From contig NZ_CP108514.1 in NCBI RefSeq assembly GCF_035989305.1, forward strand, positions 2,790,501 through 2,854,500: DNA of 64,000 nt, in the 5' to 3' direction. A program made the translations under genes and the position numbers. A model generated the notes under the pieces. It was given only the letters and a program-made list of their open reading frames with translations. It had not been told where the DNA came from and searched no databases. Positions 1 through 64,000 of the stretch are shown piece after piece. Position 1 is the stretch's first letter. Each line of letters opens with the position of its first letter. Source of the DNA: Streptomyces sp. NBC_01233 (GTDB lineage Bacteria > Actinomycetota > Actinomycetes > Streptomycetales > Streptomycetaceae).

Positions 1-526
1 AGGCGACGAGGCTGGCGAAGGCCGCGTGCCAGGGATTGGCCAGCTCGTCGGGGTTGATCCCCAGCTCCACCCGGGCATGCGCCCGCAACGCGTCGCGCCG
101 CGTCAGCTGCTCGGCCGCCTCCCGCGCCACTCTCCGGCTCAGCCCCCGCGCGGCGAGCAGCTCGGTGAGTTCGTCGAGCTCCGCCTCCGGCTCCTCGGCC
201 AGTTCCCGCCGTTCCAGGTCCAGCGCGGCCCGTTCCGAATCCCGCTGCGAGCTGACGGAGACGTACTCCCCCGCCGCCATCGACAGCGAGCCGGCCAGCA
301 GCCCGGCGACGCCCGCCGTCAGGATCGCGGAGCGGGAGGTGGTGGCCCCGGCCACGCCGACGACCAGGCCCGCGGTGGAGATGATCCCGTCGTTGGCGCC
401 GAGCACTCCCGCGCGCAGCCAGTTGAGCCGCGTGCTGATCTCCGCGCTCTGCGCGCCGTCGCCCGTGCCGTGTGCCTCGATGTGCGCCCGGCTGGGCGCC
501 TTCCCCGAGCCCTCGTCTGCCGTCAC
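1..526 (-). CDS. VIT1/CCC1-family iron/manganese transporter (N-terminal part, cut by window edge)
   Basis: The gene runs leftward and is cut by the window edge, so about 175 N-terminal residues are visible. The motif LRAGVLGANDGIISTAGLVVGV, followed by an Ala/Gly-rich second helix containing GSMSMAAGEYVSVSSQ, is the signature of the VIT1/CCC1 transporter family, which moves Fe(II) or Mn(II) across membranes. After it comes the charged cytoplasmic segment (about residues 95-150, rich in E, L and R) that binds metal in plant VIT1. I chose the GTG at 526: it lies just inside the spacer with the divergent phosphatase gene and gives the usual short hydrophilic N-terminus. Family assignment is firm; the transported metal is inferred. 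Confidence 0.9.
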   Translation of the reverse strand, partial: MTADEGSGKAPSRAHIEAHGTGDGAQSAEISTRLNWLRAGVLGANDGIISTAGLVVGVAGATTSRSAILTAGVAGLLAGSLSMAAGEYVSVSSQRDSERAALDLERRELAEEPEAELDELTELLAARGLSRRVAREAAEQLTRRDALRAHARVELGINPDELANPWHAAFASLVA

Positions 527-615
527 GCCACCACTTTCCCGGCTGGGGCCGTACGAGGCCACCCGGCGGGCCGGTCCGGGGTGCGCGGGTCCGTCCCGCG
601 TACCAGGGTGGAAGG

Positions 616-1701
616 GTGAAACGCGGACGCGAGGAGCCGGGCTGGCTGCGCGGGGAGCCGCCGCCGCGCTGGGCCCGCATCGCTCCCGTGGTGGCCTTGG
701 TGGTGCTCGTCCTCGCGCAGGTGCTCACCCCGGGCGATGTGGAGCTCGGGTTCTTCCTGGCGGCTCTGCCACCGGTGGCCGCCTTCGCCTACGGGGCGCT
801 CGGGACGGCGATCTTCGCCGCCATCGTCCTGCTGCTGCTGGGTGTGCACCAGCTCGGCGTCGCCCATGCCCGGGGGACGGACCTGGCCACGGTGGCCGTC
901 GTCTGCGTGCTGAGCGTAGTGATCGCCCTGGTCCGGCAGCGCCGGGACGCACAGCTGGTCAGCGTGCGGACGGTGGCGGAGGCGGCCCAGCTGGCGGTCC
1001 TCCCGCCGGTACCGGAACGGGTGGGCCGGGTGTGCTGCTCGGGCCTCTACCGGGCGGCGCAGCGCGGCACCCTGGTCGGCGGCGACCTGTACGACGTACG
1101 GGCCGGGCCGCACGGTGTGCGGGCGCTGGTCGGGGACGTGCAGGGACACGGCCTGGCGGCGGTGGCCACCGTGGCGGCGCTGCTCGGGGCCTTCCGCGAG
1201 GGCGTGATCGACGACGCCGGGCTGGCGGCGGTCGCGGGCCGGCTGGACCGGCGGCTGGTGGCGGACGCCAGGGCCGCTTCCGTCGAGCACCCGGAGCTGT
1301 TCGCGACGGCGGTGCTGCTGGAGTTCCCGCCCGGGCTGGACCTCGTGAGGATCGTGTCGTGCGGGCATCCGCCCGCCCTGCGGCTGCGCGGGGCGGCGGT
1401 GGAGGAACTGGCGGTGGAGCCGGGCCCGCCGCTGGGCCTGGGGTTCGCGGGGCCGACGCCGGCGACGGTGGCGGAGCTGCCGCTGCGGCCCGGGGACCAG
1501 CTGCTGCTGCACACCGACGGCGTGACGGAGGCCCGGGACGCGGCGGGGCACTTCTACCCGCTGGCCGCCCGGGTGCCCGTACTGGCACGGGACCCGGGGG
1601 GCCTGGTCCGGGCGGTGTGGCGGGACCTCGCGGCCTTCACGGACGGCGGTCCGCGCGACGACGTGGCCCTGCTGCTGCTCTCCCTGGACGGACCGGGATG
1701 A
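616..1701 (+). CDS. Membrane-anchored PP2C/SpoIIE-type serine phosphatase
   Basis: The 361-residue protein begins with three or four hydrophobic helices (about residues 18-115), then a linker and a PP2C-type phosphatase domain of the SpoIIE/RsbU class. Metal-binding signatures are all present: GGDLYDV (about residue 155), GDVQGHG, HTDGVTEARD and the terminal DDVALLLL. Such enzymes usually dephosphorylate anti-anti-sigma factors and so feed a partner-switching pathway, here from the membrane. No STAS or anti-sigma gene lies next to it, so its partner is unknown. An upstream in-frame start at 472 would overlap the divergent VIT1 gene; the GTG at 616 has a purine-rich ribosome site (GGTGGAAG) and is preferred. 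Confidence 0.88.
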   Translation: MKRGREEPGWLRGEPPPRWARIAPVVALVVLVLAQVLTPGDVELGFFLAALPPVAAFAYGALGTAIFAAIVLLLLGVHQLGVAHARGTDLATVAVVCVLSVVIALVRQRRDAQLVSVRTVAEAAQLAVLPPVPERVGRVCCSGLYRAAQRGTLVGGDLYDVRAGPHGVRALVGDVQGHGLAAVATVAALLGAFREGVIDDAGLAAVAGRLDRRLVADARAASVEHPELFATAVLLEFPPGLDLVRIVSCGHPPALRLRGAAVEELAVEPGPPLGLGFAGPTPATVAELPLRPGDQLLLHTDGVTEARDAAGHFYPLAARVPVLARDPGGLVRAVWRDLAAFTDGGPRDDVALLLLSLDGPG

Positions 1702-1715
1702 CCCGGCAGCCCGGC

Positions 1716-1967
1716 CTACGACTCCTTGATGAACGCGCGCACCATCTTGCAGGTGACGTTGGACGGCCGGTGGATCCCCGTCCGGACGGCCATCGTCCGG
1801 ATCTTCCGGTTGGTGGCGCGACGAGGGTCGTACGTCCCCGAGTCGAGCAGGGATATCGCCAGCCGCATGGCCTTCAGGCGGCGGTTGTGGCTCTCGTACC
1901 ACTCGCGGGGCAGGCCCGCCGGCAGCGGCTTCTTCCTGACGGGCTGGACGGTGGTGGCAGTGGCCAT
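1716..1967 (-). CDS. Small basic conserved protein of unknown function (83 aa)
   Basis: This 83-residue protein is rich in Arg and Lys (predicted pI high) and has no hydrophobic segment or cysteine. The middle reads GLPREWYESHNRRLKAMRLAISLLDSG, a likely amphipathic helix, and the end is VRAFIKES. A textbook ribosome site (GGGAGG, six bases before the ATG) supports the start. It is divergent from the ArsC-like gene and convergent with the phosphatase gene, whose stop is 14 bases away. I do not recognise a family. The composition would fit a small nucleic-acid-binding protein, but nothing in the sequence proves it. Confidence 0.7.
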   Translation of the reverse strand: MATATTVQPVRKKPLPAGLPREWYESHNRRLKAMRLAISLLDSGTYDPRRATNRKIRTMAVRTGIHRPSNVTCKMVRAFIKES

Positions 1968-2074
1968 CTACAGCCTCCCAAACGGTAGTTGGCTTCCTGT
2001 CGTTCTCCCTCGATTTTACCGGGGACCACTGACAAAAGCCCCTGGCCAGACAGGCCCTGGATAGGGTTGGCGGC

Positions 2075-2446
2075 ATGGAGATCTGGATCAATCCCGCCTG
2101 TTCCAAGTGCCGCAGCGCACTGACCCTGCTGGACGCGGAGGGCGCCGACTACACCGTGCGCCGGTACCTGGAGGACGTGCCCTCCGAGGAGGAGATCCGT
2201 GAGGTTCTCGGCCGGCTCGGGCTGGAGCCGTGGGACATCACGCGCACCTCGGACCCGCTGGCCGAGGAGACCGGCGTGCGGGAGCTGCCGCGCGAGGAGA
2301 CCGAGGCGGCGCGCGGGCTGTGGATCGCCCACCTGGCAGCGCACCCGAAGCTGATCCAGCGCCCCGTCATCACCGCCGAGGACGGCACGGCCGTGGTCGC
2401 CCGCTCCGAGGACGCGGTCCGCGAGGCCCTCTCCCGCAAGGCCTAG
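2075..2446 (+). CDS. ArsC/Spx-family glutaredoxin-like protein
   Basis: The 123-residue protein has the ArsC/Spx/YffB fold order: an N-terminal beta strand ending in NPACSKCRSALTLL (single catalytic-type Cys in CSKCR, residues 10-13), a middle region with GLEPWDITR, and RPVITAEDGTAVVAR near the end, which matches the RP(I/V)V motif of arsenate reductases. These enzymes reduce arsenate with glutathione or another thiol, but the family also includes redox regulators. There is no ars operon nearby, so arsenate reductase is only a family label. Its stop overlaps the stop of the convergent hydrolase gene by two bases. Confidence 0.85.
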   Translation: MEIWINPACSKCRSALTLLDAEGADYTVRRYLEDVPSEEEIREVLGRLGLEPWDITRTSDPLAEETGVRELPREETEAARGLWIAHLAAHPKLIQRPVITAEDGTAVVARSEDAVREALSRKA

Positions 2447-3293
2447 CTGTATTGCCCCGCGAGCCGGCGGGCGATCTCCCCGGCCGCCGTCAGCGGCAGC
2501 GCGTGGTGCGCGACTGCGGGCAGTACGTCGACGCGCGCGCCCGGCAGCGCCCGGCGGGCGGCCCGGGCCGCGCGGCCCGCGTCGTGGCAGCGGGCGTGCT
2601 CCGCGAACAGGACGTCGACCTGCACGCCCGGCGGTTCCGCGAGCGCGCCCAGGTCCGGGCGCGGCCCGGCGACCGGGCGTACGGCGGGAAAGTCGGCGGT
2701 CTCGTCCTGCAGCCGCAGCCAGGCCGGGTCGAGGGCGGCCCCGCGGGTCTCCCAGCCGAGGAAGGAGCGGATCCGCTCCGGGGTGGGCCGCACCAGTACG
2801 GGCAGCGCGCGCAGTACGTACCCGGGGCGCAGCCCGGCGAAGACCCGGGTCGGGTCGAGCAGCACGAGGCGACCGAGCCGGGCCGCGCGCGCGGCGGCGT
2901 AGTGGGCGGCGATCCACGCCCCGTACGAGTGCCCGCCGAGCGCGACCGGCCCGTGCGGGCCGAGCCCGTCCAGGACCGCGTCGAGCCAGCCGACCAGGTC
3001 CGCGACGGACCGGAGCGCCGCCCCGGCGCCGGGACGCTGAGCCCGGGGTCGCCCACCAGGTCCACGGCGTGCATCCGGTGCGTGCGGGCCGCCCCGGCGG
3101 CGGCGCAGGCGCCCCACACGGTGGAGGTGGACCCGCCGCCGGGCAGCAGCACCAGCGGCGGGGCGCCGGCCGGTCCGCAGCTGTTGACGCGGGTGACCCC
3201 GTACGGGGTGGGCAGGTCGACGGTCTCGACGGGCCCGGGCCACTGGCCGAGCACCTCGTCGTAGGCGGCGCGGAAGGAGGAGGTCCGGGACAT
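2443..3293 (-). pseudogene. Alpha/beta hydrolase interrupted by one frameshift
   Basis: Two overlapping reading frames together make one alpha/beta-hydrolase of about 280 residues. The N-terminal frame starts at the ATG at 3293 and carries PPLVLLPGGGSTSTVW (oxyanion loop) and MHAVDLVGDPGLS. The other frame carries the nucleophile elbow GGHSYGAW, then LVLLDPTRVFAGL and the terminal AVAHHALPL, which supplies the catalytic His. The switch falls in a GC-only run between about 3015 and 3040, where one base appears to be missing. It may be a true lesion or a sequencing error, because the rest of the protein has kept its conserved residues. It is divergent from the MarR gene, an arrangement in which the MarR protein commonly controls both. 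Confidence 0.75.
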
Positions 3294-3318
3294 GACTGGC
3301 TCCGATGTCTCGCTGGGC

Positions 3319-3338
3319 GATAATCTCGCTCAGCGAGA
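3319..3338. promoter_or_regulatory. Divergent promoter with palindromic MarR-type operator
   Basis: Between the hydrolase start (3293) and the MarR start (3358) lies GATAAT at 3319-3324, a near-perfect -10 hexamer reading toward the MarR gene. Immediately after it comes a perfect 15-base palindrome, TCTCGCT-C-AGCGAGA (3324-3338). A further half-site TCTCGCT occurs at 3308-3314. A palindrome sitting on the -10 and start site of both divergent genes is the usual place for a MarR-family repressor to bind its own promoter. The palindrome is seen directly; the identity of the protein that binds it is inferred from position. Confidence 0.6.
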
Positions 3339-3357
3339 GATCTTAGGCGGAGGCGAT

Positions 3358-3864
3358 GTGGACGACAACCAGGAACCCGGCACCCGGGAGCCCGACAACC
3401 TGCAGCTGGTGCACCTCCTGCGGGCGGTGACCGTCGAGTTCGGCCTGCGCCAGGCGGAGTTCGCCGCCCGCAACGGCATGCACGCCACCGACGTGCGGGC
3501 TCTGATCTGCCTGCTCGACGCGGCCCGCGCGGACGAACCGGCCACGGCCGGCCTGCTCGGCGCCCGGCTCGGTCTCAACTCGGCGGGCACCACCTCCGTG
3601 ATCGACCGGCTGGAGCGGCTCGGCCACGTGGCCCGGATCCGCGACGAGCGCGACCGGCGGCGGATCCTGCTGCGCGTGGAGCCGGCCGCGATCCGCCTGG
3701 GCCGGGAGTTCTTCGGCCCCCTGATCGACGGCGTGCTCCAGGTGCTCGACTCCTTCGAACCCGCCGAACGGGACACCGTACGCCGCTTCCTGACGGCCAC
3801 CCACGCCGTGTTCGCGGGGACGGGCGCGACGGCCTTCATCTCGCCCCCACCTCGCACCTCGTAG
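3358..3864 (+). CDS. MarR-family transcriptional regulator
   Basis: The protein is a winged-helix regulator of the MarR family. It has a helical N-terminus (LQLVHLLRAVTVEFGLRQAEFAARNG), a helix-turn-helix (LLGARLGLNSAGTTSVIDRLERLGHV) and the wing DERDRRRILLRVEPAA, whose DxRxRR is the MarR signature, followed by a dimerisation helix. I chose the GTG at 3358 because GGCGGAGG ends four bases before it; the longer in-frame start at 3292 would put 22 residues of promoter DNA into the protein. It is divergent from the frameshifted hydrolase and probably controls that gene and itself through the palindrome at 3324-3338. The ligand is unknown. Confidence 0.88.
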   Translation: MDDNQEPGTREPDNLQLVHLLRAVTVEFGLRQAEFAARNGMHATDVRALICLLDAARADEPATAGLLGARLGLNSAGTTSVIDRLERLGHVARIRDERDRRRILLRVEPAAIRLGREFFGPLIDGVLQVLDSFEPAERDTVRRFLTATHAVFAGTGATAFISPPPRTS

Positions 3865-3911
3865 GGTGGCCTCCGTACCAAAGAGGGACGAAGCACACCA
3901 AAGGACCTGTC

Positions 3912-4445
3912 GTGAACGAGCAGCAGCAGCCGCAGACCAGCCCCGGCGTACCTCCGGTCGCGCCGCGACGGCGGGGCGCCGACTGGATGTTCGGCGGGGT
4001 CTACGGAACGGTCCTGGCCAGCGGGCTGCTGGCCGCGCTGGACCAGAAGGGCGGGGACTTCACCCCGTTCTACGACGCCAGCTGGGTGCTCGTCACGGCC
4101 GCCACCGCCGCGCTCGCACACGGCTACGCACACCACATGGCCTCCCACCAGCAGGACTCCGCCTCGCACCGGTGGCGGCTGCTGGTCCTGGCGCTGTGGC
4201 ACGAGTGGCCGATGATCGCGGCCACCCTCCCCACGGTCCTGCTGCTGGTCGTCTCGGGGATCGTCGACTGGGACTCGTACGGGGTGACCGCCGTCGGGCT
4301 CGGCCTGAACACCGCGCTGCTGTTCGCGTGGGGTTCGGTCGTGGCGCTCCGCGTGGGCTACCGGATGACCTCCGCCCTGCTGATCGGCCTGGCGGACGCC
4401 ACCATCGGCCTGGCCATCATCGTGGCGAACGCGGTCATCAAGTAG
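3912..4445 (+). CDS. Small integral membrane protein of unknown function
   Basis: The 177-residue protein has a Gln/Pro-rich cytoplasmic start, then about five hydrophobic segments (roughly residues 28-45, 55-75, 88-110, 120-145 and 150-175). The loop HGYAHHMASHQQDSASHRW is unusually rich in histidine and lies between the second and third helices, which might bind a metal, although no known motif is present. The GTG start at 3912 follows an AAGGACC ribosome site. It is 47 bases downstream of the MarR gene in the same direction and may be cotranscribed. I do not recognise a characterised family. Confidence 0.75.
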   Translation: MNEQQQPQTSPGVPPVAPRRRGADWMFGGVYGTVLASGLLAALDQKGGDFTPFYDASWVLVTAATAALAHGYAHHMASHQQDSASHRWRLLVLALWHEWPMIAATLPTVLLLVVSGIVDWDSYGVTAVGLGLNTALLFAWGSVVALRVGYRMTSALLIGLADATIGLAIIVANAVIK

Positions 4446-4458
4446 CGCGGCCCTCACG

Positions 4459-5382
4459 TCACCCGGGGAGCTGCGCCTCCGCCTCCGCGAGGATCTCCGT
4501 CAGCCGGGCCCCGAACTCCGCTCCGCGCGGATCCGGCACGCCGGTGCGGGCCGCGGTGAGGAGCGCGTCCAGGGCGCGGCCGTAGGCGCCCGGTACGTCG
4601 CTCCAGCCGGGCAGCTCGTACACGCCCTCGGTGCCGCGCAGTTCCAGGCCCACTCCGGCGGCGGCGCGCGGCGCGCCCAGGCTGAGGACGGCGGTGCTGG
4701 CCGCACCGGAGGCGTGCCGCAGTGCCAGTTGGACCACGTCGGAGGGGCCGCGGGTGGCGCTGATCCCGGTGACGTCGCCGAGGACCGCGATCAGCACGGA
4801 GAGGGCGTGCGGGCCGACGTCCCACAGCCCGCCCTTGGTCTTGCGCCAGGGCGAGTCGGCGTACGCGCTGGGCGTGCCGTCGGGCGGGAAGACGGCACCG
4901 AGCCAGTGCGCGGCCGCGGTGAACCAGCCGGAGCGTCCGGCCTGTTCCGCGACCCAGCCGGCGGTGGGCTCGGCGAAGCGCAGGGTGAGGAAGACGACGG
5001 AGGCGACCCCGTGGCGGGCGGCCGCGTCGACGACGGCCCGGGCGTCCCGGGCCGTCGTCGCGACGGGCTTGTCGAGCAGCAGGTGGCAGCCGGCGGCGGC
5101 CGCGCGCACGGCGAGCGGGGCCTGGACGTCGGGCGGCAGGGCGAAGGCCACGGCGTCACACTCGGCGAACAGCTCGTCGGGGTCTTCGTACACCTTCACG
5201 TCGTACGCGCGGGCCAGCTCGGCCGCGGCTTCGGGCCGGCGGCCCCACACTCCGGCGAAGTCGGAGCCGGGGTGCGCGGCGAGGGCGGGCGCGTGGGTGC
5301 GGTGGGCCCAGGGGCCCGTACCCAGTAGTCCGACCCGCGGTCGGGGGTCTCCGGCAGGGTTCAAATCAGACGAAATGCTCAC
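4459..5382 (-). CDS. Gfo/Idh/MocA-family NAD(P)-dependent oxidoreductase
   Basis: The 308-residue protein has an N-terminal Rossmann fold (VGLLGTGPWAHRTHAPAL, a GxGxxA-like dinucleotide motif) followed by the family's second signature LLDKPVATTARDARAVVDAA, whose Lys-Pro usually marks the active site of Gfo/Idh/MocA enzymes. The C-terminal half (from WLGAVFPPDG to the end) fits the alpha/beta substrate domain, with GGLWDVGPHALSVL supplying a catalytic His. These enzymes oxidise or reduce sugars and cyclitols. The substrate cannot be read from the sequence. The GTG at 5382 is preferred because further upstream codons enter the glnII promoter; an ORF start at 5535 is possible but would leave almost no spacer. 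Confidence 0.85.
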   Translation of the reverse strand: MSISSDLNPAGDPRPRVGLLGTGPWAHRTHAPALAAHPGSDFAGVWGRRPEAAAELARAYDVKVYEDPDELFAECDAVAFALPPDVQAPLAVRAAAAGCHLLLDKPVATTARDARAVVDAAARHGVASVVFLTLRFAEPTAGWVAEQAGRSGWFTAAAHWLGAVFPPDGTPSAYADSPWRKTKGGLWDVGPHALSVLIAVLGDVTGISATRGPSDVVQLALRHASGAASTAVLSLGAPRAAAGVGLELRGTEGVYELPGWSDVPGAYGRALDALLTAARTGVPDPRGAEFGARLTEILAEAEAQLPG

Positions 5383-5460
5383 GCGTTCAGTCTGCCCCAC
5401 CCGGACGGGCACTCCGCCACCAACCCGCTCGCGCCCCGCACAGCCCACCCGACCTGCGGC

Positions 5461-5485
5461 GTAAACCTCGGTAACACGGGGTTCA
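5461..5485. promoter_or_regulatory. Candidate GlnR-type site in the glnII promoter
   Basis: The spacer before glnII holds GTAAAC, then GTAAC, then GTTCAC, spaced so that GTAAC and TTCAC are separated by six bases. The known Streptomyces GlnR box is gTnAc-n6-GaAAc. The first half-site is perfect here and the second matches in only two of five positions, so this is a weak candidate. glnII is a well-established GlnR target in S. coelicolor, which makes a site somewhere in this 200-base spacer likely even if this exact stretch is not it. Confidence 0.35.
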
Positions 5486-5588
5486 CACACGGGCAACGGA
5501 GGGGAAATCGCGGGCGGGCACGCTGCGGTCATCACCGCAGCGATGAAGCAGCGACCAGCAGCACCCGCAGAGTCTGAGGATGGGGCCC

Positions 5589-6608
5589 GTGAGCTACAAG
5601 GCTGAGTACATCTGGATCGACGGCACCGAGCCGACGGCGAAGCTTCGCTCCAAGACGAAGATCCTGGCGGACGGCGACGCGCTGCCGGTCTGGGGCTTCG
5701 ACGGATCGAGCACCAACCAGGCCGAGGGCCACGCCTCCGACCGCGTGCTCAACCCGGTGTTCTCCTGCCCGGACCCGATCCGCGGCGGGGACAACCTCCT
5801 CGTACTGTGCGAGGTCCTGAACATCGACATGACCCCGCACGAGTCGAACACCCGCGCGCTGCTGCGTCCGATCGCCGAGAAGTTCGCCGCTCAGGAGCCG
5901 ATCTTCGGCATCGAGCAGGAGTACACGTTCTTCGACGGCACCCGCCCGCTCGGTTTCCCGGTCAACGGCTTCCCGGCGGCGCAGGGCGGCTACTACTGCG
6001 GCGTCGGCTCGGACGAGATCTTCGGCCGCGACATCGTCGAGAAGCACCTGGACCACTGCCTCGCGGCGGGCCTGAGCATCTCCGGCATCAACGCCGAGGT
6101 CATGCCCGGCCAGTGGGAGTTCCAGGTCGGCCCCGTCGGCCCGCTGGAGGTCTCCGACCAGCTGTGGATCGCGCGCTGGCTGCTCTACCGCACCGCCGAG
6201 GACTTCAACGTCTCCGCGACGCTGAACCCGAAGCCGGTCAAGGGCGACTGGAACGGCGCGGGCGCGCACACCAACTTCTCCACGAAGGCGATGCGCGAGG
6301 ACTACCGCGCGATCATCTCCGCCTGCGAGGCACTGGGCGAGGGCAGCAAGCCGCTCGACCACGTGAAGAACTACGGCGCCGGCATCGACGAGCGCCTGAC
6401 GGGCCTGCACGAGACCGCCCCGTGGAACGAGTACAGCTACGGCGTCTCGGACCGCGGCGCCTCGGTCCGCATCCCGTGGCAGGTGGAGAAGGACGGCAAG
6501 GGCTACATCGAGGACCGCCGCCCGAACGCGAACGTGGACCCGTACGTCGTGACCCGCCTCATCACGGACACCTGCTGCACCGGCCTGGAGAAGGACGGCC
6601 TGGTCTGA
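5589..6608 (+). CDS. glnII: Glutamine synthetase type II (GSII)
   Basis: The 339-residue protein is the eukaryote-like glutamine synthetase, which joins ammonium to glutamate at the cost of ATP. It starts with YKAEYIWIDGTEPTAKLRSKT and carries the GSII landmarks WGFDGSSTNQAEG, FGIEQEYTFFD (metal-binding Glu), VMPGQWEFQVGP, NGAGAHTNFSTKAMR and RIPWQVEKDGKGYIEDRRP. Length matches the family (about 340). Two starts are possible. The ATG at 5580 has its GAGG directly abutting it, whereas the GTG at 5589 has that same GAGG nine bases upstream, so I favour the GTG. Type II enzymes are not adenylylated by GlnE; control is expected at transcription by GlnR. Streptomyces usually also has a separate GSI, and a paralogue, glnA2, lies at the far end of this window. 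Confidence 0.97.
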   Translation: MSYKAEYIWIDGTEPTAKLRSKTKILADGDALPVWGFDGSSTNQAEGHASDRVLNPVFSCPDPIRGGDNLLVLCEVLNIDMTPHESNTRALLRPIAEKFAAQEPIFGIEQEYTFFDGTRPLGFPVNGFPAAQGGYYCGVGSDEIFGRDIVEKHLDHCLAAGLSISGINAEVMPGQWEFQVGPVGPLEVSDQLWIARWLLYRTAEDFNVSATLNPKPVKGDWNGAGAHTNFSTKAMREDYRAIISACEALGEGSKPLDHVKNYGAGIDERLTGLHETAPWNEYSYGVSDRGASVRIPWQVEKDGKGYIEDRRPNANVDPYVVTRLITDTCCTGLEKDGLV

Positions 6609-6631
6609 CCGTCCGGTCACCCGAGCCCACC

Positions 6632-6675
6632 CCCGACGCCCGCCGAGCCCCCACAGGCCCGGCGGGCGTTGTCGG
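6632..6675 (+). terminator. Intrinsic hairpin after glnII
   Basis: The arms CCGACGCCCGCCG (6633-6645) and CGGCGGGCGTTGTCGG (6660-6675) can pair over 12-13 positions with one or two mismatches, leaving a loop of about 14 bases. It lies 25 bases after the glnII stop. There is no U tract, as is usual in high-GC actinobacteria. Confidence 0.65.
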
Positions 6676-6766
6676 TGCCGCGTGCCACGGTGTGCTCATG
6701 CCGGCGATCAGGATCCAGACGGAACGCGGCGAGTCCTGCGAGCGGCCCGCGCTCGGCACGTTGTCC

Positions 6767-6810
6767 CCACGTTCTGCCCACGTTCTGCCCACGTTCTGCC
6801 CACGATGCGA
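6767..6810. repeat. 11-bp direct repeat, three perfect copies plus a partial fourth
   Basis: The unit CCCACGTTCTG occurs head to tail at 6767-6777, 6778-6788 and 6789-6799, and CCCACGATGCG follows at 6800-6810. A degenerate copy (CACGTTGTCCC) precedes the array. The period equals one turn of the DNA helix, so a protein binding each unit would sit on one face. The array lies between glnII and the small ORF/winged-helix gene. Confidence 0.85.
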
Positions 6811-6947
6811 TACGGATGGTCGAGCTGGACTGGCGGAAGCGGCCGGGCGGTTGGTGGATTGTCCCGGTTTGGATGGCACTTGGGGCGGGATGTGAGATTC
6901 CGATCCATGATATGAGACGTAGCCTGCCCCGGCGGGAGGACATCTGC

Positions 6948-7079
6948 TTGAATGGGGCCATGGCCAGCCATTCGCACACCTCGTCAGGTCGCAGCGACCT
7001 CGAGCCGTTCTGGCCCTCCCGTCAGGATCACGACTACGACCGGGAGTGTTGCCGCGCGAAGAACGCGCCGGCCCTCTAA
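6948..7079 (+). CDS. Candidate small protein (43 codons) upstream of the winged-helix gene
   Basis: A TTG at 6948 is preceded by GGGAGGA with a seven-base spacer, a very good ribosome site. It opens a frame reading MNGAMASHSHTSSGRSDL, then EPFWPSRQDHDYDRECC, then RAKNAPAL before a TAA at 7077-7079. An ATG at 6960 in the same frame is an alternative start without a ribosome site. The peptide is hydrophilic, with two adjacent Cys near the end and clusters of charged and aromatic residues, which is not what a random high-GC frame gives. It ends 114 bases before the winged-helix regulator and may be a separate small protein or a leader peptide. Function unknown; no family recognised. Confidence 0.5.
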   Translation: MNGAMASHSHTSSGRSDLEPFWPSRQDHDYDRECCRAKNAPAL

Positions 7080-7141
7080 AGCCTCCGGGATCTCCTACCG
7101 ACCTTCCCCCAGGCCTTCGGTCTGCGCGGTGCGACATCGAT

Positions 7142-7155
7142 GACGTACGTACGTC
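7142..7155. promoter_or_regulatory. Perfect 14-bp palindrome upstream of the winged-helix gene
   Basis: GACGTACGTACGTC reads the same on both strands. It lies 38 bases before the ATG at 7194, within the presumed promoter or 5' leader of the winged-helix regulator. Such a position would suit autoregulation by that regulator, but nothing else in the sequence links the two. Confidence 0.5.
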
Positions 7156-7193
7156 TCCCTGCCGACCACTCCGCGTGAAAGAGCTGACCACTC

Positions 7194-7787
7194 ATGGCGA
7201 ACACCCGTTCCCTCACCTCCGCCCCCGCTGCGACCGCCTCCCTGACCTATCCGCCTCATCCGCGCCACCGGCTGCGTTCCGTGGACCGGGACGAGGCGGC
7301 CCGGGTCGTGGACCTGCTCCCGCCCGGGGCCACCTGGCTGCCCGCGCCGCAGCACACCCTCCCGACGCTCCCGGGGCAGCCGCCGATGGTCGGCTACCTG
7401 GTGCTCGTACCGGCCGACCAGCAGCCGCCGATCGGCTTCGCCCCGCACACCGTGGCCGCCCCGCTCGCGCCCGCCCCGGCCCCGACCGCGACGGCCCTGG
7501 CGGGCGACGCCCTGGTCCGCATCGACTCGGCGCGGCGCACCGCCGAGGTCGACGGCCGGGTGCTCGACCTGACGTACCTGGAGTTCGAGCTGCTGGCCCA
7601 TCTGGTGCAGCACCCGCACCGGGTGCACAGCCGGGACCGGCTGGTCACCACGGTCTGGGGCTACGGGCACGTCGGCGACGGCCGGACCGTGGACGTCCAC
7701 ATCGCCCGTCTGCGCCGCAAGCTGGGCGCGGCCCACCGCGGTGCGATCCAGACGGTGCGCCGGGTGGGCTACAAGTACGCCCCCTGA
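7194..7787 (+). CDS. Orphan OmpR/PhoB-type winged-helix protein without receiver domain
   Basis: The 197-residue protein has a C-terminal OmpR-type winged helix (about residues 105-197): LTYLEFELLAHLVQHPHRVHSRDRLVTTVWG, then GRTVDVHIARLRRKLG and the wing end VRRVGYKYAP. The first 100 residues are Pro/Ala-rich and contain none of the phospho-receiver landmarks (no DD pair, no acceptor Asp, no conserved Thr/Lys), so it is not a normal response regulator and must be activated in some other way. Its position close behind glnII suggests a role in nitrogen control, though that is only context. It is followed by a strong bidirectional terminator. Confidence 0.85.
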   Translation: MANTRSLTSAPAATASLTYPPHPRHRLRSVDRDEAARVVDLLPPGATWLPAPQHTLPTLPGQPPMVGYLVLVPADQQPPIGFAPHTVAAPLAPAPAPTATALAGDALVRIDSARRTAEVDGRVLDLTYLEFELLAHLVQHPHRVHSRDRLVTTVWGYGHVGDGRTVDVHIARLRRKLGAAHRGAIQTVRRVGYKYAP

Positions 7788-7808
7788 CCGGCCGGTCGAC
7801 CGTACGCG

Positions 7809-7843
7809 GCGGGCCCGTACTCCCGGGTGGAGTACGGGCCCGC
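7809..7843. terminator. Bidirectional terminator between the winged-helix and PepSY genes
   Basis: GCGGGCCCGTACTCC (7809-7823) and GGAGTACGGGCCCGC (7829-7843) are perfect 15-base inverted arms around a five-base loop. The hairpin lies between two convergent genes and would serve both. Confidence 0.85.
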
Positions 7844-7873
7844 GCGCGTCGGACGGTCAGCTGCCGAGGCGGC

Positions 7874-9361
7874 TCAGGCGGCCGAGGCGGCTCGGGCGGC
7901 GGCCTTGGCGCGCAGGCCCGCGACGAAGCCCAGCAGGACGTCGACCACGAGGAAGACGGCCAGGCTGATCCCGAGCAGCGGGATGAACCAGCCGACCACG
8001 CCCGTCACCGCGGCCAGCGGCAGCAGCGTGGTCACCGGCAGCTTCCGCCAGGCGCCGCGCGGCTGCGCCCGGCCCACGGACAGCTTGCGGTCCTTCGTCG
8101 GCCGGCGCAGCCACCACATGCGGTAGCCCCAGAAGACGAGGAACATCACGGCGACGGCGAGCGCGGCCAGCACGATCTGGTTGGCGAGCCCGAAGGTCTG
8201 GCCCATGTGCAGGTCGATGCCGAAGCGGGTCATCTTGGCGAGCAGGGGGTAGTCGGCGAAGCGCAGTTCGTCCATGATCCGGCCGTCCGCGGGGTCGACC
8301 GCGACCGCGTCGAGGTGCACCGGCACCTGCTTGTCCTGCTCCTTGATCACGTACCCCTTGCCCTTGGCGGGCAGGGTCACGCGGATCGCCTCGGTGACTC
8401 CGGCGTCCCGGGCGGCGTCCACGGCCCGGTCGAGGCCGACGTCGGCCGTGGGCGCATGGGCGGGCATCTGCGTGCCCTCGGGCATGGTGTGGCCCGCGTG
8501 TTCGTCGGCGCCGCCGGACTCCGCCCCCGGCTTCAGCTTGGCGGAGACGGCCGGCGTGGCCCCGCCGAGACTGTCCTGGAGCTGCCCGATGTTCTCGCCG
8601 ACGCACTTCGACCAGGTCAGGCCGGTGGCGGAGAGGACGACGAGCCCGGCGACGGACCACAGGCCGACGGCCCCGTGCCAGGACAGGGTGCGGCGGCGGC
8701 CGGTGGCCTTGCGGTCCGGGAGGACGATCCCCCAGCTACCGCTGGGAGGTGCCCCCAGCGACTTCCGCTTGCGGCGGCGGCCGATCCACAGGGCGAGGCC
8801 GCCGAGCGCGACCACCCACATCCAGCTCGCGGCGAGTTCGCTGTAGTTCCGGCCGAACTCCCCGAGCTGGAGGCTGGAGTGGAACTCGCTCAGCCAGGCG
8901 CGCAGGGGCAGCGCGTCACCGACGGTTTCGATCTGCCCGCGGACCTCGGCCGTATACGGATCGACGAACACGGTGAGGGTCCCGCCCTCCGGGAGCCCCT
9001 CGCTCTCCATGATCACCCGGGTGGTGGCCTCGGCGTCGGGGGCCGGCCACACGGACACGACCGAGCCCTCGGGGGCGGCGACCTTGGCCGCCTCGACCTG
9101 GGCGCTGAGCGGCAGGACGCTCTCGCCGACGCGGGCGACGGTCAGCTCGTCGGAGTAGACGATCTTCTCGGCCTGCCAGGAGGCCGCGTAGAGCAGGCCG
9201 GTGGCGGAGGCGAGGAACAGCAGGGGGGCGATGAGCAGGCCCGCGTAGAAGTGCATGCGCAGGAGCAGCGGCCGCAGGGCGGCCCGGCCGCCGCGGCTCT
9301 TGGGTATGCCGGATGGGTCGGCGTCCGGGGTCCGGACGTCCTGAACCTCGTCAAGAGACAT
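7874..9361 (-). CDS. PepSY-associated transmembrane protein
   Basis: The 495-residue protein has the layout of PepSY_TM proteins. A first membrane helix (about residues 37-58, RMHFYAGLLIAPLLFLASATGLLY) is followed by a large extracellular region with PepSY-like segments, a second helix (about 185-205), a third (about 230-250), another extracellular region, and two C-terminal helix pairs. The RPLLLRMHFYAG and DLHMGQTFGLANQI stretches keep the His residues typical of the family. The second extracellular part is Met/His-rich (DEHAGHTMPEGTQMPAH), like the neighbouring gene. PepSY_TM proteins are linked to iron or copper reduction and to peptidase inhibition. The ATG at 9361 has a GAGG ribosome site; 12 more in-frame codons upstream lack one. 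Residues LGAPPSGSWGI come from an inserted palindromic repeat (8727-8756). Confidence 0.85.
   Translation of the reverse strand: MSLDEVQDVRTPDADPSGIPKSRGGRAALRPLLLRMHFYAGLLIAPLLFLASATGLLYAASWQAEKIVYSDELTVARVGESVLPLSAQVEAAKVAAPEGSVVSVWPAPDAEATTRVIMESEGLPEGGTLTVFVDPYTAEVRGQIETVGDALPLRAWLSEFHSSLQLGEFGRNYSELAASWMWVVALGGLALWIGRRRKRKSLGAPPSGSWGIVLPDRKATGRRRTLSWHGAVGLWSVAGLVVLSATGLTWSKCVGENIGQLQDSLGGATPAVSAKLKPGAESGGADEHAGHTMPEGTQMPAHAPTADVGLDRAVDAARDAGVTEAIRVTLPAKGKGYVIKEQDKQVPVHLDAVAVDPADGRIMDELRFADYPLLAKMTRFGIDLHMGQTFGLANQIVLAALAVAVMFLVFWGYRMWWLRRPTKDRKLSVGRAQPRGAWRKLPVTTLLPLAAVTGVVGWFIPLLGISLAVFLVVDVLLGFVAGLRAKAAARAASAA
8727..8756 (-). repeat. Miniature palindromic repeat inside the PepSY gene (copy 1)
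   Basis: On the coding strand this reads GGGGGCACCTCCCAGC, four bases, then GCTGGGGGAT. CTCCCAGC and GCTGGGGGA can pair as a hairpin. A nearly identical element lies at 34860-34889 in the repeat-bearing alpha-glucosidase gene. The element adds about ten codons in frame to a cytoplasmic loop. Confidence 0.75.
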
Positions 9362-9440
9362 GGTGGTTCCTCGGTGTCGGCGAAGGCATGGGGACATCGG
9401 CCCCAGGTCTCGCCACCCCTCTCGCCGAGGGAGCGCCGGT

Positions 9441-10313
9441 TCAGGCGCGGGCAGGACGGCCGGGGGCCGTGAAGCGGGGGACCGGGCCGGATCCGGGCGG
9501 CCCGCGGCGCACCACGGCGTGGGCGTGCACGGCCCCGCGCAGGCGGCGCGGCCGCTCGCAGGGTGCGGGGAAGGCGGGCGGGGCCGGTACGGCGGCCGCC
9601 CGCGCCCGCACCAGGGCGAGTGCGCGGGCGAGCGGTCGGGCCGCGTGCAGTGCGGCGGCGCCCAGGACCCGGGCCAGCCGGAAGACGGCGGCCTCGCCGC
9701 GCGCCAGCCAGGCGGCGCAGAGCAGTCCGGCGAGCAGGTGCGCGGCGATCATCCCGACGCCGCCGTCGGCGGCCATCCAGGCCATGTCGGCCATGCCCGC
9801 CAGATCGGCCGTCCCGGCCGCATCGGCCATCCCGGCCGGGTCCGGCATCCCGGCGACATCGGCCATCCCGGCCCCGTCCGGCATCCCGGCGACATCGGCC
9901 GTCCGAGCCGCGTCCGCAACCCCGGCGGCATCGGCCGTCCCGGCCGCGTGGGCCATGCCCGCCACATCAGCCGGGTCCCCCGCACCGGGGATGCCGGCCG
10001 CGGGCATGTGGTGGTGGTGCCCCTCCGCCGCCGCGGGGGCGGCGGCGACGTGCACCGCGGCCCGGCTCCCCGAGAAGACGAGGTGCAGCACCCCCTGGAC
10101 GGCGAGCACGGCCGCGGTGATCCCCACGGGCCCCCGCCGCCGCCCGGCGGCGAGGCAGGCGAGCCCGCCGGTCACGGCGAAAGCGCTCAGAAGACCGACC
10201 AGGGGGATATCCGTACCGGACATGTACGAATGCCCCACCGCACCCAAAGCCACGCACATCGCCGCGAATATTGCGGCCCGCGTGGCGCGCAGGGGCGCGG
10301 ATTCCTCAGACAT
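9441..10313 (-). CDS. Membrane protein with Met/Ala/Gly/Asp hexapeptide repeats and a His cluster
   Basis: The 290-residue protein has about three N-terminal membrane helices (residues 12-30, 38-60 and 68-85) and then GHHHHMPAAG. Next comes a repeat of roughly eleven six-residue units of the form x-D-x-A-G-M (for example ADVAGMPDGAGM), a further hydrophobic segment (MIAAHLLAGLLCAAWLARG) and a basic Pro/Ala-rich tail. It lies 79 bases upstream of the PepSY gene on the same strand and is probably cotranscribed with it. Clustered His and regularly spaced Met suggest binding of a soft metal such as copper in an extracytoplasmic loop; this is inference from composition. The ATG at 10313 was chosen over an upstream ORF start because the latter overlaps the divergent gene. 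Confidence 0.72.
   Translation of the reverse strand: MSEESAPLRATRAAIFAAMCVALGAVGHSYMSGTDIPLVGLLSAFAVTGGLACLAAGRRRGPVGITAAVLAVQGVLHLVFSGSRAAVHVAAAPAAAEGHHHHMPAAGIPGAGDPADVAGMAHAAGTADAAGVADAARTADVAGMPDGAGMADVAGMPDPAGMADAAGTADLAGMADMAWMAADGGVGMIAAHLLAGLLCAAWLARGEAAVFRLARVLGAAALHAARPLARALALVRARAAAVPAPPAFPAPCERPRRLRGAVHAHAVVRRGPPGSGPVPRFTAPGRPARA
9778..9976 (-). repeat. Degenerate 18-bp tandem repeat within the Met/His-rich membrane protein
   Basis: About eleven units of 18 bases encode the hexapeptide series x-D-x-A-G-M/T/V. On the plus strand the unit looks like CCGGCGACATCGGCCAT with variants. The period is kept throughout while individual bases drift, as expected for an expanded coding repeat that is translated in one frame. 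Confidence 0.75.
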
Positions 10314-10381
10314 GGCCGGGACATGTTCGCACGGGGCGGCCCGGTGGCGCCCGCCAGAGGGCGGTATCCGATCATGGAAGC

Positions 10382-10969
10382 GTGAAGGCAATTCCACTGG
10401 GAGCGGTGTACGCCGGCGGAGTCCAGCTCGGGGCGTACGCCCTGGAGCGGATGGGGGCGGCGGAGCGGGATCGGCTGCTGCGCAACTGCTCGACGAACGT
10501 CGACAACCTCGCCGCCGGGCGCTGGGAGACGCTGCTGAGCAGCGCCGTCGTCGTCGAGGAGCCGATGCCCCTGCCCTACGCCCTGCTGCTCGTCGCGGTC
10601 CTCGGGTACGCCGAGTACGCGTACGGCGCCTGGTGGACGGCCGCGGTGTTCCTGTTCGGGCACGCCACGGCGACCCTCCTCGTGTACGGCGCCCTGCGCA
10701 GGACGGCCGATCCGGGAACCCGGCGCGCCCTGGACGTGGGGACGAGTTACGGCTTCAACGCCGTGCTCGGCGCACTGACCTCGGCCCTGCCGCGCGGAGC
10801 GGTCCGCACCGCCGCCCGGGCCGGCCTGCTCGCGCTCGCCGCGGCGCCCGTACTGAAGCGCGGGCGGACCTTCACCGACGCCGGACACCTGGCGGCGCTC
10901 GGGATCGGCATCGGGGTCTCACTGGCCCTCGATTGTCTTTCCGGTGCGAAACATCAGAAAATTGCCTGA
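10382..10969 (+). CDS. Rhomboid-like integral membrane protein
   Basis: The 195-residue protein is mostly hydrophobic, with about five to six membrane segments. It has a Ser motif, DVGTSYGFNAVLGAL (GxSxG, about residue 120), and a later His in DAGHLAALGIGIG (about residue 177). In rhomboid proteases a Ser in a GxS motif and a His two helices later form the catalytic pair, so both parts are present here, though the N-terminal half lacks the canonical rhomboid HxxxN signature. It belongs with the rhomboid-like proteins common in Streptomyces; protease activity is uncertain. The GTG at 10382 begins in the short spacer with the divergent gene at 10313. Confidence 0.75.
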   Translation: MKAIPLGAVYAGGVQLGAYALERMGAAERDRLLRNCSTNVDNLAAGRWETLLSSAVVVEEPMPLPYALLLVAVLGYAEYAYGAWWTAAVFLFGHATATLLVYGALRRTADPGTRRALDVGTSYGFNAVLGALTSALPRGAVRTAARAGLLALAAAPVLKRGRTFTDAGHLAALGIGIGVSLALDCLSGAKHQKIA

Positions 10970-11003
10970 ATCGCCGCATGACCGTACCGCTGGAGCCGCC
11001 ACG

Positions 11004-11801
11004 ATGACCGTCACTCCCTCCACCACCGTCGCCAACCTCCGCGACCTGGGTGGCACCCCGCTCCCCGGCGGCCGCACCGTCCGCCCGGGCCTGGTGCTGC
11101 GCTCCGGCCAGCTCGACCGGCTCGACCTCGACGCCGATCCGGTGGTGGCCGCGCTGGGCGTGCGGACCGTCATCGACTTCCGCACGGACGCAGAGCGCGC
11201 CGACCACCCCGACCGGATACCCGGCGGGGCCCGGCTGCTGATCGGCGACGTCCTCGCGGACAAGCTGAGGGAGGCCGGCAAGAAGCCCGCCGCGTCGCAG
11301 CTCAAGCACCTGCTGTCCGACCCGGCGGTGGCCGAGGAGCACCTGGGCGGGGGCAAGGCCCAGGCCCTGTTCGCCGACACCTACCGGTCCTTCGTGAACT
11401 CCGTCTCCGCGCAGGCCGCGTACCGCATGCTGCTCACCGAGGCAGCCGACCCCACGGCCGGCCCGCTGCTCTTCCACTGCACGGCCGGCAAGGACCGGAC
11501 CGGCTGGGGCGCGACGGTCATCCTGGCGCTGCTCGGCGCGGACGACGAGACCCTGATGGCCGAGTACCTCTCCGTCAACCCCGCGGTCAAGCAGGCCTTC
11601 GCCCCGATGATCGAGGGTTTCACCGCGGCCGGCGGCGACCCGGACATCGCGCTCGCCCTGATCGGCGTCTTCCCCTCCTACCTGGAGGCGGCGCTGGACG
11701 AGATGGAGACGCGCTACGGCTCCATGGAGAAGTACGTCCGCGAGGGACTCGGCGTCCCCGACGAGACCGTCGACGCACTGCGCGCCCGCCTGGTGGCCTG
11801 A
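11004..11801 (+). CDS. Tyrosine-protein phosphatase (Y_phosphatase3 / PtpB-like)
   Basis: The 265-residue protein carries the phosphatase P-loop HCTAGKDRTGWG (about residue 161), which is the HCxxxKDRTG variant of the PtpB-type dual-specificity family. It begins with NLRDLGGTPLPGGRTVRPG, the conserved start of that family, and has DFRTDAERADHP. These enzymes hydrolyse phospho-Tyr and sometimes phosphoinositides; the Lys in the P-loop is associated with lipid phosphate preference. No signal peptide is seen, so it acts in the cytoplasm unless exported by another route. Its ATG is 34 bases after the rhomboid-like gene, suggesting one transcript. Confidence 0.92.
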   Translation: MTVTPSTTVANLRDLGGTPLPGGRTVRPGLVLRSGQLDRLDLDADPVVAALGVRTVIDFRTDAERADHPDRIPGGARLLIGDVLADKLREAGKKPAASQLKHLLSDPAVAEEHLGGGKAQALFADTYRSFVNSVSAQAAYRMLLTEAADPTAGPLLFHCTAGKDRTGWGATVILALLGADDETLMAEYLSVNPAVKQAFAPMIEGFTAAGGDPDIALALIGVFPSYLEAALDEMETRYGSMEKYVREGLGVPDETVDALRARLVA

Positions 11802-11808
11802 CCCCGTA

Positions 11809-11840
11809 GCCGGGTCGCCCGCCCTGCGGCCCGACCCGGC
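11809..11840 (+). terminator. Hairpin after the tyrosine phosphatase gene
   Basis: GCCGGGTCG (11809-11817) and CGACCCGGC (11832-11840) are perfect nine-base arms separated by 14 bases. The hairpin begins eight bases after the stop codon. Confidence 0.7.
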
Positions 11841-11909
11841 ACCCCCGCGGAGGGGGCGAGAGGCCCTCCGGACGGGTGACCATCCGACGATTCGCTCGTT
11901 CTGCTGAAC

Positions 11910-13841
11910 GTGACTGCGCCGGATACCGCCAACCGCCCCCTGCCTCCCGTGCCGCCGGACGTCGAGCAGGCCGAAGCCGCCATCGTCGAGCACTATCCGC
12001 GGCTGGTGCGGCTCGCCTATCTGGTGCTGCCGCCCGCCCTCGGCCGCAACCGGCGGGTGCTCACCGCCCACTCGCTTGTCCAGCGGGCGCTGCCGCGCGG
12101 GCGGCGGGACTCGGCGGCGGCCGCGGCGGCCGTACAGGGCGGGGTTCCGGGCCAGCGGGCCGGGGCGGCCGACTCCGGTTACGCCTACGTCCGGCTGCGC
12201 GTGCTGCGCGCCGCCCTGGAGGCGGGGATCGCGCTGACCTTCCGGGCGCTGCCCCGGCGCGCGCAGCTCCCGCCGCTGCTCCCCCAGGTCTGGGGGCTGC
12301 GGCTGTTCCCCCGTTCGGGCGGGGCCGAGGAACTCGCCCTCGACCAGTGGCTGGCCACCCTCGACGGGCCCGGCCGGGCCGCCTGCGTGCTGCGGGCCCT
12401 GGAGCGGCTGCCCGAGCCGGAGGTGCTCCGGGTGCTCGACGAGGCCGGGGTGCCGGATCCGGCCGCCGCCGTCGCCGAGTCCGGGGATCCGGCGAACGAC
12501 GCCCTGTTCGCCTCCCCCGAGTTCGACCCGTGCGTGCTCCAGGCCCGTCCCACCGACCTGCTGCGGCGGCGCCGGCTCGGCCGGGCCGCGCTGGCCGCCG
12601 CGGCCGCCCTCGCCGTGTGCGGGGCGCTGCTCGCGCTGCCCGGCGGGGGCTGGGGCTCGGACGGGGCCGCCGCCCCGCTCTACTCCCGCAACGCCGCGGC
12701 CGAGCAGGCCCTGGATCCCGGGAAGCTGGTCCGGGCCGCGCCCGCGCTGTGGCGCACGTCCTCCCGTACGGACTTCTCCACCTGGCCCGCCCGCGGGGAC
12801 CGCGCCGACGACACCGCCCTGCTGCGCCGGGCGCTGGCGGCCTGGGCCCGGCCCGGCTCCTCCGTGGTCGTCTCGGCCACGCCGGGGACGCCCGCCGGAC
12901 CGCCGATGGGGCCGGCGCAGCTGCTGTTCGCGGGCGCCGTCGACCAGGCCGTCGTGGTCCTGTTCCACGACGGCCTGCGGGTGGTCCGCTACGCCGAACC
13001 GCGCACGGGGACCGCCGGCGCCGCCCTCGACTTCGCCCGGACCGACGGCGCCTCGGCCGACACCGCGACCGCGCTGGTGCTCAGCCGGGTCGACGGCAAC
13101 GTCCGCTACCTCACCGCCCCCTGGGTCACCGGCGCCGCCCTGCGGGACCTGCTCAAGCCCGGCGGCCCGGCGGCGGTGCTGAAGCCGGCCCCGGACGGGG
13201 TGACCCCGCCGGTCGCGAGCCCGGCCCCGGCGGGCAGCTGTACGAGCTGGAACGCCCTGTCCCTGACCGGTGACGGCGCCACCCGGCTGATCACCGACCT
13301 CGGCGAACTGACCCCGGCCCGGCTGACGTCGGGCGCGCCGGGCGCCGAGCGGGACGTGACGGAGGCCGCGGAACTCGGGGACTGGTCGAAGATCGCCTGT
13401 CTGCTGCCCTCGGTCCGCTCGCACGGGGTCCGTACGGTCAACGCCTGGACGTACGCGAAGCAGCCGCTGCCGGAGGGCGACGGTACGGCGACCTGGCTCT
13501 GCACCCGGGCCGAGACCTGGCAGGGCGCGGCGGACCGGGTGCAGGTGCAGTTCCTGGCCCCGGGCTCGGCGATGGCGGCGCAGGCGGCCAAGTCCGAGGG
13601 GTCCGCGGCGTGCGGGCTGCGGGAGCCTCGGGTGCTGGCGGGCGTGCTGTGGAAGTCGCGGGCGGGCCAGTGGTACGTCCTGGCGGCGGGCAGTGCACAG
13701 TTCGCCTCGCTGTCGGTGTCGGGCGGTGGGGTGAGCGGGACGGCGAACGGCAGCCGGCTGGCGGTCAAGGCTCCGGCCGGCGCGCAGGTGGACCTGTCGG
13801 GCAGGCTGACGGACGGGACGAAGGCGGGGACGCTGCGTTAG
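11910..13841 (+). CDS. Large membrane-anchored protein of unknown function with sigma-factor-like N-terminus
   Basis: The 643-residue protein has a helical N-terminal domain (about residues 1-200; EHYPRLVRLAYLVLPP resembles sigma-factor region 2, and ACVLRALERLPEPEVLRVLDEAG resembles region 4). A basic stretch RRRRLGRAALAAAAALAVCGALL then forms a single membrane helix (about residues 212-235), followed by roughly 400 extracytoplasmic residues. The outer part contains pairs of Cys (for example GSCTSWN and SKIACLLP) that could form disulfides. An inside-sensor/outside-domain arrangement is plausible, but I do not recognise a characterised family and the sigma-like similarity is by eye. It is followed by a lipoprotein gene in the same direction. 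Confidence 0.75.
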   Translation: MTAPDTANRPLPPVPPDVEQAEAAIVEHYPRLVRLAYLVLPPALGRNRRVLTAHSLVQRALPRGRRDSAAAAAAVQGGVPGQRAGAADSGYAYVRLRVLRAALEAGIALTFRALPRRAQLPPLLPQVWGLRLFPRSGGAEELALDQWLATLDGPGRAACVLRALERLPEPEVLRVLDEAGVPDPAAAVAESGDPANDALFASPEFDPCVLQARPTDLLRRRRLGRAALAAAAALAVCGALLALPGGGWGSDGAAAPLYSRNAAAEQALDPGKLVRAAPALWRTSSRTDFSTWPARGDRADDTALLRRALAAWARPGSSVVVSATPGTPAGPPMGPAQLLFAGAVDQAVVVLFHDGLRVVRYAEPRTGTAGAALDFARTDGASADTATALVLSRVDGNVRYLTAPWVTGAALRDLLKPGGPAAVLKPAPDGVTPPVASPAPAGSCTSWNALSLTGDGATRLITDLGELTPARLTSGAPGAERDVTEAAELGDWSKIACLLPSVRSHGVRTVNAWTYAKQPLPEGDGTATWLCTRAETWQGAADRVQVQFLAPGSAMAAQAAKSEGSAACGLREPRVLAGVLWKSRAGQWYVLAAGSAQFASLSVSGGGVSGTANGSRLAVKAPAGAQVDLSGRLTDGTKAGTLR

Positions 13842-14027
13842 GCGGGGACCGCACCAGGAGGAGGCGGCGGGCCGGGCTGCAGAGGCGGGTGAAGATTCAA
13901 CGACCAAGCCCGGCCGAGGAGTTGGCGGGATCCGGACATGACGGTCGTAGCGCGCACATGGCATGATCGGATTCCGGTTACCGCTCGGTAATCCCCCACA
14001 CCCCTCACCCGCCTGAAGGTCAACCAC

Positions 14028-15428
14028 GTGCGCATGCTCGCCCGACGCCTCCTGCTCCCCGGCCTGACCGCCCTCGCGCTCGCCGCCACCGGCTGCTCCT
14101 CGACACCCCACACCGGCGCCGCCGAACCGGCCGCCCCCGCCCCCCTCACCCCGTCGGCCGACGGCGCGTCCCAGCAGCTCGACGTGGCCGCGGCGCCACA
14201 GGGCTCGCCCACACCCGCGGCCGTGTCCCGGGCAGACGGCAAGGGCAAGACCGAGAAGTCCTCGCTGAAGGTCGCCTCCTACGACAGCAAGAGCGGACGG
14301 GCCGTCATATCCACGGCCCCCGAGGGGCCCACCCGCGCGCCGTCCACGGGCAAGTCCCCCGAGGCCGCCAAGCCCGTCGCGGCGGGCGACGTCATCGCCA
14401 GCGCCCCGGCACCGGGCGCACCCAACGGCCTGCTCGCCAAGGTCACCGAGGTCGTCGGCAAGACCGACCGGGGCACCGAGGTCAAGACCGCCGCCACGAC
14501 GCTGAACTCCGTCCTGGGCGACGACAAGGCCGACGGCAAGGTCCCCGTCGACCCGGCATCGGTCACCGTCGAGCCCCTGATGAAGGGCGTCACCTTCTCC
14601 TGGGCCAAGAGCCAGGGCCTGAAGTTCGGCCCCGAGGGCGCGAAGCTCCCGCTCGGGAACCTGCGGCTCGACGTCGACGCCTCCGTCGACACCGCCCCGG
14701 ACGCGCCCGCCTCGGCCGGCGCCTCGGTGACCGGCTTCGTCCAGCTCGCCCCCCAGGTCGAGTTCTCGTACGACGGCACCCCGGGCGGCGGCGCCGGCCC
14801 GCGCGGCGCCTTCCTCGGGATGAGCGGCGACTGGTCCTCGCAGTGGAAGCTCCAGGGCCGCGCCGCCGCGAGCACCGGAACCCCCAAGCGGATCCCCTTC
14901 GCGAAGCTGCACAGCTCTCCGGTCATCCAGGTCGGCCCGGTTCCGGTCGTCGTCAACCTCGACCTGACCTGCTACATCCAGGTGGAGGCCGACGGCCGCG
15001 TGACCCTCGACGTCCAGCAGGACGTCAAGGGCGACTTCAAGGTCGGCGGCAGCTACGCCTCCGGCAAGGGCTGGACGCCGGTCAGCACGTCGAACGTCCA
15101 GAGCACGCCGGTCCAGGCGACCGTCACCGCCACCGGGCGCGTCAAGGGCGCGCTCGGCGCCGAGGCGTCCGTCGGCCTCTACGGCGCCGTCGGCGTCACC
15201 GCCGACTTCGCCCCCTACCTGCGCGGCGAGGCCGACGCCAAGGCGACCGCGTCCGGCGACGGCAAGACCTCCCTCAACGGCGCCTGGGCGCTGTACGGCG
15301 GATTCGACCTGAGCGGGCAGCTCCACCTCCAGCTGTCCCTGTTCGGCACGCCCGTGTTCGAGCGCAAGATCCCGCTGGGCGCCCTGAACCGCGAGTGGGC
15401 GCTCGCGAGCGGAAGCACCGGGCGGTAG
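14028..15428 (+). CDS. Secreted lipoprotein of unknown function
   Basis: The 466-residue protein starts with basic residues, a hydrophobic helix (LLLPGLTALALAAT) and the lipobox LAATGC, so it should be lipidated and tethered outside the membrane. The mature protein begins with a disordered Ala/Pro/Ser-rich stretch. It continues with a beta-rich region full of short Val/Lys/Asp strands and contains few Cys (one in NLDLTCYIQV). No enzyme motif is visible. The GTG at 14028 has GAAGG eight bases upstream; an ATG two codons later is possible. It may share a transcript with the preceding membrane protein, although 186 bases separate them. Confidence 0.78.
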   Translation: MRMLARRLLLPGLTALALAATGCSSTPHTGAAEPAAPAPLTPSADGASQQLDVAAAPQGSPTPAAVSRADGKGKTEKSSLKVASYDSKSGRAVISTAPEGPTRAPSTGKSPEAAKPVAAGDVIASAPAPGAPNGLLAKVTEVVGKTDRGTEVKTAATTLNSVLGDDKADGKVPVDPASVTVEPLMKGVTFSWAKSQGLKFGPEGAKLPLGNLRLDVDASVDTAPDAPASAGASVTGFVQLAPQVEFSYDGTPGGGAGPRGAFLGMSGDWSSQWKLQGRAAASTGTPKRIPFAKLHSSPVIQVGPVPVVVNLDLTCYIQVEADGRVTLDVQQDVKGDFKVGGSYASGKGWTPVSTSNVQSTPVQATVTATGRVKGALGAEASVGLYGAVGVTADFAPYLRGEADAKATASGDGKTSLNGAWALYGGFDLSGQLHLQLSLFGTPVFERKIPLGALNREWALASGSTGR

Positions 15429-15470
15429 CCGCGCGGCGGCGGGCGGGCGCGAGAAGTCGGCGCAGGGGGC

Positions 15471-15505
15471 TTCTCACCCCCTGTACCCATCAGTACATTG
15501 ACATC
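15471..15505 (+). promoter_or_regulatory. Probable leaderless promoter with TGTAC-N6-GTACA operator
   Basis: TTCTCA (15471-15476) and TACATT (15494-15499) are spaced by 17 bases, suiting a -35/-10 pair. The expected transcription start, about seven bases later, is at or next to the ATG at 15506. No Shine-Dalgarno sequence precedes that ATG, so the mRNA is probably leaderless. Over the spacer and -10 lies a perfect inverted repeat, TGTAC-CCATCA-GTACA (15482-15497), the position expected for a repressor. The TetR gene at 17469 is the obvious candidate. Confidence 0.6.
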
Positions 15506-16402
15506 ATGTCTAATACGCCGCTCGCGCCCGCCCCCGTGGCGTCGGAACACGTGGACCTGAGGCCCCGGAACGTGTCCTTCGGCTGGGAGGACACCCCGCT
15601 CCACTGGCTTCCCGGCGAACCCTTCGCCGGGCACATGATCAATGTGCTGCACCTGCTGCTCCCCGCGGGGGAGCGCTGGTTCGTGCACGTCTACAAGCAG
15701 GTCCTCCCCCACATCAAGGACGAGCGACTGCGGGCGGACGTGGTCGGCTTCATCGGCCAGGAGGCCATGCACGCCGCCGCGCACGACGACGTGCTCCCCC
15801 ACCTGAAGAGGCTCGGGCTGGACCCCACCCCGTACACCGCGCAGGTGGACTGGCTGTTCGAGAAGCTGCTCGGCGACCGGACCCTCCCGCCGGGCAGGGC
15901 CCGGCACTGGTGGCTGATGGAACGGGTCGCGATGATCGCGGCGATCGAGCACTACACGGCGTTCCTCGGCGACTGGGTGCTGAACGCCGACGCCCTGGAC
16001 CGGCGGGGCGCCGACCCCACCATGCTCGACCTGCTGCGCTGGCACGGGGCGGAGGAGGTCGAGCACCGCTCGGTGGCCTTCGACCTCTTCATGCACGTCG
16101 ACGGCAACTACCGCCGCCGGGCCCGGACCTGGGCCACCGCCTTCACGGCCCTGGTCTTCCTGTGGCAGCGCGGCGTGCGCTTCTTCATGGAGAACGACCC
16201 GCAACTGGTGGCCTCCAAGGCCTCCTTCGGCCAGTTCTTCCGGGCGGGGCAGCAGGGAGTCCTGCCGTCCACCGGCGCCATGCTGAAGTCCATACCGAAG
16301 TACCTCTCCCGCACGTACCACCCCTCCCAGGAGGGCTCGACGGCCCAGGCGGTGGCCTACCTCGCCGCCTCCCCCGGTGCGAACGGCGGTGCGCGGGCAT
16401 GA
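15506..16402 (+). CDS. Metal-dependent hydrolase of the PF10118 type (ferritin-like, di-iron)
   Basis: The 298-residue protein has three acidic/His motifs spaced as in a four-helix di-iron protein: FIGQEAMHAAAHDD (about residue 92), MIAAIEHYTAFLG (about 150) and HGAEEVEHRSVAFD (about 187). This matches the family annotated as predicted metal-dependent hydrolases. The start WEDTPLHWLPGEPFAGHMINVLHLLLP is also typical. Its stop overlaps the start of the next gene (ATGA at 16399-16402), so it is translationally coupled to a ferredoxin-type reductase that could supply electrons. That pairing favours an oxygenase or desaturase role over hydrolysis, but this is inference from context. Confidence 0.82.
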   Translation: MSNTPLAPAPVASEHVDLRPRNVSFGWEDTPLHWLPGEPFAGHMINVLHLLLPAGERWFVHVYKQVLPHIKDERLRADVVGFIGQEAMHAAAHDDVLPHLKRLGLDPTPYTAQVDWLFEKLLGDRTLPPGRARHWWLMERVAMIAAIEHYTAFLGDWVLNADALDRRGADPTMLDLLRWHGAEEVEHRSVAFDLFMHVDGNYRRRARTWATAFTALVFLWQRGVRFFMENDPQLVASKASFGQFFRAGQQGVLPSTGAMLKSIPKYLSRTYHPSQEGSTAQAVAYLAASPGANGGARA

Positions 16403-17445
16403 AGCGCGCCCTCGCGGTCACGGCGGTGGCCGGTGCGGCCTGGGTGACCAGGCGCGCCCTGAACCGCCGCATCGGGAAGTCCCCGCTCTGGCCCCTGCCC
16501 GCCCTGGAGACACCGGTCTCGGGCCACTCCCCGCGCCGTGCGCTGCGCGCACTGATCGTCTCCCGTACGGAGCCGGCCGAGGGCGTGCTGCACCTGGCAC
16601 TGGAATCCCCGGACCTCCCGGCGTGGACCCCGGGCGCGCACGTGGACGTCACCCTGCCCTCGGGCCTGGTCCGCCAGTACTCCCTGTGCGGCGACCCGGC
16701 GGACGGCGGCAGGTACACGATCGCGATCCGGCTGGTCGAGGACGGCCGCGGCGGCTCCCGCGAGGCGCACGACCAGCTGGTCGAGGGCGCCGAGCTGGAG
16801 CTGCGCCCGCCGCGCAACCGCTTCGAGCTGGTCCCGGCGCCCTCGTACGTCTTCGTCGCGGGCGGCATCGGCATCACCCCGATCCTGCCGATGCTCCGGG
16901 CCGCCACGGCGGCGGGCGCCGACTGGACCCTCCTGTACGGGGGCCGCTCCCTCGACTCGATGCCCTTCCTGGACGACCTCGCGACCTACGGCGACCGGGT
17001 CACGGTCCATCCCGAAGACGAGGTGGGCCTGCCCGACCTGACCCCGCTCGCCGCGGCGCCGCCCGGCACCCTGGTCTACTGCTGCGGGCCGGAACCCCTG
17101 ATGCTGGCCGTCACGGCGGCGGCCCCGGACACGGCGGCGGTCCGCCTGGAACGCTTCTCTCCGGCGGCGGAGCCCGGCCCGGCGCAGCCGTTCACCGTCG
17201 AACTCCACCGCTCGGGACGGGTCGTCGAGGTCGCGGCGGACGAGACCACCCTGGCCGCGGTGCGCCGGGAGCTGCCCGCCACCCCGTACTCCTGCGAGCA
17301 GGGTTTCTGCGGGACCTGCCAACACCGCGTCCTGTCGGGCGCGGTGGACCACCGCGACGAGCTGCTCACGGACCGGGAGCGGGCGGACTCGATGCTGTTG
17401 TGCGTCTCGCGCGCCAAGGGGGACCGCCTCGTCCTGGACCTGTGA
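16399..17445 (+). CDS. Phthalate dioxygenase reductase-type ferredoxin:NAD(P)H oxidoreductase
   Basis: The 348-residue protein has a short hydrophobic N-terminus (KRALAVTAVAGAAWV), then a flavin-binding barrel (VRQYSLCGDP, about residue 93), an NAD-binding domain (VFVAGGIGITPILPML, about 154) and a C-terminal plant-type [2Fe-2S] ferredoxin (CEQGFCGTCQHRVLSGAVD, with the fourth Cys in MLLCVSRAKGD). This order is that of phthalate dioxygenase/VanB-type reductases, which pass electrons from NAD(P)H to an oxygenase. The ATG overlaps the stop of the di-iron-like gene by four bases, so the two are probably functional partners. It is followed by a TetR regulator 23 bases away. Confidence 0.92.
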   Translation: MKRALAVTAVAGAAWVTRRALNRRIGKSPLWPLPALETPVSGHSPRRALRALIVSRTEPAEGVLHLALESPDLPAWTPGAHVDVTLPSGLVRQYSLCGDPADGGRYTIAIRLVEDGRGGSREAHDQLVEGAELELRPPRNRFELVPAPSYVFVAGGIGITPILPMLRAATAAGADWTLLYGGRSLDSMPFLDDLATYGDRVTVHPEDEVGLPDLTPLAAAPPGTLVYCCGPEPLMLAVTAAAPDTAAVRLERFSPAAEPGPAQPFTVELHRSGRVVEVAADETTLAAVRRELPATPYSCEQGFCGTCQHRVLSGAVDHRDELLTDRERADSMLLCVSRAKGDRLVLDL

Positions 17446-17468
17446 ACGCTCCCCAGTAGGGTGTCCGC

Positions 17469-18185
17469 ATGACAACCGGGGTGCGACGCAGGATGGGTGT
17501 CGAGGAGCGGCGGCAACAGCTGATCGGGGTGGCCCTGGAGCTGTTCAGCCACCGCTCGCCCGACGATGTGTCGATCGACGAGATCGCGGCGGCCGCGGGG
17601 ATATCCCGGCCGCTCGTCTACCACTACTTTCCCGGCAAGCTGAGCCTGTACGAGGCCGCGCTGCGCCGGGCGGCCGACGAGCTGGCACTGCGGTTCGTGG
17701 AGCCCCGGGAGGGGCCGCTCGGGGCGCGGCTGCTGCGGGTGATGGGGCGGTTCTTCGCCTTCGTCGACGACCACGGGCCGGGTTTCTCGGCGCTGATGCG
17801 GGGCGGTCCGGCGGCCGGCAGCAGCCGGGCCAACGCGATGATCGACGAGGTCCGGCAGGCGGCGTACGAGCAGATCCTCACGCACCTGGGCATCGGGCTG
17901 GAGGATCCCCCGGCGCGGCTGGAGCTCGTGGTGCGGTCCTGGGTGTCGCTCGCCGAGTCCACGGCCCTCATCTGGCTGGACGGGCGCAGGATCCCGCGGG
18001 GCGAGCTGGAACTGCAGCTGGTGCACGACTTCGCCGCGCTGGCCGCGGTGAGCGCCGCCTACGACGCGGAGATGGCGGGGATCCTCGTACGGATCCTGGC
18101 CGACGAGCCGGCCGACGGACCGTTCGGGGAGCTGGTCGGGCGCCTCGGCGCGCTCGTCCCGGGCGAGGTGCCGCAGCCGCGGTGA
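17469..18185 (+). CDS. TetR-family transcriptional regulator
   Basis: The 238-residue protein starts with MGVEERRQQLIGVALELFS (residues 11-29) and contains the TetR helix-turn-helix VSIDEIAAAAGISRPLVYHYFPGKLSLYEAALRRAADE. The C-terminal part is a helical ligand-binding and dimerisation domain. It lies 23 bases behind the reductase gene and is probably the last gene of that operon. A repressor of its own operon would be expected to bind the perfect TGTAC-N6-GTACA repeat at 15482-15497. The ATG at 17469 is used; the ATG at residue 11 is a possible shorter start. Confidence 0.9.
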   Translation: MTTGVRRRMGVEERRQQLIGVALELFSHRSPDDVSIDEIAAAAGISRPLVYHYFPGKLSLYEAALRRAADELALRFVEPREGPLGARLLRVMGRFFAFVDDHGPGFSALMRGGPAAGSSRANAMIDEVRQAAYEQILTHLGIGLEDPPARLELVVRSWVSLAESTALIWLDGRRIPRGELELQLVHDFAALAAVSAAYDAEMAGILVRILADEPADGPFGELVGRLGALVPGEVPQPR

Positions 18186-18262
18186 CCGGGCCGGTGCCGG
18201 GGCGGCCCCGATCATCGGCATCCCTTGATCATCGGCGGCACCCGATCACCGATAATGCCCGC

Positions 18263-18799
18263 GTGATCATTGACGACGGGATCTTGTTCCGACGGGCCGC
18301 GGAGAAGGACGCCGGCACGCTGGTGCGGCTGTACGACCAGGCCGCCCGCTGGATGCGCAAGCACGGGATCGACCAGTGGAAGCCCGGTGACAAGGACGCC
18401 GCCCACTTCCGCGCGCGCATGGGCGACGGCGAGGTGTGGCTCGGCGGCGACTCCGACGGCCGGGTGGTCGGGGCGTACGAGCTGTGGTGGTCCGACGAGG
18501 AGGCCTGGGGCGTCCAGCCTCCGGTCGCCGGGTACGTCCACCGCCTGATGGTGGAGCGCGAGGCCGCCCCCGCCGGCGCCGGGCGCCGCCTGCTCGAACA
18601 TGCCGAGCGGCGGATCGCCAGGACCGGACGGGAGCGGGCGCGGCTGGACTGCGTCTCCACCAACCCCCGGCTGCTCGCGTACTACCGGGGTGCGGGCTAC
18701 CGGGTGGTCGGGGAGCTCCCCAACAAGGAGGGGAAGGACGGCAGGACCTACGGGGTGATCCTGATGGAGAAGCGGCTGGACGAACTCACCGTCGTTTGA
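18263..18799 (+). CDS. GNAT-family N-acetyltransferase
   Basis: The 178-residue protein shows the GNAT order: an N-terminal strand and helix (LFRRAAEKDAGTLVRLYDQAARW), YVHRLMVEREAAPAGAGRRLLEHAERR with the acetyl-CoA-binding AGAGRRL loop, and LDCVSTNPRLLAYYRGAGYRVVGE, the usual final strands. The acceptor is unknown. GATAAT at 18251-18256 lies seven bases before the GTG at 18263, so this mRNA may be leaderless. The direct repeat ATCATCGGC (about 18210 and 18230) precedes it. It is convergent with pulA and their ends overlap by 14 bases. Confidence 0.85.
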   Translation: MIIDDGILFRRAAEKDAGTLVRLYDQAARWMRKHGIDQWKPGDKDAAHFRARMGDGEVWLGGDSDGRVVGAYELWWSDEEAWGVQPPVAGYVHRLMVEREAAPAGAGRRLLEHAERRIARTGRERARLDCVSTNPRLLAYYRGAGYRVVGELPNKEGKDGRTYGVILMEKRLDELTVV

Positions 18800-21700
18800 A
18801 GACCGAGACGGTGCGGGCGGGGGCCGTGAACTCTCCTGTCGTGGTGTCGTACGCGGACTGCTTGACCGTGGGGTCGGAGCCGGCGGCCTGGACCGGGTGC
18901 AGCCGGTAGGCGGTGCCCGCGAGGGCGGGGACGCGCTGGGGCTGGGCGGTGGGGGTGGCGTTGAAGACCACCACCAGGTCGCCCAGGGTCATGGTGATCA
19001 CGCCCGGGGTCTCGTCCTTGCCCGAGAGGGGGAAGGCCAGCCGCGACTGGACCGTCTCCGCCGTGGTGAGGGCGAACTCCGGCTCGGTGGTGCGGATCTT
19101 CATCAGGTCGCGGTGGGCCGCCGCGGTGGCGGTGATGTCCCCGCAGGTGGGGGCCGGTCCCGTCAGGAGCGGCTTCGCGTAGAGCCACTTCGGGGCGTTG
19201 TCGGCGGCCGGGGGCAGGCCCCGGCCGAAGCCGTTCCCGCTGCGGCAGTCCCACTGGATCGCGTTGAACCAGTCGCCGCTGTCGTAGGAGTTGCGGTCCA
19301 GGGACTTGGAGCGCAGCAGGTCCGTGCCCGCCTGGGAGAGGGACGGGCCCTGCGAGAGGGTGGCCGTCGCCATGGCCAGGACCTGCATGCGGGCCTTGTC
19401 CGCGTTGCTCGTGGCCGGCGGGAGCTTGTAGGTCAGGGCGTCGGCGAGGGTCTCGTTGTCGTGGGCGTCGGCGTAGGCGAGGGCGTCGCCGGGGGCGGCC
19501 GCGTAGCCGGCCGGGGCCCCGTTGTAGTCCAGCTCGGAGCCCTTGGTGCGGCGGCCGGTGGTGTCGGTGAAGGCGTACGAGGCGAGGTTGCCCGACAGGC
19601 CCACCTTGATGAGGTCCTGGGCGTGCAGCAGGCGGGCCCTCTGCTCGGCCGGGGTGCCGTTGGCGGGCGAGGAGTTGGGGCTGGTGAACAGGCCCGAGGC
19701 GAAGCCCTGGACGCGCGGGTCCTCGTCGAAGGGGCCGCCGCCGCGGACCGCGTCGCGCGCCCGGTCGGAGAAGGTGGCGATGCCGGTCCCGGCCATGTTC
19801 TTCTGCGTGGCCTGCACGAAGCGGGCGTCGTCGGCGATCTCGCCGAAGTTCCAGCCCTCCCCGTAGAGCACGATCTTCTTGCCGTCGACCCCGTCCTTGG
19901 CGAGGGTCAGGCCGTCGAGGGCCTTGCGGACGGCCAGGATGTTGGCCTTCGGGTGGTGGCCCATCAGGTCGAAGCGGAAGCCGTCGACCTTGTACTCCTT
20001 CGCCCACGTGACGACCGAGTCCACGACGAGCCGGCCCATCATGGCGTTCTCGGGGGCGGTGTTCGCGCAGCAGGTGGAGGTGGCGACGGAGCCGTCGGCC
20101 AGCAGCCGCTGGTAGTAGCCGGGGACGATGCGGTCGAGGACGGACTTGTCCGACTGGCCGGCGGCGACGGTGTGGTTGTAGACCACGTCCATCACGGTGC
20201 GCAGCCCGGACCCGTTCAGGGACTGCACCATCCTGCGGAACTCGACGGTACGGGCCGTGCCGTTCGGGTCGCTCGCGTAGCTGCCCTCGGGGACGGTGTA
20301 GTGCAGCGGGTCGTAGCCCCAGTTGTACGCGTCCTTCGCGGCCGCGGCGGCCACGCAGGCCTGCTGCTCCTGCGAGTCCGGCGCGTACACCGCGAGGTCG
20401 CAGGCGGGCTCGGTGCGGTCCGCCGGCTTCTCCGGGATGGTGCCGATGTCGAAGGCCGGGAGGAGGTGGACGTACGAGGTTCCGGCGGTGGCCAGGTCGC
20501 GCAGGTGCCGCATGCCCGCCGAGGCGGTGTCGGTGAAGGCGAGGTACTGGCCGGGGTGGGTGCTGGTGCGGTCCGCGACGGAGAAGTCGCGGATGTGCAG
20601 CTCCTGGATCTGCGCGGAGGTGAAGGGGACGGGCGCGGGCTTGCGCAGGTCCTTCCAGCCGGGCGGGGCGAGCTTCGGATCGGCGAGGTCCACGGCCAGG
20701 CTGTGGGTGGAGTCGGCGGTCAGGGCGGTGGAGTACGGGTCGGTGACGAGGTTGCGAACGATCTGCCCGGTGCTCGGGGCCCAGACGGTGACGGCGTAGC
20801 GGTACGGCTTCCCGGTCCAGGAGCGCTCGCCGCGCACCGACCAGACGCCGGTGGCGTCGTCGCGGCGCATGGCGACCGTGCGGCCGTCGAGTTCGAGGGA
20901 GACCTGCTGGGCGGTGGGGGCCCAGACGGAGAGGGTGGGGCGGCCGTCCTTGAAGACCGGGCCGAGGGCCGTGGTCGTCGCGTACAGGTCGTCCAGGACG
21001 CCGGCGAGCTGGACGCCGGTGGCGGCGAGGACGGCGCCGTTCGCGGCGCGGGCACTGGCGACGAGCTGGCCGCGCAGGGCCTCGCGGACCCGGTCGCGGT
21101 CGCGCGGGTCGACGGTGTACGCGGCGTACGCGGCCAGGTGCGGGAACTTCTGCTTCTGGGCGGCGGTGAGCTCGGCCCGGTTCAGCCGCAGCCACCGGGC
21201 GGGCCCGGTCAGCGTGCCGTTGTCCGCCTTGACGGCGCCTTCGCGGGAGGCGAGGAGCTGTACGGAGGCGGCGGCCGCGGGGGCGTTCCAGGCGAGCGTG
21301 TCGCGGTCGATCCAGACCGCCTGGGACTTGGTGAGGTCCAGGGCGGCGGAGGAGCCGGCGGGCTGCGGCAGGAGGTACTTCTCCTTTCCGCCCAGCATCC
21401 AGACCTCGTGGCCGGTGGCCTTCAGGTCCAGGGACTGGTCGGAGGGGAGGTCCTTCTCGTCGCCCTTGTGGAGGATGTAGCTCAGGCTGGTGGCGCCGGC
21501 CGCGAGCGGGACCTCGTAGACCGCGCCGTAGGAGTCGGTGCGGGCGGGGAGCAGCGGCTTGGACCAGTCAGTGGGGCTCGCGGCGCCGGTCCAGACGTGC
21601 AGGCCCCAGCCGTCGTAGGCGCCGTCGGGGCGCTGGTAGTGCAGGACGGCCTTGGCCTGGTCCTGCGGCGGGTAGGCCGGGCGGTCGGTGCGGGCGGGCT

Positions 21701-24131
21701 CCTTGCCCTGCTCCAGCCAGATCTCGCCGGTCTTCGTCACGTCGATGGTGCGGTCGGCGGCGACGTCCTTGTTCCCGTCCTTGTCGATGACGAGGTAGCC
21801 GACGGAGGAGGCGCCGGGCTTCAGCCTGACGTACGCGAAGGCGCCGTAGGCGTCGCGGCCGGTGAAGCCGTGGCCCTCGGGCCAGGGGGTGGCTTCGCCG
21901 TCGGCGAGGTCGCCCCAGGCGTAGAGCCGCCAGTTCGCGTAGTCGCCGTCGGGGCGGTTGTAGTGGACGACGGCGTAGTCGCGCTGGGTGGCGGTGGGGG
22001 TCCCGACGGGCGGGGCCTGGCCGGCGGCGGACTCGGCGAGGGCGCTCGCGGTGCGGCCCGCGGCGTCGATCACGACGGCCTTGTAGCGCAGGGCGGTGCC
22101 GGCCGGGGCGGTGACGTGCTGGGTGACCTTGTAGGGGGCGTGGTCGGCGGAACCGAGCACCTGCCACTTCTCGTTGCCGCTCTGCGCGGCGAAGACGACC
22201 CGGTTCAGGCCGCCGCCGGTGACGTCGGCGGAGAGCTCGACGGTGCCGGTGGCGCCGGGGGCCGGGGCCTTGAGGGTGAGGGCGGGCTTGGCGGTGGGGG
22301 CGGCGAGGGGGGCGACGGCCTGGAGGACCACCGAGCCGGAGGCGGGGACGACGACGGTGAGCTTGCCCGCCGCGGAGGCGCGGAGCAGGGCGGTGCCGCC
22401 GTAGAGGGTGCGGTACTGGGCGCCGGCCGGGGCGTCGATCTCGACGGTGCGGGACTCGGCTCCGTTGTTGGCGGCGACCAGGTACTCGGTGCGGCTGCGC
22501 GCGTCGGTGCGTGCGAAGGCGTAGACGGAGCCGTCGGCGAGGCGCTCGCTCTGGATGCCGTCACGCAGGGCGGGGTGGGCCTTGGTCAGCTTCGCGAGAG
22601 CACTGATCTGCTGGTAGAGGGGGTGCTCCGGATCGTAGGCATCGCTCGCATGCGTGCGCGCCGTTCCGAGCTGGTCGTCGTCCAGGTAGTCGGCGGCCTG
22701 TGAGGCGAAGAGCGGCTGGCGGGCGTCCTTGTCGCCGCCCGCGCCCGTGAAGCCCTGCTCGTCACCGGAGTAGATCACCGGGTTGCCCCGGGAGAGGAAC
22801 ATCAGCTCGTTGGCCAGCCGGTAGCGGTCCAGCAGCTCCTGCTCCCCCGCGCCCGGCCGGTCCTGCTTCAGGAAGGTGCCGAAGCGGCCCATGTCGTGGT
22901 TGCCCAGGAAGGTGACCTGCTCGTAGGCGTTGGCCTTGTCGCTGGTGTACCGGTAGTCGTCGCCCAGGACGGAGGCCAGCCGGCCGGCTCCCGCGCCCTG
23001 CGAGGCGTACGCGCGGATCGCGTCCTGCAGCGGGAAGTCGAGGGTGGCGTCGAGGCGGCCGCGCGTCACGTAGGGGGAGGTGACGGCGGTGTCGGCGGAG
23101 TAGACCTCGCCGAACATGAAGAAGTCGTCACGGCCGCGCTTCGCCGCGTACTGGTCGAGTGCGGTCGCCCACTGCGTCCAGAACTCGGTGTTGACGTGCT
23201 TGACGGTGTCGATCCGGAAGCCGTCGATGCCGAAGTCCTTGACCCACTTCCCGTAGATCTTCTCCATCCCTTCGACGACCTCGGGACGCTCGGTCCACAG
23301 GTCGTCGAGGCCGAAGAAGTCTCCCTGGTCGGAGGATTCGCCGGCGAAGGTGGAGTCGCCCCGGTTGTGGTACATCGTCGGGTCGTTGAGCCAGGCGGGG
23401 ACCTTGAGGTTCTTCTTCGCGTCCGGCACGAAGGGGGTCCTCGGGAAGGACTCCCCGTCGACCTTGGGGAACTTCCCCTTCCCGCCTGCATGGTCGGCGT
23501 CGTCGAACGGCACTCCGTCCTTCGTCAGGTACGGGAACGCCCCCTTCGACAGGTACGAGTAGGAGGCCTCCCGGTAGTCGACGACGTCGGCGGTGTGGTT
23601 GGTGATGACGTCGAAGAAGACCTTCATCCCCTTCCCGTGCGCCGTGTCGATCAGCCGCTCCAGGTCGGCGTTGGTGCCGAAGTGCGGGTCGACCTGGGTG
23701 AAGTCGGTGATCCAGTAGCCGTGGTAGCCGGCGGAGACGTCGTCGCCCTTGCCCTGCACCGGCTGGTTCTTGAAGATCGGCGCCATCCAGATGGCGGTGG
23801 TGCCGAGCCCCTTGATGTAGTCCAGCCGGTCGGTGAGCCCCTTGAGGTCGCCGCCCTGGTAGAAGCCCTTGTCCGTCGGGTCCAGGCCGGTTTCCAGGCG
23901 GGAGCCGGTCAGGCCGCCCCGGTCGTTGCGCGGGTCGCCGTTGGCGAACCGGTCGGGGAGCACGAAGTAGAACTGATCCCGGGTCAGGTCGTGCCGGGCC
24001 GGTTCGGCGGCCAGCTTCGCGTCCGAGGGCGGGGCGGGCGGCTTCGCGGCGGCATCGGCCGCGGCGGGGAGGGCGGGCAGGAGCGTCACGGCCAGGGCGG
24101 CGGCGAGCACTCCTGCGGCAGGGCGTATCAA
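18786..24131 (-). CDS. pulA: Secreted bifunctional amylopullulanase (two GH13 modules)
   Basis: The 1,781-residue protein starts with a signal peptide (RPAAGVLAAALAVTLLPALPAAADA). The first module is a complete alpha-amylase-type GH13 domain: GFRIDTVKHVN (nucleophile Asp near 303), MFGEVYS (Glu near 341) and LGNHDMGRFG (Asp near 412). Beta-sandwich modules follow, including two CBM41-like repeats (VVHYNRPDGDYANWRLYAW near 715 and VLHYQRPDGAYDGWGLHVW near 830). The second GH13 module is of pullulanase type: DGFRFDLMGHH (near 1384), LYGEGWNFG (near 1424) and AYADAHDNETL (near 1557). It should cut both alpha-1,4 and alpha-1,6 links of starch outside the cell, giving maltodextrins for MalEFG. The start is a TTG with AAGGAG seven bases before it. 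S. coelicolor SCO2226 has the same bifunctional layout and length. Confidence 0.95.
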   Translation of the reverse strand: MIRPAAGVLAAALAVTLLPALPAAADAAAKPPAPPSDAKLAAEPARHDLTRDQFYFVLPDRFANGDPRNDRGGLTGSRLETGLDPTDKGFYQGGDLKGLTDRLDYIKGLGTTAIWMAPIFKNQPVQGKGDDVSAGYHGYWITDFTQVDPHFGTNADLERLIDTAHGKGMKVFFDVITNHTADVVDYREASYSYLSKGAFPYLTKDGVPFDDADHAGGKGKFPKVDGESFPRTPFVPDAKKNLKVPAWLNDPTMYHNRGDSTFAGESSDQGDFFGLDDLWTERPEVVEGMEKIYGKWVKDFGIDGFRIDTVKHVNTEFWTQWATALDQYAAKRGRDDFFMFGEVYSADTAVTSPYVTRGRLDATLDFPLQDAIRAYASQGAGAGRLASVLGDDYRYTSDKANAYEQVTFLGNHDMGRFGTFLKQDRPGAGEQELLDRYRLANELMFLSRGNPVIYSGDEQGFTGAGGDKDARQPLFASQAADYLDDDQLGTARTHASDAYDPEHPLYQQISALAKLTKAHPALRDGIQSERLADGSVYAFARTDARSRTEYLVAANNGAESRTVEIDAPAGAQYRTLYGGTALLRASAAGKLTVVVPASGSVVLQAVAPLAAPTAKPALTLKAPAPGATGTVELSADVTGGGLNRVVFAAQSGNEKWQVLGSADHAPYKVTQHVTAPAGTALRYKAVVIDAAGRTASALAESAAGQAPPVGTPTATQRDYAVVHYNRPDGDYANWRLYAWGDLADGEATPWPEGHGFTGRDAYGAFAYVRLKPGASSVGYLVIDKDGNKDVAADRTIDVTKTGEIWLEQGKEPARTDRPAYPPQDQAKAVLHYQRPDGAYDGWGLHVWTGAASPTDWSKPLLPARTDSYGAVYEVPLAAGATSLSYILHKGDEKDLPSDQSLDLKATGHEVWMLGGKEKYLLPQPAGSSAALDLTKSQAVWIDRDTLAWNAPAAAASVQLLASREGAVKADNGTLTGPARWLRLNRAELTAAQKQKFPHLAAYAAYTVDPRDRDRVREALRGQLVASARAANGAVLAATGVQLAGVLDDLYATTTALGPVFKDGRPTLSVWAPTAQQVSLELDGRTVAMRRDDATGVWSVRGERSWTGKPYRYAVTVWAPSTGQIVRNLVTDPYSTALTADSTHSLAVDLADPKLAPPGWKDLRKPAPVPFTSAQIQELHIRDFSVADRTSTHPGQYLAFTDTASAGMRHLRDLATAGTSYVHLLPAFDIGTIPEKPADRTEPACDLAVYAPDSQEQQACVAAAAAKDAYNWGYDPLHYTVPEGSYASDPNGTARTVEFRRMVQSLNGSGLRTVMDVVYNHTVAAGQSDKSVLDRIVPGYYQRLLADGSVATSTCCANTAPENAMMGRLVVDSVVTWAKEYKVDGFRFDLMGHHPKANILAVRKALDGLTLAKDGVDGKKIVLYGEGWNFGEIADDARFVQATQKNMAGTGIATFSDRARDAVRGGGPFDEDPRVQGFASGLFTSPNSSPANGTPAEQRARLLHAQDLIKVGLSGNLASYAFTDTTGRRTKGSELDYNGAPAGYAAAPGDALAYADAHDNETLADALTYKLPPATSNADKARMQVLAMATATLSQGPSLSQAGTDLLRSKSLDRNSYDSGDWFNAIQWDCRSGNGFGRGLPPAADNAPKWLYAKPLLTGPAPTCGDITATAAAHRDLMKIRTTEPEFALTTAETVQSRLAFPLSGKDETPGVITMTLGDLVVVFNATPTAQPQRVPALAGTAYRLHPVQAAGSDPTVKQSAYDTTTGEFTAPARTVSVFKRR

Positions 24132-24164
24132 GGCTGGTCTCCTTGTGTACGTGTCGCACGGATG

Positions 24165-24208
24165 AGGGCCGCCCGGCGGTGGCGGGGAGAGTGGTGCCGG
24201 GCGGCCCT
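24165..24208 (-). terminator. Hairpin between the alpha-amylase and pulA genes
   Basis: AGGGCCGCCCGGC (24165-24177) and GCCGGGCGGCCCT (24196-24208) are perfect 13-base arms around an 18-base loop, located 19 bases after the amylase stop. It separates amylase transcription from pulA, which must then have its own promoter in the remaining 35 bases or depend on read-through. Confidence 0.75.
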
Positions 24209-24226
24209 GGTCGGTGGAGCGGCGGC

Positions 24227-25924
24227 TCAGTTGCGCCAGGTGTCGGTCAGCGTGACCTTGCCGCTCGCGGGGACGGTGGCGGTACGGTTCGCGCCGCTCT
24301 CCCAGGTGACGTTGCCGGCGGCGTCCTTGCGGACGTACTTGTACGCGAAGGACGTGCCGGCCGGGAGGGTGACGTCGAGCTTCCAGACCGGGTAGGCGGC
24401 CGCGTCGAGCTTGGGGGCGGCGGCGGTGTTCCAGCCGCCGAGCTCGGCCCGGTCACCGGTGACGTAGATGTTCTGGCCCGGGACGGTGGTGGCGCTGACG
24501 GCGAAGGAGGCTCCGGCGGGTCCGGCCGGGGTGCCCGAGCAGGTCCGGGCGTTCACGTGCAGGGCGAGGGCGGTACCGGCGCCGAGGGTGGCGGTGAACT
24601 GCCCGCCCGCGCCCACGGTGACCGCGCGCCCGCTCTGGACGTCGCAGTAGTCGCCGGCGGGAAGGGAGGTCTGGAAGGTGCGGGTGAGGGCCGAGCCCTC
24701 GTGGTTGATGGCGACGTACGCCTTGGAGCCGCGCCCGAAGGCGATCTGGTCGCCGCCGTTGTCCCACCAGTTGGTGACGGACTGGCCGCGGGCCGCGTTG
24801 CGGAAGCCGACCATGGAGGAGATCTCCCGCCAGGCGTGCTGGCACTTCCAGCCGTCGGCGTAACAGGCGCTCACCGCACCGCCGTTCGGCGGGCCGGCGT
24901 CCTTGTCGGTCCACTCGTAGCCGGAGTGCACGTCCGGGGAGCCGTAGGGCCAGGCCAGCATGAAGACGCCGGCGAGGGTGTAGGCGGAACCGTCCTTGTA
25001 GCTGAGGGTGTCGCCGACGCGCTCGGTGTCGTGGTTGTCGACGAAGACCCCGGCCTGGCCACTGGGCATGTGGCCCCAGGCCTCGCCGAAGTTCTTCAGG
25101 TAGGCGAGGTTCTCGTTCTGGAAGACCCGCTTGAGGTCCCGGGCGTACCGGAACTCCTGCACGTCCCCGGTGCCGAGGTACTCGCTCGGCGAGACGGCCT
25201 CGCCGGCGCCGTGTATCGCCTCCTGCTTCCAGTAGACGCCGGGGTTCGTCAGCCGGGACTTGATGTTGGCGAGGTCGGCGGCCGGCATGTGCTTGGCGGC
25301 GTCGATCCGGAAGCCGTCGACGCCGAGGGAGAGCAGGTCGTTGAGGTACCCGGCGATCCGGCCCCGCACGTAGTCCTCGCCGGTGTCCAGGTCCGCGAGC
25401 TGCACGAGCTCGCAGTTCTGGACGTTGGCACGGTCCTGGTAGTTCGAGATGGTGGCCCGGCAGTCGTCCAGGTCGGAACCGGAGTAGACGCCGGGGTAGT
25501 TGTACTTCGTGTACGAACTCCCGCCGGTCCCGGTGCCGTCGCCGGCGGCCATGTGGTTGATGACGGAGTCGGCGACGACCTTCACACCGGCGGCGTGGCA
25601 GGTGTCGACCATGGCCTTGAAGGCGGTGCGGTCGCCCAGCCGCCCGGCGATCTTGTAGCTGACGGGCTGGTACGAGGTCCACCACTGGGGCCCCTGGATG
25701 TGCTCCTGCGGAGGCGACACCTGCACGTAGCCGTACCCGGCGGGCCCGAGCGCGTTGGTGCAGGCGGCGGCCACGGAGGCGAACTTCCACTCGAAGAGGA
25801 CGGCGGTGACGTCCTTGTCGCCGGGGGGCGTGGCGGCGGCCTGCGGCCCGAGGGCCGTGAGCGTGGCGGCGGCAAGTGCGGTGGTGGCGAAAAGAGTTGC
25901 AGCTCTGACGGCTCTGGCAGGCAT
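24227..25924 (-). CDS. Secreted alpha-amylase with C-terminal starch-binding domain (CBM20)
   Basis: The 565-residue protein begins with a signal peptide ([23 protein letters not shown]), followed by a GH13 amylase that cuts internal alpha-1,4 links of starch. Catalytic motifs are [12 protein letters not shown] (Asp near 205), YWKQEAIHG (Glu near 234) and VDNHDTER (Asp near 297). Calcium-site residues such as VINHM are in place. The last 95 residues, with [16 protein letters not shown] and [13 protein letters not shown], form a CBM20 starch-binding module. The ATG at 25924 has GGAGG seven bases upstream; longer frames enter the operator region. The CTTGCG/CTTGCA repeats at 25985-26012 point to repression by a MalR-type LacI protein, as known for Streptomyces amylases. 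Confidence 0.96.
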
Positions 25925-25984
25925 GCGGGGGCCTCCTGGCGGAAGAGGTGGGGATTGGAGCGACCGTAGGGGCCAGGTAGGAGC

Positions 25985-26012
25985 CCTGCAAGAGTTTGCG
26001 CAAGAGATTGCA
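25985..26012. promoter_or_regulatory. MalR-type operator at the alpha-amylase promoter
   Basis: On the amylase strand the sequence contains CTTGCGCAAACT followed by CTTGCAGG, preceded by CTGCAATC. The 12-base core CTTGCGCAAACT (25993-26004) occurs again exactly in the malE promoter (34188-34199). Repeats of CTTGCA/CTTGCG are the known recognition elements of LacI-family MalR/Reg1 regulators in Streptomyces amylase promoters. TTGCAG with a 17-base spacer to TACGGT would place the operator over the -35 region. Confidence 0.8.
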
Positions 26013-26117
26013 GAATTGTTTCCGAGGCGTGTCCTGTCGGACGGGGCTCCTGGACACCGGCCCCGGCACGGCGAGACCGGTGACAATCACTCGATCCCAA
26101 TTCCTGCCCAATTACTG

Positions 26118-26129
26118 CCCATATGGGCT
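26118..26129. promoter_or_regulatory. 12-bp palindrome upstream of the multicopper oxidase
   Basis: GCCCATATGGGC is a perfect palindrome, directly preceded by two overlapping copies of CCAATTxCTGCC with a 12-base period. It lies about 100 bases before the oxidase start. It could be a regulatory site, possibly metal-responsive given the gene it serves, but no known consensus is matched. Confidence 0.35.
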
Positions 26130-26231
26130 CATCGGGCGCTTCTCGAACCGGACCGGCGCGCTGCGGCGACGCCCCGCGACCACCGCTGTATGCCTGCCGT
26201 GACACACGGCGTCTGCGGAAGGCTGGAGACG

Positions 26232-28181
26232 ATGGTCGAGCGAAGGAATTTCCTCATGGCCGGTGCCGCCGGAGGTGCGGCCATGCTCGCGGGGAGCGGT
26301 CCGGGAGCACAGGCGCACGCGGATCCGGGTCCCGGCCGTCATCACGGCCACGAACCGGCGCCCGGGGACGCCCCGGTGCCGAAGACCCCTCCGCTGGAGA
26401 AGTTCGTCGACCCGCTGCCCACGCCGGAGACGGCCGTCCCGGACACGTCCGCCTATCCGGGCGCCGACTACTACGAGCTCACGATGCGGCCGGGCACCTG
26501 GCGATTCCACCGGGACCTCGGGCCGGCGGACGTGTGGGGCTACTGGGCCAGGAACCCGGACGATCGTCACCAGCCGATCGGCATGGGCTATCTCGGGCCG
26601 ACCATCAGCGTGATCAAGGACCAGCCGACGGTCGTCAAGTACCGCAACAAGCTGCCGACCACGCACCTGTTCCAGTTCGTGATCGACGACATCCGCAGCG
26701 GGAACCCCGAGCTCGCCCCGATCGCCCCGCCTCCCTACGAGAGCCAGCCGCCCTTTCCCGACAACGTCAACGTCTGGAACGTCGTGCACCAGCACGGCGG
26801 TTTCACACCACCGCAGTCCGACGGCATGCCGCTGCACTCGTTCAGCCCGGACGGCATCCACGCCGAGTCCTACACGACCCTGGATCCGGACCGCGTCAAG
26901 CGCAACGAAGCGATCTGCGCGTACACCAACCACGAGCGCGCGTCCATGCTCTGGTACCACGATCACGGCATGGGGATGACCAGCGTCAACGTCTATGCGG
27001 GCCTGGCCGGCCTGTACCTCATCCGCGACCCCGCCGACGAGCGGCTCGGGCTGCCGCAAGGCGAATTCGAGGTCCCCCTCATCCTGCAGGACCGGACCTT
27101 CCACCCGGACGGCAGACTCGCCTACACCATGACCCAGCAGGAGGGCGAGGACACCCCGGTCGTCAACGGCAAGGCGTACCCCTTCCTGGCCGTGGAGCCG
27201 CGGCGCTACCGGCTGCGCATCCTCAACGCCTCGAACGAGCGTTTCTGGCGGCTGAGGTTCGACCCTCCCCGGGACGTGGTGCTCCAGCCCAATCTTCCGT
27301 TCTGGCTGATCGGCACCGACGGCGGATTCCGCGCTCCGCTGCAGATGCTGAACTTCCTGATCGGGCCGGCCGAACGGTACGACCTGATCGTCGATTTCAG
27401 TCGGCTGCCCATGGGCTCGAAGGTCACGCTGACGAACTACCACGCGCCGGTGCACTACCCCGGCGTGCCCGGCCAGGGACCGGAGATCTCGGAGGTCATG
27501 CAGTTCCAGGTCACCAAAGAGCTGTCCGGTGCGGACAGGACCACGCCGCCCGGGAAGCTCAAGCTGCCGGCGGTCGTGCCCAACGAGCCGGAACCGCAGA
27601 TCCGCCGACGCGAATGGGTCGTGTACCAGCACAAGCTCTTCAGCACCATGACGTTCAACGCGGTGCCCTTCATGGAGCCGTCCCAGGACTTCATCGAGGC
27701 GGGCTCGAAGGAGATCTGGGAGTACGTCAATCCCAACCACGACGCCCACCCCATGCACGTCCACCTCGTCAACTTCCAGGTGTTGAACCGGCAGCCGATC
27801 GACGCGGCGGCCTACCAGGCGGACTACGAGAAGTGGATCGACGGCGGCCGCAAGGCGGCGGACAAGCCGGTGCTGGCGAGGTACTTCACCGGCCCGCCGA
27901 TCCCGCCGGACCCGGACGAGGCACTGTCCTACAAGGACACGGTCAAGTCCTATCCGGAGACGGTGACCAGGATCATCACCGACCCGTGGAGCCCGCCGAT
28001 GGAGCCGATCGCGTCGATTCCGGACAGCGGGACGGAGCTCCCGGCGACGTACGTCCACCACTGCCACCTCCTCGAACACGAGGACGACGACCTGATGCGT
28101 CCGTTCACGATCGTCGACCCCGACGCCCCCGACGTGGAACCGGGCGGTGACGGCGGCCACGGCGGCGGCCACGGCCACTGA
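26232..28181 (+). CDS. Tat-exported multicopper oxidase (CotA / bilirubin oxidase-like)
   Basis: The 649-residue protein starts with a twin-arginine signal (ERRNFLMAGAAGGAAMLAGSG). It has all four copper signatures of three-domain multicopper oxidases: VVHQHGG (near 184), LWYHDHGMGM (near 240), HPMHVHLVNF (near 505) and HHCHLLEHEDDDLM (near 608). The last motif gives the type 1 copper ligands, and the Met in DDLM matches the CotA/phenoxazinone synthase axial ligand. Length and the PPLEKFVDPLP start match that group. The protein ends in a Gly/His tail (GGHGGGHGH) that could carry copper. The substrate is unknown; laccase-like or bilirubin oxidase activity is likely. The ATG at 26232 follows a GGAG ribosome site. 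Confidence 0.93.
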   Translation: MVERRNFLMAGAAGGAAMLAGSGPGAQAHADPGPGRHHGHEPAPGDAPVPKTPPLEKFVDPLPTPETAVPDTSAYPGADYYELTMRPGTWRFHRDLGPADVWGYWARNPDDRHQPIGMGYLGPTISVIKDQPTVVKYRNKLPTTHLFQFVIDDIRSGNPELAPIAPPPYESQPPFPDNVNVWNVVHQHGGFTPPQSDGMPLHSFSPDGIHAESYTTLDPDRVKRNEAICAYTNHERASMLWYHDHGMGMTSVNVYAGLAGLYLIRDPADERLGLPQGEFEVPLILQDRTFHPDGRLAYTMTQQEGEDTPVVNGKAYPFLAVEPRRYRLRILNASNERFWRLRFDPPRDVVLQPNLPFWLIGTDGGFRAPLQMLNFLIGPAERYDLIVDFSRLPMGSKVTLTNYHAPVHYPGVPGQGPEISEVMQFQVTKELSGADRTTPPGKLKLPAVVPNEPEPQIRRREWVVYQHKLFSTMTFNAVPFMEPSQDFIEAGSKEIWEYVNPNHDAHPMHVHLVNFQVLNRQPIDAAAYQADYEKWIDGGRKAADKPVLARYFTGPPIPPDPDEALSYKDTVKSYPETVTRIITDPWSPPMEPIASIPDSGTELPATYVHHCHLLEHEDDDLMRPFTIVDPDAPDVEPGGDGGHGGGHGH

Positions 28182-28204
28182 CGGGATCGATCGTCCAGCG
28201 GGCT

Positions 28205-28242
28205 CCCGGCGGGGCGGAACAGGCCCGCACCGCCCCGCCGGG
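28205..28242. terminator. Bidirectional terminator between multicopper oxidase and LacI-type regulator
   Basis: CCCGGCGGGGCGG (28205-28217) and CCGCCCCGCCGGG (28230-28242) are perfect 13-base arms with a 12-base loop. The hairpin sits between convergent genes, 24 bases after the oxidase stop and 5 bases before the regulator stop. Confidence 0.85.
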
Positions 28243-28246
28243 AGGT

Positions 28247-29248
28247 CTACGGTGCCTGCGCCGTGGAGCCCCTGACCACCAGCTCCGGCTGGAACACGTA
28301 CTCCGTGCGCTGGACCGGGGTGCCCGAGACCGCCTCCAGGAGGGCGCCCACCGCCGCCGTCGCCATGGCGCGCACCGGCTGGCGGACCGTCGTCAGCGGC
28401 GGGTCCGTGAACGCGATCAGCGGGGAGTCGTCGAAGCCGACCACCGACACGTCCTGCGGCACCCGCAGGCCCCGCTCGCGCGCCGCGCGGATGACGCCCA
28501 GCGCCATCGGGTCGCTGCCGCACACGATGCCCGTGCAGCCGCGGTCCAGCAGGGCCATGCCCGCCGCGTGGCCGCCCTCCACCGTGAACAGGGTGCGCTG
28601 GATCAGGCCTTCCGCCTCGGCCTCCGGCACGGCGGCCAGGAACCCCTGCTCCTTGCGCGCCGACGGCACGTACCGCGTCGGGCCGATCGCCAGACCGATC
28701 CTCCGGTGGCCCAGGTCCTCCAGGTGCCGCACGGCCATGTCGGCCGCCGCCCGGTCGTCCGGGGAGACGAAGGGCGCGCTGATCTGCTCGTTGAAGCCGT
28801 TGATCAGTACGAAGGGGACCCCGCGCGCGGCGAGCCGCTGGTAGCGGGACGGGTCCGCGTGGGAGTCCGCGTGCAGGCCCGACAGGAAGACCATCCCCGT
28901 GACGCCGCGCTCCTCCAGCTGCTCCACCAGCTCGTCCTCGGTGGCCCCGCCCGGGGTCTGCGTGCACAGCACCGGCGTGTATCCGTGCCCGGCCAGCGCC
29001 TGCTCTATGACCTGCGCGAAGGCCGGGAAGATCGGGTTGGTGAGCTCCGGGATCAGCAGCCCGACCAGGCCGTTGCTGCGTCGCTTGAGCCGTGCGGGCC
29101 GCTCGTAGCCCAGCAGGTCGAGGGCGGCCAGCACCTTGTGCCGGGTGCCGGCCGCGACGCCCGCCTTGCCGTTGAGCACGCGGCTGACGGTCGCCTCGCT
29201 GACCTGGGCCTGCGCGGCGATGTCCGTGAGCCGGAGGGGGGAGGTCAC
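28247..29248 (-). CDS. LacI-family repressor, MalR paralogue, last gene of the mal operon
   Basis: The 333-residue protein has a LacI helix-turn-helix (LTDIAAQAQVSEATVSRVLNGKAGVA), hinge and sugar-binding domain (LVGLLIPELTNPIFPAFAQVIEQAL, DVSVVGFDDSPLIAFTDPPLTTVRQPV). It closely resembles the protein at 37073-38113; by eye roughly 60% of positions agree, including the full recognition helix SEATVSRVLNGK, so both may bind similar operators. Its GTG overlaps the aglA stop by four bases (GTGA at 29245-29248), placing it in the malEFG-aglA transcript. The inducer is presumably a maltodextrin. In S. coelicolor the characterised MalR corresponds better to the other copy; this one is a second regulator. 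Confidence 0.9.
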   Translation of the reverse strand: MTSPLRLTDIAAQAQVSEATVSRVLNGKAGVAAGTRHKVLAALDLLGYERPARLKRRSNGLVGLLIPELTNPIFPAFAQVIEQALAGHGYTPVLCTQTPGGATEDELVEQLEERGVTGMVFLSGLHADSHADPSRYQRLAARGVPFVLINGFNEQISAPFVSPDDRAAADMAVRHLEDLGHRRIGLAIGPTRYVPSARKEQGFLAAVPEAEAEGLIQRTLFTVEGGHAAGMALLDRGCTGIVCGSDPMALGVIRAARERGLRVPQDVSVVGFDDSPLIAFTDPPLTTVRQPVRAMATAAVGALLEAVSGTPVQRTEYVFQPELVVRGSTAQAP

Positions 29249-30894
29249 CCCGACGTCACCTGCCACCACACCGTGGTGTCGGCCGGCAGCACGCCGTCCG
29301 CGACCGCCTCGCCGCTGGACAGCAGGGCCTCGCCGGCGACGGGGAACCGTACCGCCGTGCCGGTGGTGTTGGCGGTGCAGAGGAAGTCCCCGCGGCGGAA
29401 GACCAGAACGCCGGCGGGAGCCTCCTGCCAGTCCACCGACTCGCCCGCGCCCAGGTCGTCGCGCTCGCGGCGCAGCCGCAGGGCGGCCCGGTACAGCTCC
29501 AGGGTGGAGGACGGGTCGCCGGTCTGCGCCTCCACGCTCAGCTCCGCCCAGGAGTCCGGCTGCGGGAGCCAGCTGCCGCCGGTGCCGAAGCCGTACGGGG
29601 CCTGCGTACCCGACCACGGGATGGGGACCCGGCAGCCGTCGCGGAAGCCGTCCTGTCCCGCCGCGCGGAAGAACGACGGGTCCTGGCGGACCTCGTCCGG
29701 CAGGTCGGTGACGTCGGGCAGGCCGAGCTCCTCGCCCTGGTAGACGTACGCCGAACCGGGCAGCGCCAGCATCAGCAGGCTCGCCGCGCGGGCCCGCCGC
29801 AGACCGAGCTCGCGGTCGCCGGGCTCGCGCAGCTGGGTGCCGAGGCCGGCGGGGTTGGCGAAGCGGGTGGCGTGCCGGGTGACGTCGTGGTTGGACAGCA
29901 CCCAGGTGGTGGGGGCGCCGACGGGGCGCATCGCGGCCAGCGAGCCGTCGATGACCTCGCGGAGCGCGGTCGCCTCCCAGTCGCTGGTCAGGTACTGGAA
30001 GTTGAACGCCTGCTGCATCTCGTCCGGGCGGACGTAGCGGGCCGTGCGTTCGACGGTCGGGGTCCATGCCTCGGCGACCAGGACGCGGTCGCCCTCGTAC
30101 TCGTCGAGGATCCGGCGCCAGGAGCGGTATATCTCGTGGACGCCGTCCTGGTCGAAGAAGGGCATGACGTCGTTGCCGAGCAGCTTGAGCTGGTCCTTGC
30201 CACCGAGGTCGGGCAGGCCGGGCGCCTTGACCAGGCCGTGGGCCACGTCGACGCGGAAACCGTCGGCGCCGAGGTCGAGCCAGAAGCGCAGGATCGAGCG
30301 GAACTCGTCCCGGACGGCCGGGTGCTCCCAGTTGAAGTCGGGCTGCTCGGGTGCGAAGAGGTGCAGGTACCACTCCCCGTCCGCGATCCGGGTCCAGGCG
30401 GGCCCGCCGAAGATCGACTCCCAGTCGTTGGGCGGCAGTTCGCCGTTCTCACCCTTGCCGGGACGGAAGTGGAAGCGCTCCCGCAGCCGGGACCCGGGGC
30501 CTTCGCGCAGTGCCTGCTTGAACCATTCGTGCTGGTCGGAGCAGTGGTTCGGGACGAGGTCGACGATGATGCGCAGGCCCAGTTCGTGGGCCTCGCGGAT
30601 CACGGCGTCGGCGTCGTGCAGGGTGCCGAACATCGGGTCGATGGCCCGGTAGTCGGCGACGTCGTAGCCCGCGTCCGCCTGCGGGGAGGCGTAGAAGGGG
30701 CTGAGCCAGACGGCGTCGACGCCCAGCTCCTTGAGGTAGGGCAGGCGGCTGCGGATGCCTTCGAGGTCCCCCATGCCGTCCCCGTTGGAGTCGGCGAAGC
30801 TGCGCGGATAGACCTGGTAGATCACCGCGTCTCTCCACCAGCCGGGCAGGGTGCCGGTGGAGGTGGGAAGTGCGTCGGCGAGGTGCTGGGTCAT
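29245..30894 (-). CDS. aglA: Cytoplasmic GH13 alpha-glucosidase
   Basis: The 549-residue enzyme has no signal peptide. It starts WWRDAVIYQVYPRSFADSNGDG, the hallmark of GH13 oligo-alpha-glucosidases, and carries VDLVPNHCS, the nucleophile in ADGFRVDVAHG (Asp near 214), VLVAEAW (Glu near 275) and LSNHDVTRH (Asp near 333). The uninterrupted stretch DPSFFRAAGQDGFRDGCRVPIPW is important for comparison with the copy at 34326. The enzyme should release glucose from the maltodextrins imported by MalEFG. It is 47 bases behind malG, has an AAGGACG ribosome site, and overlaps the following LacI gene by four bases. Confidence 0.94.
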   Translation of the reverse strand: MTQHLADALPTSTGTLPGWWRDAVIYQVYPRSFADSNGDGMGDLEGIRSRLPYLKELGVDAVWLSPFYASPQADAGYDVADYRAIDPMFGTLHDADAVIREAHELGLRIIVDLVPNHCSDQHEWFKQALREGPGSRLRERFHFRPGKGENGELPPNDWESIFGGPAWTRIADGEWYLHLFAPEQPDFNWEHPAVRDEFRSILRFWLDLGADGFRVDVAHGLVKAPGLPDLGGKDQLKLLGNDVMPFFDQDGVHEIYRSWRRILDEYEGDRVLVAEAWTPTVERTARYVRPDEMQQAFNFQYLTSDWEATALREVIDGSLAAMRPVGAPTTWVLSNHDVTRHATRFANPAGLGTQLREPGDRELGLRRARAASLLMLALPGSAYVYQGEELGLPDVTDLPDEVRQDPSFFRAAGQDGFRDGCRVPIPWSGTQAPYGFGTGGSWLPQPDSWAELSVEAQTGDPSSTLELYRAALRLRRERDDLGAGESVDWQEAPAGVLVFRRGDFLCTANTTGTAVRFPVAGEALLSSGEAVADGVLPADTTVWWQVTSG

Positions 30895-30941
30895 GTCGTC
30901 CTTGGAGAGGTCGGGGCGGTGATGCGGGAGCAGGCGGGTGG

Positions 30942-31787
30942 TCAGCCCTTGGTGGCGCCTGCGGTCATTCCGGCGACGAGGTGACGCTGGGCGAAAACGA
31001 AGAAGATCGCCGCGGGGATGGCGATGAGGACTGAGGCGGCGCTCATCGCACCCCAGTTGGAGGTGTACTGCGTGACGAAGGTCTGCAGTCCGCCGGCCAG
31101 GGTGAGGTTCTCCTCGCCGACCATGAAGGCGGAGGCGTACGCGACTTCGCCCCAGGCGGTGATGAAGGCGTAGAAGCCGGTGACGGCGAGGCCGGGCTTG
31201 GCCAGCGGCAGGATCAGCCGCCAGAAGGTGCCGAAGGGGTTGAGCCCGTCGACCCGGCCGGATTCGTCGATCTCCACCGGGATGGTGTCGAAGAAGCCCT
31301 TCATCATCCAGGCGCAGAACGGCACGGCGATGGTGAGGTAGGTGATGATCAGGCCGACCGGCTGGTTGAGCAGGCCGAGGTCGCCCATCAGGTTGTAGAG
31401 CGGCACGATGAGGATCGCCATGGGGAACATCTGCGTGATGAGCAGGGTCCACATGAGCGGCTTCATGCCGGGGAACTTGAAGCGGCTGACCGCGTATCCG
31501 GTGGTGGCGGCGATGAACACACCGAGGACGGTGGTGACGCCGGCGACCAGGACGGAGTTCCCGAACCAGCTGAGGAAGTGGCTCGACTCCAGCAGGTACG
31601 TGTAGTTGCCGAGGGACGGTTCCTTGATGAAGTCCGTGGTGACCGCGTGCTCGGCGGGCTTGAGCGAGGTCAGCAGGATCCACAGCACCGGGAACACGGC
31701 GATGACGGACGCGCCGAGCAGGGTGAGGTGCAGGCCGACGGAGGCGAGCGGGGCGCGGGCGCCCCGAGTGCGGGTGGTCATGGTCAC
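30942..31787 (-). CDS. malG: Maltose/maltodextrin ABC transporter permease MalG
   Basis: The protein of about 281 residues has six membrane helices and the inner-membrane signature for ATPase contact, EIDESGRVDGLNPFGTFWRLILPLAKPG (EAA motif near 190). The N-terminus is short, as in MalG rather than MalF. It forms the membrane pore with MalF; the ATPase is not encoded here and is probably the shared MsiK, as known for Streptomyces sugar importers. GTG at 31787 overlaps the malF stop by four bases (GTGA), with GGAGAGG four bases upstream; an ATG two codons later at 31781 is also reasonable. Confidence 0.94.
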   Translation of the reverse strand: MTMTTRTRGARAPLASVGLHLTLLGASVIAVFPVLWILLTSLKPAEHAVTTDFIKEPSLGNYTYLLESSHFLSWFGNSVLVAGVTTVLGVFIAATTGYAVSRFKFPGMKPLMWTLLITQMFPMAILIVPLYNLMGDLGLLNQPVGLIITYLTIAVPFCAWMMKGFFDTIPVEIDESGRVDGLNPFGTFWRLILPLAKPGLAVTGFYAFITAWGEVAYASAFMVGEENLTLAGGLQTFVTQYTSNWGAMSAASVLIAIPAAIFFVFAQRHLVAGMTAGATKG

Positions 31788-32824
31788 CACACCTCTCCCT
31801 GCTTGCGCAGCGAGCGCCGGTAGACCAGCGCGAAGATCATGAGCAGGGCGAGGATCAGTACGCCCCAGGTCGCGGAGCCGGCGAAGTCGCGCGGGCTCGC
31901 GACGAACGCCTCGCGGAAGGCCTGCGTCACCAGGATCTCGGTGGAGTCACCGGGTCCGCCGCGGGTGAGCAGGAAGATCACCGGGAACATGTTGAAGGTC
32001 CAGATGGTGGAGAGCAGGATCACCGTCATGCTCACCGCGCGCAGCCCGGGCAGCGTGATGTGCCGGAAGCGCTGCCAGGCGCTCGCGCCGTCCATCTCGG
32101 CGGCCTCGTAGAGCTCACCGGGGATGGACTGCAGTCCGCCGAGCAGGGCGACCATCATGAACGGGACGCCGAGCCAGACGTTGACGGCGACGACCGAGAA
32201 CTTGGCCCAGGTCGGGTCGTCGAGCCACGGGATCGCGGCGATGCCGCCGCCGTCGAGGATCTTGTTGAGGATGCCGTTGTCGCGGTTGAACAGGAACCGC
32301 CACGCGAAGACCGAGACGAAGCCGGGGACGGCCCAGGGCAGGATCAGCGCCATCCGGTATGCGGCGCGGCCCCGGAAGTCCCGGTTGAGCATGTTGGCCA
32401 GGACCAGGCCGAGCGTGAAGGTGATCGACACGCACGCGACGGTCCACACCACCGTCCACACCAGCCGCTGCAGGAACACCGGGTCGCTGAGCACGGCCGC
32501 GTAGTTGTCGAGTCCGACGAACTCGTACGTGGCCTCGATGTGGCGGGCGCCGATGGTGCGCGAGACGTTGCGCTCGTTGGCGTCGGTCAGCGACAGGTAG
32601 ATGCCGCGGACCAGCGGCCAGCCGATGATCACGCCGAGGACGAGCACCACCGGGGCGATCATCGTCCAGGCGTACCAGTGGGTGGCGAGGGCGCGCCCCA
32701 GTCCCCCCTTGGTCCCACCGGGGGCCTTGCTGTCAGTCCTGCGGCTCAGGCCGCGGGCGGCGGCGTCGTTCTCGACGTCGTCGCCCGCGGCCTTCGCCAC
32801 CGACTGGCTGGTGTGAGCAGCCAT
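31784..32824 (-). CDS. malF: Maltose/maltodextrin ABC transporter permease MalF
   Basis: The 346-residue protein has a hydrophilic N-terminus of about 50 residues, then six to seven membrane helices (first one WTMIAPVVLVLGVIIGWPLV). The EAA-type coupling motif is GELYEAAEMDGASAWQRFRHITLPGLR (near 240), which docks to the transport ATPase. It pairs with MalG. The malE stop lies seven bases upstream of the ATG, and the malG start overlaps its stop, so malE-malF-malG are one transcript. No ATPase gene is present, consistent with use of a general ATPase encoded elsewhere. Confidence 0.94.
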   Translation of the reverse strand: MAAHTSQSVAKAAGDDVENDAAARGLSRRTDSKAPGGTKGGLGRALATHWYAWTMIAPVVLVLGVIIGWPLVRGIYLSLTDANERNVSRTIGARHIEATYEFVGLDNYAAVLSDPVFLQRLVWTVVWTVACVSITFTLGLVLANMLNRDFRGRAAYRMALILPWAVPGFVSVFAWRFLFNRDNGILNKILDGGGIAAIPWLDDPTWAKFSVVAVNVWLGVPFMMVALLGGLQSIPGELYEAAEMDGASAWQRFRHITLPGLRAVSMTVILLSTIWTFNMFPVIFLLTRGGPGDSTEILVTQAFREAFVASPRDFAGSATWGVLILALLMIFALVYRRSLRKQGEVW

Positions 32825-32831
32825 GGTTTCG

Positions 32832-34103
32832 TTACTTCCAGCCCTTGAGGATCTTGCGGAACTCGACGCCGGCCGTCTTGGCCGCGTCCTCCGGGCTCGA
32901 CGCCCCGGTGATCGCCTTGGTGTATTCGACCTTCAGCGGCTCGAAGAGGGAGCCGTTCTCCGGGATCCAGGCGCGCTCGACGGCCTTGTCCACGGCCGGC
33001 TTGAAGAACTGGACCATCTCGCTGCCCTTGACGTCCGGCTGCTCGTAGGCGGCGGTACGGGTCGGCAGCAGGCTCAGGTCCTTGGCGGACTGCACCTGGA
33101 CCTCCTGCGAGGTCATGTACTCGACGAAGGCGTGCGCGGCGGCGCGGTTCTTGGAACCGGCGTAGACGCCGAGGTCGTGGCCGCCCTGCGGGGCGCCGGC
33201 CTTGACGGAGCCGGCCGGGACGGCGGCGACGCCGAGGTTGGCCTTGTCCTTGAACTGGTCACCGGCGTAGGTGTCGGCGACGGCCCACGGACCGTTGATC
33301 ATCATGGCGGCCTCGCCGGACTTGAAGGCCGTCTGCATGTTGGTGTAGCCGTCCGTGGCGTTGGTGACCGCCGCGCCGGAGGTGACCAGGTCACGAGCGG
33401 TCTTGAAGGCCTTGACGCCCGCCGCGTTGTCGACGGTGACCGTCTTGTTCTTCGCGTCGACCAGGTCGCCGCCCTCGCCGTAGATCAGGGGGAGGAACCA
33501 GTAGGAGTCGTCGCCGCGCAGGTAGAGGCCGGCCTTGCCGGACTTCGCCTTGATCGCGGCGGCGGTGCTCTTCAGCTCCTCCAGCGTCTTGGGGGGCTGG
33601 ACGCCGGCGTCAGCGAGCATCTTCTTGTTGTAGAAGAGGCCGAGGGTGTCGATGACCTGCGGCACGGCGTAGGTCTTGCCCTCGTACTTGCCGCTGGCCG
33701 CGGCCTGCGGCAGGAACTCGGCGTCGACCTTCTTCGCCGTCTCGGCCGGGACCTCGTCGAGGTAGCCCAGCGAGGCGAAGTCCGCGACCCAGCCGACATC
33801 GGCGCGGATCACGTCAGGCGCGTCGGAGCCGCTGCTGAAGGCGTTCTTGACCTTGTTCTGCGCATCGCCGTACGGAACGTTGACGTACTTGACGGTCACC
33901 TTCGGGTGCTTCGCGGTGAACGCCTCGGCGATCTTCTGGAAGCTGGCCTTCTCGGCGTCGTTCGAGGTGTCCCACCACGTGACCGTGCCGGAAAGCTCGC
34001 CGCCGGCGTTGGTCCCGCCGTCGTCCTTGGTGTCACCGCCGCAAGCCGTCGCCGCGAGCGCCAGGGTCGCGACCAGCGCGGTGGCCGCTATGCCACGCCG
34101 CAT
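32832..34103 (-). CDS. malE: Maltose/maltodextrin-binding lipoprotein MalE
   Basis: The 423-residue protein begins with RRGIAATALVATLALAATACGG, a lipoprotein signal with the lipobox LAATAC, so it is anchored on the outer face of the membrane. The mature part has the solute-binding fold: GTVTWWDTSNDAEKASFQKIAEAF, AVPQVIDTLGLFYNKKMLADAG and AAMMINGPWAV, the last being typical of maltose/trehalose-binding proteins. It delivers maltodextrins to MalFG. The ATG at 34103 has a perfect GAAGGAG site. The MalR-like operator at 34188-34208 lies in its promoter. It is the first gene of malE-malF-malG-aglA-lacI. Confidence 0.95.
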   Translation of the reverse strand: MRRGIAATALVATLALAATACGGDTKDDGGTNAGGELSGTVTWWDTSNDAEKASFQKIAEAFTAKHPKVTVKYVNVPYGDAQNKVKNAFSSGSDAPDVIRADVGWVADFASLGYLDEVPAETAKKVDAEFLPQAAASGKYEGKTYAVPQVIDTLGLFYNKKMLADAGVQPPKTLEELKSTAAAIKAKSGKAGLYLRGDDSYWFLPLIYGEGGDLVDAKNKTVTVDNAAGVKAFKTARDLVTSGAAVTNATDGYTNMQTAFKSGEAAMMINGPWAVADTYAGDQFKDKANLGVAAVPAGSVKAGAPQGGHDLGVYAGSKNRAAAHAFVEYMTSQEVQVQSAKDLSLLPTRTAAYEQPDVKGSEMVQFFKPAVDKAVERAWIPENGSLFEPLKVEYTKAITGASSPEDAAKTAGVEFRKILKGWK

Positions 34104-34187
34104 ATGAACTCCTTCGATGATCCCGGCCGCGCCCTCGCGGTCCCGAGTTGCCAGGAACGTAACAAGACTGAAAGAGGACCGAAAGAC

Positions 34188-34208
34188 CTTGCGCAAACTT
34201 TCTGCAAG
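34188..34208. promoter_or_regulatory. MalR-type operator in the malE promoter
   Basis: CTTGCGCAAACT (34188-34199) is followed by TTCTGCAAG (34200-34208). The ends CTTGC and GCAAG form an inverted pair around TTGCGCAA. The 12-base core is identical to that at the alpha-amylase promoter, in the opposite orientation relative to the gene. In S. coelicolor, MalR represses malEFG through CTTGCAG-type repeats at this promoter, and the match here is close. Confidence 0.85.
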
Positions 34209-34325
34209 CGGAGGCGATCGTTACATCCGTGTGTCCGTACGGTTGCCGCAGCTTGCTGTTAGTTCGAGTCACCTTCGACTGCCCGGGCCCGCAACCAGGG
34301 GGCGTGTATCCGCGTTGACCCCGAT

Positions 34326-37046
34326 ATGACCCACGAGTCGACGGCCGTCCAGCTTGCAAGCTCTTCCAGCAACGCGACCGCGAGGGGTGGCTGGTGGCGC
34401 GATGCAGTCATCTATCAGGTGTACGTGCGCTCCTTCGCCGACAGCGACGGCGACGGCGTCGGCGACCTGCGCGGGGTCCGCTCCCGCCTCCCCCACCTCG
34501 CCCGCCTCGGGGTCGACGCCGTGTGGCTCACCCCCTTCTACGTCTCCCCGCAGGCGGACGGCGGCTACGACGTCGTCGACTACCGGGCCGTCGACCCGCT
34601 CTTCGGGGACCTCTCCGACGCCGACGAGCTCGTCCGCGCCGCGCACGAGCAGGGGCTGCGGGTCATCGTGGACGTGGTGCCGAACCACACCTCCGCGCAG
34701 CACCCGTGGTTCCGCGCCGCCCTCGCCGGGGATCCGGCGGCGCGGGCGCGCTACCTCTTCCGCCCGGGGCGGGGGGCCGACGGCTCGGAGCCCCCGAACG
34801 ACTGGGAGTCGATCTTCGGCGGCCCGGCCTGGACCCGGGTCGCGGCGCCGGCAGGCGATGGGGGCACCTCCCAGCCGGAGGCTGGGGGAGAGTGGTACCT
34901 GCACCTCTTCGCCCCCGAGCAGCCGGACCTGGACTGGGACCACCCGGAGGTCGCCGCCGAATTCGCGTCCGTCCTGCGGTTCTGGCTCGACCTCGGCGTC
35001 GACGGCTTCCGCGTCGACGTGGCCCACGGCATGGTCAAGGCCGCGGGCCTGCCGGACATCGGCCGCGGCGCGCAGGCCACCCTGATCGGGACCGAACCGC
35101 TCCCCTTCTTCGACCAGGACGGGGTCCACGAGATCCATCGCGGGTGGCGCCGGCTCCTGGACTCCTACGAGGGCGACCGCATCGGCGTCGCCGAGGCCTG
35201 GGCTCCCACCTCCGAGCGCCTCGCCCTGTACGTCCGCCCCGACGAACTCCACCAGGCCTTCAACTTCCGCTTCCTCAATTGCCCGTGGGACCCCGCCGCG
35301 ATGCGCACCGTCATCGACGAGTCACTGGCCGCCACCACCTCGGTCGGCGCCCCGACGACGTGGGTGCTGTCCAACCACGACGTCGTACGCCATGTGACCC
35401 GGTACGGGGGCGGAGCCCGCGGCCTGGCCCGGGCCCGGGCCGCCGCCCTGCTGATGCTGGCCCTCCCCGGCTCGGCGTACCTCTACCAGGGCGAGGAACT
35501 CGGCCTCCCGGAGGTCCTGGACCTCCCGGACGAATCCCGCCGCGACCCGGCCTTCCGCCGCGGGCGCCGCCGGCAGATCCCCGGGGCCGAGCCCGAGCTC
35601 GCCCCGGGAACCGGGCCAGCCGCATCTCCGCTCAGCGGAGCCGCGCCGCCGGCCGAGCCCGCTGCCGGCCCGGGGGGCGTGCCCGGAGCCCCCGCCGGAA
35701 CCGGCGTCCAGGCCGAGCCGCAGGCCGGAACCGGCCCCGCCGCTGCCACCGCCACGCACGCGGCCACGAGCCGGACCGCGTCCGTGTCCGCACCCGTGCC
35801 GCAGGCACAGTCCCCCGCCGGACCGATCGTCGAGCAGCGGGTGGTATCCGAACCCGCCGCCGGAACCGGCGTCCACGCCGGGCAGCAGGCCGGGGCGGGC
35901 ACCGGCCCCATCGCTCCCGTGCAAGCGGCCACGAGCCGGACCGCGTCCGTATCGGCACCCGCGCCGCAGGCACAGTCCCCCGCAGGGCCGGGTCCGACGG
36001 CACAGGCCGGACGCACCGACGGGCCGCAGGCCAACGTGGTCACCGGGCCGGAGGCCGGGGCAGGCACCGGGCCCGAGGCCGGGGCAGGCACCGGGCCCGA
36101 AGCCGGGGCAGGCACCGGGCCCGAAGCCGGGGCAGGCACCGGACCGCAGGCCGGGGCAGGCACCGGACCGCAGGCCGGGGCAGGCGTCGGGCCCGAGGCC
36201 GGGGCAGGCACCGGACCCGAAGCCAGGGCAGGCACCGGACCGCAGGCCGGGGCAGGCACCGGACCGCAGGCCGGGGCAGGCACCGGACCGCAGGCCGGGG
36301 CAGGCACCGGACCGCAGGCCGGGGCAGGCACCGGACCGCAGGCCGGGGCAGGCACCGGACCGCAGGCCGGGGCAGGCACCGGACCGCAGGCCGGGGCAGG
36401 CACCGGACCGCAGGCCGGGGCAGGCACCGGGCCCGAAGCCAGGAGGGGTCCCGGGCCGCGGGCCCGAGTAGGTGCCGGGCCGGAGGCCGAGCCGCAGACC
36501 GGGCCGGAGGCCCACGCGCAGGCGGGTGCCGGGCCGCAGGCCGGAGTAGGCGTCGGGCCAGGAGTCGATCTGCGGTCCGGGCCGGAGGCCGACGGGCAGG
36601 AGGGGTTGCGGGACGGGTGTCGGGTGCCGATTCCCTGGTGCGGCGCGGAGCCGCCGTACGGCTTCGGGCCGACCGGGAGCTGGCTCCCGCAGCCGGCCGG
36701 CTGGGGCGGTCTCACCGTCGCCGCCCAGACCGGCGACCCGCACTCCACCCTGGAGCTCTACCGCGCCGCCCTGGAACTGCGCCGGGCGATGCCCGGCCTC
36801 GGCGCCCCGGAGGCGGGCACCGGTCCCGCCGCCGAAGCCCCGTACCTCTCCGGGATGCGCTGGCTGCCCGCACCCGAGGGAGTGCTCCTCTTCACCCGCC
36901 CCGGTTTCGCCTGCACCCTCAACAGCCGCCCCGACCCGGTCGAACTTCCCGCGCCCGGACGTCCCGTACTCTCCAGCTCCCCCGTGGAGACGGACGGCCG
37001 CACCGTCCGCCTTCCGCCGGATTCGTGCACGTGGTGGGCAATTTGA
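34326..37046 (+). CDS. GH13 alpha-glucosidase paralogue interrupted by a long repeat insertion
   Basis: The 906-residue protein aligns with the aglA product along its whole catalytic part: WWRDAVIYQVYVRSFADSDGDG, VDVVPNHTS, VDGFRVDVAHG (Asp near 229), GVAEAW (Glu near 288), LSNHDVVRH (Asp near 351). It then leaves the family at DPAFRRGRR (near 413) and rejoins it at GLRDGCRVPIPW (near 759). In aglA those points are joined by about nine residues. The roughly 345 inserted residues are Gly/Ala/Pro/Thr/Gln-rich and include 17 octapeptide units of the form TGPQAGAG. A smaller insert (AGDGGTSQPEAGGE, near 178) comes from a palindromic repeat. The reading frame stays open to the normal C-terminus CTWWAI. 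No Shine-Dalgarno is seen before the ATG at 34326. It is divergent from malE and 26 bases upstream of malR. Confidence 0.88.
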   Translation: MTHESTAVQLASSSSNATARGGWWRDAVIYQVYVRSFADSDGDGVGDLRGVRSRLPHLARLGVDAVWLTPFYVSPQADGGYDVVDYRAVDPLFGDLSDADELVRAAHEQGLRVIVDVVPNHTSAQHPWFRAALAGDPAARARYLFRPGRGADGSEPPNDWESIFGGPAWTRVAAPAGDGGTSQPEAGGEWYLHLFAPEQPDLDWDHPEVAAEFASVLRFWLDLGVDGFRVDVAHGMVKAAGLPDIGRGAQATLIGTEPLPFFDQDGVHEIHRGWRRLLDSYEGDRIGVAEAWAPTSERLALYVRPDELHQAFNFRFLNCPWDPAAMRTVIDESLAATTSVGAPTTWVLSNHDVVRHVTRYGGGARGLARARAAALLMLALPGSAYLYQGEELGLPEVLDLPDESRRDPAFRRGRRRQIPGAEPELAPGTGPAASPLSGAAPPAEPAAGPGGVPGAPAGTGVQAEPQAGTGPAAATATHAATSRTASVSAPVPQAQSPAGPIVEQRVVSEPAAGTGVHAGQQAGAGTGPIAPVQAATSRTASVSAPAPQAQSPAGPGPTAQAGRTDGPQANVVTGPEAGAGTGPEAGAGTGPEAGAGTGPEAGAGTGPQAGAGTGPQAGAGVGPEAGAGTGPEARAGTGPQAGAGTGPQAGAGTGPQAGAGTGPQAGAGTGPQAGAGTGPQAGAGTGPQAGAGTGPQAGAGTGPEARRGPGPRARVGAGPEAEPQTGPEAHAQAGAGPQAGVGVGPGVDLRSGPEADGQEGLRDGCRVPIPWCGAEPPYGFGPTGSWLPQPAGWGGLTVAAQTGDPHSTLELYRAALELRRAMPGLGAPEAGTGPAAEAPYLSGMRWLPAPEGVLLFTRPGFACTLNSRPDPVELPAPGRPVLSSSPVETDGRTVRLPPDSCTWWAI
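34860..34889 (+). repeat. Miniature palindromic repeat inside the alpha-glucosidase paralogue (copy 2)
   Basis: GGGGGCACCTCCCAGC, then CGGAG, then GCTGGGGGA. CTCCCAGCC and GGCTGGGGGAG pair as a hairpin. It matches the element at 8727-8756 at all positions outside the loop, but is read in a different frame (giving GGTSQPEAGG). In aglA the corresponding segment is absent (TRIADGEWYL), which shows insertion of about 12 codons. Confidence 0.78.
35566..36602 (+). repeat. Low-complexity insertion: 165-bp duplication and 17 units of a 24-bp repeat
   Basis: The insert has three parts. First, a Pro/Ala/Gly-rich region in which a segment of about 64 bases, encoding TSRTASVSAP then PQAQSPAGP, occurs twice (35761-35824 and 35926-35989), 165 bases apart and in frame. 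Second, an array with an exact 24-base period: the codons for [EQ]-A start at 36051 and every 24 bases to 36435, giving 17 units. Units 9-16 (36241-36432) are almost identical copies of the GGACCGCAGGCCGGGGCAGG type. Third, a decaying tail to about 36600 (GPRARV, GPEAEP, GPEAHA). All indels keep the frame. Confidence 0.92.
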
Positions 37047-37072
37047 GTGTCCGCCCGGTACAGTCCAATCCC

Positions 37073-38113
37073 GTGACCGCACGGCTAGCCGACATCGCAG
37101 CCCAGGCGGGGGTCAGCGAAGCCACAGTAAGCCGCGTGCTCAACGGCAAGCCCGGTGTGGCCGCCGGCACCCGTGAATCCGTACTGGCCGCACTCGACGT
37201 ACTCGGCTACGAACGGCCCGTACGCCTGCGCCAGCGCAGCGCGGGACTCGTCGGTCTGATAACCCCCGAGCTGGACAACCCCATCTTCCCGGCGCTCGCC
37301 CAGGTCATCGGCCAGGCCCTGACCCGGCAGGGGTACACGCCGGTGCTGGCCACGCAGACGCCCGGCGGGTCCACCGAGGACGAGCTGACCGAGATGCTGG
37401 TCGACCGCGGGGTCTCCGGGATCATCTTCGTCTCCGGCCTGCACGCCGACACCACGGCCGATATGGGTCGATATGACCAACTCCGCGGGCAGGGCGTCCC
37501 GTACGTCCTCATCAACGGGTTCTCCGACAAGGTGCAGGCCCCCTTCGTCTCCCCCGACGACCGGGCCGCGATGCAGCTGGCCGTCACCCACCTCACCGCG
37601 CTCGGCCACACCCGGATCGGCCTCGCGGTCGGTCCGAAGCGCTTCGTGCCGGTCCTCCGCAAGATCGAGGGCTTCCGGCTCGGGATGAAGGAGCGGCTCG
37701 GACTCGGCGAGGCCGAGATCGAGGAGCTCATCCAGCACTCCCTCTACTCGCTGGAGGGCGGCCAGGCCGCCGCGGCCGCGCTGATCTCGCGGGGCTGCAC
37801 AGCGGTGGTGTGCGCGAGCGACATGATGGCGCTCGGCGCGATCCGGGCCGCCCGCCAGCAGGGGCTGAGGGTGCCGCAGGACGTGTCGGTGGTCGGCTTC
37901 GACGACTCCCCGCTCATAGCGTTCACGGACCCGCCGCTGACCACCATCCGCCAGCCCGTGCAGGCGATGGGGCAGGCGGCGGTGCGGACCCTGCTGGAGG
38001 AGATCGGCGGTACGCCGGCCCCGCACAGCGAGTTCGTGTTCCTGCCGGAACTGGTGGTGCGCGGCTCCACGGCCTCCGGCCCGGGGCAGCGGCGCGCAGC
38101 GTCTCGTACCTGA
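37073..38113 (+). CDS. malR: LacI-family maltose repressor MalR
   Basis: The 346-residue protein begins TARLADIAAQAGVSEATVSRVLNGKPGVAAGTR, a LacI-type DNA-binding domain, followed by a sugar-binding domain with LVGLITPELDNPIFPALAQVIGQALTRQGYTPVLATQTPGG and VVGFDDSPLIAFTDPPLTTIRQPV. From memory it is very close to S. coelicolor MalR, which represses malEFG and is released when maltose or a derivative is present. The likely targets here are the CTTGCGCAAACT operators at malE and the amylase gene. The GTG at 37073 lies 26 bases after the alpha-glucosidase paralogue, so the two may be cotranscribed. A second MalR-like gene ends the malE operon. Confidence 0.93.
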   Translation: MTARLADIAAQAGVSEATVSRVLNGKPGVAAGTRESVLAALDVLGYERPVRLRQRSAGLVGLITPELDNPIFPALAQVIGQALTRQGYTPVLATQTPGGSTEDELTEMLVDRGVSGIIFVSGLHADTTADMGRYDQLRGQGVPYVLINGFSDKVQAPFVSPDDRAAMQLAVTHLTALGHTRIGLAVGPKRFVPVLRKIEGFRLGMKERLGLGEAEIEELIQHSLYSLEGGQAAAAALISRGCTAVVCASDMMALGAIRAARQQGLRVPQDVSVVGFDDSPLIAFTDPPLTTIRQPVQAMGQAAVRTLLEEIGGTPAPHSEFVFLPELVVRGSTASGPGQRRAASRT

Positions 38114-38187
38114 GAGGGACCGGCTGCGCCGAAGACCGTCCCGAGGGATGATCGGAGGCGAGAACGCATCTGGCAGACTCTCTCCCC

Positions 38188-39075
38188 ATGGGTGAATCGA
38201 GCGTGAAGACACTGGAAACCCGGACGGATGTCTCCTCACCCACTGCGGTCGAGACGGAGACCCGCCCGGGTTCCGACAGCGCCCTCCTCTCCCGGCTGCG
38301 CGTCCCGCGCCGGCCTCGGATCTGGTTCGAGGTCCTGCTCATCGCGGTGAGCTACTGGACGTACTCGCTGATCCGGAACGCGGTGCCCGAACAGAAGACG
38401 ATCGCCCTGGCGAACGCCGACTGGATCTGGGGGGTGGAGCGGAACCTCGGCATCGCCATCGAGGAGTCGGTCAATCACGCCGTCAACTCCGTGACGTGGC
38501 TGGTCGTGGGCATGAACTACTACTACGCCACGCTCCACTTCGTCGTGACCATCGGCGTGCTGGTCTGGATCTACCGTCTCCATCCGGGGCGGTACGCCGC
38601 CACGCGCCTGGTCCTCTTCGCCACCACCGGTGTCGCCCTGGTCGGCTACTACTTCTATCCGCTCGCGCCGCCCCGGCTGATGAACGGGCAGAACTTCGTC
38701 GACACCGTGCTGGTCCACCACACCTGGGGCTCGATGGCCTCCGGGAACCTCAAGCAGATGTCGAACCAGTACGCTGCGATGCCGTCCATGCACATAGGGT
38801 GGTCGCTCTGGTGCGGGCTGACGATCTTCGCGGTCGCCTCGGCCCCGTGGGCCCGCATCCTGGGCCTGCTCTACCCGACGGCGACCCTCGTCGTCATCGT
38901 GGCCACCGCCAACCACTTCTGGCTCGACGCCGTGGGCGGCATGATCTGCCTGGCCTTCGGCTACACGGTCTCGCGGTCCTGGTACGGCTCGATGCCGCAC
39001 CGCCTGCCCCGCCACCCCGAGCACACGGGCCCGCACCCGGCGGCGCAGATGCTCAACCGCTTCCGCACCCGCTAG
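38188..39075 (+). CDS. PAP2-superfamily membrane phosphatase/phosphotransferase
   Basis: The 295-residue protein has about six membrane helices and the PAP2_3-type motifs PPRLMNG, AAMPSMHIGWSLW (catalytic His near 198) and NHFWLDAVGG (second His and Asp near 247). This subgroup contains inositol-phosphate or phospholipid transferases such as inositol phosphorylceramide synthases and undecaprenyl-type phosphatases. The N-terminus is hydrophilic and Ser/Thr-rich for about 45 residues. Its stop overlaps the stop of the convergent GNAT gene. The substrate cannot be named. Confidence 0.88.
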   Translation: MGESSVKTLETRTDVSSPTAVETETRPGSDSALLSRLRVPRRPRIWFEVLLIAVSYWTYSLIRNAVPEQKTIALANADWIWGVERNLGIAIEESVNHAVNSVTWLVVGMNYYYATLHFVVTIGVLVWIYRLHPGRYAATRLVLFATTGVALVGYYFYPLAPPRLMNGQNFVDTVLVHHTWGSMASGNLKQMSNQYAAMPSMHIGWSLWCGLTIFAVASAPWARILGLLYPTATLVVIVATANHFWLDAVGGMICLAFGYTVSRSWYGSMPHRLPRHPEHTGPHPAAQMLNRFRTR

Positions 39076-39587
39076 TTCGGCACGGGGCTCGTGCGCTCGT
39101 ATTCGACCTGGGTCAGCGGCTGCCCGTCGCCGAAGTCGTAGGTGCGGGTGGCGCCGCTCTCGGTGAAACCGGCCTTGGTGTAGAAGCGCCGTGACTGGGG
39201 GGTGTCGCGCAGCGTCCACAGGTGAGCCCGGGCGAACCCGGCGCCGCGCAGGTCCTCCAGCGTTCCCGTCATGAGCACGGCGGCGGCGCCGCTGCCCCAG
39301 CTGTCGGGGTGGCTGTAGAAGGAGAGGATCTCGGCGAAGCCCGGCCGGGTCGAGGACGAGCGGTGGACGGACAGGGCCACCGGCCGGCCGTCCTCCCCTT
39401 CGGCCAGCAGGATCGTGGAGTCCTGCCGCGCGAGCCGTGCGTGCCAGCGGGTACGCCTGCCGGCGATCCCGTCCGCGGCGAACCCGGGATCGAAGAAGGG
39501 CGCGTACGCCGCCTCCCAGGCGGCGGCATGGATCTCGCCGAGGACGTCCCCGTCGTAGGGGCCTGCGCGACGAACCGTGAACGTCAT
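39072..39587 (-). CDS. GNAT-family N-acetyltransferase
   Basis: The 171-residue protein has a GNAT fold: TFTVRRAGPYDGDVLGEIHAAAWEAAY at the start, EILSFYSHPDSWGSGAAAVLMTGTLEDLRGAG (acetyl-CoA loop WGSGAA) and LWTLRDTPQSRRFYTKAGFTESG at the end. The start HAAAWEAAY resembles the group of acetyltransferases with an AxxxAW motif that includes ribosomal and antibiotic acetyltransferases. The ATG overlaps the last codon and stop of the upstream HEAT-like pseudogene (ATGA at 39584-39587), suggesting former translational coupling. Confidence 0.87.
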   Translation of the reverse strand: MTFTVRRAGPYDGDVLGEIHAAAWEAAYAPFFDPGFAADGIAGRRTRWHARLARQDSTILLAEGEDGRPVALSVHRSSSTRPGFAEILSFYSHPDSWGSGAAAVLMTGTLEDLRGAGFARAHLWTLRDTPQSRRFYTKAGFTESGATRTYDFGDGQPLTQVEYERTSPVPN

Positions 39588-40607
39588 TTCCACCACCTGT
39601 TGATCCGTTCCAGGGCCTCGGTGAGCGTACGGACATAAGCCTGGTCGGCGAGGATCCGTACCCCGGCGACGGGCCGGCTGAGCCATTCCTGCTGCGCCAG
39701 GATCCGGCGCAGCCGGGACACCGCGGCTTCGGCCGGGGCGCCGACCTCCCCGCGGCGGCGGACCGCCTCCGGCACCGACAGGCCCGGCCGGCCCGTCCAG
39801 GCCGGGTCCACCTCCGCCAGCAGCACCGGTACGACCGGCTCCGGGTCGCCCGTGATCCGCCAGTACGCGTGCGCGGCGTAGGTCCTGGTCCACGCGCCGG
39901 GCGACTCCATCAGGCGGCGCACTGGGTCCGCGTGTACGGCGGCCAGGGGCCGAGATCGGCGAGGTAGGGCAGGCCGTGGCTCGCCGTCCCGGACCGCACG
40001 GCCGTTCCACGCACGGCGAGGGCGAGGGTGGGGTCGCCGGTGGCTTTCCAGTGCGCCCAGGCGGCCAGCCGCAGGTGGGTGCGGCCGTACGCTGCCAGCC
40101 GCTCGGCGGCGACGGCGGCCGGGGGTGTCGTAGGGGTACGGCGGATCCAGGATCCGCACCACCTCGGGCACGGCGGGCGCGGCAGCGGGTTCCCAGAGGG
40201 GGAGGAGTTCGAGGAGGGCGGTGTTCTCCGGGTTGCGCCGCAGGACGGACCGCACGACGGGGAGCAGCTCCGCGGCGGGCAGCGCGGCCAGGATGCGTGC
40301 GCCGGGACGGTCGGACGGTAGCTGGTTGGCATCGGCCAGCCGCCGCAGGACGGGCAGCGCACGGAGTCGCCCATCCCGGCGAGGGCGAGCGTGAGCACTT
40401 CGCCGGTGTACGCGGAGCCGCGGCCGAGGCACTCGGCGATCAGGTCGACGTGCCCGGCGACGGCTCTGCCAGCCTGCGACACCGCGTAATCGGCGTCTAA
40501 GCCGGCGTGCGTGTCGCCGCAGACGGCTTCGACCACGACCTCCCAGCACCACGGCTCGGACCGCCGGTAGCGAGGACGGCCTTGGCAGTTTCGGCAAGTC
40601 GGGTCAC
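39584..40607 (-). pseudogene. HEAT-repeat-like protein gene broken by at least four frameshifts
   Basis: Pieces in three frames make one protein of about 340 residues. It starts at the GTG at 40607, which overlaps the DUF397 stop (VTRLAETAKAVLA), and continues as RSEPWCWEVVVEAVCG and LTLALAGMGDSVR. It then switches to ALPVLRRLADANQLPSD and VLRRNPENTALLELLPLWEP, then to PAAVAAERLAAYGRTHLRLAAWAHWKATGDPTLAL, and finally to AAVHADPVRRLMESPGAWTRTYAAHAYWRITGDPEPVVPVLLAE. Frame changes fall near 40575, 40360, 40115 and 39950; three look like lost bases and one like a gained C in a C run. The repeated AAWxHWxxTGDP pattern is that of HEAT-like helical repeats. It is either a decaying gene or a stretch of poor sequence. 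Confidence 0.7.
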
Positions 40608-40861
40608 GCGGCGGCGTGAGCGACGAAACCGGTCCAGGCGTCCGGGGTGACGGTGAGGCGGGCGCCCGCAGGCCTCTTGGAATCCCGGACGAGGACCGTG
40701 CCGGTCGTGTGGGCGACCTCGACGCAGTCGGGCCCATCGGCCGTGCTGTAGCTGCTCTTGGTCCAGGCGACCTCGATGCACTCAGGCCCGTCGTTGGTGC
40801 TGTAGCTGCTCTTCACCCACGTCAGTGCGGAGAGGTCCTCGCCCGACGGCTTGATGCTCAT
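40604..40861 (-). CDS. DUF397 protein with a duplicated core motif
   Basis: The 85-residue protein belongs to DUF397, small actinobacterial proteins almost always next to an XRE regulator. The core W-x-KSSYST-x-DGPxCxEVA is present twice (residues 15-31 and 33-49), then VLVRDSKRP and LTVTPDAWTGFVAH complete the usual single domain. The tandem core is longer than the common form. The ATG overlaps the XRE stop (ATGA). In the WhiJ-type loci of S. coelicolor such proteins modulate the XRE partner during development. Confidence 0.92.
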   Translation of the reverse strand: MSIKPSGEDLSALTWVKSSYSTNDGPECIEVAWTKSSYSTADGPDCVEVAHTTGTVLVRDSKRPAGARLTVTPDAWTGFVAHAAA

Positions 40862-41706
40862 GTCTCCCCCAATACCTTCTCGATGAACGTCAGCGATTCG
40901 CGAGGCGTCAGAGCCTGTGCTCGGATCATGCCATAGCGCATGTCCAGGACCTGGACCTCCTTGGGTTCAGTGATCAAACGGCTGACCAGCTGAACTTCGT
41001 TGTGCCCGACCGTCGTTCCATCCCTGAGACGCATCAGCTGGAGCGATCCGGCGAGACCGGCGTGCTCCTCGACGGCCGTGGGCATCACCTGAATCTCGAC
41101 GTGCCGTAGCCTGCCCACCTCAAGCAGGTGCTCCAGTTGGCGACGCAACACCATCCTGCCCCCGATGGGCCGTCGAAGCACGGCTTCTTCCTGCACAACG
41201 GTCAGCAACGGGGCCGCAGTTTGGCGGAGTACCTTCTGGCGGTCCATGCGAGCGGCAACGAGGCGCGCGACCTCCTCTTCGGGGTAGGCGGGACGCCGCA
41301 ACCCGTACAGGGCGTGGGCGTACTCCTCTGTCTGCAGAAGCCCATGCGCGACGATGTTGGCGTACGCGCCGATCTCGACCGTCTCGGATTCCAACTTGGC
41401 CAGATCCCGAACCTTCTTGGGATATCGGGCCTGCTGGATGTCCGCCTTCATGGCGGCGATTTTCCCGCCCGCCCCAAGGACCTCGTCCGCCTTGTCCAGG
41501 AACTCCGGGCGCGGAATACGGGCTCCGCGTTCGATCTTGTAGATCAGGTTCGCCCCGTATCCCATCCGCTCACCGAACGTGGCCCGGTCGAGCCCCGCCG
41601 CCTCGCGCCACATTTTCAACTGGCGTCCCACCGTGGCGATGACCGCCCCGGATTCGTCCTCCGGGTCGAGTTCCCAGCTCGACTCGTCGGCGCCGTCCGT
41701 GTTCAC
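40858..41706 (-). CDS. XRE-family regulator with DUF5753 domain (WhiJ-like)
   Basis: The 282-residue protein has an N-terminal helix-turn-helix (VGRQLKMWREAAGLDRATFGERMGYGANLIYKIERGARIP) and a C-terminal DUF5753 domain of about 190 residues (containing ANIVAHGLLQTEEYAHAL, VVQEEAVLRRPIGG and EIQVMPTAVEEHAGLAGSLQLM). This is the standard partner of DUF397 proteins and, with the divergent ATPase, makes a WhiJ/AbaA-like developmental regulatory locus. The GTG at 41706 has GGGAGG six bases upstream, so the longer frame from 41796 is rejected. Confidence 0.93.
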   Translation of the reverse strand: MNTDGADESSWELDPEDESGAVIATVGRQLKMWREAAGLDRATFGERMGYGANLIYKIERGARIPRPEFLDKADEVLGAGGKIAAMKADIQQARYPKKVRDLAKLESETVEIGAYANIVAHGLLQTEEYAHALYGLRRPAYPEEEVARLVAARMDRQKVLRQTAAPLLTVVQEEAVLRRPIGGRMVLRRQLEHLLEVGRLRHVEIQVMPTAVEEHAGLAGSLQLMRLRDGTTVGHNEVQLVSRLITEPKEVQVLDMRYGMIRAQALTPRESLTFIEKVLGET

Positions 41707-41798
41707 ATCCGCCTCCCCTTGGACCGCGAGGACACCACGGGACCGCTCTGGACAACCGTCGTACACAGCATCCTCAACTCTGTTCAGCGTACGCACGG

Positions 41799-42281
41799 AT
41801 GGGCACGCTGAGTCACGTGAATCAGAAAATCTCCCTCGTCGCCACGCTCCCTTCCACCCCGCGCGGCGCCCGCGCCGCCCGCGCTCTCACCGTGGCCCAA
41901 CTCGCGCAACGAAGGCTTCCGTTCGAGGATGCGGCACAGGTCGTCGCCGAACTCGCCGCGAACGCCGTGACCCACGGCAGGGTGCGCGGGCGGGACTTCC
42001 GGCTCGCGCTGCGCCTCGCGCCCGGGCCTACGCTCCGTATCGAAGTCTCGGACACCCGCAGGGAGTTCGGGCCGCCCACGACCCACGGGGCGCCGGACGC
42101 CGAGGCGGAGTCGGGGCGGGGGCTGGTGCTGGTGTCCGCGCTCGCCGTGCGGTGGGGAACGGATCACGGGCCTGCGCCGCTGAAGACGGTCTGGGCGGAA
42201 ATTGATGTGGCGAGTCCGATTTCACCGGATCGAGGTTTCCACGACCCGGTGGATCAATACCCGGTGCCGCACGACGCCTAA
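41799..42281 (+). CDS. HATPase_c-type anti-sigma-factor-like protein (RsbW family)
   Basis: The 160-residue protein has the Bergerat ATP-binding fold of RsbW/SpoIIAB-type kinases: VVAELAANAVTHGRVRGRD (N-box, EL-x-x-NAxxH), LRIEVSDTRREF (G1-like DxR/DxG) and AEAESGRGLVLVSALAVRWG (G2-like GRGL). In Streptomyces these short ATPases accompany XRE-DUF397 pairs. A ribosome site is not obvious for the ATG at 41799; the GTG at 41817 is an alternative. It is divergent from the XRE gene with a spacer of about 90 bases that must hold both promoters. Confidence 0.88.
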   Translation: MGTLSHVNQKISLVATLPSTPRGARAARALTVAQLAQRRLPFEDAAQVVAELAANAVTHGRVRGRDFRLALRLAPGPTLRIEVSDTRREFGPPTTHGAPDAEAESGRGLVLVSALAVRWGTDHGPAPLKTVWAEIDVASPISPDRGFHDPVDQYPVPHDA

Positions 42282-42484
42282 AGACTAATAACCGGGGGAA
42301 ATGACCTTCCATACCTCCCCCTCCCCTCTCACCCGGTCGGGTGAATCACCTCAACCGGGCTGGCGCGCAGGGCAATTCGCCGGGCACTCTGACTCCCGAC
42401 AACCCCATAAACGCATTCGGCCCCCGGCCGGGACGGCAATCCCGGGCGAGGGCCTGACCACAGCGGAAGCAGTAGACCTTCCCC

Positions 42485-43369
42485 ATGGCTGACCAGCAGC
42501 TTAGCGCGCCTGCGCGCGTCCCGTCGGGAATCCGACACGTCAACCACGACCACCGCCGCGGCTACGTCAAGATCGGCAACCACCTTGCCCAGCACCGCCA
42601 ACTGAGCATGGCGGCGATCGGCCTGGCCACGCACATCCAGTCGCTCCCGACCGGCTCCAAGGTGACCATCAAGGCCCTCGCCGAGCGCTTTCCGGAGGGT
42701 GAGGTCCGCATCGCCACCGCCCTGCGCGAGCTGGAGCGGCACGGCTACCTGGCCCGCTTCCAGGAGCGGCTTCCGTCGGGGCGCGTCGTGACCTGCACGG
42801 TCTCGTACAACAACCCGCCCGCGATGGCCGACGCGACCCGCGGGCCGCAGGTCCCACCCCGGCGGTCCGAGCCGAAGCCCGCCCCCCAGCCGGACCCGGA
42901 TCCGGAGCCCGAACCGGAGCCTGAGCCCGAACCGGAGCCTCAGCCCGGCCCGGAACCCGCGCCCGAACCCGTCGCGCCCGAGGTCGAGTGGGAGGCGCGG
43001 GAACTGCTGGCCCGGCTGCGCCTGCGCGACCCGCGGCTGCTGCTGTCCGAGCGAGACACGGTACGGCTGGCGCCCGCCGCGGCCGTATGGCTGGAGCGCG
43101 GGCTGGCGCCGAGCGCCGTCACGGCGGCTCTCACGCGCTCGCTTCCGACGGCGGCGATCCACGCGCCCGCCGCGCTGCTCGCCCACCGCCTGCGGGAACT
43201 GCTGCCGCCCCGGCTGCCGGACCCCTGGGCAGCCCACGCGCCCGGCCCGGACCGCGCCGTCCACCCGCTCCGCACGTGCGACGGCTGCGAACGCGCCTTC
43301 CGCTCCCCCGCCCCCGGCCGCTGCCGGAACTGCGCCCCGCCGTCGGCCACGGCGGCACCTGCCGCCTAG
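42485..43369 (+). CDS. Helix-turn-helix protein with Pro-Glu linker and C-terminal zinc-ribbon motif
   Basis: The 294-residue protein starts with a winged-helix region (GYVKIGNHLAQHRQLSMAAIGLATHIQSLP, then VTIKALAERFPEGEVRIATALRELERHGYLARF). A PE-rich linker follows (about residues 125-165, repeated PEPEPEP), then a helical middle domain. The last part has CDGCERAFRSPAPGRCRNC, two CxxC pairs that can bind zinc. The helix-turn-helix resembles that of replication-initiator-like and GntR-type DNA-binding proteins found singly in Streptomyces genomes. Function is unknown. The stop overlaps the first arm of an inverted repeat (43370-43396). Confidence 0.82.
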   Translation: MADQQLSAPARVPSGIRHVNHDHRRGYVKIGNHLAQHRQLSMAAIGLATHIQSLPTGSKVTIKALAERFPEGEVRIATALRELERHGYLARFQERLPSGRVVTCTVSYNNPPAMADATRGPQVPPRRSEPKPAPQPDPDPEPEPEPEPEPEPQPGPEPAPEPVAPEVEWEARELLARLRLRDPRLLLSERDTVRLAPAAAVWLERGLAPSAVTAALTRSLPTAAIHAPAALLAHRLRELLPPRLPDPWAAHAPGPDRAVHPLRTCDGCERAFRSPAPGRCRNCAPPSATAAPAA

Positions 43370-43396
43370 ACCTTCTTTCCCGTCCAGAAAGAAGGT
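43370..43396. promoter_or_regulatory. Inverted repeat operator 1 (CTTTC-N7-GAAAG)
   Basis: ACCTTCTTTC (43370-43379) and GAAAGAAGGT (43387-43396) are perfect ten-base arms around seven bases. The next element has the same CTTTC-N7-GAAAG core with its centre 26 bases further on, so the two look like tandem operators rather than a terminator. Confidence 0.75.
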
Positions 43397-43397
43397 G

Positions 43398-43420
43398 GTA
43401 CTTTCCTCACGAGAAAGTAC
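43398..43420. promoter_or_regulatory. Inverted repeat operator 2 (GTACTTTC-N7-GAAAGTAC)
   Basis: GTACTTTC (43398-43405) and GAAAGTAC (43413-43420) are perfect eight-base arms around CTCACGA. It lies 30 bases before the start of the membrane protein gene, inside its promoter or leader. The winged-helix gene that follows in the same operon is the likely binder. Confidence 0.8.
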
Positions 43421-43450
43421 TCGGAAGATCGATGACCAGGGACGCCACCC

Positions 43451-43903
43451 ATGACCGCTTACGACGCCCAGACCGCCCTCGACGCCATACACCACCGTCG
43501 GGAGCAGACGTTCGACGCTTACGTGCGCCACGCCCAGTCCCGTCCCTACCTGATCATTTCGGCGCTGGGCCTGTTCGCCGTGTGCTCGTCCTTCGATCTC
43601 CCGAGCCCTTGGAACACCGCCGCGATCCTGGCGGGGAACGGCCTGACTCTGGGCGGGCTGTTCGTGCACCAGCGCCGGGCCCCCGTCCGCCGGAAGGCCG
43701 CCGGGTCGGAGGCGCTGTTCTATGTGGCCCTGGGGGTCCTCCTTCTCGCACTCTTCTGGACGGTGGCGATCGCCGCCCACTTCCTCGGCCTCCCGGCGCG
43801 GCACACGCTCGCCGCAGCTGTCACCGCCCTGGCGGCCGTGGTCGCCTCGTACGCGTTGCGCCCGGTCTTCGGGACCATCCTCCGCAGGAACGGCCACGGC
43901 TGA
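43451..43903 (+). CDS. Small four-helix membrane protein paired with a winged-helix regulator
   Basis: The 150-residue protein has a hydrophilic start (ALDAIHHRREQTFDAYVRHAQSRP), then four hydrophobic segments (about residues 35-52, 55-75, 90-110 and 118-140). It has no recognised enzyme motif. Its stop overlaps the ATG of the regulator by one base (TGATG at 43901-43905), so the two are coupled. In Streptomyces many such pairs of a small membrane protein and a small winged-helix protein exist; their role is not established. Confidence 0.8.
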   Translation: MTAYDAQTALDAIHHRREQTFDAYVRHAQSRPYLIISALGLFAVCSSFDLPSPWNTAAILAGNGLTLGGLFVHQRRAPVRRKAAGSEALFYVALGVLLLALFWTVAIAAHFLGLPARHTLAAAVTALAAVVASYALRPVFGTILRRNGHG

Positions 43904-44205
43904 TGGATCCCGACTTCGACGAGTTCCTGCACGTTCCGGCGCGACTCTCGATCGTCGCGCTCCTGGCTCCGGCCGACTGGGTGGAGTTCGGCTTCGTCCG
44001 GGACGCGGTGGGCACCAGCGACTCGGCCCTGTCCAAGCAGGTCGCCGCGCTGGCGGACGCCGGGTACGTCGAGGCCCGGAAAACACGGAACCGCACGGGA
44101 CGGCACACCCACCTCCGCCTCACCCCGCACGGGCGCCAGGCATTCCAGCGGCACGCCTCGGCGCTGGAGAGGATCGTGGCGGCGGCGCGCAAACCCCTGG
44201 AGTAG
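43903..44205 (+). CDS. Small winged-helix transcriptional regulator (ArsR/MarR-like, 100 aa)
   Basis: The 100-residue protein is a single winged helix: LHVPARLSIVALLAPADWVEFGFVRDAVGTSDSALSKQVAALADAGYVEARKTRNRTGRHTHLRLTPHGRQAFQRHASAL. The recognition helix is SALSKQVAALADAGYV and the wing is TGRHTHLRLTP. It matches the short regulators annotated as winged-helix DNA-binding proteins of the YbzH/HTH_34 type. It has no cysteine for metal sensing. It is cotranscribed with the membrane protein and probably represses both through the two CTTTC-N7-GAAAG repeats. Confidence 0.9.
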   Translation: MDPDFDEFLHVPARLSIVALLAPADWVEFGFVRDAVGTSDSALSKQVAALADAGYVEARKTRNRTGRHTHLRLTPHGRQAFQRHASALERIVAAARKPLE

Positions 44206-44349
44206 CAAGCACGGCATCCGCCGATCGTCGAGATGCCGGTATGCCGAACGAAGCCACCCCCGAACGAATGAGACGGGAGTGACGTCGGCCGCGTCGCTCC
44301 ACGGTCCCTCAGGCTGAGAGAGAGGCTCGGTTCACGGGAAAGGACCGAA

Positions 44350-44973
44350 ATGTCGAATGCTCGGGTGCGGCAGCTGTCCGACCAACTGGTCGCCAAGTGG
44401 ACCTCGCCGCAGGGCGTCGAGCTGATGGTCGCGGGGGCCGTCCTGGTCGGCGGCCTCCTCGCCTACGGGCCGCTCAGCCTCCAGGAGGCCGGCAGGCTGC
44501 TGGACTGGCCCGCCGACGAGGTCCTGGACCGCTTCCACGCCATGGAGTTCGACCTGGAGACCGACGACCGGGGCCGCGTGATCGGCGCGGGCGTCTCCCT
44601 CGACGACCGGCGTCCCCACTGCATGCAGCTCCAGGGGCAGCGCGTGTACGGCTGGTGCGCCATGGACGTGCTGATGTTCCCCGTCGTCCTCAAGGAGCCG
44701 GCGAGTACGGTCACCTCGTACTGCGCCACCACCGGCGAGCCGATCACGCTCACCGTCAATCCGGACGGGGTACACGACCCGAGTCCTTCCACCGCGTCGA
44801 TCACCCTCGCTCCCGCCACCGGCGCGGATATTCGCGAAGTCTTCTGCAACCGCGTGAACTTCCATGCCACTGCGCATCTCGCCGGGGCAGCCGCGGAACG
44901 CGACAGCGATCTGGCCGCCTGCTCCGTCGGCGAGGCCTGGGCCATCGGCAAGCGCCTCGCCGATCTTTTCTGA
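44350..44973 (+). CDS. Orphan MerB-like alkylmercury lyase family protein
   Basis: The 207-residue protein has a helical N-terminal domain and the MerB catalytic region: HCMQLQGQRVYGWCAMDVLMFPVVL (Cys and Asp of the WCAxD motif near residues 103-106), SYCATTGEPITLTV, and EVFCNRVNFHAT (second catalytic Cys near 164). In MerB the two Cys and the Asp break the carbon-mercury bond, and all three are present here. The third commonly conserved Cys (SYC near 123) is also kept. No merA, merR or merT is nearby, so it may be a paralogue with another role rather than part of a mercury operon. The ATG at 44350 is preceded by AAAGGACC. Confidence 0.85.
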   Translation: MSNARVRQLSDQLVAKWTSPQGVELMVAGAVLVGGLLAYGPLSLQEAGRLLDWPADEVLDRFHAMEFDLETDDRGRVIGAGVSLDDRRPHCMQLQGQRVYGWCAMDVLMFPVVLKEPASTVTSYCATTGEPITLTVNPDGVHDPSPSTASITLAPATGADIREVFCNRVNFHATAHLAGAAAERDSDLAACSVGEAWAIGKRLADLF

Positions 44974-45445
44974 CCCCCGGGCAATTCCTCCGAATGGAGC
45001 CGCGGGAAATGGGCACGCTCTCGGCGCGCTCTTCACCGCGCCCGCCGACGCCATGACCCGACGCACGGTTGCGTGACATGCGTCACAGTGCACACCTCGG
45101 CGCCGGCCATCTTCCCGAGTACGCCACGTCATCGACATTTCGACATTTGTCCGTTTTGGATTCGACATTCCCCTCTCCGGGGGGAACGGAATCCGTGCTA
45201 CCGCCGGACTTGTCGTCGACTTCCCTGGTCACGGGCATTCCTGAAGACACATCACATGGTTGTGCAAGTGACCTGATCGTGACCATGCACGATCATCGGC
45301 CCGTTTCAAGCCGGGTGTCGAATGCCCAGCGCCAACGCGAAGCGGAAACTTGCCAGGTCATTGGCCGAGTTCTAAGAATGGCGGCTATTCCGGCGTCCCG
45401 CAGTTCCGGCGCCGGGAGCTTCGCGATCACCGAATGAGGTCACGC
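44974..45445. other. 472-base spacer upstream of the CAP-domain gene with several regulatory-looking elements
   Basis: The spacer is less GC-rich than its neighbours and no accepted gene lies in it. It contains the Crp-like site at 45073-45086 and three copies of CGACATT between about 45132 and 45170. It also has TGATCGT-N8-ACGATCA (45274-45280 and 45289-45295), a perfect inverted repeat. I looked for a c-di-AMP (ydaO-type) riboswitch, which often precedes secreted cell-wall proteins in Streptomyces, and could not recognise its conserved core. Confidence 0.6.
45073..45086. promoter_or_regulatory. Putative Crp-family binding site
   Basis: GTGACATGCGTCAC fits the reported Streptomyces Crp pattern GTG-N6-GNCAC exactly and is a perfect inverted repeat (GTGAC-ATGC-GTCAC). 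It lies 360 bases before the CAP-domain gene, far for direct control of the annotated start but compatible with a long leader. Confidence 0.5.
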
Positions 45446-46207
45446 ATGCAGAAGCATCGGAAGAATAAGCCGTACCGGAAAATAGTCATCGGCGTCGGCG
45501 CCCTGGCCATCGTGGGTGTTCCGACGGCCGCCATGGCCTGCTTCGACACGGACGACCGCGGCCGGACCCGTGCAGCGAGCCACCAGGGGCAGCGCCCGTG
45601 GCGCTACGCGCCCTCGGCCACGCCGAGCACCCCGGCCCCCGTGGACGTCCCGACGGCGCCGAGCAGCGCCCCGGCCGCCGAGCCGAGCAGCCCCGCCGCG
45701 GCGCCCGCGCAGCCCGTCGTACAGACCTCCCCGCCCGCGCAGCCGAAGCCGGCGAAGCCGCCGGTCGCCACCGAGAAGCCGCAGGCGCCCGAGCCCCCGA
45801 AGACCTCGGCCCCGTCGGCCCCGCCGGCCTCCGGCTCCGTCGCCGCGGTCCTCGCCCTCGTGAACCAGGAGCGCGCCGCCGCCGGATGCTCGGCCGTCGC
45901 CCTCAACGCGAAGCTCACGAAGGCCGCGCAGGACCACAGTGCGGACATGGCCTCCCACAGCAACATGTCCCACACCGGCTCCGACGGCTCCGACCCGGGC
46001 GCGCGCATCACCCGCGCCGGGTACACCTGGAGCACGTACGGCGAGAACGTCGCCTACGGCTACAGCACGCCCGAGAAGGTCATGGAGGGCTGGATGAACA
46101 GCCCCGGCCACCGGGAGAACATCCTGAACTGCTCCTTCAAGGAGATCGGTATCGGCCTGGCCCAGCCCGGCAACTACTGGACTCAGGACTTCGGCACGGC
46201 GCGCTGA
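45446..46207 (+). CDS. Secreted CAP-domain (SCP/PR-1-like) protein
   Basis: The 253-residue protein starts with KHRKNKPYRKIVIGVGALAIVGVPTAAMA, a signal peptide, then a Pro/Ala/Ser-rich linker (residues 45-130) of the kind that spans the cell wall. The C-terminal CAP domain has ALVNQERAAAGCSAV, HSADMASHSNMSHTG, YGENVAYG and NSPGHRENILN, whose two His and two Glu form the usual cavity. A conserved Cys pair is present (GCSAV and LNCSF). CAP proteins bind small lipophilic molecules or act in envelope biology; an enzyme activity is not established. ATG 45446 has GAGG six bases upstream. Confidence 0.92.
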   Translation: MQKHRKNKPYRKIVIGVGALAIVGVPTAAMACFDTDDRGRTRAASHQGQRPWRYAPSATPSTPAPVDVPTAPSSAPAAEPSSPAAAPAQPVVQTSPPAQPKPAKPPVATEKPQAPEPPKTSAPSAPPASGSVAAVLALVNQERAAAGCSAVALNAKLTKAAQDHSADMASHSNMSHTGSDGSDPGARITRAGYTWSTYGENVAYGYSTPEKVMEGWMNSPGHRENILNCSFKEIGIGLAQPGNYWTQDFGTAR

Positions 46208-46224
46208 CCCCACGCCGGACCGCT

Positions 46225-46255
46225 GGTGCGACCGGCACACCCTGCCGGTCGCACC
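46225..46255. terminator. Bidirectional terminator after the CAP-domain gene
   Basis: GGTGCGACCGGCA (46225-46237) and TGCCGGTCGCACC (46243-46255) are perfect 13-base arms around a five-base loop. It separates the CAP gene from the convergent four-gene cassette. Confidence 0.88.
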
Positions 46256-46283
46256 ACCGGGCGCCGTGGCGGGCGCGGGCCGG

Positions 46284-46748
46284 TCACAGCCTGAACAGCA
46301 CTCCGCGCCAGGTCCAGCCAGCCCTGAGGACCGTGTTCTGCAGGGGGTTCTTCATCAGCCCCGTGTCGAAGCGGAACGTCTCCACCTTGCGGCGGCGGCC
46401 GTCAGCGCCCCGCTGGAACTCCCACTGCCGGTAGACCGCCTTCCCCGGCCCCCGGCCGTACTGCTCGCCGGAGTGCTCCAATGAGGGCTCCCACCGCTCT
46501 TCGAGTACGCGCACCTCGTGCTTCGCGGGGACCAGTCGCATGCTGGTCTTGAGGGTCAGGCGCATCTCGCTGACGCGGCACTCCACCACCAGGTCGGCAC
46601 GTTCTCGCGGGGTGCCCTCACGGACGGCGAACAGCCCGTCCGGGCCACCCAGCGCGAGCAGCGCGTCCCGGAGCTCCGCGGCGGCCCCCGGCGTGACACT
46701 ACGGGCCGGGTGCCTGGTGCCCGTGCGCTTGTCCCAGAAACGGCCCAC
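46284..46748 (-). CDS. Hypothetical protein, last gene of the WXG-like cassette
   Basis: The 154-residue protein is soluble, basic and rich in aromatic and Arg residues in the second half (VYRQWEFQRGADGRRRKVETFRFDTGL, ending TWRGVLFRL). It has no signal peptide, membrane helix or known motif. The GTG at 46748 is two bases after the stop of the gene at 46751, so translation is probably coupled. Its place at the end of a cassette with an effector-like protein would suit an immunity or accessory role, but that rests only on position. Confidence 0.72.
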   Translation of the reverse strand: MGRFWDKRTGTRHPARSVTPGAAAELRDALLALGGPDGLFAVREGTPRERADLVVECRVSEMRLTLKTSMRLVPAKHEVRVLEERWEPSLEHSGEQYGRGPGKAVYRQWEFQRGADGRRRKVETFRFDTGLMKNPLQNTVLRAGWTWRGVLFRL

Positions 46749-46750
46749 CG

Positions 46751-47245
46751 TCAGCTCCCCGCCCCGTTGTCCGGGCGCACCGAGCGCACGAAGTCCTGGA
46801 ACTGTTCCAGGACTTCGTCGTGCCGGGCCGTGGTGGCGGTCAGGGCCAGGCGGATCATCGCCCGCTTGTGCGGGTCCCCGGTGTCCACGAGGGACAGGTA
46901 CACCTGGGACTGGACGAGCTCGTGGCGGGCGCCGTCGGCCACGGCCGAGAAGCTCAGCCGCTGGGTCAGGGCGGGCGCGTCCTCGGAACCGACCTCGCGG
47001 CGGTGGACCACCTCCACCGACTCGGCGAACTCACGCAGGCGCTCCACCGACGCGTCGGCGATCTCGGCCAGGGTCACCCCGTCCTTCGGGAACCCGCCGT
47101 CGACGGTGATGTTGGCGGTGAACCCGGCGTCCGGCTGCGGATGCACCGCGGCGAAGGCCACTCCCGGGTCGAACCCCTCCGGACGGGCCGGGAGCCAGCC
47201 CTCGGGCAGCCGGAACTCGATCGGCACCGGCAGTGTCGTGGGCAT
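46751..47245 (-). CDS. LpqN/DUF1795-like cytoplasmic protein, possible secretion chaperone
   Basis: The 164-residue protein reads VPIEFRLPEGWLPARPEGFDPGVAFAAVHPQPDAGFTANITVDGG, then regularly spaced strands (VEVVHRREVG, HELVQSQVYLSLVDTG, RAMIRLALTAT) and the terminal helix DEVLEQFQDFVRSVRP. This is the Mog1/PsbP-like fold pattern shared by LpqN, DUF1795 and EspG-neighbour proteins. Unlike LpqN it has no lipobox. The ATG at 47245 has a perfect AAGGAGG site; an ATG at 47275 would overlap the upstream stop without one. Its position between two cassette genes suggests a chaperone-like role, which is inference. Confidence 0.75.
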   Translation of the reverse strand: MPTTLPVPIEFRLPEGWLPARPEGFDPGVAFAAVHPQPDAGFTANITVDGGFPKDGVTLAEIADASVERLREFAESVEVVHRREVGSEDAPALTQRLSFSAVADGARHELVQSQVYLSLVDTGDPHKRAMIRLALTATTARHDEVLEQFQDFVRSVRPDNGAGS

Positions 47246-47274
47246 CCGGGGCCCTCCTTCCATGGAAACGGACA

Positions 47275-48603
47275 TCAGTCGAGCAACCAGTCCTTGAAGT
47301 CGCCTGCGGCGTCGCCGACCGCGTGCGCCGTATCGCCCACCGCGTCGGCCACGTCACCGGCGGTCTTGGCCACCTTCTCAGGATCGACGGTGATCTCCAG
47401 GCCCAGGGAGCCGCCGAGGAAGGGTGAGGCGCCTGCCTTGCCGCCGAGCTTCCACACGCCGGTCTCCTCGTCCTTCTTGTAGCCCCACCAGGCCTCGGCA
47501 CCGGGACCCGCCCATCCTTCGGCCGTCAGGCCGACGCCGATGCCGCCGGACTCCACGCCTCCGGTGAGACTGCCCTTCGCCCCGGCGAACGCCTTCGCGC
47601 CGACCGTCACTTCTTCCCTGGTGACCTTGGCGCTGCCTCCGATTTCGCCACCGACGAATCCCTCGGCCCGCCCGTAGACGCTCTGGTACTCGCCTCCGGC
47701 CCGGCCCTCGGCCAGTGCCCGGATTCCCGCGGACCCCTCGGCCTTGGCCACGAAACCCTTGTCGGTGATGCCGACGTTCGCGGTGGCCCGGGCTCCCTCG
47801 TAGATGTCGGCGATCCCGGACAGCTTCAACGACCCGAGGCTCCCCTCTCCCTTCGCGGTCTCGTGGAAGAGGTCGACGTAGGCCTTGACCGAGGCCTCCT
47901 TGCCGTACTGGCCCGGGCCGGTGGTGCTCACGCCGGCATCCCAGCCGTCGGTCCTCGTCCTGATCTTGACCTCTTCGAGCTTCTTGGCCTTCGCCAGGTC
48001 GCCCTCGGCGTAGTTGTTGAAGCCGGTGAGGGTCTCGTCGGCGCCGGTCCCCTGGCCCAGGGCATCCCTGTTGCTGTCGTTCACGGCCGCCACGAGGGCG
48101 TCCTTGACGTGCTGGTCGGCGTCGGAGGCGGCCTTGACCCGGTCGTCGACGTGCTTCTGCCACTTGCCGACGGCGGTGCGGATGGTCTCCTGGCCGTCGG
48201 GGTCGTGGTGGTAGGCACTGCGCTCGGCGGGCGTGAGCTTGGAGTAGTCGAAGGCGACGCGCCCCTGCTCCGAGACGGTCATGCCGGCGGCGATCGCGTC
48301 GTCGCGGGCGCTCTCCAGCTTCTTCTTGAGGTCGACGAGCTGTTCGTGGGCGCCCCGCAACAGGCTCGCCACCGCCTTGGCCTGGTTCTGCGCGGCGGAG
48401 TACTCGTAGCGGGTCGCCGTGAACTTCACCCGCGCGGCTTCGACGCTGAGGCCGGACCAGCTGTCGCCCATGGTGATCCTCTGGACGGTGTCGCCGTAGC
48501 GGGTCTCGACCTTCTTCAGCTCGCCCGCCATCGCCTCCCACTTGGCGGCGGCCGTCGTCAACAGGCCCAGGTCCGTGGTCATGACTTCGTGATAGGTCAG
48601 CAC
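47275..48603 (-). CDS. WXG100-like protein with long Gly-rich C-terminal domain (candidate type VII effector)
   Basis: The 442-residue protein has an N-terminal helical hairpin of WXG100 type (residues 1-100): helix, GDSWSGLSVEAARVKF turn with the Trp-Ser-Gly, then a long second helix ending in LKKKLESARDDA. A linker follows (residues 100-225). The last 215 residues alternate short strands and Gly/Ala-rich stretches (GSAGIRALAEGRAGGEYQS, VGGEIGGSAKV, KGSLTGGVESGGIGVGLTAEGWAGPGAEAWWGYKKDEETG) and end in a Val/Asp/Ala helix. Such Gly-rich amphipathic regions occur in pore-forming type VII toxins, but no toxin family is recognised. The GTG at 48603 follows GGGGG; an ATG seven codons later is possible. 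Confidence 0.75.
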   Translation of the reverse strand: MLTYHEVMTTDLGLLTTAAAKWEAMAGELKKVETRYGDTVQRITMGDSWSGLSVEAARVKFTATRYEYSAAQNQAKAVASLLRGAHEQLVDLKKKLESARDDAIAAGMTVSEQGRVAFDYSKLTPAERSAYHHDPDGQETIRTAVGKWQKHVDDRVKAASDADQHVKDALVAAVNDSNRDALGQGTGADETLTGFNNYAEGDLAKAKKLEEVKIRTRTDGWDAGVSTTGPGQYGKEASVKAYVDLFHETAKGEGSLGSLKLSGIADIYEGARATANVGITDKGFVAKAEGSAGIRALAEGRAGGEYQSVYGRAEGFVGGEIGGSAKVTREEVTVGAKAFAGAKGSLTGGVESGGIGVGLTAEGWAGPGAEAWWGYKKDEETGVWKLGGKAGASPFLGGSLGLEITVDPEKVAKTAGDVADAVGDTAHAVGDAAGDFKDWLLD

Positions 48604-48612
48604 CGCAGCCCC

Positions 48613-49113
48613 CTACACGCCGTGCAGTTGCGACTGCGACAGGAACTGGTTGCCGAGCCCGGTGTCGTTGCGGGTGATGTAGCCCGAGGCGCCGCGCAGC
48701 GCGGTCTTCTCCCCGGCGAGGCGGCCCATCAAGGTCTTCACCTGCTGGTCCCACGTGTCCGCCACCTTCTTCAGGCCGGCGGCCGTCTCCCAGCCCTCGA
48801 AGCCCTTCTGGGCGTTGCCGGTGGCGTCGTCCGCGTGTTCCGCGGCCGTCTTGGTGGCGTGCTCCAGCTCGTTCTCGATCGTTTCCGCCGCCGCCCTCTT
48901 CTCCGCGGGCGTCGAGGCGAAGTCCTTGGAGCCGCCCGGAGTGAACAGCCCCGACGACGGCGGGGTGACCCCCGGAGCGTACGGAACCACCGACGGCGCG
49001 GTGACGCCCGGAGCGTACGGGCCGGGCGGCGGTGCGGTGACGCCCGGAGCGTACGGGCCCACCGGCGGCCCGCTGTTTAACCGCATACCCACCTGGCCGA
49101 GATCATCTGACAT
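48613..49113 (-). CDS. Small ESX-like protein with PYAPGVT repeats, first gene of the cassette
   Basis: The 166-residue protein has a Pro-rich N-terminus in which PYAPGVTAP-type units occur three times (residues 18-50), then a helical domain: PAEKRAAAETIENELEHATKTAAEHAD, GFEGWETAAGLKKVADTWDQQVKTLMGRLAGEKTALRGASG. The two helices with Trp near the turn resemble ESX/PE-type secreted helical hairpins, but the exact WXG is lacking. It precedes the larger WXG-like gene by nine bases, as esx partners often do. The ATG at 49113 is used because GGGGAGG lies seven bases before it; a GTG two codons upstream is too close to that site. Confidence 0.75.
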   Translation of the reverse strand: MSDDLGQVGMRLNSGPPVGPYAPGVTAPPPGPYAPGVTAPSVVPYAPGVTPPSSGLFTPGGSKDFASTPAEKRAAAETIENELEHATKTAAEHADDATGNAQKGFEGWETAAGLKKVADTWDQQVKTLMGRLAGEKTALRGASGYITRNDTGLGNQFLSQSQLHGV

Positions 49114-49239
49114 GCTCACGCCTCCCCGTAGTTGAGGGTGATCATATGCAAATGCGAACGCATCGGCCAGAGCCTGGCGGCCAGTTGGGCGCCCCGACCC
49201 CCGGCCCCGGGCGGCATCCGACCGTGCCCCCGGGAGCGG

Positions 49240-52227
49240 CTACGCGCCGTAGAACAGCTCGTCGACCACCGCCCGCGCACGGCGGGTGATGCGCCGGTAG
49301 TCGTCCAGCATCTCCCCGACCGTGCCTTCGGCGTATCCGAGGTAGCGGCCGACCGCCCCGAGTTCGCGGGCCTCCGACGGGAAGGTGTCCCCGGCGCGGC
49401 CGCGGACCAGCATCACAGCGTTGCGGACCCGGGTCGCCAGGACCCAGGCCTCGTCGAGGATCTGCGCCTCGTCGGTCGGGATCAGTCCGGCCGCGTGGGC
49501 GGCCGCGAGCGCCTCGCGGGTACGGGTGGTCCGCAGGCCCGGTTCGGCCCAGGCGTGCTGCATCTGGATCAGCTGCACGGTCCACTCGACGTCGCTGAGG
49601 CCGCCGCGGCCGAGTTTGGTGTGCAGGGTCGGGTCGGCGCCGCGCGGCAGCCGCTCCGACTCCATGCGGGCCTTGAGCCGGCGGATCTCGCGTACGGCGT
49701 CCTCGCCGAGGCCTTCCATCGGGTAGCGCAGCGGGTCGACGAGCTCGATGAAGCGGCTGCCGAGGTCGGCGTCGCCCGCGACGGGTTCGGCGCGCAGCAG
49801 GGCCTGGCTCTCCCAGGTCAGGGACCAGCGCCGGTAGTAGGCGGCGTAGGAGGAGAACGTGCGCGCCAGCGGGCCGGAGCGGCCTTCGGGGCGCAGGTCG
49901 GCGTCGATGAGGAGCGGCGGGTCGGCGGTGGGCAGCTGGAGCAGCCGGCGCATCTCGGCGATGACGGTCTGGGCGGCCTTGGCGGCCTCCTGTTCGTCGA
50001 CGCCCTCGCGGGGTTCGTGGACGAAGAGGACGTCGGCGTCGGATCCGTAGCCGAGCTCGTGCCCGCCGAAGCGGCCGACGCCGATCACGGCGAAGCGGGT
50101 GGGCAGCATGTCGCCGTAGTGGTTCTGGACGGCGGCGCGCAGGGCTCCGGCGACGGTGGCGGCCGTGAGGTCGGAGACGGCGCCGCCGACCCGGTCGACG
50201 AGGGCGCCGTGGTCATCCTCGGCCGGATTGTCCTCCGTACCGTACGAGCCGATGATGTCGGCCGCCGTCGTGCGGAAGAGCTCGCGGCGGCGCACACCGC
50301 GGGCGGCGGCGACGCCGGCCTCGGCGGTTTCGGCGCGTCCGACGGCGGCCATGACCTCCTGTTCGAGGGCCTCGTGCGTACGGGGCTGCAGGCCCTCGGG
50401 GTCGCCCAGCAGGGCCACGGCCTCGGGAGCGCGCATCAGCAGGTCGGGGGCGAGGCGGCCGGCGGACAGGACGCGGGCGAGGTTCTCGGCGGCGGCGCCC
50501 TCGTCGCGCAGCAGCCGCAGGTACCAGGGGGTCTTGCCGAGGGCGTCGGAGACCTTGCGGAAGTTCAGCAGGCCGGCGTCCGGATCGGCGGAGTCGGCGA
50601 ACCAGCCGAGCATCACCGGCAGCAGGGTGCGCTGGATGGCGGCCTTGCGGGTGACGCCGGAGGCGAGCGCTTCGAGGTGGCGCAGGGCGGCGGCCGGGTC
50701 GGCGTACCCGAGGGCTTCGAGGCGCTGGCCCGCGGCGCGCGGGGAGAGCCGGGTCTCGCCGGGGGTGAGCTGGGCGACGGCGTCGAGCAGCGGCCGGTAG
50801 AAGAGCTTCTCGTGCAGGCGGCGGACGACGGAGGCGTGCCGGCGCCAGGCCTTGTTGAGTTCGGCGACGGGCTCGGTGCGCAGGCCCATGGAGCGGCCCA
50901 GGCGCCGCAGGTCGTTCTCGTCCTCGGGGACGAGGTGGGTGCGGCGCAGCCGGTAGAGCTGGATGCGGTGCTCCATGGCGCGCAGGAAGCGGTACGCGTC
51001 GTGCAGTTGGGCGGCGTCGGCGCGCCCGACGTAGCCGCCGGCGGCGAGGGCGTGCAGGGCGTCGAGGGTGGTGCCGGAGTGCAGGGTCGCATCGCTGCGG
51101 CCGTGCACGAGCTGGAGCAGCTGGACGGCGAACTCGACGTCGCGCAGGCCGCCCGGGCCGAGCTTGAGCTCGCGGTCGACCTGGGCGGCGGGGATGTTGT
51201 CGACGACGCGGCGGCGCATCTTCTGGACGTCGGGCACGAAGTTCTCGCGCTCGGCGGCCTGCCAGACCAGGGGCGTTATGGCGTCGACGTACTGACCGCC
51301 GAGGTCGGGGTCGCCGGCCACGGCGCGGGCCTTGAGGAGGGCCTGGAACTCCCAGGTCTTGGCCCAGCGCTGGTAGTAGGCGATGTGGGAGGCGAGGGTG
51401 CGGACGAGGGGCCCGTTGCGGCCCTCGGGGCGGAGGTTGGCGTCGACGGGCCAGATGGTGCCCTCGACGGTGGTCTCGGAGCAGATCCGCATGAGGTGGG
51501 AGGCCAGGCGCGTGGCGGCCTGGATGCCCTTGCCCTCGTCGGTGCCGTTGACCGCCTCACCGACGAAGATCACGTCGACGTCGGAGACGTAGTTGAGCTC
51601 GTTGCCGCCGCACTTGCCCATCGCGATGACGGCGAGGCGGCACTGCGCCGCGTCCTCGGGGGCGGCGGCGGAGGCGATGCGCAGCGCCGCGCGCAGGGTG
51701 GCGGTGGCGAGGTCGGCGAGCTCGGCGGCGGTCTCGGCGACGTCGATGGTGCCGCAGACGTCGCGGGCGGCGATGGAGAGCAGGCAGCGGCGGTAGGCGA
51801 CGCGCAGGGCGACGGGGTCGTGCGCGTCCGCGAGCCCGCGCTCGAACTCGGGGAGTCCGGGGTGCAGGTCGGCGGCCTCGTAGGTGACGAGGGTCAGCCA
51901 GTCGCGGGGATGGCGGGCGAGGTGGTCGCCGAGGGCCTCGGAGGCGCCGAGCACGCCGAGGAGGCGGTCGCGCAGCGGTTTGGCGCTGACGAGGGTGTCG
52001 AGGAGGCCGGGGAGCTCGCCGGACGGCTGCGCCTCTGCGAGGCGGACGAGTCCGAGGAGGGCGAGGTCGGGGTCGGCGGTCGCCCCGAGGGCGTCGAGCA
52101 GCACCGGATCGGCGCGTACGGCCGCCAGCGCTTCGGCGTCGAGCAGCCGGGCGGCGGCGGACGGGTCGGTGAAACCGCTGCGGAGCAGCCGGATGAAGGT
52201 GCTGCTCCTGCGTCCCGGGACTGTCAT
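49240..52227 (-). CDS. glnE: Bifunctional glutamine synthetase adenylyltransferase/adenylyl-removing enzyme
   Basis: The 995-residue protein has the duplicated layout of GlnE: an N-terminal nucleotidyltransferase (GKCGGNELNYVSDVDVIFV near 202) with its helical domain, a regulatory middle, and a C-terminal nucleotidyltransferase (GRFGGHELGYGSDADVLFV near 719) with its helical domain. The GG-x-E and SDxD residues that bind Mg-ATP are intact in both halves. GlnE adds AMP to, and removes it from, a Tyr of GSI-beta according to nitrogen status. A GSI-beta gene is not in this window; the glnA2 nearby seems to lack the target Tyr. The ATG at 52227 follows AGGAGG perfectly. Confidence 0.97.
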   Translation of the reverse strand: MTVPGRRSSTFIRLLRSGFTDPSAAARLLDAEALAAVRADPVLLDALGATADPDLALLGLVRLAEAQPSGELPGLLDTLVSAKPLRDRLLGVLGASEALGDHLARHPRDWLTLVTYEAADLHPGLPEFERGLADAHDPVALRVAYRRCLLSIAARDVCGTIDVAETAAELADLATATLRAALRIASAAAPEDAAQCRLAVIAMGKCGGNELNYVSDVDVIFVGEAVNGTDEGKGIQAATRLASHLMRICSETTVEGTIWPVDANLRPEGRNGPLVRTLASHIAYYQRWAKTWEFQALLKARAVAGDPDLGGQYVDAITPLVWQAAERENFVPDVQKMRRRVVDNIPAAQVDRELKLGPGGLRDVEFAVQLLQLVHGRSDATLHSGTTLDALHALAAGGYVGRADAAQLHDAYRFLRAMEHRIQLYRLRRTHLVPEDENDLRRLGRSMGLRTEPVAELNKAWRRHASVVRRLHEKLFYRPLLDAVAQLTPGETRLSPRAAGQRLEALGYADPAAALRHLEALASGVTRKAAIQRTLLPVMLGWFADSADPDAGLLNFRKVSDALGKTPWYLRLLRDEGAAAENLARVLSAGRLAPDLLMRAPEAVALLGDPEGLQPRTHEALEQEVMAAVGRAETAEAGVAAARGVRRRELFRTTAADIIGSYGTEDNPAEDDHGALVDRVGGAVSDLTAATVAGALRAAVQNHYGDMLPTRFAVIGVGRFGGHELGYGSDADVLFVHEPREGVDEQEAAKAAQTVIAEMRRLLQLPTADPPLLIDADLRPEGRSGPLARTFSSYAAYYRRWSLTWESQALLRAEPVAGDADLGSRFIELVDPLRYPMEGLGEDAVREIRRLKARMESERLPRGADPTLHTKLGRGGLSDVEWTVQLIQMQHAWAEPGLRTTRTREALAAAHAAGLIPTDEAQILDEAWVLATRVRNAVMLVRGRAGDTFPSEARELGAVGRYLGYAEGTVGEMLDDYRRITRRARAVVDELFYGA

Positions 52228-52396
52228 CCCGCCGCCTCCTGCGGTTGTCGCTGCCACTGCCCTGGCGTGCCTGTGGTGAGCGTAGCCGGAGCAGGCGTTC
52301 GACTCACCGGCAGTACCATGACGGGGATTATCGGATTATCCGAATATTTGGTGTGTGATGGGGCCCGCTCCCCGCCGACCGGCCAGGAGGAGCCCC

Positions 52397-55300
52397 ATGT
52401 CCGACGGACACCCCCGCCCCGGCCGGAACGGCCGGCCGGAGGCCTGGCCGTCGCCCGACGGGCCCGAGGACCGGACCTACCAGACCTACCAGGCCGATCC
52501 CCTCCAGCCCCACCCGACCCACCACTCTCACCAACACCAACACCCTTACGCGTTGCACCAGCCCGAGCCTGGCCACGCACCGCACGAGGCCGAGCGCGCC
52601 TGCGCGCACGACGAGCCCGGCCATGCCTACGCACCTCAACAGCCCCAACAGGCCTACCCGTACCCCCAGACCGACCCGACCCAGCAGGCCTCTCCGCACC
52701 ACAGGGCGGGGCCGACCCAGCACGCCTACCGGGCCCACTGGCCTCACGAGGCCGAACAGGCCTACCCGCCGCACGGGGTCGAGGCCCACGCATCCCAGCC
52801 GCACGGGGCCCAGCAGGCCCAGCACTCCCACCTGACCCACCAGACGGGCGGGCCCGAGGCGTACGGGCCCGAGGCGTACCAGCCCGAGACGTACGGGCCT
52901 CAGCAGGCCGGGGAGAACCAGGCGTACCGGCCCCGGCAGTCCCAACAGGACCCGCAGGCCCACCCGTACCAGGGGACAGAGCCGGGCCGGCACGGCCACT
53001 TGCCCCACCAGGCCGGGGAGGCCCGGGCCCACGGGCCCCAGCAAACCCAGCAGGCCCACGCGTACCACCAGGCCGACCCGACCCAACACGCCTACCAGGC
53101 CCATGGGCCTCACGAGGCCGAGCAGGCCTACCCGCCTCACGGATCCGACGCTCACGCGTACCCGCCACACGAGGCCGAGGCCCACGCGTACCCGCCTCAC
53201 GGAACCCAGCAGACCCAACACCCCCGCCTGCCCTACCAGGCGAGCGAGCCCTACGCGCCCCAGCAGGCCCGCGAGCCCGAGACCTGCGGGCCCCGGCAGA
53301 CCCGACAGGCCGACCCGCACCCCGAGGCCGGGCAGGCCCCCCACGCGTCCGTGCCCCACCAGGCGGGAGCGGCCCAGGCCCACGGGCCCCAGCAGACCCA
53401 CCCGTCCCACCAGGCCGACCTGCACCATGACGCGGAGCCGACCCCGCACGCCTACCCCTCTCCCCGGGCCGAGCAGGCCCCGGCTCACCGGCAACAGCAG
53501 GTCCCGCGGGAAACCCCGCCCCGCCAGGCCCGCCGGCCCGATGAGGCCCAGGAGGCCCCGGAGGATCCGGAGGGCGAGGTTCTGGAGGCCGAGGATCCGG
53601 CCGGCGGGCGGAAGGCCGCGCGGGCGGCCCGTGAGGCCGAAGGTACCGGTGGCGGCGGCCGGCGCGGCCGCGCGGAGGCCCCCGCCGCGCCGCGGACCGC
53701 ACGCGGGCGCCGCCGCGCCCGCGGCAAGGACGGCTCCGGCGGCGCGGACGGGCCCGGTCCCGAGGCGGCGGCGGGCGACCGCGAAGCGCCCAACCCCCGC
53801 CACCACCGGGCCCGCCTCGTCAAGACCGTCGCCTTCTGCGCCGCCACCGCCGCCTGCAGCATGCTCGTGCTCCGCGGCAACGCGGCCCTCGACGGCCTCG
53901 CCTCCCCCACCGACCCCGACAGCGCGGCCTCCGCCCCCGCGGCCGTCGCCGACGCCCCGGACCCCGGCCGGGTGCTCCAGATCATCGCGCACCCCGACGA
54001 CGACCTGTACTTCATGAATCCGGACCTCCGTTACTCCATATCCACCGGTCACCCCGTGACCTCGGTCTACCTCACCTCCGGCGAGGCGGACGGCATCAAC
54101 GCGGGCGCCGCCAAGGAGGCCACCACCACCCCCGACAAGGCCGCCTACGCCGAGGCCCGCCAGAACGGCATCCGCGCCGCCTACGCCAAGATGGCCACCG
54201 GCGACCGCAGCAGCGCCTGGAAGCGCAGCGTCGTCCCGACGAAGGGCGGCGGCCACGCCGAGGTCGACGTCCTCGTCGCCAAGCCCGAGGTCAACCTGGT
54301 CTGGCTGCAGCTCCGCGAGGCCGGCAACACCTTCGCCGACGTCCCGGAGAGCCTGCACGGCCTGTGGGACGGCAAGGTCGCCCGGCTGGATTCGATGCTC
54401 GCCTCCGGATCCCCGGTCAAGCAGAGGTTCTCGTACTCGAAGGACCAGGTCGTCCAGACCCTCGTCGGCGTGCTGGAGCAGTACAAGCCGACCACCGTCC
54501 GCTCCCAGGACCCGACACCCGGCCGCCTCCCCGACACCAAGCGGTACACCGACCACCAGGACCACTTCTACGGCGCCCGCTTCGTGCAACTGGCCACCGC
54601 CGCCTACGCGAAGGACGTCAAGGACCGCCCGCACTTCGCGGTGCAGAACTACCTCGGCTACTTCAACGGCTCCCTCCCCAGCGCGCTGGACCCGGACGAG
54701 GCCAAGGAGAAGCTGGACATCCTGGACACCTATGCCTGGCTCGACCGGCAGAACCACTGCGGCAGCGACGCGGGCTGCGGCGACCTCAAGGTCGCCGACC
54801 ATCCGGCCGGCAACCGGTGGTCGGACTCCATCAACTACGCCCGCGGCAACAGCACCACCTGGCTGACCTCCGACAAGGAGCACGGGCTGTGGGCCTTCAA
54901 GGTGCTCGACGGCCAGGTCGCGGTCTGGCACCGGCCCGGTCTGGTCGGCCGCTGGACCGGGCCGGACCTGCTGCCCGGCACCGGCATGGATCCGGGCGTC
55001 GGCACCGTCACCCTCAAGGACGGCCGGATAGCGGTCTTCGGCACCCGCACCTCCTTCGGCGCGAAGCCCACCGACTACAAGCGCGAGGTCGTCCACAGCG
55101 TCCAGAAGGCGGCGGGGGCCAAGGAGTTCGGGGAGTGGCAGTCGCTCGGCACCCCCGAGACCGCGGACGAGACCTGGACCTCCGACATCAGCTCCCCGGC
55201 CGTCTCGATCGACGGCACGGGCCAGTTGGCGGCGTACGTCCGCGACGGTTCGTACACCCTGCGCGGCCGGGTGCAACGCGCGGACGGCGGTTGGGGGCCC

Positions 55301-55882
55301 TGGGAGAAGTACGGCGGCGCCGATCTGCACGGCACTCCGGCCACGGCGACCGACGGCGCCGGGCGGCGCATGGTCTTCTCCGCCACCTCCAAGACGGTGG
55401 TGGGCTGGGTGCAGCCGAAGCCGGGTGCCCCGCTGGGCCCGGTCACGCCCACGGGGCTGCCGGACACCACGCTCCCGCTGACCGCGGAGGGACGCGAGGG
55501 CGGGGTGCGGCTGTGGTTCCGCAAGCCCGGGTCGGGCAACGTCCGTACGGCCCTGATGACGGGCGACGGCGGGCTGAAGCTGAACAACATGACCGACCTC
55601 GGAGGGCTCCAGGGCTTCGGCTCGGTGACGGCGAGCGGTCACGTGCTGGCGGGCCGCTCGGCGGGCGGGCAGCTGGGCACGGAGATCGGCCCGGGCCGGC
55701 CGTGGGAGCGGTCGCCGCTGATGTTCGTCGGCGCGCCCTCCTCCGTGATGACTGGGAAGAGCATGGTCAGCCTGGCGGTGGTGGGGCTCGACGCACGGCT
55801 GTACGTGACCTCGTCGGCCGACGCGCCGGACGCGCACCTGGCGCCGTGGCAGCCGGTGGGGCCGCGCAACACGGCCCCGTAG
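52397..55882 (+). CDS. Membrane-anchored PIG-L deacetylase with a 450-residue Q/H/A/P/Y-rich N-terminal region
   Basis: The 1,161-residue protein has three parts. Residues 1 to about 390 are low in complexity and rich in Gln, His, Ala, Pro, Tyr and Glu, with loose repeats such as EAEQAYPPHG, GPQQTQ and DPTQHAY. Residues about 390-470 are basic and Gly/Arg-rich. One membrane helix (VAFCAATAACSMLVLRG, near 475) follows. Outside lies a PIG-L deacetylase domain (IIAHPDDDLYFMNPDL near 528, ARQNGIRAAYAKMATGDR and TDHQDHFYGARF), with the zinc ligands in HPDDD and HxxH. The remaining 400 residues are a beta-propeller-like domain. PIG-L enzymes remove acetyl groups from N-acetylglucosamine conjugates. 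AGGAGG precedes the ATG. Its paralogue follows at 56175 without the N-terminal part. Confidence 0.88.
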   Translation: MSDGHPRPGRNGRPEAWPSPDGPEDRTYQTYQADPLQPHPTHHSHQHQHPYALHQPEPGHAPHEAERACAHDEPGHAYAPQQPQQAYPYPQTDPTQQASPHHRAGPTQHAYRAHWPHEAEQAYPPHGVEAHASQPHGAQQAQHSHLTHQTGGPEAYGPEAYQPETYGPQQAGENQAYRPRQSQQDPQAHPYQGTEPGRHGHLPHQAGEARAHGPQQTQQAHAYHQADPTQHAYQAHGPHEAEQAYPPHGSDAHAYPPHEAEAHAYPPHGTQQTQHPRLPYQASEPYAPQQAREPETCGPRQTRQADPHPEAGQAPHASVPHQAGAAQAHGPQQTHPSHQADLHHDAEPTPHAYPSPRAEQAPAHRQQQVPRETPPRQARRPDEAQEAPEDPEGEVLEAEDPAGGRKAARAAREAEGTGGGGRRGRAEAPAAPRTARGRRRARGKDGSGGADGPGPEAAAGDREAPNPRHHRARLVKTVAFCAATAACSMLVLRGNAALDGLASPTDPDSAASAPAAVADAPDPGRVLQIIAHPDDDLYFMNPDLRYSISTGHPVTSVYLTSGEADGINAGAAKEATTTPDKAAYAEARQNGIRAAYAKMATGDRSSAWKRSVVPTKGGGHAEVDVLVAKPEVNLVWLQLREAGNTFADVPESLHGLWDGKVARLDSMLASGSPVKQRFSYSKDQVVQTLVGVLEQYKPTTVRSQDPTPGRLPDTKRYTDHQDHFYGARFVQLATAAYAKDVKDRPHFAVQNYLGYFNGSLPSALDPDEAKEKLDILDTYAWLDRQNHCGSDAGCGDLKVADHPAGNRWSDSINYARGNSTTWLTSDKEHGLWAFKVLDGQVAVWHRPGLVGRWTGPDLLPGTGMDPGVGTVTLKDGRIAVFGTRTSFGAKPTDYKREVVHSVQKAAGAKEFGEWQSLGTPETADETWTSDISSPAVSIDGTGQLAAYVRDGSYTLRGRVQRADGGWGPWEKYGGADLHGTPATATDGAGRRMVFSATSKTVVGWVQPKPGAPLGPVTPTGLPDTTLPLTAEGREGGVRLWFRKPGSGNVRTALMTGDGGLKLNNMTDLGGLQGFGSVTASGHVLAGRSAGGQLGTEIGPGRPWERSPLMFVGAPSSVMTGKSMVSLAVVGLDARLYVTSSADAPDAHLAPWQPVGPRNTAP

Positions 55883-55909
55883 GAGGGCCGTAGAAGGGGC
55901 CTGGGGAAG

Positions 55910-55947
55910 GGGCCTGTTGAACGGGCCTGTTGAACGGGCCTGTTGAA
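55910..55947. repeat. 13-bp tandem repeat (three copies) after the first PIG-L gene
   Basis: GGGCCTGTTGAAC occurs at 55910-55922 and 55923-55935, and GGGCCTGTTGAA plus G at 55936-55948. Related short pieces (GGGGCCTGGGGAAG before, AAAGGGGCCTCGCGG after) suggest an older, decayed array. The 292-base gap before the second PIG-L gene holds this array and otherwise only the presumed promoter of that gene. Confidence 0.8.
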
Positions 55948-56174
55948 GGAACCCCGCAGAAAGGGGCCTCGCGGAAAGGGGCCAGAGGCGGACGAAGTGC
56001 CTCCACATTCGGGTCGCATACCGGGATCAAAACCCCAATAGGACACCGTCACATCCGGTCGCTTTCGGAAAGTGGCAGTCATCGGCCGAATCGGTGAACC
56101 AAGTTCCCCGATTTGGCCTCTCTCTGACTGCTCAAGCGGTTTCTCCGCCCCGACCGAACCCAAGGCGTGACCCG

Positions 56175-58235
56175 ATGCCCGTGACCCGTCGCCGCTTCGC
56201 GGCCCTGCTCACCGTGCTGACAGCCGGCGCCACCGGCGTGCTCTCCGTGGCCACCGGCCAGCAGACCTCGGCCGAGGCCACCCAGGAGAAGGGCCCGACC
56301 GCCGTCCTGCCCGCGAGCGTCACCACCGGGTCGGTCGTCCAGATCGTCGCGCACCCCGACGACGACCTCTTCTTCATGAACCCGGACCTCAGCCGTTCCC
56401 TGCTGGCCGGCACCCAGGTCACCACCGCGTACCTCACCTCCGGCGAGTCCGACGGCCGCAACGAGGCCGGCGGCGGCGCGGTCAAGGACCCCGAGCAGCC
56501 CGCCGACCGCACCCACTACGCGGAGGCCCGGCAGAACGGCATCCGCTCCGCGTACGCGCAGATGGCCACCGGCGACCGCACCAGCGCGTGGAAGCGCACG
56601 GTCATACCCACCGACGGTGGCGGCCGGGCCGAGCTCGACGTCCTCATAGCGAAGCCGCAGGTCAACCTGGTGTGGCTGATGCTGCGCGAGGCCCGCAGCA
56701 CCGGCGGGGACACCCCCGAGAGCCTGCGCGGCCTGTGGGACGGCCGGATAACCGCGCTGGACTCCCAGCTGACCTCCGGCACCCCGGTCAAGCAGCCGTT
56801 CTCGTACACGAAGGACCAGCTCGTCCAGTCGATGGCCGGAGTCCTGGACCGGTACCGGCCGACGACGATACGGATGCAGGACCCGACGCCGAACCGGTAC
56901 GGGGACAACGGCCGGTACACCGACCACCAGGACCACATGTACGGGGCGCGCTTCGTACAGGCCGCCACCGCCGCCTACGCCGCCCAGGTCCAGCGCCGCC
57001 CCCGCTTCTCGGTGCAGAGCTACCTCGGCTACCACAACAGCACCCTCCCCCACTCGCTCGACCCGCAGACGGCCGAGACGAAGACCGGCTACCTGCGGAC
57101 CTACGCCTGGCAGGACCACCAGGACCACTGCGGCAGCCCCTCGGGGTGCGGCGACCGCAAGGTCGCGGGCAACCCGACCGGGCGCAACTGGGCCCAGTCG
57201 CTGCGCTACACCCGCGCCGACAGCACTTCCTGGCTGACGCAGGGAACGCCCGGCCGCCTCTGGGCGTTCGCCGCGCTCGACGGCCAGATGGCGTACTGGA
57301 CGCGGGGACCCGGCGGCGACTGGGCGGGCCCGGTCCTCCTCCCGGGCACGGGCATCGACCCGGGCGCGGCCACCGCCCGCCTCCCCGACGGGCGCATCGC
57401 CGTCCTCGCCACCCGCACCGGCTTCGGCTCCGCGCCCACCGACTACCGGCGCGACGTCGTGTACGCCGTCCAGTCCGCGCCCGACGGTCCGTTCGGGCCG
57501 TGGCAGTCGCTCGGCACCCCCGAACGGACCGACCAGGAGGGCACCTCGGCGATCAGCGCCCCGGCAGCCGCCGTGGACGCGCAGGGCCTCCTCACGGTCT
57601 ACGTGCGCGACTCCCGCCGCACCCTGCGCGCCACGGCCCAGCTCCCGGACGGCGGCTTCTCCCCCTGGCAGCGCCTGGGCGGCGAGGACCTGCAGGGCGA
57701 CCCGGTGACGGCGGTCGACACCGCCGGCCGGCGCCACGTGTACGCCACCACCACCAAGTCGGTCCTGGCCTGGACCCAGCCCGCCCCGGGCTCCGCACTG
57801 GCCGGACCCTCGCCGACGGGCCTGCCCGCAACGACGGTCCCCCTCTCCGCCTCCCCGGACGGCGCGGGCGTCCGCCTGTACTTCCGCCGCCCGGACTCCG
57901 GCGTCGTACGCACCGCCCTGATCACGGCGGGCCCGGCGGCCAGGCCCCAGGTCTCCAGCGTCGCCGAGGCGGGCGGCCGGGCCGGCTACGGCGCGGTCGG
58001 CGCCGCGGGCCGCCTCGTCGCGGGCCGCGGCGAGAGCGGCACCATCAGCACCACGGGCCTCGGCGGCCCCCCTGCCTGGGTGGAATCCCGCATGCTCTTC
58101 GCAGGCGCCCCCTCGGCCGTCCTCGAACCCACCGGCACCACGACAACAGCCGTCCTGGGCCTGGACGCCGAACTCCACACCACGACAGCCCCCACCACCC
58201 CCACTCGCCCCACCTGGCACCGCGCGGTCCGCTGA
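56175..58235 (+). CDS. Tat-exported PIG-L deacetylase with beta-propeller-like C-terminus
   Basis: The 686-residue protein begins with PVTRRRFAALLTVLTAGATGVLS, a twin-arginine signal peptide. The PIG-L domain then has IVAHPDDDLFFMNPDL (near 57), ARQNGIRSAYAQMATGDRTSAWKR and TDHQDHMYGARF, giving the zinc-binding Asp/His residues. The last 350 residues form repeated blades containing LWAFAALDGQMAYW, PFGPWQSLGTPER and FSPWQRLGGEDLQG, seen in PLL-like lectin propellers. It is colinear with the outer part of the preceding protein from HPDDD to the end, so the pair arose by duplication. Substrate is probably a cell-surface or extracellular N-acetylglucosamine compound. Confidence 0.9.
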   Translation: MPVTRRRFAALLTVLTAGATGVLSVATGQQTSAEATQEKGPTAVLPASVTTGSVVQIVAHPDDDLFFMNPDLSRSLLAGTQVTTAYLTSGESDGRNEAGGGAVKDPEQPADRTHYAEARQNGIRSAYAQMATGDRTSAWKRTVIPTDGGGRAELDVLIAKPQVNLVWLMLREARSTGGDTPESLRGLWDGRITALDSQLTSGTPVKQPFSYTKDQLVQSMAGVLDRYRPTTIRMQDPTPNRYGDNGRYTDHQDHMYGARFVQAATAAYAAQVQRRPRFSVQSYLGYHNSTLPHSLDPQTAETKTGYLRTYAWQDHQDHCGSPSGCGDRKVAGNPTGRNWAQSLRYTRADSTSWLTQGTPGRLWAFAALDGQMAYWTRGPGGDWAGPVLLPGTGIDPGAATARLPDGRIAVLATRTGFGSAPTDYRRDVVYAVQSAPDGPFGPWQSLGTPERTDQEGTSAISAPAAAVDAQGLLTVYVRDSRRTLRATAQLPDGGFSPWQRLGGEDLQGDPVTAVDTAGRRHVYATTTKSVLAWTQPAPGSALAGPSPTGLPATTVPLSASPDGAGVRLYFRRPDSGVVRTALITAGPAARPQVSSVAEAGGRAGYGAVGAAGRLVAGRGESGTISTTGLGGPPAWVESRMLFAGAPSAVLEPTGTTTTAVLGLDAELHTTTAPTTPTRPTWHRAVR

Positions 58236-58300
58236 GCCGACACCTTGGTTTGCTTGATTGATTGGCGCACAAGTGGCTTTCATCACTAGCCTGTTGACTC

Positions 58301-59539
58301 ATGACCACCTTGGGGGAGGCCGGGCGGACTGGTAGGGGGGCGTATCGCGGTTTCAAGATCGCGAAGCGCGTGATCCACCAGCGATCCCTACTGGCCGACA
58401 TCCGATACCGAGCAGTTGTCGAGGCCCTCTATCCGGGCCGCAAGCGGGACCATCCGATCCCGTCCACCATCTCTCAGGCAGCGAAGCTGTTGTGTGACGA
58501 GCTGGACTACGTCGAGATCCCGGAGGAACGCAGCCGCGGGCTCATGAGAGGCATGCGGCGCCGGATCCAGGAAAACGTGACCCACGGCATCCGGTTCCCG
58601 GAGTGGCGTGACGGCATGAACACCACGTTCTTCAGGCGTCTCACCCTCTGGGGGCAGCGGGTCGCCGAGAGCGAGAAAGGAGGCGAAGCCCTCGACCTCG
58701 CGGGTGTCCCGCCCGGTCCTCAGCGGGCGGCCCTGTTCGGCCGACGGTTCTCAGTGGCCACCTACGGGCTCCTGATCGACTCGCGCGGGCCGTCCGATGA
58801 CGAGGAAGCCATCCGCATCGAGATGGCGAACGAGATCCTCCACGGGATGTCGGACGACGCCCGCGCCGAGCGCTACCGGCTGCTCCAGGACGCGGTCAAT
58901 TCGCTGGCCACGGGTCTGTTGACCATGGCCACGAGTTACCTGGGCTTCGGCCAGAGCATCGAAGACGCCCTCGCCCTCAGCGGTGCGACCTTCGCCCTCG
59001 CAGCCGGTGTCATCACCGTTCGGCATCTCGGTTCTCCGCTGATGAGCGAGAAGACACAAGAGGCCCGCCGGCAGGCTCGGAACTGGCTCTTCTCCCTGCA
59101 CGCATGGATGGTCGGCTATGTCCTCTGGGGGCAGGGAGCGGTACAGAGGGGCGAGTACGAGGGGATCGACCAGCTGGCCTACATCGTGCGCTGCCTGGCC
59201 ACGCATGACGCGGAGATTCCCGACCTGCCGAGGGACCCGGACATCCAAGAGGACCTCGTCCTCCTGATCGAAAACTCGGAGAGAGCCGGCGACACCGAGC
59301 TGACCGCGGCGTTGATGCGGCTCCAAGGCGTCCTGCGCTGGAGAAGCGAGCACCTCGGGTCAGCCATCGGCAACCTCATAGCCATCGTTCAGAACGTTCC
59401 TGACTTCGGGGACGAGATCAGCCCCCCGATCATGTTGTCCGGCGGCGAGACGGACCGACCCGAACTGCCGCCCCCTCGTGGGGAAGCCACTCCCGACGGG
59501 GAGCCGCGCCCAGGGATCCCACCTTCCCGAGCCGAGTGA
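58301..59539 (+). CDS. Unrecognised protein with central hydrophobic segments (412 aa)
   Basis: The 412-residue protein has a basic N-terminal half (GMRRRIQENVTHGIRFPEWRDGMN) and then NSLATGLLTMATSYLGFGQSIEDALALSGATFALAAGVITV (about residues 205-245), long enough for one or two membrane segments. A helical, acidic C-terminus (VLLIENSERAGDTELTAALMRLQGV) follows and the end is Pro/Glu-rich. Codon use is less strictly GC-ending than in its neighbours (more A/T in third positions by eye), which could mean recent acquisition. It lies between the PIG-L pair and glnA2 and is closed by a strong terminator. I cannot assign a family. Confidence 0.75.
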   Translation: MTTLGEAGRTGRGAYRGFKIAKRVIHQRSLLADIRYRAVVEALYPGRKRDHPIPSTISQAAKLLCDELDYVEIPEERSRGLMRGMRRRIQENVTHGIRFPEWRDGMNTTFFRRLTLWGQRVAESEKGGEALDLAGVPPGPQRAALFGRRFSVATYGLLIDSRGPSDDEEAIRIEMANEILHGMSDDARAERYRLLQDAVNSLATGLLTMATSYLGFGQSIEDALALSGATFALAAGVITVRHLGSPLMSEKTQEARRQARNWLFSLHAWMVGYVLWGQGAVQRGEYEGIDQLAYIVRCLATHDAEIPDLPRDPDIQEDLVLLIENSERAGDTELTAALMRLQGVLRWRSEHLGSAIGNLIAIVQNVPDFGDEISPPIMLSGGETDRPELPPPRGEATPDGEPRPGIPPSRAE

Positions 59540-59554
59540 AGCCGTCAAGAACAA

Positions 59555-59582
59555 GCGGCCCCCGACCAAGGTCGGGGGCCGC
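59555..59582. terminator. Bidirectional terminator between the unknown gene and glnA2
   Basis: GCGGCCCCCGAC (59555-59566) and GTCGGGGGCCGC (59571-59582) are perfect 12-base arms around CAAG. The genes on either side converge on it. Confidence 0.9.
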
Positions 59583-59609
59583 TCCATTGGCCGTGTCAGC
59601 GGCCGACGG

Positions 59610-60971
59610 TCACAGGACCGGGAGGTTCTTGCGGAGTTCGAAGGCCGTGACCTCCGAGCGGTACTCCTCCCACTCCTGCTTCTTGTTGCGGAGGAAGAAG
59701 TCGAAGACGTGTTCGCCGAGGGTTTCGGCGACCAGTTCGCTGCGTTCCATCAGGGAGATGGCCTCGCCGAGGTTCTGCGGGAGGGGTTCGATGCCCATGG
59801 CGCGGCGTTCGGCGTCGGAGAGGGCCCAGACGTCGTCGTCGGCGCCCGCCGGGAGTTCGTAGCCCTCCTCGATGCCCTTGAGGCCGGCCGCGAGGAGGAC
59901 GGCGTAGGTGAGGTACGGGTTGGCGCCGGAGTCGATCGAGCGGACCTCGACGCGGGAGGAGCCCGTCTTGCCCGGCTTGTACATCGGGACGCGGATCAGG
60001 GCGGAGCGGTTGTTGTGGCCCCAGCAGATGTACGAGGGGGCCTCGCCGCCCGCGCCGGCGCTGCGGGAGGAGCCGCCCCAGATGCGCTTGTAGGAGTTGA
60101 CCCACTGGTTGGTGACCGCTGCCGTCTCGGCGGCGTGGCGCAGCAGGCCCGCGATGAAGGAGCGGCCGACCTTGGAGAGCTGGTACTCGGCGCCCGACTC
60201 GTAGAAGGCGTTGCGGTCACCCTCGAAGAGGGAGAGGTGGGTGTGCATGCCCGAGCCGGGGTATTCCGAGAACGGCTTCGGCATGAAGGTGGCCTGGACG
60301 CCCTGCTCGAGGGCCACCTGCTTCATGACCAGGCGGAAGGTCATGATGTTGTCGGCCGTGGAGAGGGCGTCGGCGTAGCGGAGGTCGATCTCCTGCTGGC
60401 CGGGGGCGCCCTCGTGGTGGCTGAACTCGACCGAGATGCCCATCGATTCGAGCATGGTGATCGCCTGGCGGCGGAAGTCCATTCCCACGTTCTGCGGGGT
60501 GTGGTCGAAGTAGCCGGAGTTGTCGGCCGGGACCGGGCGGGTGCCGTCCAGCGGCTTGTCCTTCAGCAGGAAGAACTCGATCTCCGGGTGGGTGTAGAAG
60601 GTGAAGCCCAGGTCGGAGGTCTTCGCCAGGATGCGCTTGAGGACGTAGCGCGGGTCCGCGAAGGACGGGGAGCCGTCCGGCATGAGGATGTCGCAGAACA
60701 TCCGGGCGGTCCCGGGGGCCTCGGCGCGCCACGGCAGTATCTGGAACGTGCTCGGGTCCGGCTTGGCGATCATGTCGGACTCGTAGACCCGTGCGAAGCC
60801 CTCGATCGCGGAGCCGTCGAAGCCGATCCCCTCGTCGAAGGCCTGCTCCAGCTCCGCGGGGGCGACCGCGACGGACTTGAGGAAGCCCAGTACGTCGGTG
60901 AACCACAGGCGCACGAAGCGGATGTCGCGCTCCTCAAGCGTCCGGAGGACGAATTCCTGCTGCTTGTCCAT
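59610..60971 (-). CDS. glnA2: GlnA2, glutamine-synthetase-like gamma-glutamylpolyamine synthetase
   Basis: The 453-residue protein has the GSI fold and motifs: FVRLWFTDVLGFLKSVAV, EGIGFDGSAIEGFARVYESDM, HPEIEFFLL (metal Glu), HHEGAPGQQEIDLRYADAL, MPKPFSEYPGSGMHTHLSL and NRSALIRVP. Length and synteny (a few genes from glnE) match GlnA2 of S. coelicolor, which was shown to glutamylate polyamines rather than ammonium. The segment where GSI-beta has the adenylylated Tyr (D-L-Y-D/E-L-P-P) reads DDVWALSD, so the Tyr appears replaced and GlnE should not modify it. The ATG at 60971 has GAAGG upstream; an upstream start at 61028 lacks one. Confidence 0.92.
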   Translation of the reverse strand: MDKQQEFVLRTLEERDIRFVRLWFTDVLGFLKSVAVAPAELEQAFDEGIGFDGSAIEGFARVYESDMIAKPDPSTFQILPWRAEAPGTARMFCDILMPDGSPSFADPRYVLKRILAKTSDLGFTFYTHPEIEFFLLKDKPLDGTRPVPADNSGYFDHTPQNVGMDFRRQAITMLESMGISVEFSHHEGAPGQQEIDLRYADALSTADNIMTFRLVMKQVALEQGVQATFMPKPFSEYPGSGMHTHLSLFEGDRNAFYESGAEYQLSKVGRSFIAGLLRHAAETAAVTNQWVNSYKRIWGGSSRSAGAGGEAPSYICWGHNNRSALIRVPMYKPGKTGSSRVEVRSIDSGANPYLTYAVLLAAGLKGIEEGYELPAGADDDVWALSDAERRAMGIEPLPQNLGEAISLMERSELVAETLGEHVFDFFLRNKKQEWEEYRSEVTAFELRKNLPVL

Positions 60972-61058
60972 ACCTTCATCCTCGCAGTTCAGACGACCTG
61001 TGCACCACCGCCTCACGGGTCGGGGCACAGTCGGGCCGGCCCAGTATCGCCAGTGGTG

Positions 61059-61074
61059 GTTTCCGCCACATTAC
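61059..61074 (-). promoter_or_regulatory. GlnR-box-like sequence upstream of glnA2
   Basis: On the glnA2 strand the sequence is GTAAT-GTGGCG-GAAAC. This matches the Streptomyces GlnR box gTnAc-n6-GaAAc in nine of ten defined positions, with the correct six-base gap, 88 bases before the glnA2 ATG. A GATACT (-10-like) follows ten bases downstream. GlnR control of glnA2 is not, to my knowledge, established, so this is a prediction. Confidence 0.45.
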
Positions 61075-61143
61075 GCACCCGGGAAAGCTCACGGCACCCC
61101 CGCACTGACCTCGGAGCGGTCATGAGCATTACCATCTGCGCCC

Positions 61144-61557
61144 ATGGGGGGCCTGCAGTACGTACAGCCGGGGCGTCGGGGACGTCCCGGGCTTCGGCGC
61201 GCCCTCCTCCTGACGGTCTTCGGCGCGCTGGTCGGGGTGCTGACCGGCGCGCTGTTCCTGTGCGCGTCCCGGTCGGGCGAGCCCTCCGTCTCCGCGCCCG
61301 CGCCGGCAGGCGTGCAGGCCGAGCCGGGGGCCCACGGCACGACGCACGCCGTCTGCGCGTCCCCGTACGACCTGCCCGGCTGCTCCTCCCTCGCGCACGT
61401 GCCCCCGGGCGTCCTGCCCGTACCGCCGCCCGCCGTAACCGTACCGGGCGGCGAGCCGCCGCCCGCCGCCGAGGCCTCCGGGGCGGGCCGGACCCGGCCG
61501 CCCGAGCCGCTCGCGCGCGCCCCCGACCTGCATGCCCTCCAAGTGCTGCGGACCTGA
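61144..61557 (+). CDS. Small single-helix membrane protein, Pro-rich, of unknown function
   Basis: The 137-residue protein has a basic start (GRRGRPGLRR) and one hydrophobic helix (ALLLTVFGALVGVLTGALFLCASRSG, residues 20-45). A Pro/Ala-rich outer part follows with a pair of Cys (HAVCASPYDLPGCSS, near 70 and 79) that could form a disulfide. No family is recognised. It lies directly upstream of the DUF3105 gene (54-base gap) and divergent from glnA2, so it probably heads the DUF3105-DUF305 transcript. Confidence 0.7.
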   Translation: MGGLQYVQPGRRGRPGLRRALLLTVFGALVGVLTGALFLCASRSGEPSVSAPAPAGVQAEPGAHGTTHAVCASPYDLPGCSSLAHVPPGVLPVPPPAVTVPGGEPPPAAEASGAGRTRPPEPLARAPDLHALQVLRT

Positions 61558-61610
61558 CGGGTCCGGTTTTGCGTTCCACCCACCCCCCTCAGCAGAAGGA
61601 ACCAGGGCAC

Positions 61611-62312
61611 ATGGCCAGCAAGTCCGGCAGGACCCACGAGAACACCGACCCGCACTCCCGCCAGGCGCGCATAGCCGAGATGCGCCGCGCCGACAAGATC
61701 CGGGAGCGGCGCAACAAGGCCATCGCGATCACGACCTCGACGGTCATCGTCGCCGGTCTGGTCGGTTTCGGCGCCTGGGTGCTGATCGACCAGAAGCAGA
61801 CCGAGCAGCGCAAGAAGGAGGCCGCGGAGCAGATCCGCAAGGAGGCCGAGGAGGTCCGCAAGAAGCCGGTGGAGGGCGAGCAGGTCTGGGACGCGAAGAA
61901 CCTGGGCCGCAACCACGTCGAGACCCCGGTGAAGTACGAGACGAACCCCCCGGTCGGCGGTGACCACCACCCCCGCTGGATGAACTGCAACGGCGACGTC
62001 TACAAGAACCCGCTGCCCGAGGTGAACGCCGTGCACTCGCTGGAGCACGGGGCCGTCTGGGTCACGTACAACGAGAAGGCCGCCAAGGCCGACGTGGACA
62101 AGCTCGCCGCGACCGTCGGCAAGACCCCGTACACGCTGATGAGCCCGATCAAGGAGCAGACCGGGGCGATCATGCTCAGCGCGTGGGGCAAGCAGCTGAC
62201 CGTGGAGACGGCGGACGACCCGCGGGTGAAGCAGTTCTTCACCAAGTACGTGCAGGGCGAGCAGACCCCGGAACCGGGCGCGGCCTGCACGAGCGGGCTG
62301 GCCGCCAAGTGA
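61611..62312 (+). CDS. DUF3105 membrane-anchored protein
   Basis: The 233-residue protein has a charged cytoplasmic N-terminus (KSGRTHENTDPHSRQARIAEMRRADKIRERRNKA), one membrane helix (IAITTSTVIVAGLVGFGAWVLI, residues 41-62), an acidic/basic coiled stretch (QKQTEQRKKEAAEQIRKEAEEVRKK) and the DUF3105 domain. That domain contains YETNPPVGGDHHPRWMNCNGDVY, HSLEHGAVWVTYN and QTGAIMLSAWGKQL. The His and Cys residues in it are conserved and may bind a metal. It overlaps the following DUF305 gene by four bases, a common actinobacterial arrangement. Confidence 0.92.
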   Translation: MASKSGRTHENTDPHSRQARIAEMRRADKIRERRNKAIAITTSTVIVAGLVGFGAWVLIDQKQTEQRKKEAAEQIRKEAEEVRKKPVEGEQVWDAKNLGRNHVETPVKYETNPPVGGDHHPRWMNCNGDVYKNPLPEVNAVHSLEHGAVWVTYNEKAAKADVDKLAATVGKTPYTLMSPIKEQTGAIMLSAWGKQLTVETADDPRVKQFFTKYVQGEQTPEPGAACTSGLAAK

Positions 62313-62989
62313 CCGGCCGCACGCCCCGTACGTACTGGGTCGCGGGCACGGCCGTCCTGCTGGCGCTGCTGTTCGCGGCGGCGGCCACGGTCGCCGCCGC
62401 GAACGGCGATCCCGGTGCGGCGCGCCCCCGGCCCGCCCCCGCCACCCCGGGGCTCCACTCCCCGGACGCCGGCTTCGCCCGGGACATGGCGGTGCATCAC
62501 CAGCAGGTGGTGGAGATGTCCTTCATCGTGCGGGACCGCACCGGGGACGAGCCGGTACGCACCCTCGCCTTCGACATCGCCAACACCCAGGCCAACCAGC
62601 GGGGCATGCTGCTCGGCTGGCTGGACCTGTGGGGGCTGCCGAAGGTGGTGGCCGACGAGCCCCCGATGTCCTGGATGGGGACCTCGGGAGGCCACGGAGA
62701 CCATGCGGGCCACGGCGCCGCCAAGCCCGGCGCGCTGATGCCCGGCATGGCCACCAAGGAGGAGCTGGAGCAGCTGGGAGCCGCCTCCGGGCGGGACGCC
62801 GAGGTGCTCTTCCTCCAGCTGATGACCGACCACCACAAGGGCGGCGTCGCGATGGCCGAGGGCTGTGCGCAGCAGTGCGTGACCCCGGTCGAGCGGGCGC
62901 TGGCCCAGGGCATGGTCGACGCGCAGCGCTCGGAGCTCACCCTGATGGCGGACATGCTGGGGAAGCGCGGGGCTGCGCCGCGCGGGTGA
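62309..62989 (+). CDS. DUF305 protein, membrane-anchored, His/Met-rich
   Basis: The 226-residue protein starts TYWVAGTAVLLALLFAAAATVAAA, a signal anchor, then a DUF305 domain: DAGFARDMAVHHQQVVEMSFIV and FLQLMTDHHKGGVAMAEGC, two HH motifs in a ferritin-like helical bundle. A linker rich in His and Gly (GGHGDHAGHG) connects them. DUF305 proteins are extracytoplasmic and often found with copper resistance genes; metal binding is likely but the metal is unproven. The GTG overlaps the DUF3105 stop (GTGA at 62309-62312), so the two proteins probably act together. Confidence 0.92.
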   Translation: MTGRTPRTYWVAGTAVLLALLFAAAATVAAANGDPGAARPRPAPATPGLHSPDAGFARDMAVHHQQVVEMSFIVRDRTGDEPVRTLAFDIANTQANQRGMLLGWLDLWGLPKVVADEPPMSWMGTSGGHGDHAGHGAAKPGALMPGMATKEELEQLGAASGRDAEVLFLQLMTDHHKGGVAMAEGCAQQCVTPVERALAQGMVDAQRSELTLMADMLGKRGAAPRG

Positions 62990-63019
62990 CGGGAGACGCG
63001 CCGCGCGAGTGCCGGGACA

Positions 63020-63063
63020 CGCCCGTACGGTGGTGAGAGGGCGCCCTCTCACCCGTACGGGCG
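63020..63063. terminator. Long near-perfect hairpin after the DUF305 gene
   Basis: Arms starting CGCCCGTACGG and ending CCGTACGGGCG continue inward through GTGAGAGGGC and GCCCTCTCAC. The left arm carries two extra bases. The hairpin has about 20 paired positions and almost no loop, so in DNA it is a nearly perfect 44-base palindrome. It lies 31 bases after the stop and 112 bases before the CBS gene. Confidence 0.8.
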
Positions 63064-63174
63064 TGTGCTCCCGCGCTCCCGCGCGTGGAGTCGCACGACG
63101 AGCCCTGGGCGGGGGGCGCCGAGGCGGGCGCAGCCGCGCCCCGCCGCTCGTACGGCGCTCAGGAGGTTGATGCG

Positions 63175-63594
63175 ATGACCACCGCCGGAGAGATCATGCA
63201 CAAGGGGGCCCAGTGGATCCCCGCCAACGAGACCCTGGACCGGGCCGCCCAGCTGATGAGTCAGCTGAATGTGGGCGCGCTGCCCATCAGCGACTCCGAC
63301 GAACGGCTCTGCGGGATCCTGACCGACCGCGACATCGTGGTCGGCTGCGTGGCCAAGGGCCACGACCCGTCGAAGATCACGGCCGGTGACATGGCCCGGG
63401 GAACGCCGCGCTGGATCGACGCGGGCGCGGACGTCTCCGAGGTGCTGGAGGAGATGCAGAGCCACCAGATCCGCCGGCTGCCGGTGATCAGGAACAAGAA
63501 GCTGGTCGGCATGATCAGCGAGGCCGACCTGGCCAAGCACCTCTCCGAGGAGCAGATCGCGGGCTGGGCCGAGAAGGTCTACGCGAGGAGCTGA
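63175..63594 (+). CDS. Two-CBS-domain protein
   Basis: The 139-residue protein consists of two CBS domains: MTTAGEIMHKGAQWIPANETLDRAAQLMSQLNVGALPISDSDERLCGILTDRDIV and MARGTPRWIDAGADVSEVLEEMQSHQIRRLPVIRNKKLVGMISEADLAKHL. The GxLTDRDI and GMISEADL ends are standard. Stand-alone CBS pairs bind adenosine nucleotides and sense energy or redox state for partner proteins. AGGAGG lies eight bases before the ATG at 63175; the longer frame from 63085 is rejected for lack of a ribosome site. Its end overlaps the convergent hydrolase by 16 bases. Confidence 0.92.
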   Translation: MTTAGEIMHKGAQWIPANETLDRAAQLMSQLNVGALPISDSDERLCGILTDRDIVVGCVAKGHDPSKITAGDMARGTPRWIDAGADVSEVLEEMQSHQIRRLPVIRNKKLVGMISEADLAKHLSEEQIAGWAEKVYARS

Positions 63595-64000
63595 CCGCCG
63601 GCTTCGCGGACCGCCCGGGCCACCTGGTCCGGGCGGTCGAGCATGACCAGGTGCCCGGAGGGCTCGGCGACCTCGAAGCGGGCCCCCAGCACGTCGGCGA
63701 GGTCCGCCTGGCGGGCCAGCCAGCGCAGGGCGGACCGCCCGGCCGAGCCGCCGTGACCGGCGAGGACGGTGGCGGGGGCGGCCAGCGGGTGCGTCCCGCG
63801 CAGGGCGAGCAGCTCGGCGGCCATGTCCGGGTAGCGGGAGTTCTCCAGCAGGGCGCCGCGCCAGACGCGGCCGGTGCGGTAGCAGCGGCGTACGAGGTCC
63901 CGTGCGGCCGGGTCGGGACCGCCGGTGCGGGAGGCCCGTACGGTGGCGCGCCGGGCCAGCGGCCCCAGGGCGGCCGGCAGCCCGGCGGCGGTCACCGCCC
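63579..64000 (-). CDS. Alpha/beta-hydrolase, C-terminal part (cut by window edge)
   Basis: About 140 C-terminal residues are visible. THPLAAPATVLAGHGGSAG and RFEVAEPSGHLVMLDRPDQVARAVREA are the last strands and helix of an alpha/beta-hydrolase, with the catalytic His in SGHLVML. The acid is probably in the preceding loop. The nucleophile elbow lies outside the window, so activity cannot be judged. It converges on the CBS gene. Confidence 0.8.
   Translation of the reverse strand, partial: AVTAAGLPAALGPLARRATVRASRTGGPDPAARDLVRRCYRTGRVWRGALLENSRYPDMAAELLALRGTHPLAAPATVLAGHGGSAGRSALRWLARQADLADVLGARFEVAEPSGHLVMLDRPDQVARAVREAGGQLLA

Follow-up and report, generated by a model that had tools for sequence, protein, structure and literature searches.

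Streptomyces sp. NBC_01233 carries, in the 64,000-nucleotide stretch of contig NZ_CP108514.1 analysed here as a whole (the window), a GH13 alpha-glucosidase gene, named aglB in the present analysis, whose product has gained a net 342 residues in frame. Judged from its sequence and those of its relatives, this is a real, recurrent and lineage-wide coding minisatellite in a loop predicted to border the active site of a metabolic enzyme that is under constraint and itself predicted to be active. The locus is probably best explained by a translated, disordered minisatellite in a tolerant loop, which changes through unit-sized slippage or recombination while selection filters frame and fold.

A repeat-built loop in the aglB product

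The open reading frame of aglB comprises 906 codons and runs without interruption. The features of the window referred to below are as follows:

29245..30894, minus strand: aglA, paralogue of aglB with a 9-residue loop (start codon inferred from sequence)
30942..34103, minus strand: malE-malF-malG-type transporter genes, divergent from aglB (names and malE start deduced from similarity to the mal locus of PMC6988585)
34326..37046, plus strand: aglB, GH13 alpha-glucosidase of 906 aa carrying the insert (open reading frame and Pfam; nearest solved structure CmmB, 8yie)
35484..35507, plus strand: YQGEELGL, residues 387-394, region of barrel strand 8, which is modelled at 383-387 (alignment and AlphaFold model)
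35562..36593, plus strand: insert, residues 413-756, Gly/Ala/Pro/Thr/Gln-rich and without predicted structure, placed in the beta8-alpha8 loop (sequence comparison and model)
35692..35990, plus strand: 165-bp duplicated segment inside the insert (Tandem Repeats Finder: period 165 bp, 1.8 copies, 83%)
36041..36430, plus strand: 24-bp tandem array, octapeptide GTGP[QE]AGA (Tandem Repeats Finder: 16.2 copies, 94% matches)
36235..36426, plus strand: eight identical 24-bp units in a row (exact 24-mer search)
36609..36638, plus strand: RDGCRVPIPW, its first Arg being R762 (alignment with HaG; PMC8928221)
37073..38113, plus strand: LacI-family regulator, malR-like, directly 3' of aglB (start codon inferred from sequence)

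Pfam assigned an Alpha-amylase domain to residues 31-397 of the product (PF00128, 298 bits, cut-off 22) and the C-terminal domain DUF3459 to residues 811-904 (PF11941, 26.6 bits, cut-off 22); none of the best 25 of 35 NCBIfam models reached its cut-off. Asp231, Glu290 and Asp352 (nucleophile Asp, acid/base Glu and second Asp, respectively) and the RDGCR motif at 762-766 were invariant in a 54-row alignment, and CmmB, titled a GH13_30 alpha-glucosidase (8yie/8yif), ranked first among PDB structures in both the sequence and the fold comparison. The enzyme is predicted to be a working, catalytically active maltose/maltodextrin alpha-glucosidase of the mal locus. The gene order lacI - aglA - malGFE - GH13 gene at the aglB place - malR - PAP2 was kept in 23 of 25 compared loci, the exceptions being one that stops at a contig end (L191) and one that is rearranged (L118). 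It should be added that the gene at the aglB place carries an aglA label at several of these loci, because the longer aglA query scored higher. The gap between aglB and the LacI-family regulator is 26 bases, given the inferred start codon. A similar arrangement to the aglB-malR side of this locus occurs in Saccharopolyspora erythraea, where malR and the alpha-glucosidase gene aglA are divergent from malEFG, according to the available passages of PMC6988585.

YQGEELGL and VPIPW are spaced 372 residues apart in aglB and 30 apart in both aglA and a third paralogue of the genome, the insert replacing two residues that otherwise separate '..DPAFxR' from 'GQ[DE]GLRDGCR'. A sequence-only reading of this DNA had proposed a GH13 alpha-glucosidase with three catalytic acids, split in frame after barrel strand 8 by an insert with a 165-base duplication and an array of near-identical 24-base units, the two edges lying nine residues apart in aglA. 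All of this agrees with the present data, and only the extent of the insert had to be revised, from 345 residues at 35566..36602 to a net 342 at 35562-36593.

AlphaFold placed eight barrel strands at residues 28-34, 65-70, 112-117, 227-230, 286-289, 308-312, 344-347 and 383-387, left residues 412-760 without structure and with low confidence (pLDDT of the insert about 28-47 per block), and resumed with a helix at 808-821 followed by a confident C-terminal domain. The insert lies between strand 8 and helix 8 in this model, which is weak (mean pLDDT 52, pTM 0.54) and in which the re-entry of the chain is not visible, residues 761-803 scoring below 50. The order of elements fits a position in the beta8-alpha8 loop, and in the real protein the insert would be disordered. 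Five residues separate it from R762 of RDGCR, which aligns, via the aglA-HaG alignment, with HaG Arg400; the latter corresponds by numbering offset to QsGH13 Arg396, counted among the catalytic pocket residues in the available text of PMC8928221.

One 24-mer of the array has nine exact copies, eight of them adjacent. With up to three mismatches allowed, it matched 13 times in the 10.3-Mb genome, each time within the aglB insert, and its reversed control pattern gave no match in the genome; the array is therefore unique in the genome at the DNA level. The least certain point of the locus is exactly how many repeats make up the run of eight identical units. A 144-nt stretch of the array strand, six units long, was computed to self-fold better than 200 of 200 shuffles (z -4.86), with an empty centroid and no single hairpin favoured, and such strong self-pairing fits slippage. 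An open frame of such length is by itself weak coding evidence, since 283 of 2000 base shuffles were likewise free of stops; constraint on the part 3' of the insert, described below, is the stronger evidence. Differences between array units and their consensus were synonymous in 17 of 31 cases, and 22 of 72 possible changes would be synonymous. Arg was far rarer in the insert than base composition predicts (0.038 against 0.203), which may reflect merely which frame was expanded, and hydrophobic residues were near the base-composition expectation (0.067 against 0.050 in shuffles).

A putative SDR protein of the same genome has a repeat tail with a similar but diverged 24-bp Gly/Thr/Pro/Glu/Ala array. 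In a protein-level search it matched the aglB insert with 55% identity over 135 residues (E 4e-19, one TGA within the match), and three further matches were weak (E 0.06-0.28).

Recurrence and length variation of the loop

The search for aglB covered 392 genomes of the genus, 295 of them common to another search used, and the survey consisted of 103 regions picked from the search rows rather than of every genome of the genus; two of the 103 were not aglB. The loop was readable in 96 of the 101 orthologues, measuring 8-9 residues in 59 and 12-351 in 37, and frame breaks in the loop were found in none of these 96. The five remaining orthologues had a TAG 5' of the loop (G006, whose loop reads as 9 residues past this codon), a rearrangement (G012), a contig end before the loop (G046) or within it (G333), and an N run within the loop (G010).

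On a tree built without the loop, at least eight changes between long and short loops were required, six of which were forced by strongly supported branches. A closer tree of 135 orthologues, with aglA as outgroup, required at least nine changes in the presence of the insert, only two of them forced by strongly supported branches. Insert-free rows were nested among insert-bearing ones in this closer tree, and the return to a short loop suggests replacement by recombination. The aglB insert is no lone accident, as the loop class changed more than once; that reading was rejected on the 37 long loops among the 96 orthologues and the minimum of eight changes on the first tree. Furthermore, the repeats differ by lineage and include GP[QE]A octapeptides, TTATT and AD (G386), AAG (L044), QDG (L036) and AEGAPD (G073). 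The trait is lineage-wide, and several distinct repeat sequences have given rise to it at a single site.

Long loops are nearly absent from aglA. Of its 95 distinct copies, 93 had a nine-residue loop and the remaining two had loops of 13 and 17, whereas the aglB loop exceeded nine in 22 of 83 distinct copies from the same locus set. Where both genes were read, in 24 genomes, the aglA loop was always 9 residues long, and that of aglB was at least 24 in eight genomes and 9 in 16.

We also examined the best 120 of at least 7990 matches, drawn from at least 7996 candidates, in a protein search, a sample that leans to insert-bearing forms because only the best matches were taken. After P0093 was dropped, 119 proteins were parsed, 86 of them distinct before the loop; the matches listed came from S. 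virginiae, S. lavendulae, S. erythrochromogenes, S. yangpuensis, S. amritsarensis, S. avidinii and S. xanthophaeus, among other sources. Within this best-match sample the loop had nine residues in 12 proteins and at least 20 in 107, the catalytic motifs and RDGCR were intact in all 119, and the long-loop proteins shared a GQ[DE]G[LM]RDGCR end (107 of 107) and mostly an RRGR-like start (95 of 107). Of the 588 intervals between successive P[QE]A motifs in the 119 proteins, 280 measured eight residues and 393 a multiple of eight, and five residue shuffles yielded 23-37 intervals each, of which 2-5 were multiples of eight.

Insert length is polymorphic among otherwise almost identical enzymes. Of 1923 pairs that differed at no more than 12 pre-loop positions, 1799 had inserts of unequal length, again among the best 120 of at least 7990 matches. 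Eight proteins (P0013, P0017, P0034, P0037, P0040, P0043, P0047 and P0051) had the same 351 residues ahead of the loop and differed from P0013 at 0-3 of 130 positions after it, and their inserts ranged from 125 to 229 residues. With tandem units and length differences between close strains, seen in lengths and motif spacing, the insert is an intragenic VNTR (minisatellite). Recent expansion with length variation between strains and preservation of the frame had both been anticipated from the sequence alone, and both were observed, the latter in 96 of 96 readable orthologues.

Selection on the enzyme and competing explanations

Median dN/dS values were obtained from 24 genomes with both genes, in 28 insert-bearing, 120 insert-free and 128 mixed pairs, which are not independent. 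In this order of sets, aglB gave 0.129, 0.154 and 0.142 before the loop and 0.239, 0.189 and 0.223 after it; the corresponding values for aglA in the same pair sets were 0.162, 0.103 and 0.190 before and 0.397, 0.278 and 0.346 after. Before the loop aglB exceeded aglA among insert-free pairs but fell below it in the other sets, and after the loop it was lower in every set, so that there is no consistent relaxation of aglB relative to aglA. Both aglB flanks are under purifying selection. Constraint on both sides of the insert in insert-bearing copies argues that translation runs through it, presumably without its removal, and the C-terminal part under selection supports the translated product expected from the initial reading. 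Its slightly higher dN/dS in insert-bearing than in insert-free copies (0.239 vs 0.189) counts against our preferred explanation.

Among 99 close pairs of equal insert length, amino acid differences per site amounted to 0.0077 for the pre-loop part, 0.0608 for the insert and 0.0037 for the part that follows the loop. The insert, counted alone, thus changed 7.85 times as fast as the pre-loop part, which is close to 1/0.129 and places its residues near the rate of unconstrained ones, although this comparison is rough, as pairs overlap and the two rates come from different strain sets. Insert residues change at a roughly neutral rate, and insert length is probably near-neutral as well. Near-neutral residues do not preclude selection on length, disorder or composition, because Arg is far below the base-composition prediction. 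The earlier suggestion of a neutral expansion allowed by an intact aglA therefore holds in part: the insert residues change at a roughly neutral rate, but the surrounding enzyme is constrained to much the same degree as orthologues that lack the insert, so redundancy with aglA does not suffice as an explanation.

In the mechanism that we favour, the beta8-alpha8 loop of aglB would be a permissive site where GC-rich in-frame repeats arise, which would then lengthen, shorten and get replaced fast via slippage or unequal recombination between units, the likely mutational process, and recombination with other alleles may sometimes swap the loop. The product would be one polypeptide whose two halves still fold together, with a long disordered chain that exits the barrel and returns to it close to the active-site side. 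Selection would purge frameshifts and any mutation harmful to the flanking domains, leaving residues and length of the insert hardly constrained.

A doubtful alternative is that the disordered chain beside the pocket serves as an entropic gate, a tether or a solubility/condensation tag, with selection setting the copy number in a rheostat-like manner. Loop 8 of a GH13_31 relative, termed domain B', indeed forms part of the pocket (available text of PMC10096246), and the insert is Gly/Pro-rich and depleted in Arg. The best reason for keeping this hypothesis alive is the recurrence of long loops in aglB against their near absence from aglA, given that relaxation does not separate the two genes and that their short loops look alike. 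However, the residues evolve at about the neutral rate, length differs widely among almost identical proteins, insert-free alleles occur amid insert-bearing ones, and the low hydrophobic content is due solely to base composition. We consider it rather unlikely that loop length is an evolved, selectable rheostat setting access, product release or assembly, by which strains would tune maltodextrin use without ever losing the enzyme.

Strongly disfavoured, and quite improbable, is the accumulation of the insert in a decaying or dispensable gene made redundant by aglA. An intact aglA does lie beside aglB in the window, and in insert-free pairs pre-loop dN/dS is higher in aglB than in aglA; nevertheless, copies with an insert have flank dN/dS values well under 1 and similar to those of insert-free copies, the catalytic motifs persist throughout the best-match sample and none of the 96 readable loops is frame-broken. 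It is highly improbable that the repeats spread as a mobile or copied family into permissive sites: the array of the SDR-like gene would suit such an origin, but the whole genome has no DNA match within three mismatches outside the aglB insert, and other aglB lineages carry unrelated repeats (TTATT/AD, AAG and QDG). An assembly artefact is scarcely credible, for even though three other genomes (G046, G333 and G010) have a break in the locus, within the loop or close to it, the window lies within a 10.2-Mb contig of a 4-contig genome and independent relatives have inserts at the same place, many in the same octapeptide style. The initial reading had also raised a phase-variable switch, turning the gene off and on through copy-number change, to which, despite the nearly perfect tandem array, we give practically no credence: a whole-unit change of 24 bp, a multiple of three, cannot shift the frame, and with 0 of 96 readable loops frame-broken the locus was rejected as a phase-variable contingency locus.

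Relation to known systems

The aglB product shares its family, catalytic residues and RDGCR with CmmB and with GH13_31 BspAG13_31A, which has a protruding beta-alpha loop 8 (domain B'). As far as the accessible portion of PMC10096246 describes it, domain B' occupies the same loop 8 as the aglB insert and is folded, with two helices, whereas the aglB loop is repeat-built, reaches 351 residues and has no predicted structure. Loop 8 of CmmB (8yie/8yif) is short in the alignment, like that of aglA. The Pro-Gln-Ala-Gly spacing of the insert resembles disordered Pro-Xn-Gly polymers (elastin-like or Pro-X2-Gly polypeptides).

Among actinobacteria, coding repeats whose length variants mostly keep the frame are likewise found in the pe/ppe genes (PE_PGRS) of Mycobacterium tuberculosis, 17 of 25 intragenic pe/ppe structural variants being in-frame in the available part of PMC12817950; pe/ppe is, however, a multigene family, and aglB concerns a loop of a conserved metabolic enzyme with none of 96 loops frame-broken. 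Prokaryotic low-complexity regions (LCRs) are rich in G, A, P and Q according to the accessible text of PMC6821194, a composition common to the aglB insert. Unlike coding VNTRs and LCRs, the aglB repeat appears to lie inside a catalytic domain beside the pocket, recurs at one site and is restricted to nearly one paralogue only. Among the matches listed, we did not find the insert described in the open-licence literature on glycoside hydrolase repeats, Streptomyces intragenic repeats, Streptomyces virginiae alpha-glucosidase or CmmB.

With loop lengths spanning 9 to 351 residues at a single position in a conserved catalytic domain, some of them in enzymes that hardly differ otherwise, these genes form a natural insertion series, in which the tolerated size of a disordered loop beside an active site and the effect of its length on catalysis can be tested. 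The series bears on whether a coding minisatellite of a metabolic enzyme is a neutral passenger or a means of tuning, and offers a natural case of an enzyme accommodating a very large, fast-evolving insertion. Moreover, the insert could double as a fine strain marker.

Broken aglB and aglA genes, and a TAG codon in aglB

Both aglB, the alpha-glucosidase gene with the repeat insert in its loop, and its paralogue aglA are broken at about residue 339 in one Streptomyces genome, G012 (regions L118, L265 and L266), where malEFG are flanked by the first halves of the two genes. The frame joined to the first half of aglB is presumably DNA polymerase III alpha, by its look. The second halves of aglB and aglA are sited about 77 and 107 kb off, adjoining the malR-like gene and the other LacI gene. 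Over a long stretch their protein sequences are almost the same, a likeness of the kind that gene conversion between the inverted aglA/aglB pair would leave. In another genome, G006 (L029), the aglB reading frame has a TAG codon 5' of the loop, which may represent a stop, an error or a later start.

Possible allele groups of aglA

With G000, the genome holding the window, as reference for 23 others, dN of aglA before the loop was 0.015-0.037 against G188, G227, G250 and G269 and 0.069-0.090 against the remaining 19. There seem to be two aglA allele groups among these 24 genomes, and the split would perhaps reflect horizontal replacement.

Other repeat-bearing frames

Further repeats were found in the following frames.

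G000:C1:2250949-2251341 (L211): SDR-looking protein with C-terminal repeat tail
Window 52322-55879, + strand: 1186-codon open frame
Window 48933-49069: 36-bp repeat, 12-residue VTPGAYGPGGGA-like units on the + strand
Window 42888-42971: 297-codon frame with a Pro-Glu repeat (PEPEPEPE)
Window 9770-9972: 18/36-bp array in overlapping open frames

The L211 tail consists of 24-bp repeats of octapeptide style, resembling the aglB insert. The 1186-codon frame has a third-position GC of 0.93 and carries short Tyr/Pro/Gly/Gln/His-rich repeats (YGPEAY, HAYPPHG) at 52849-53203. The 36-bp repeat lies inside a 150-codon + strand frame, the - strand being likewise open.
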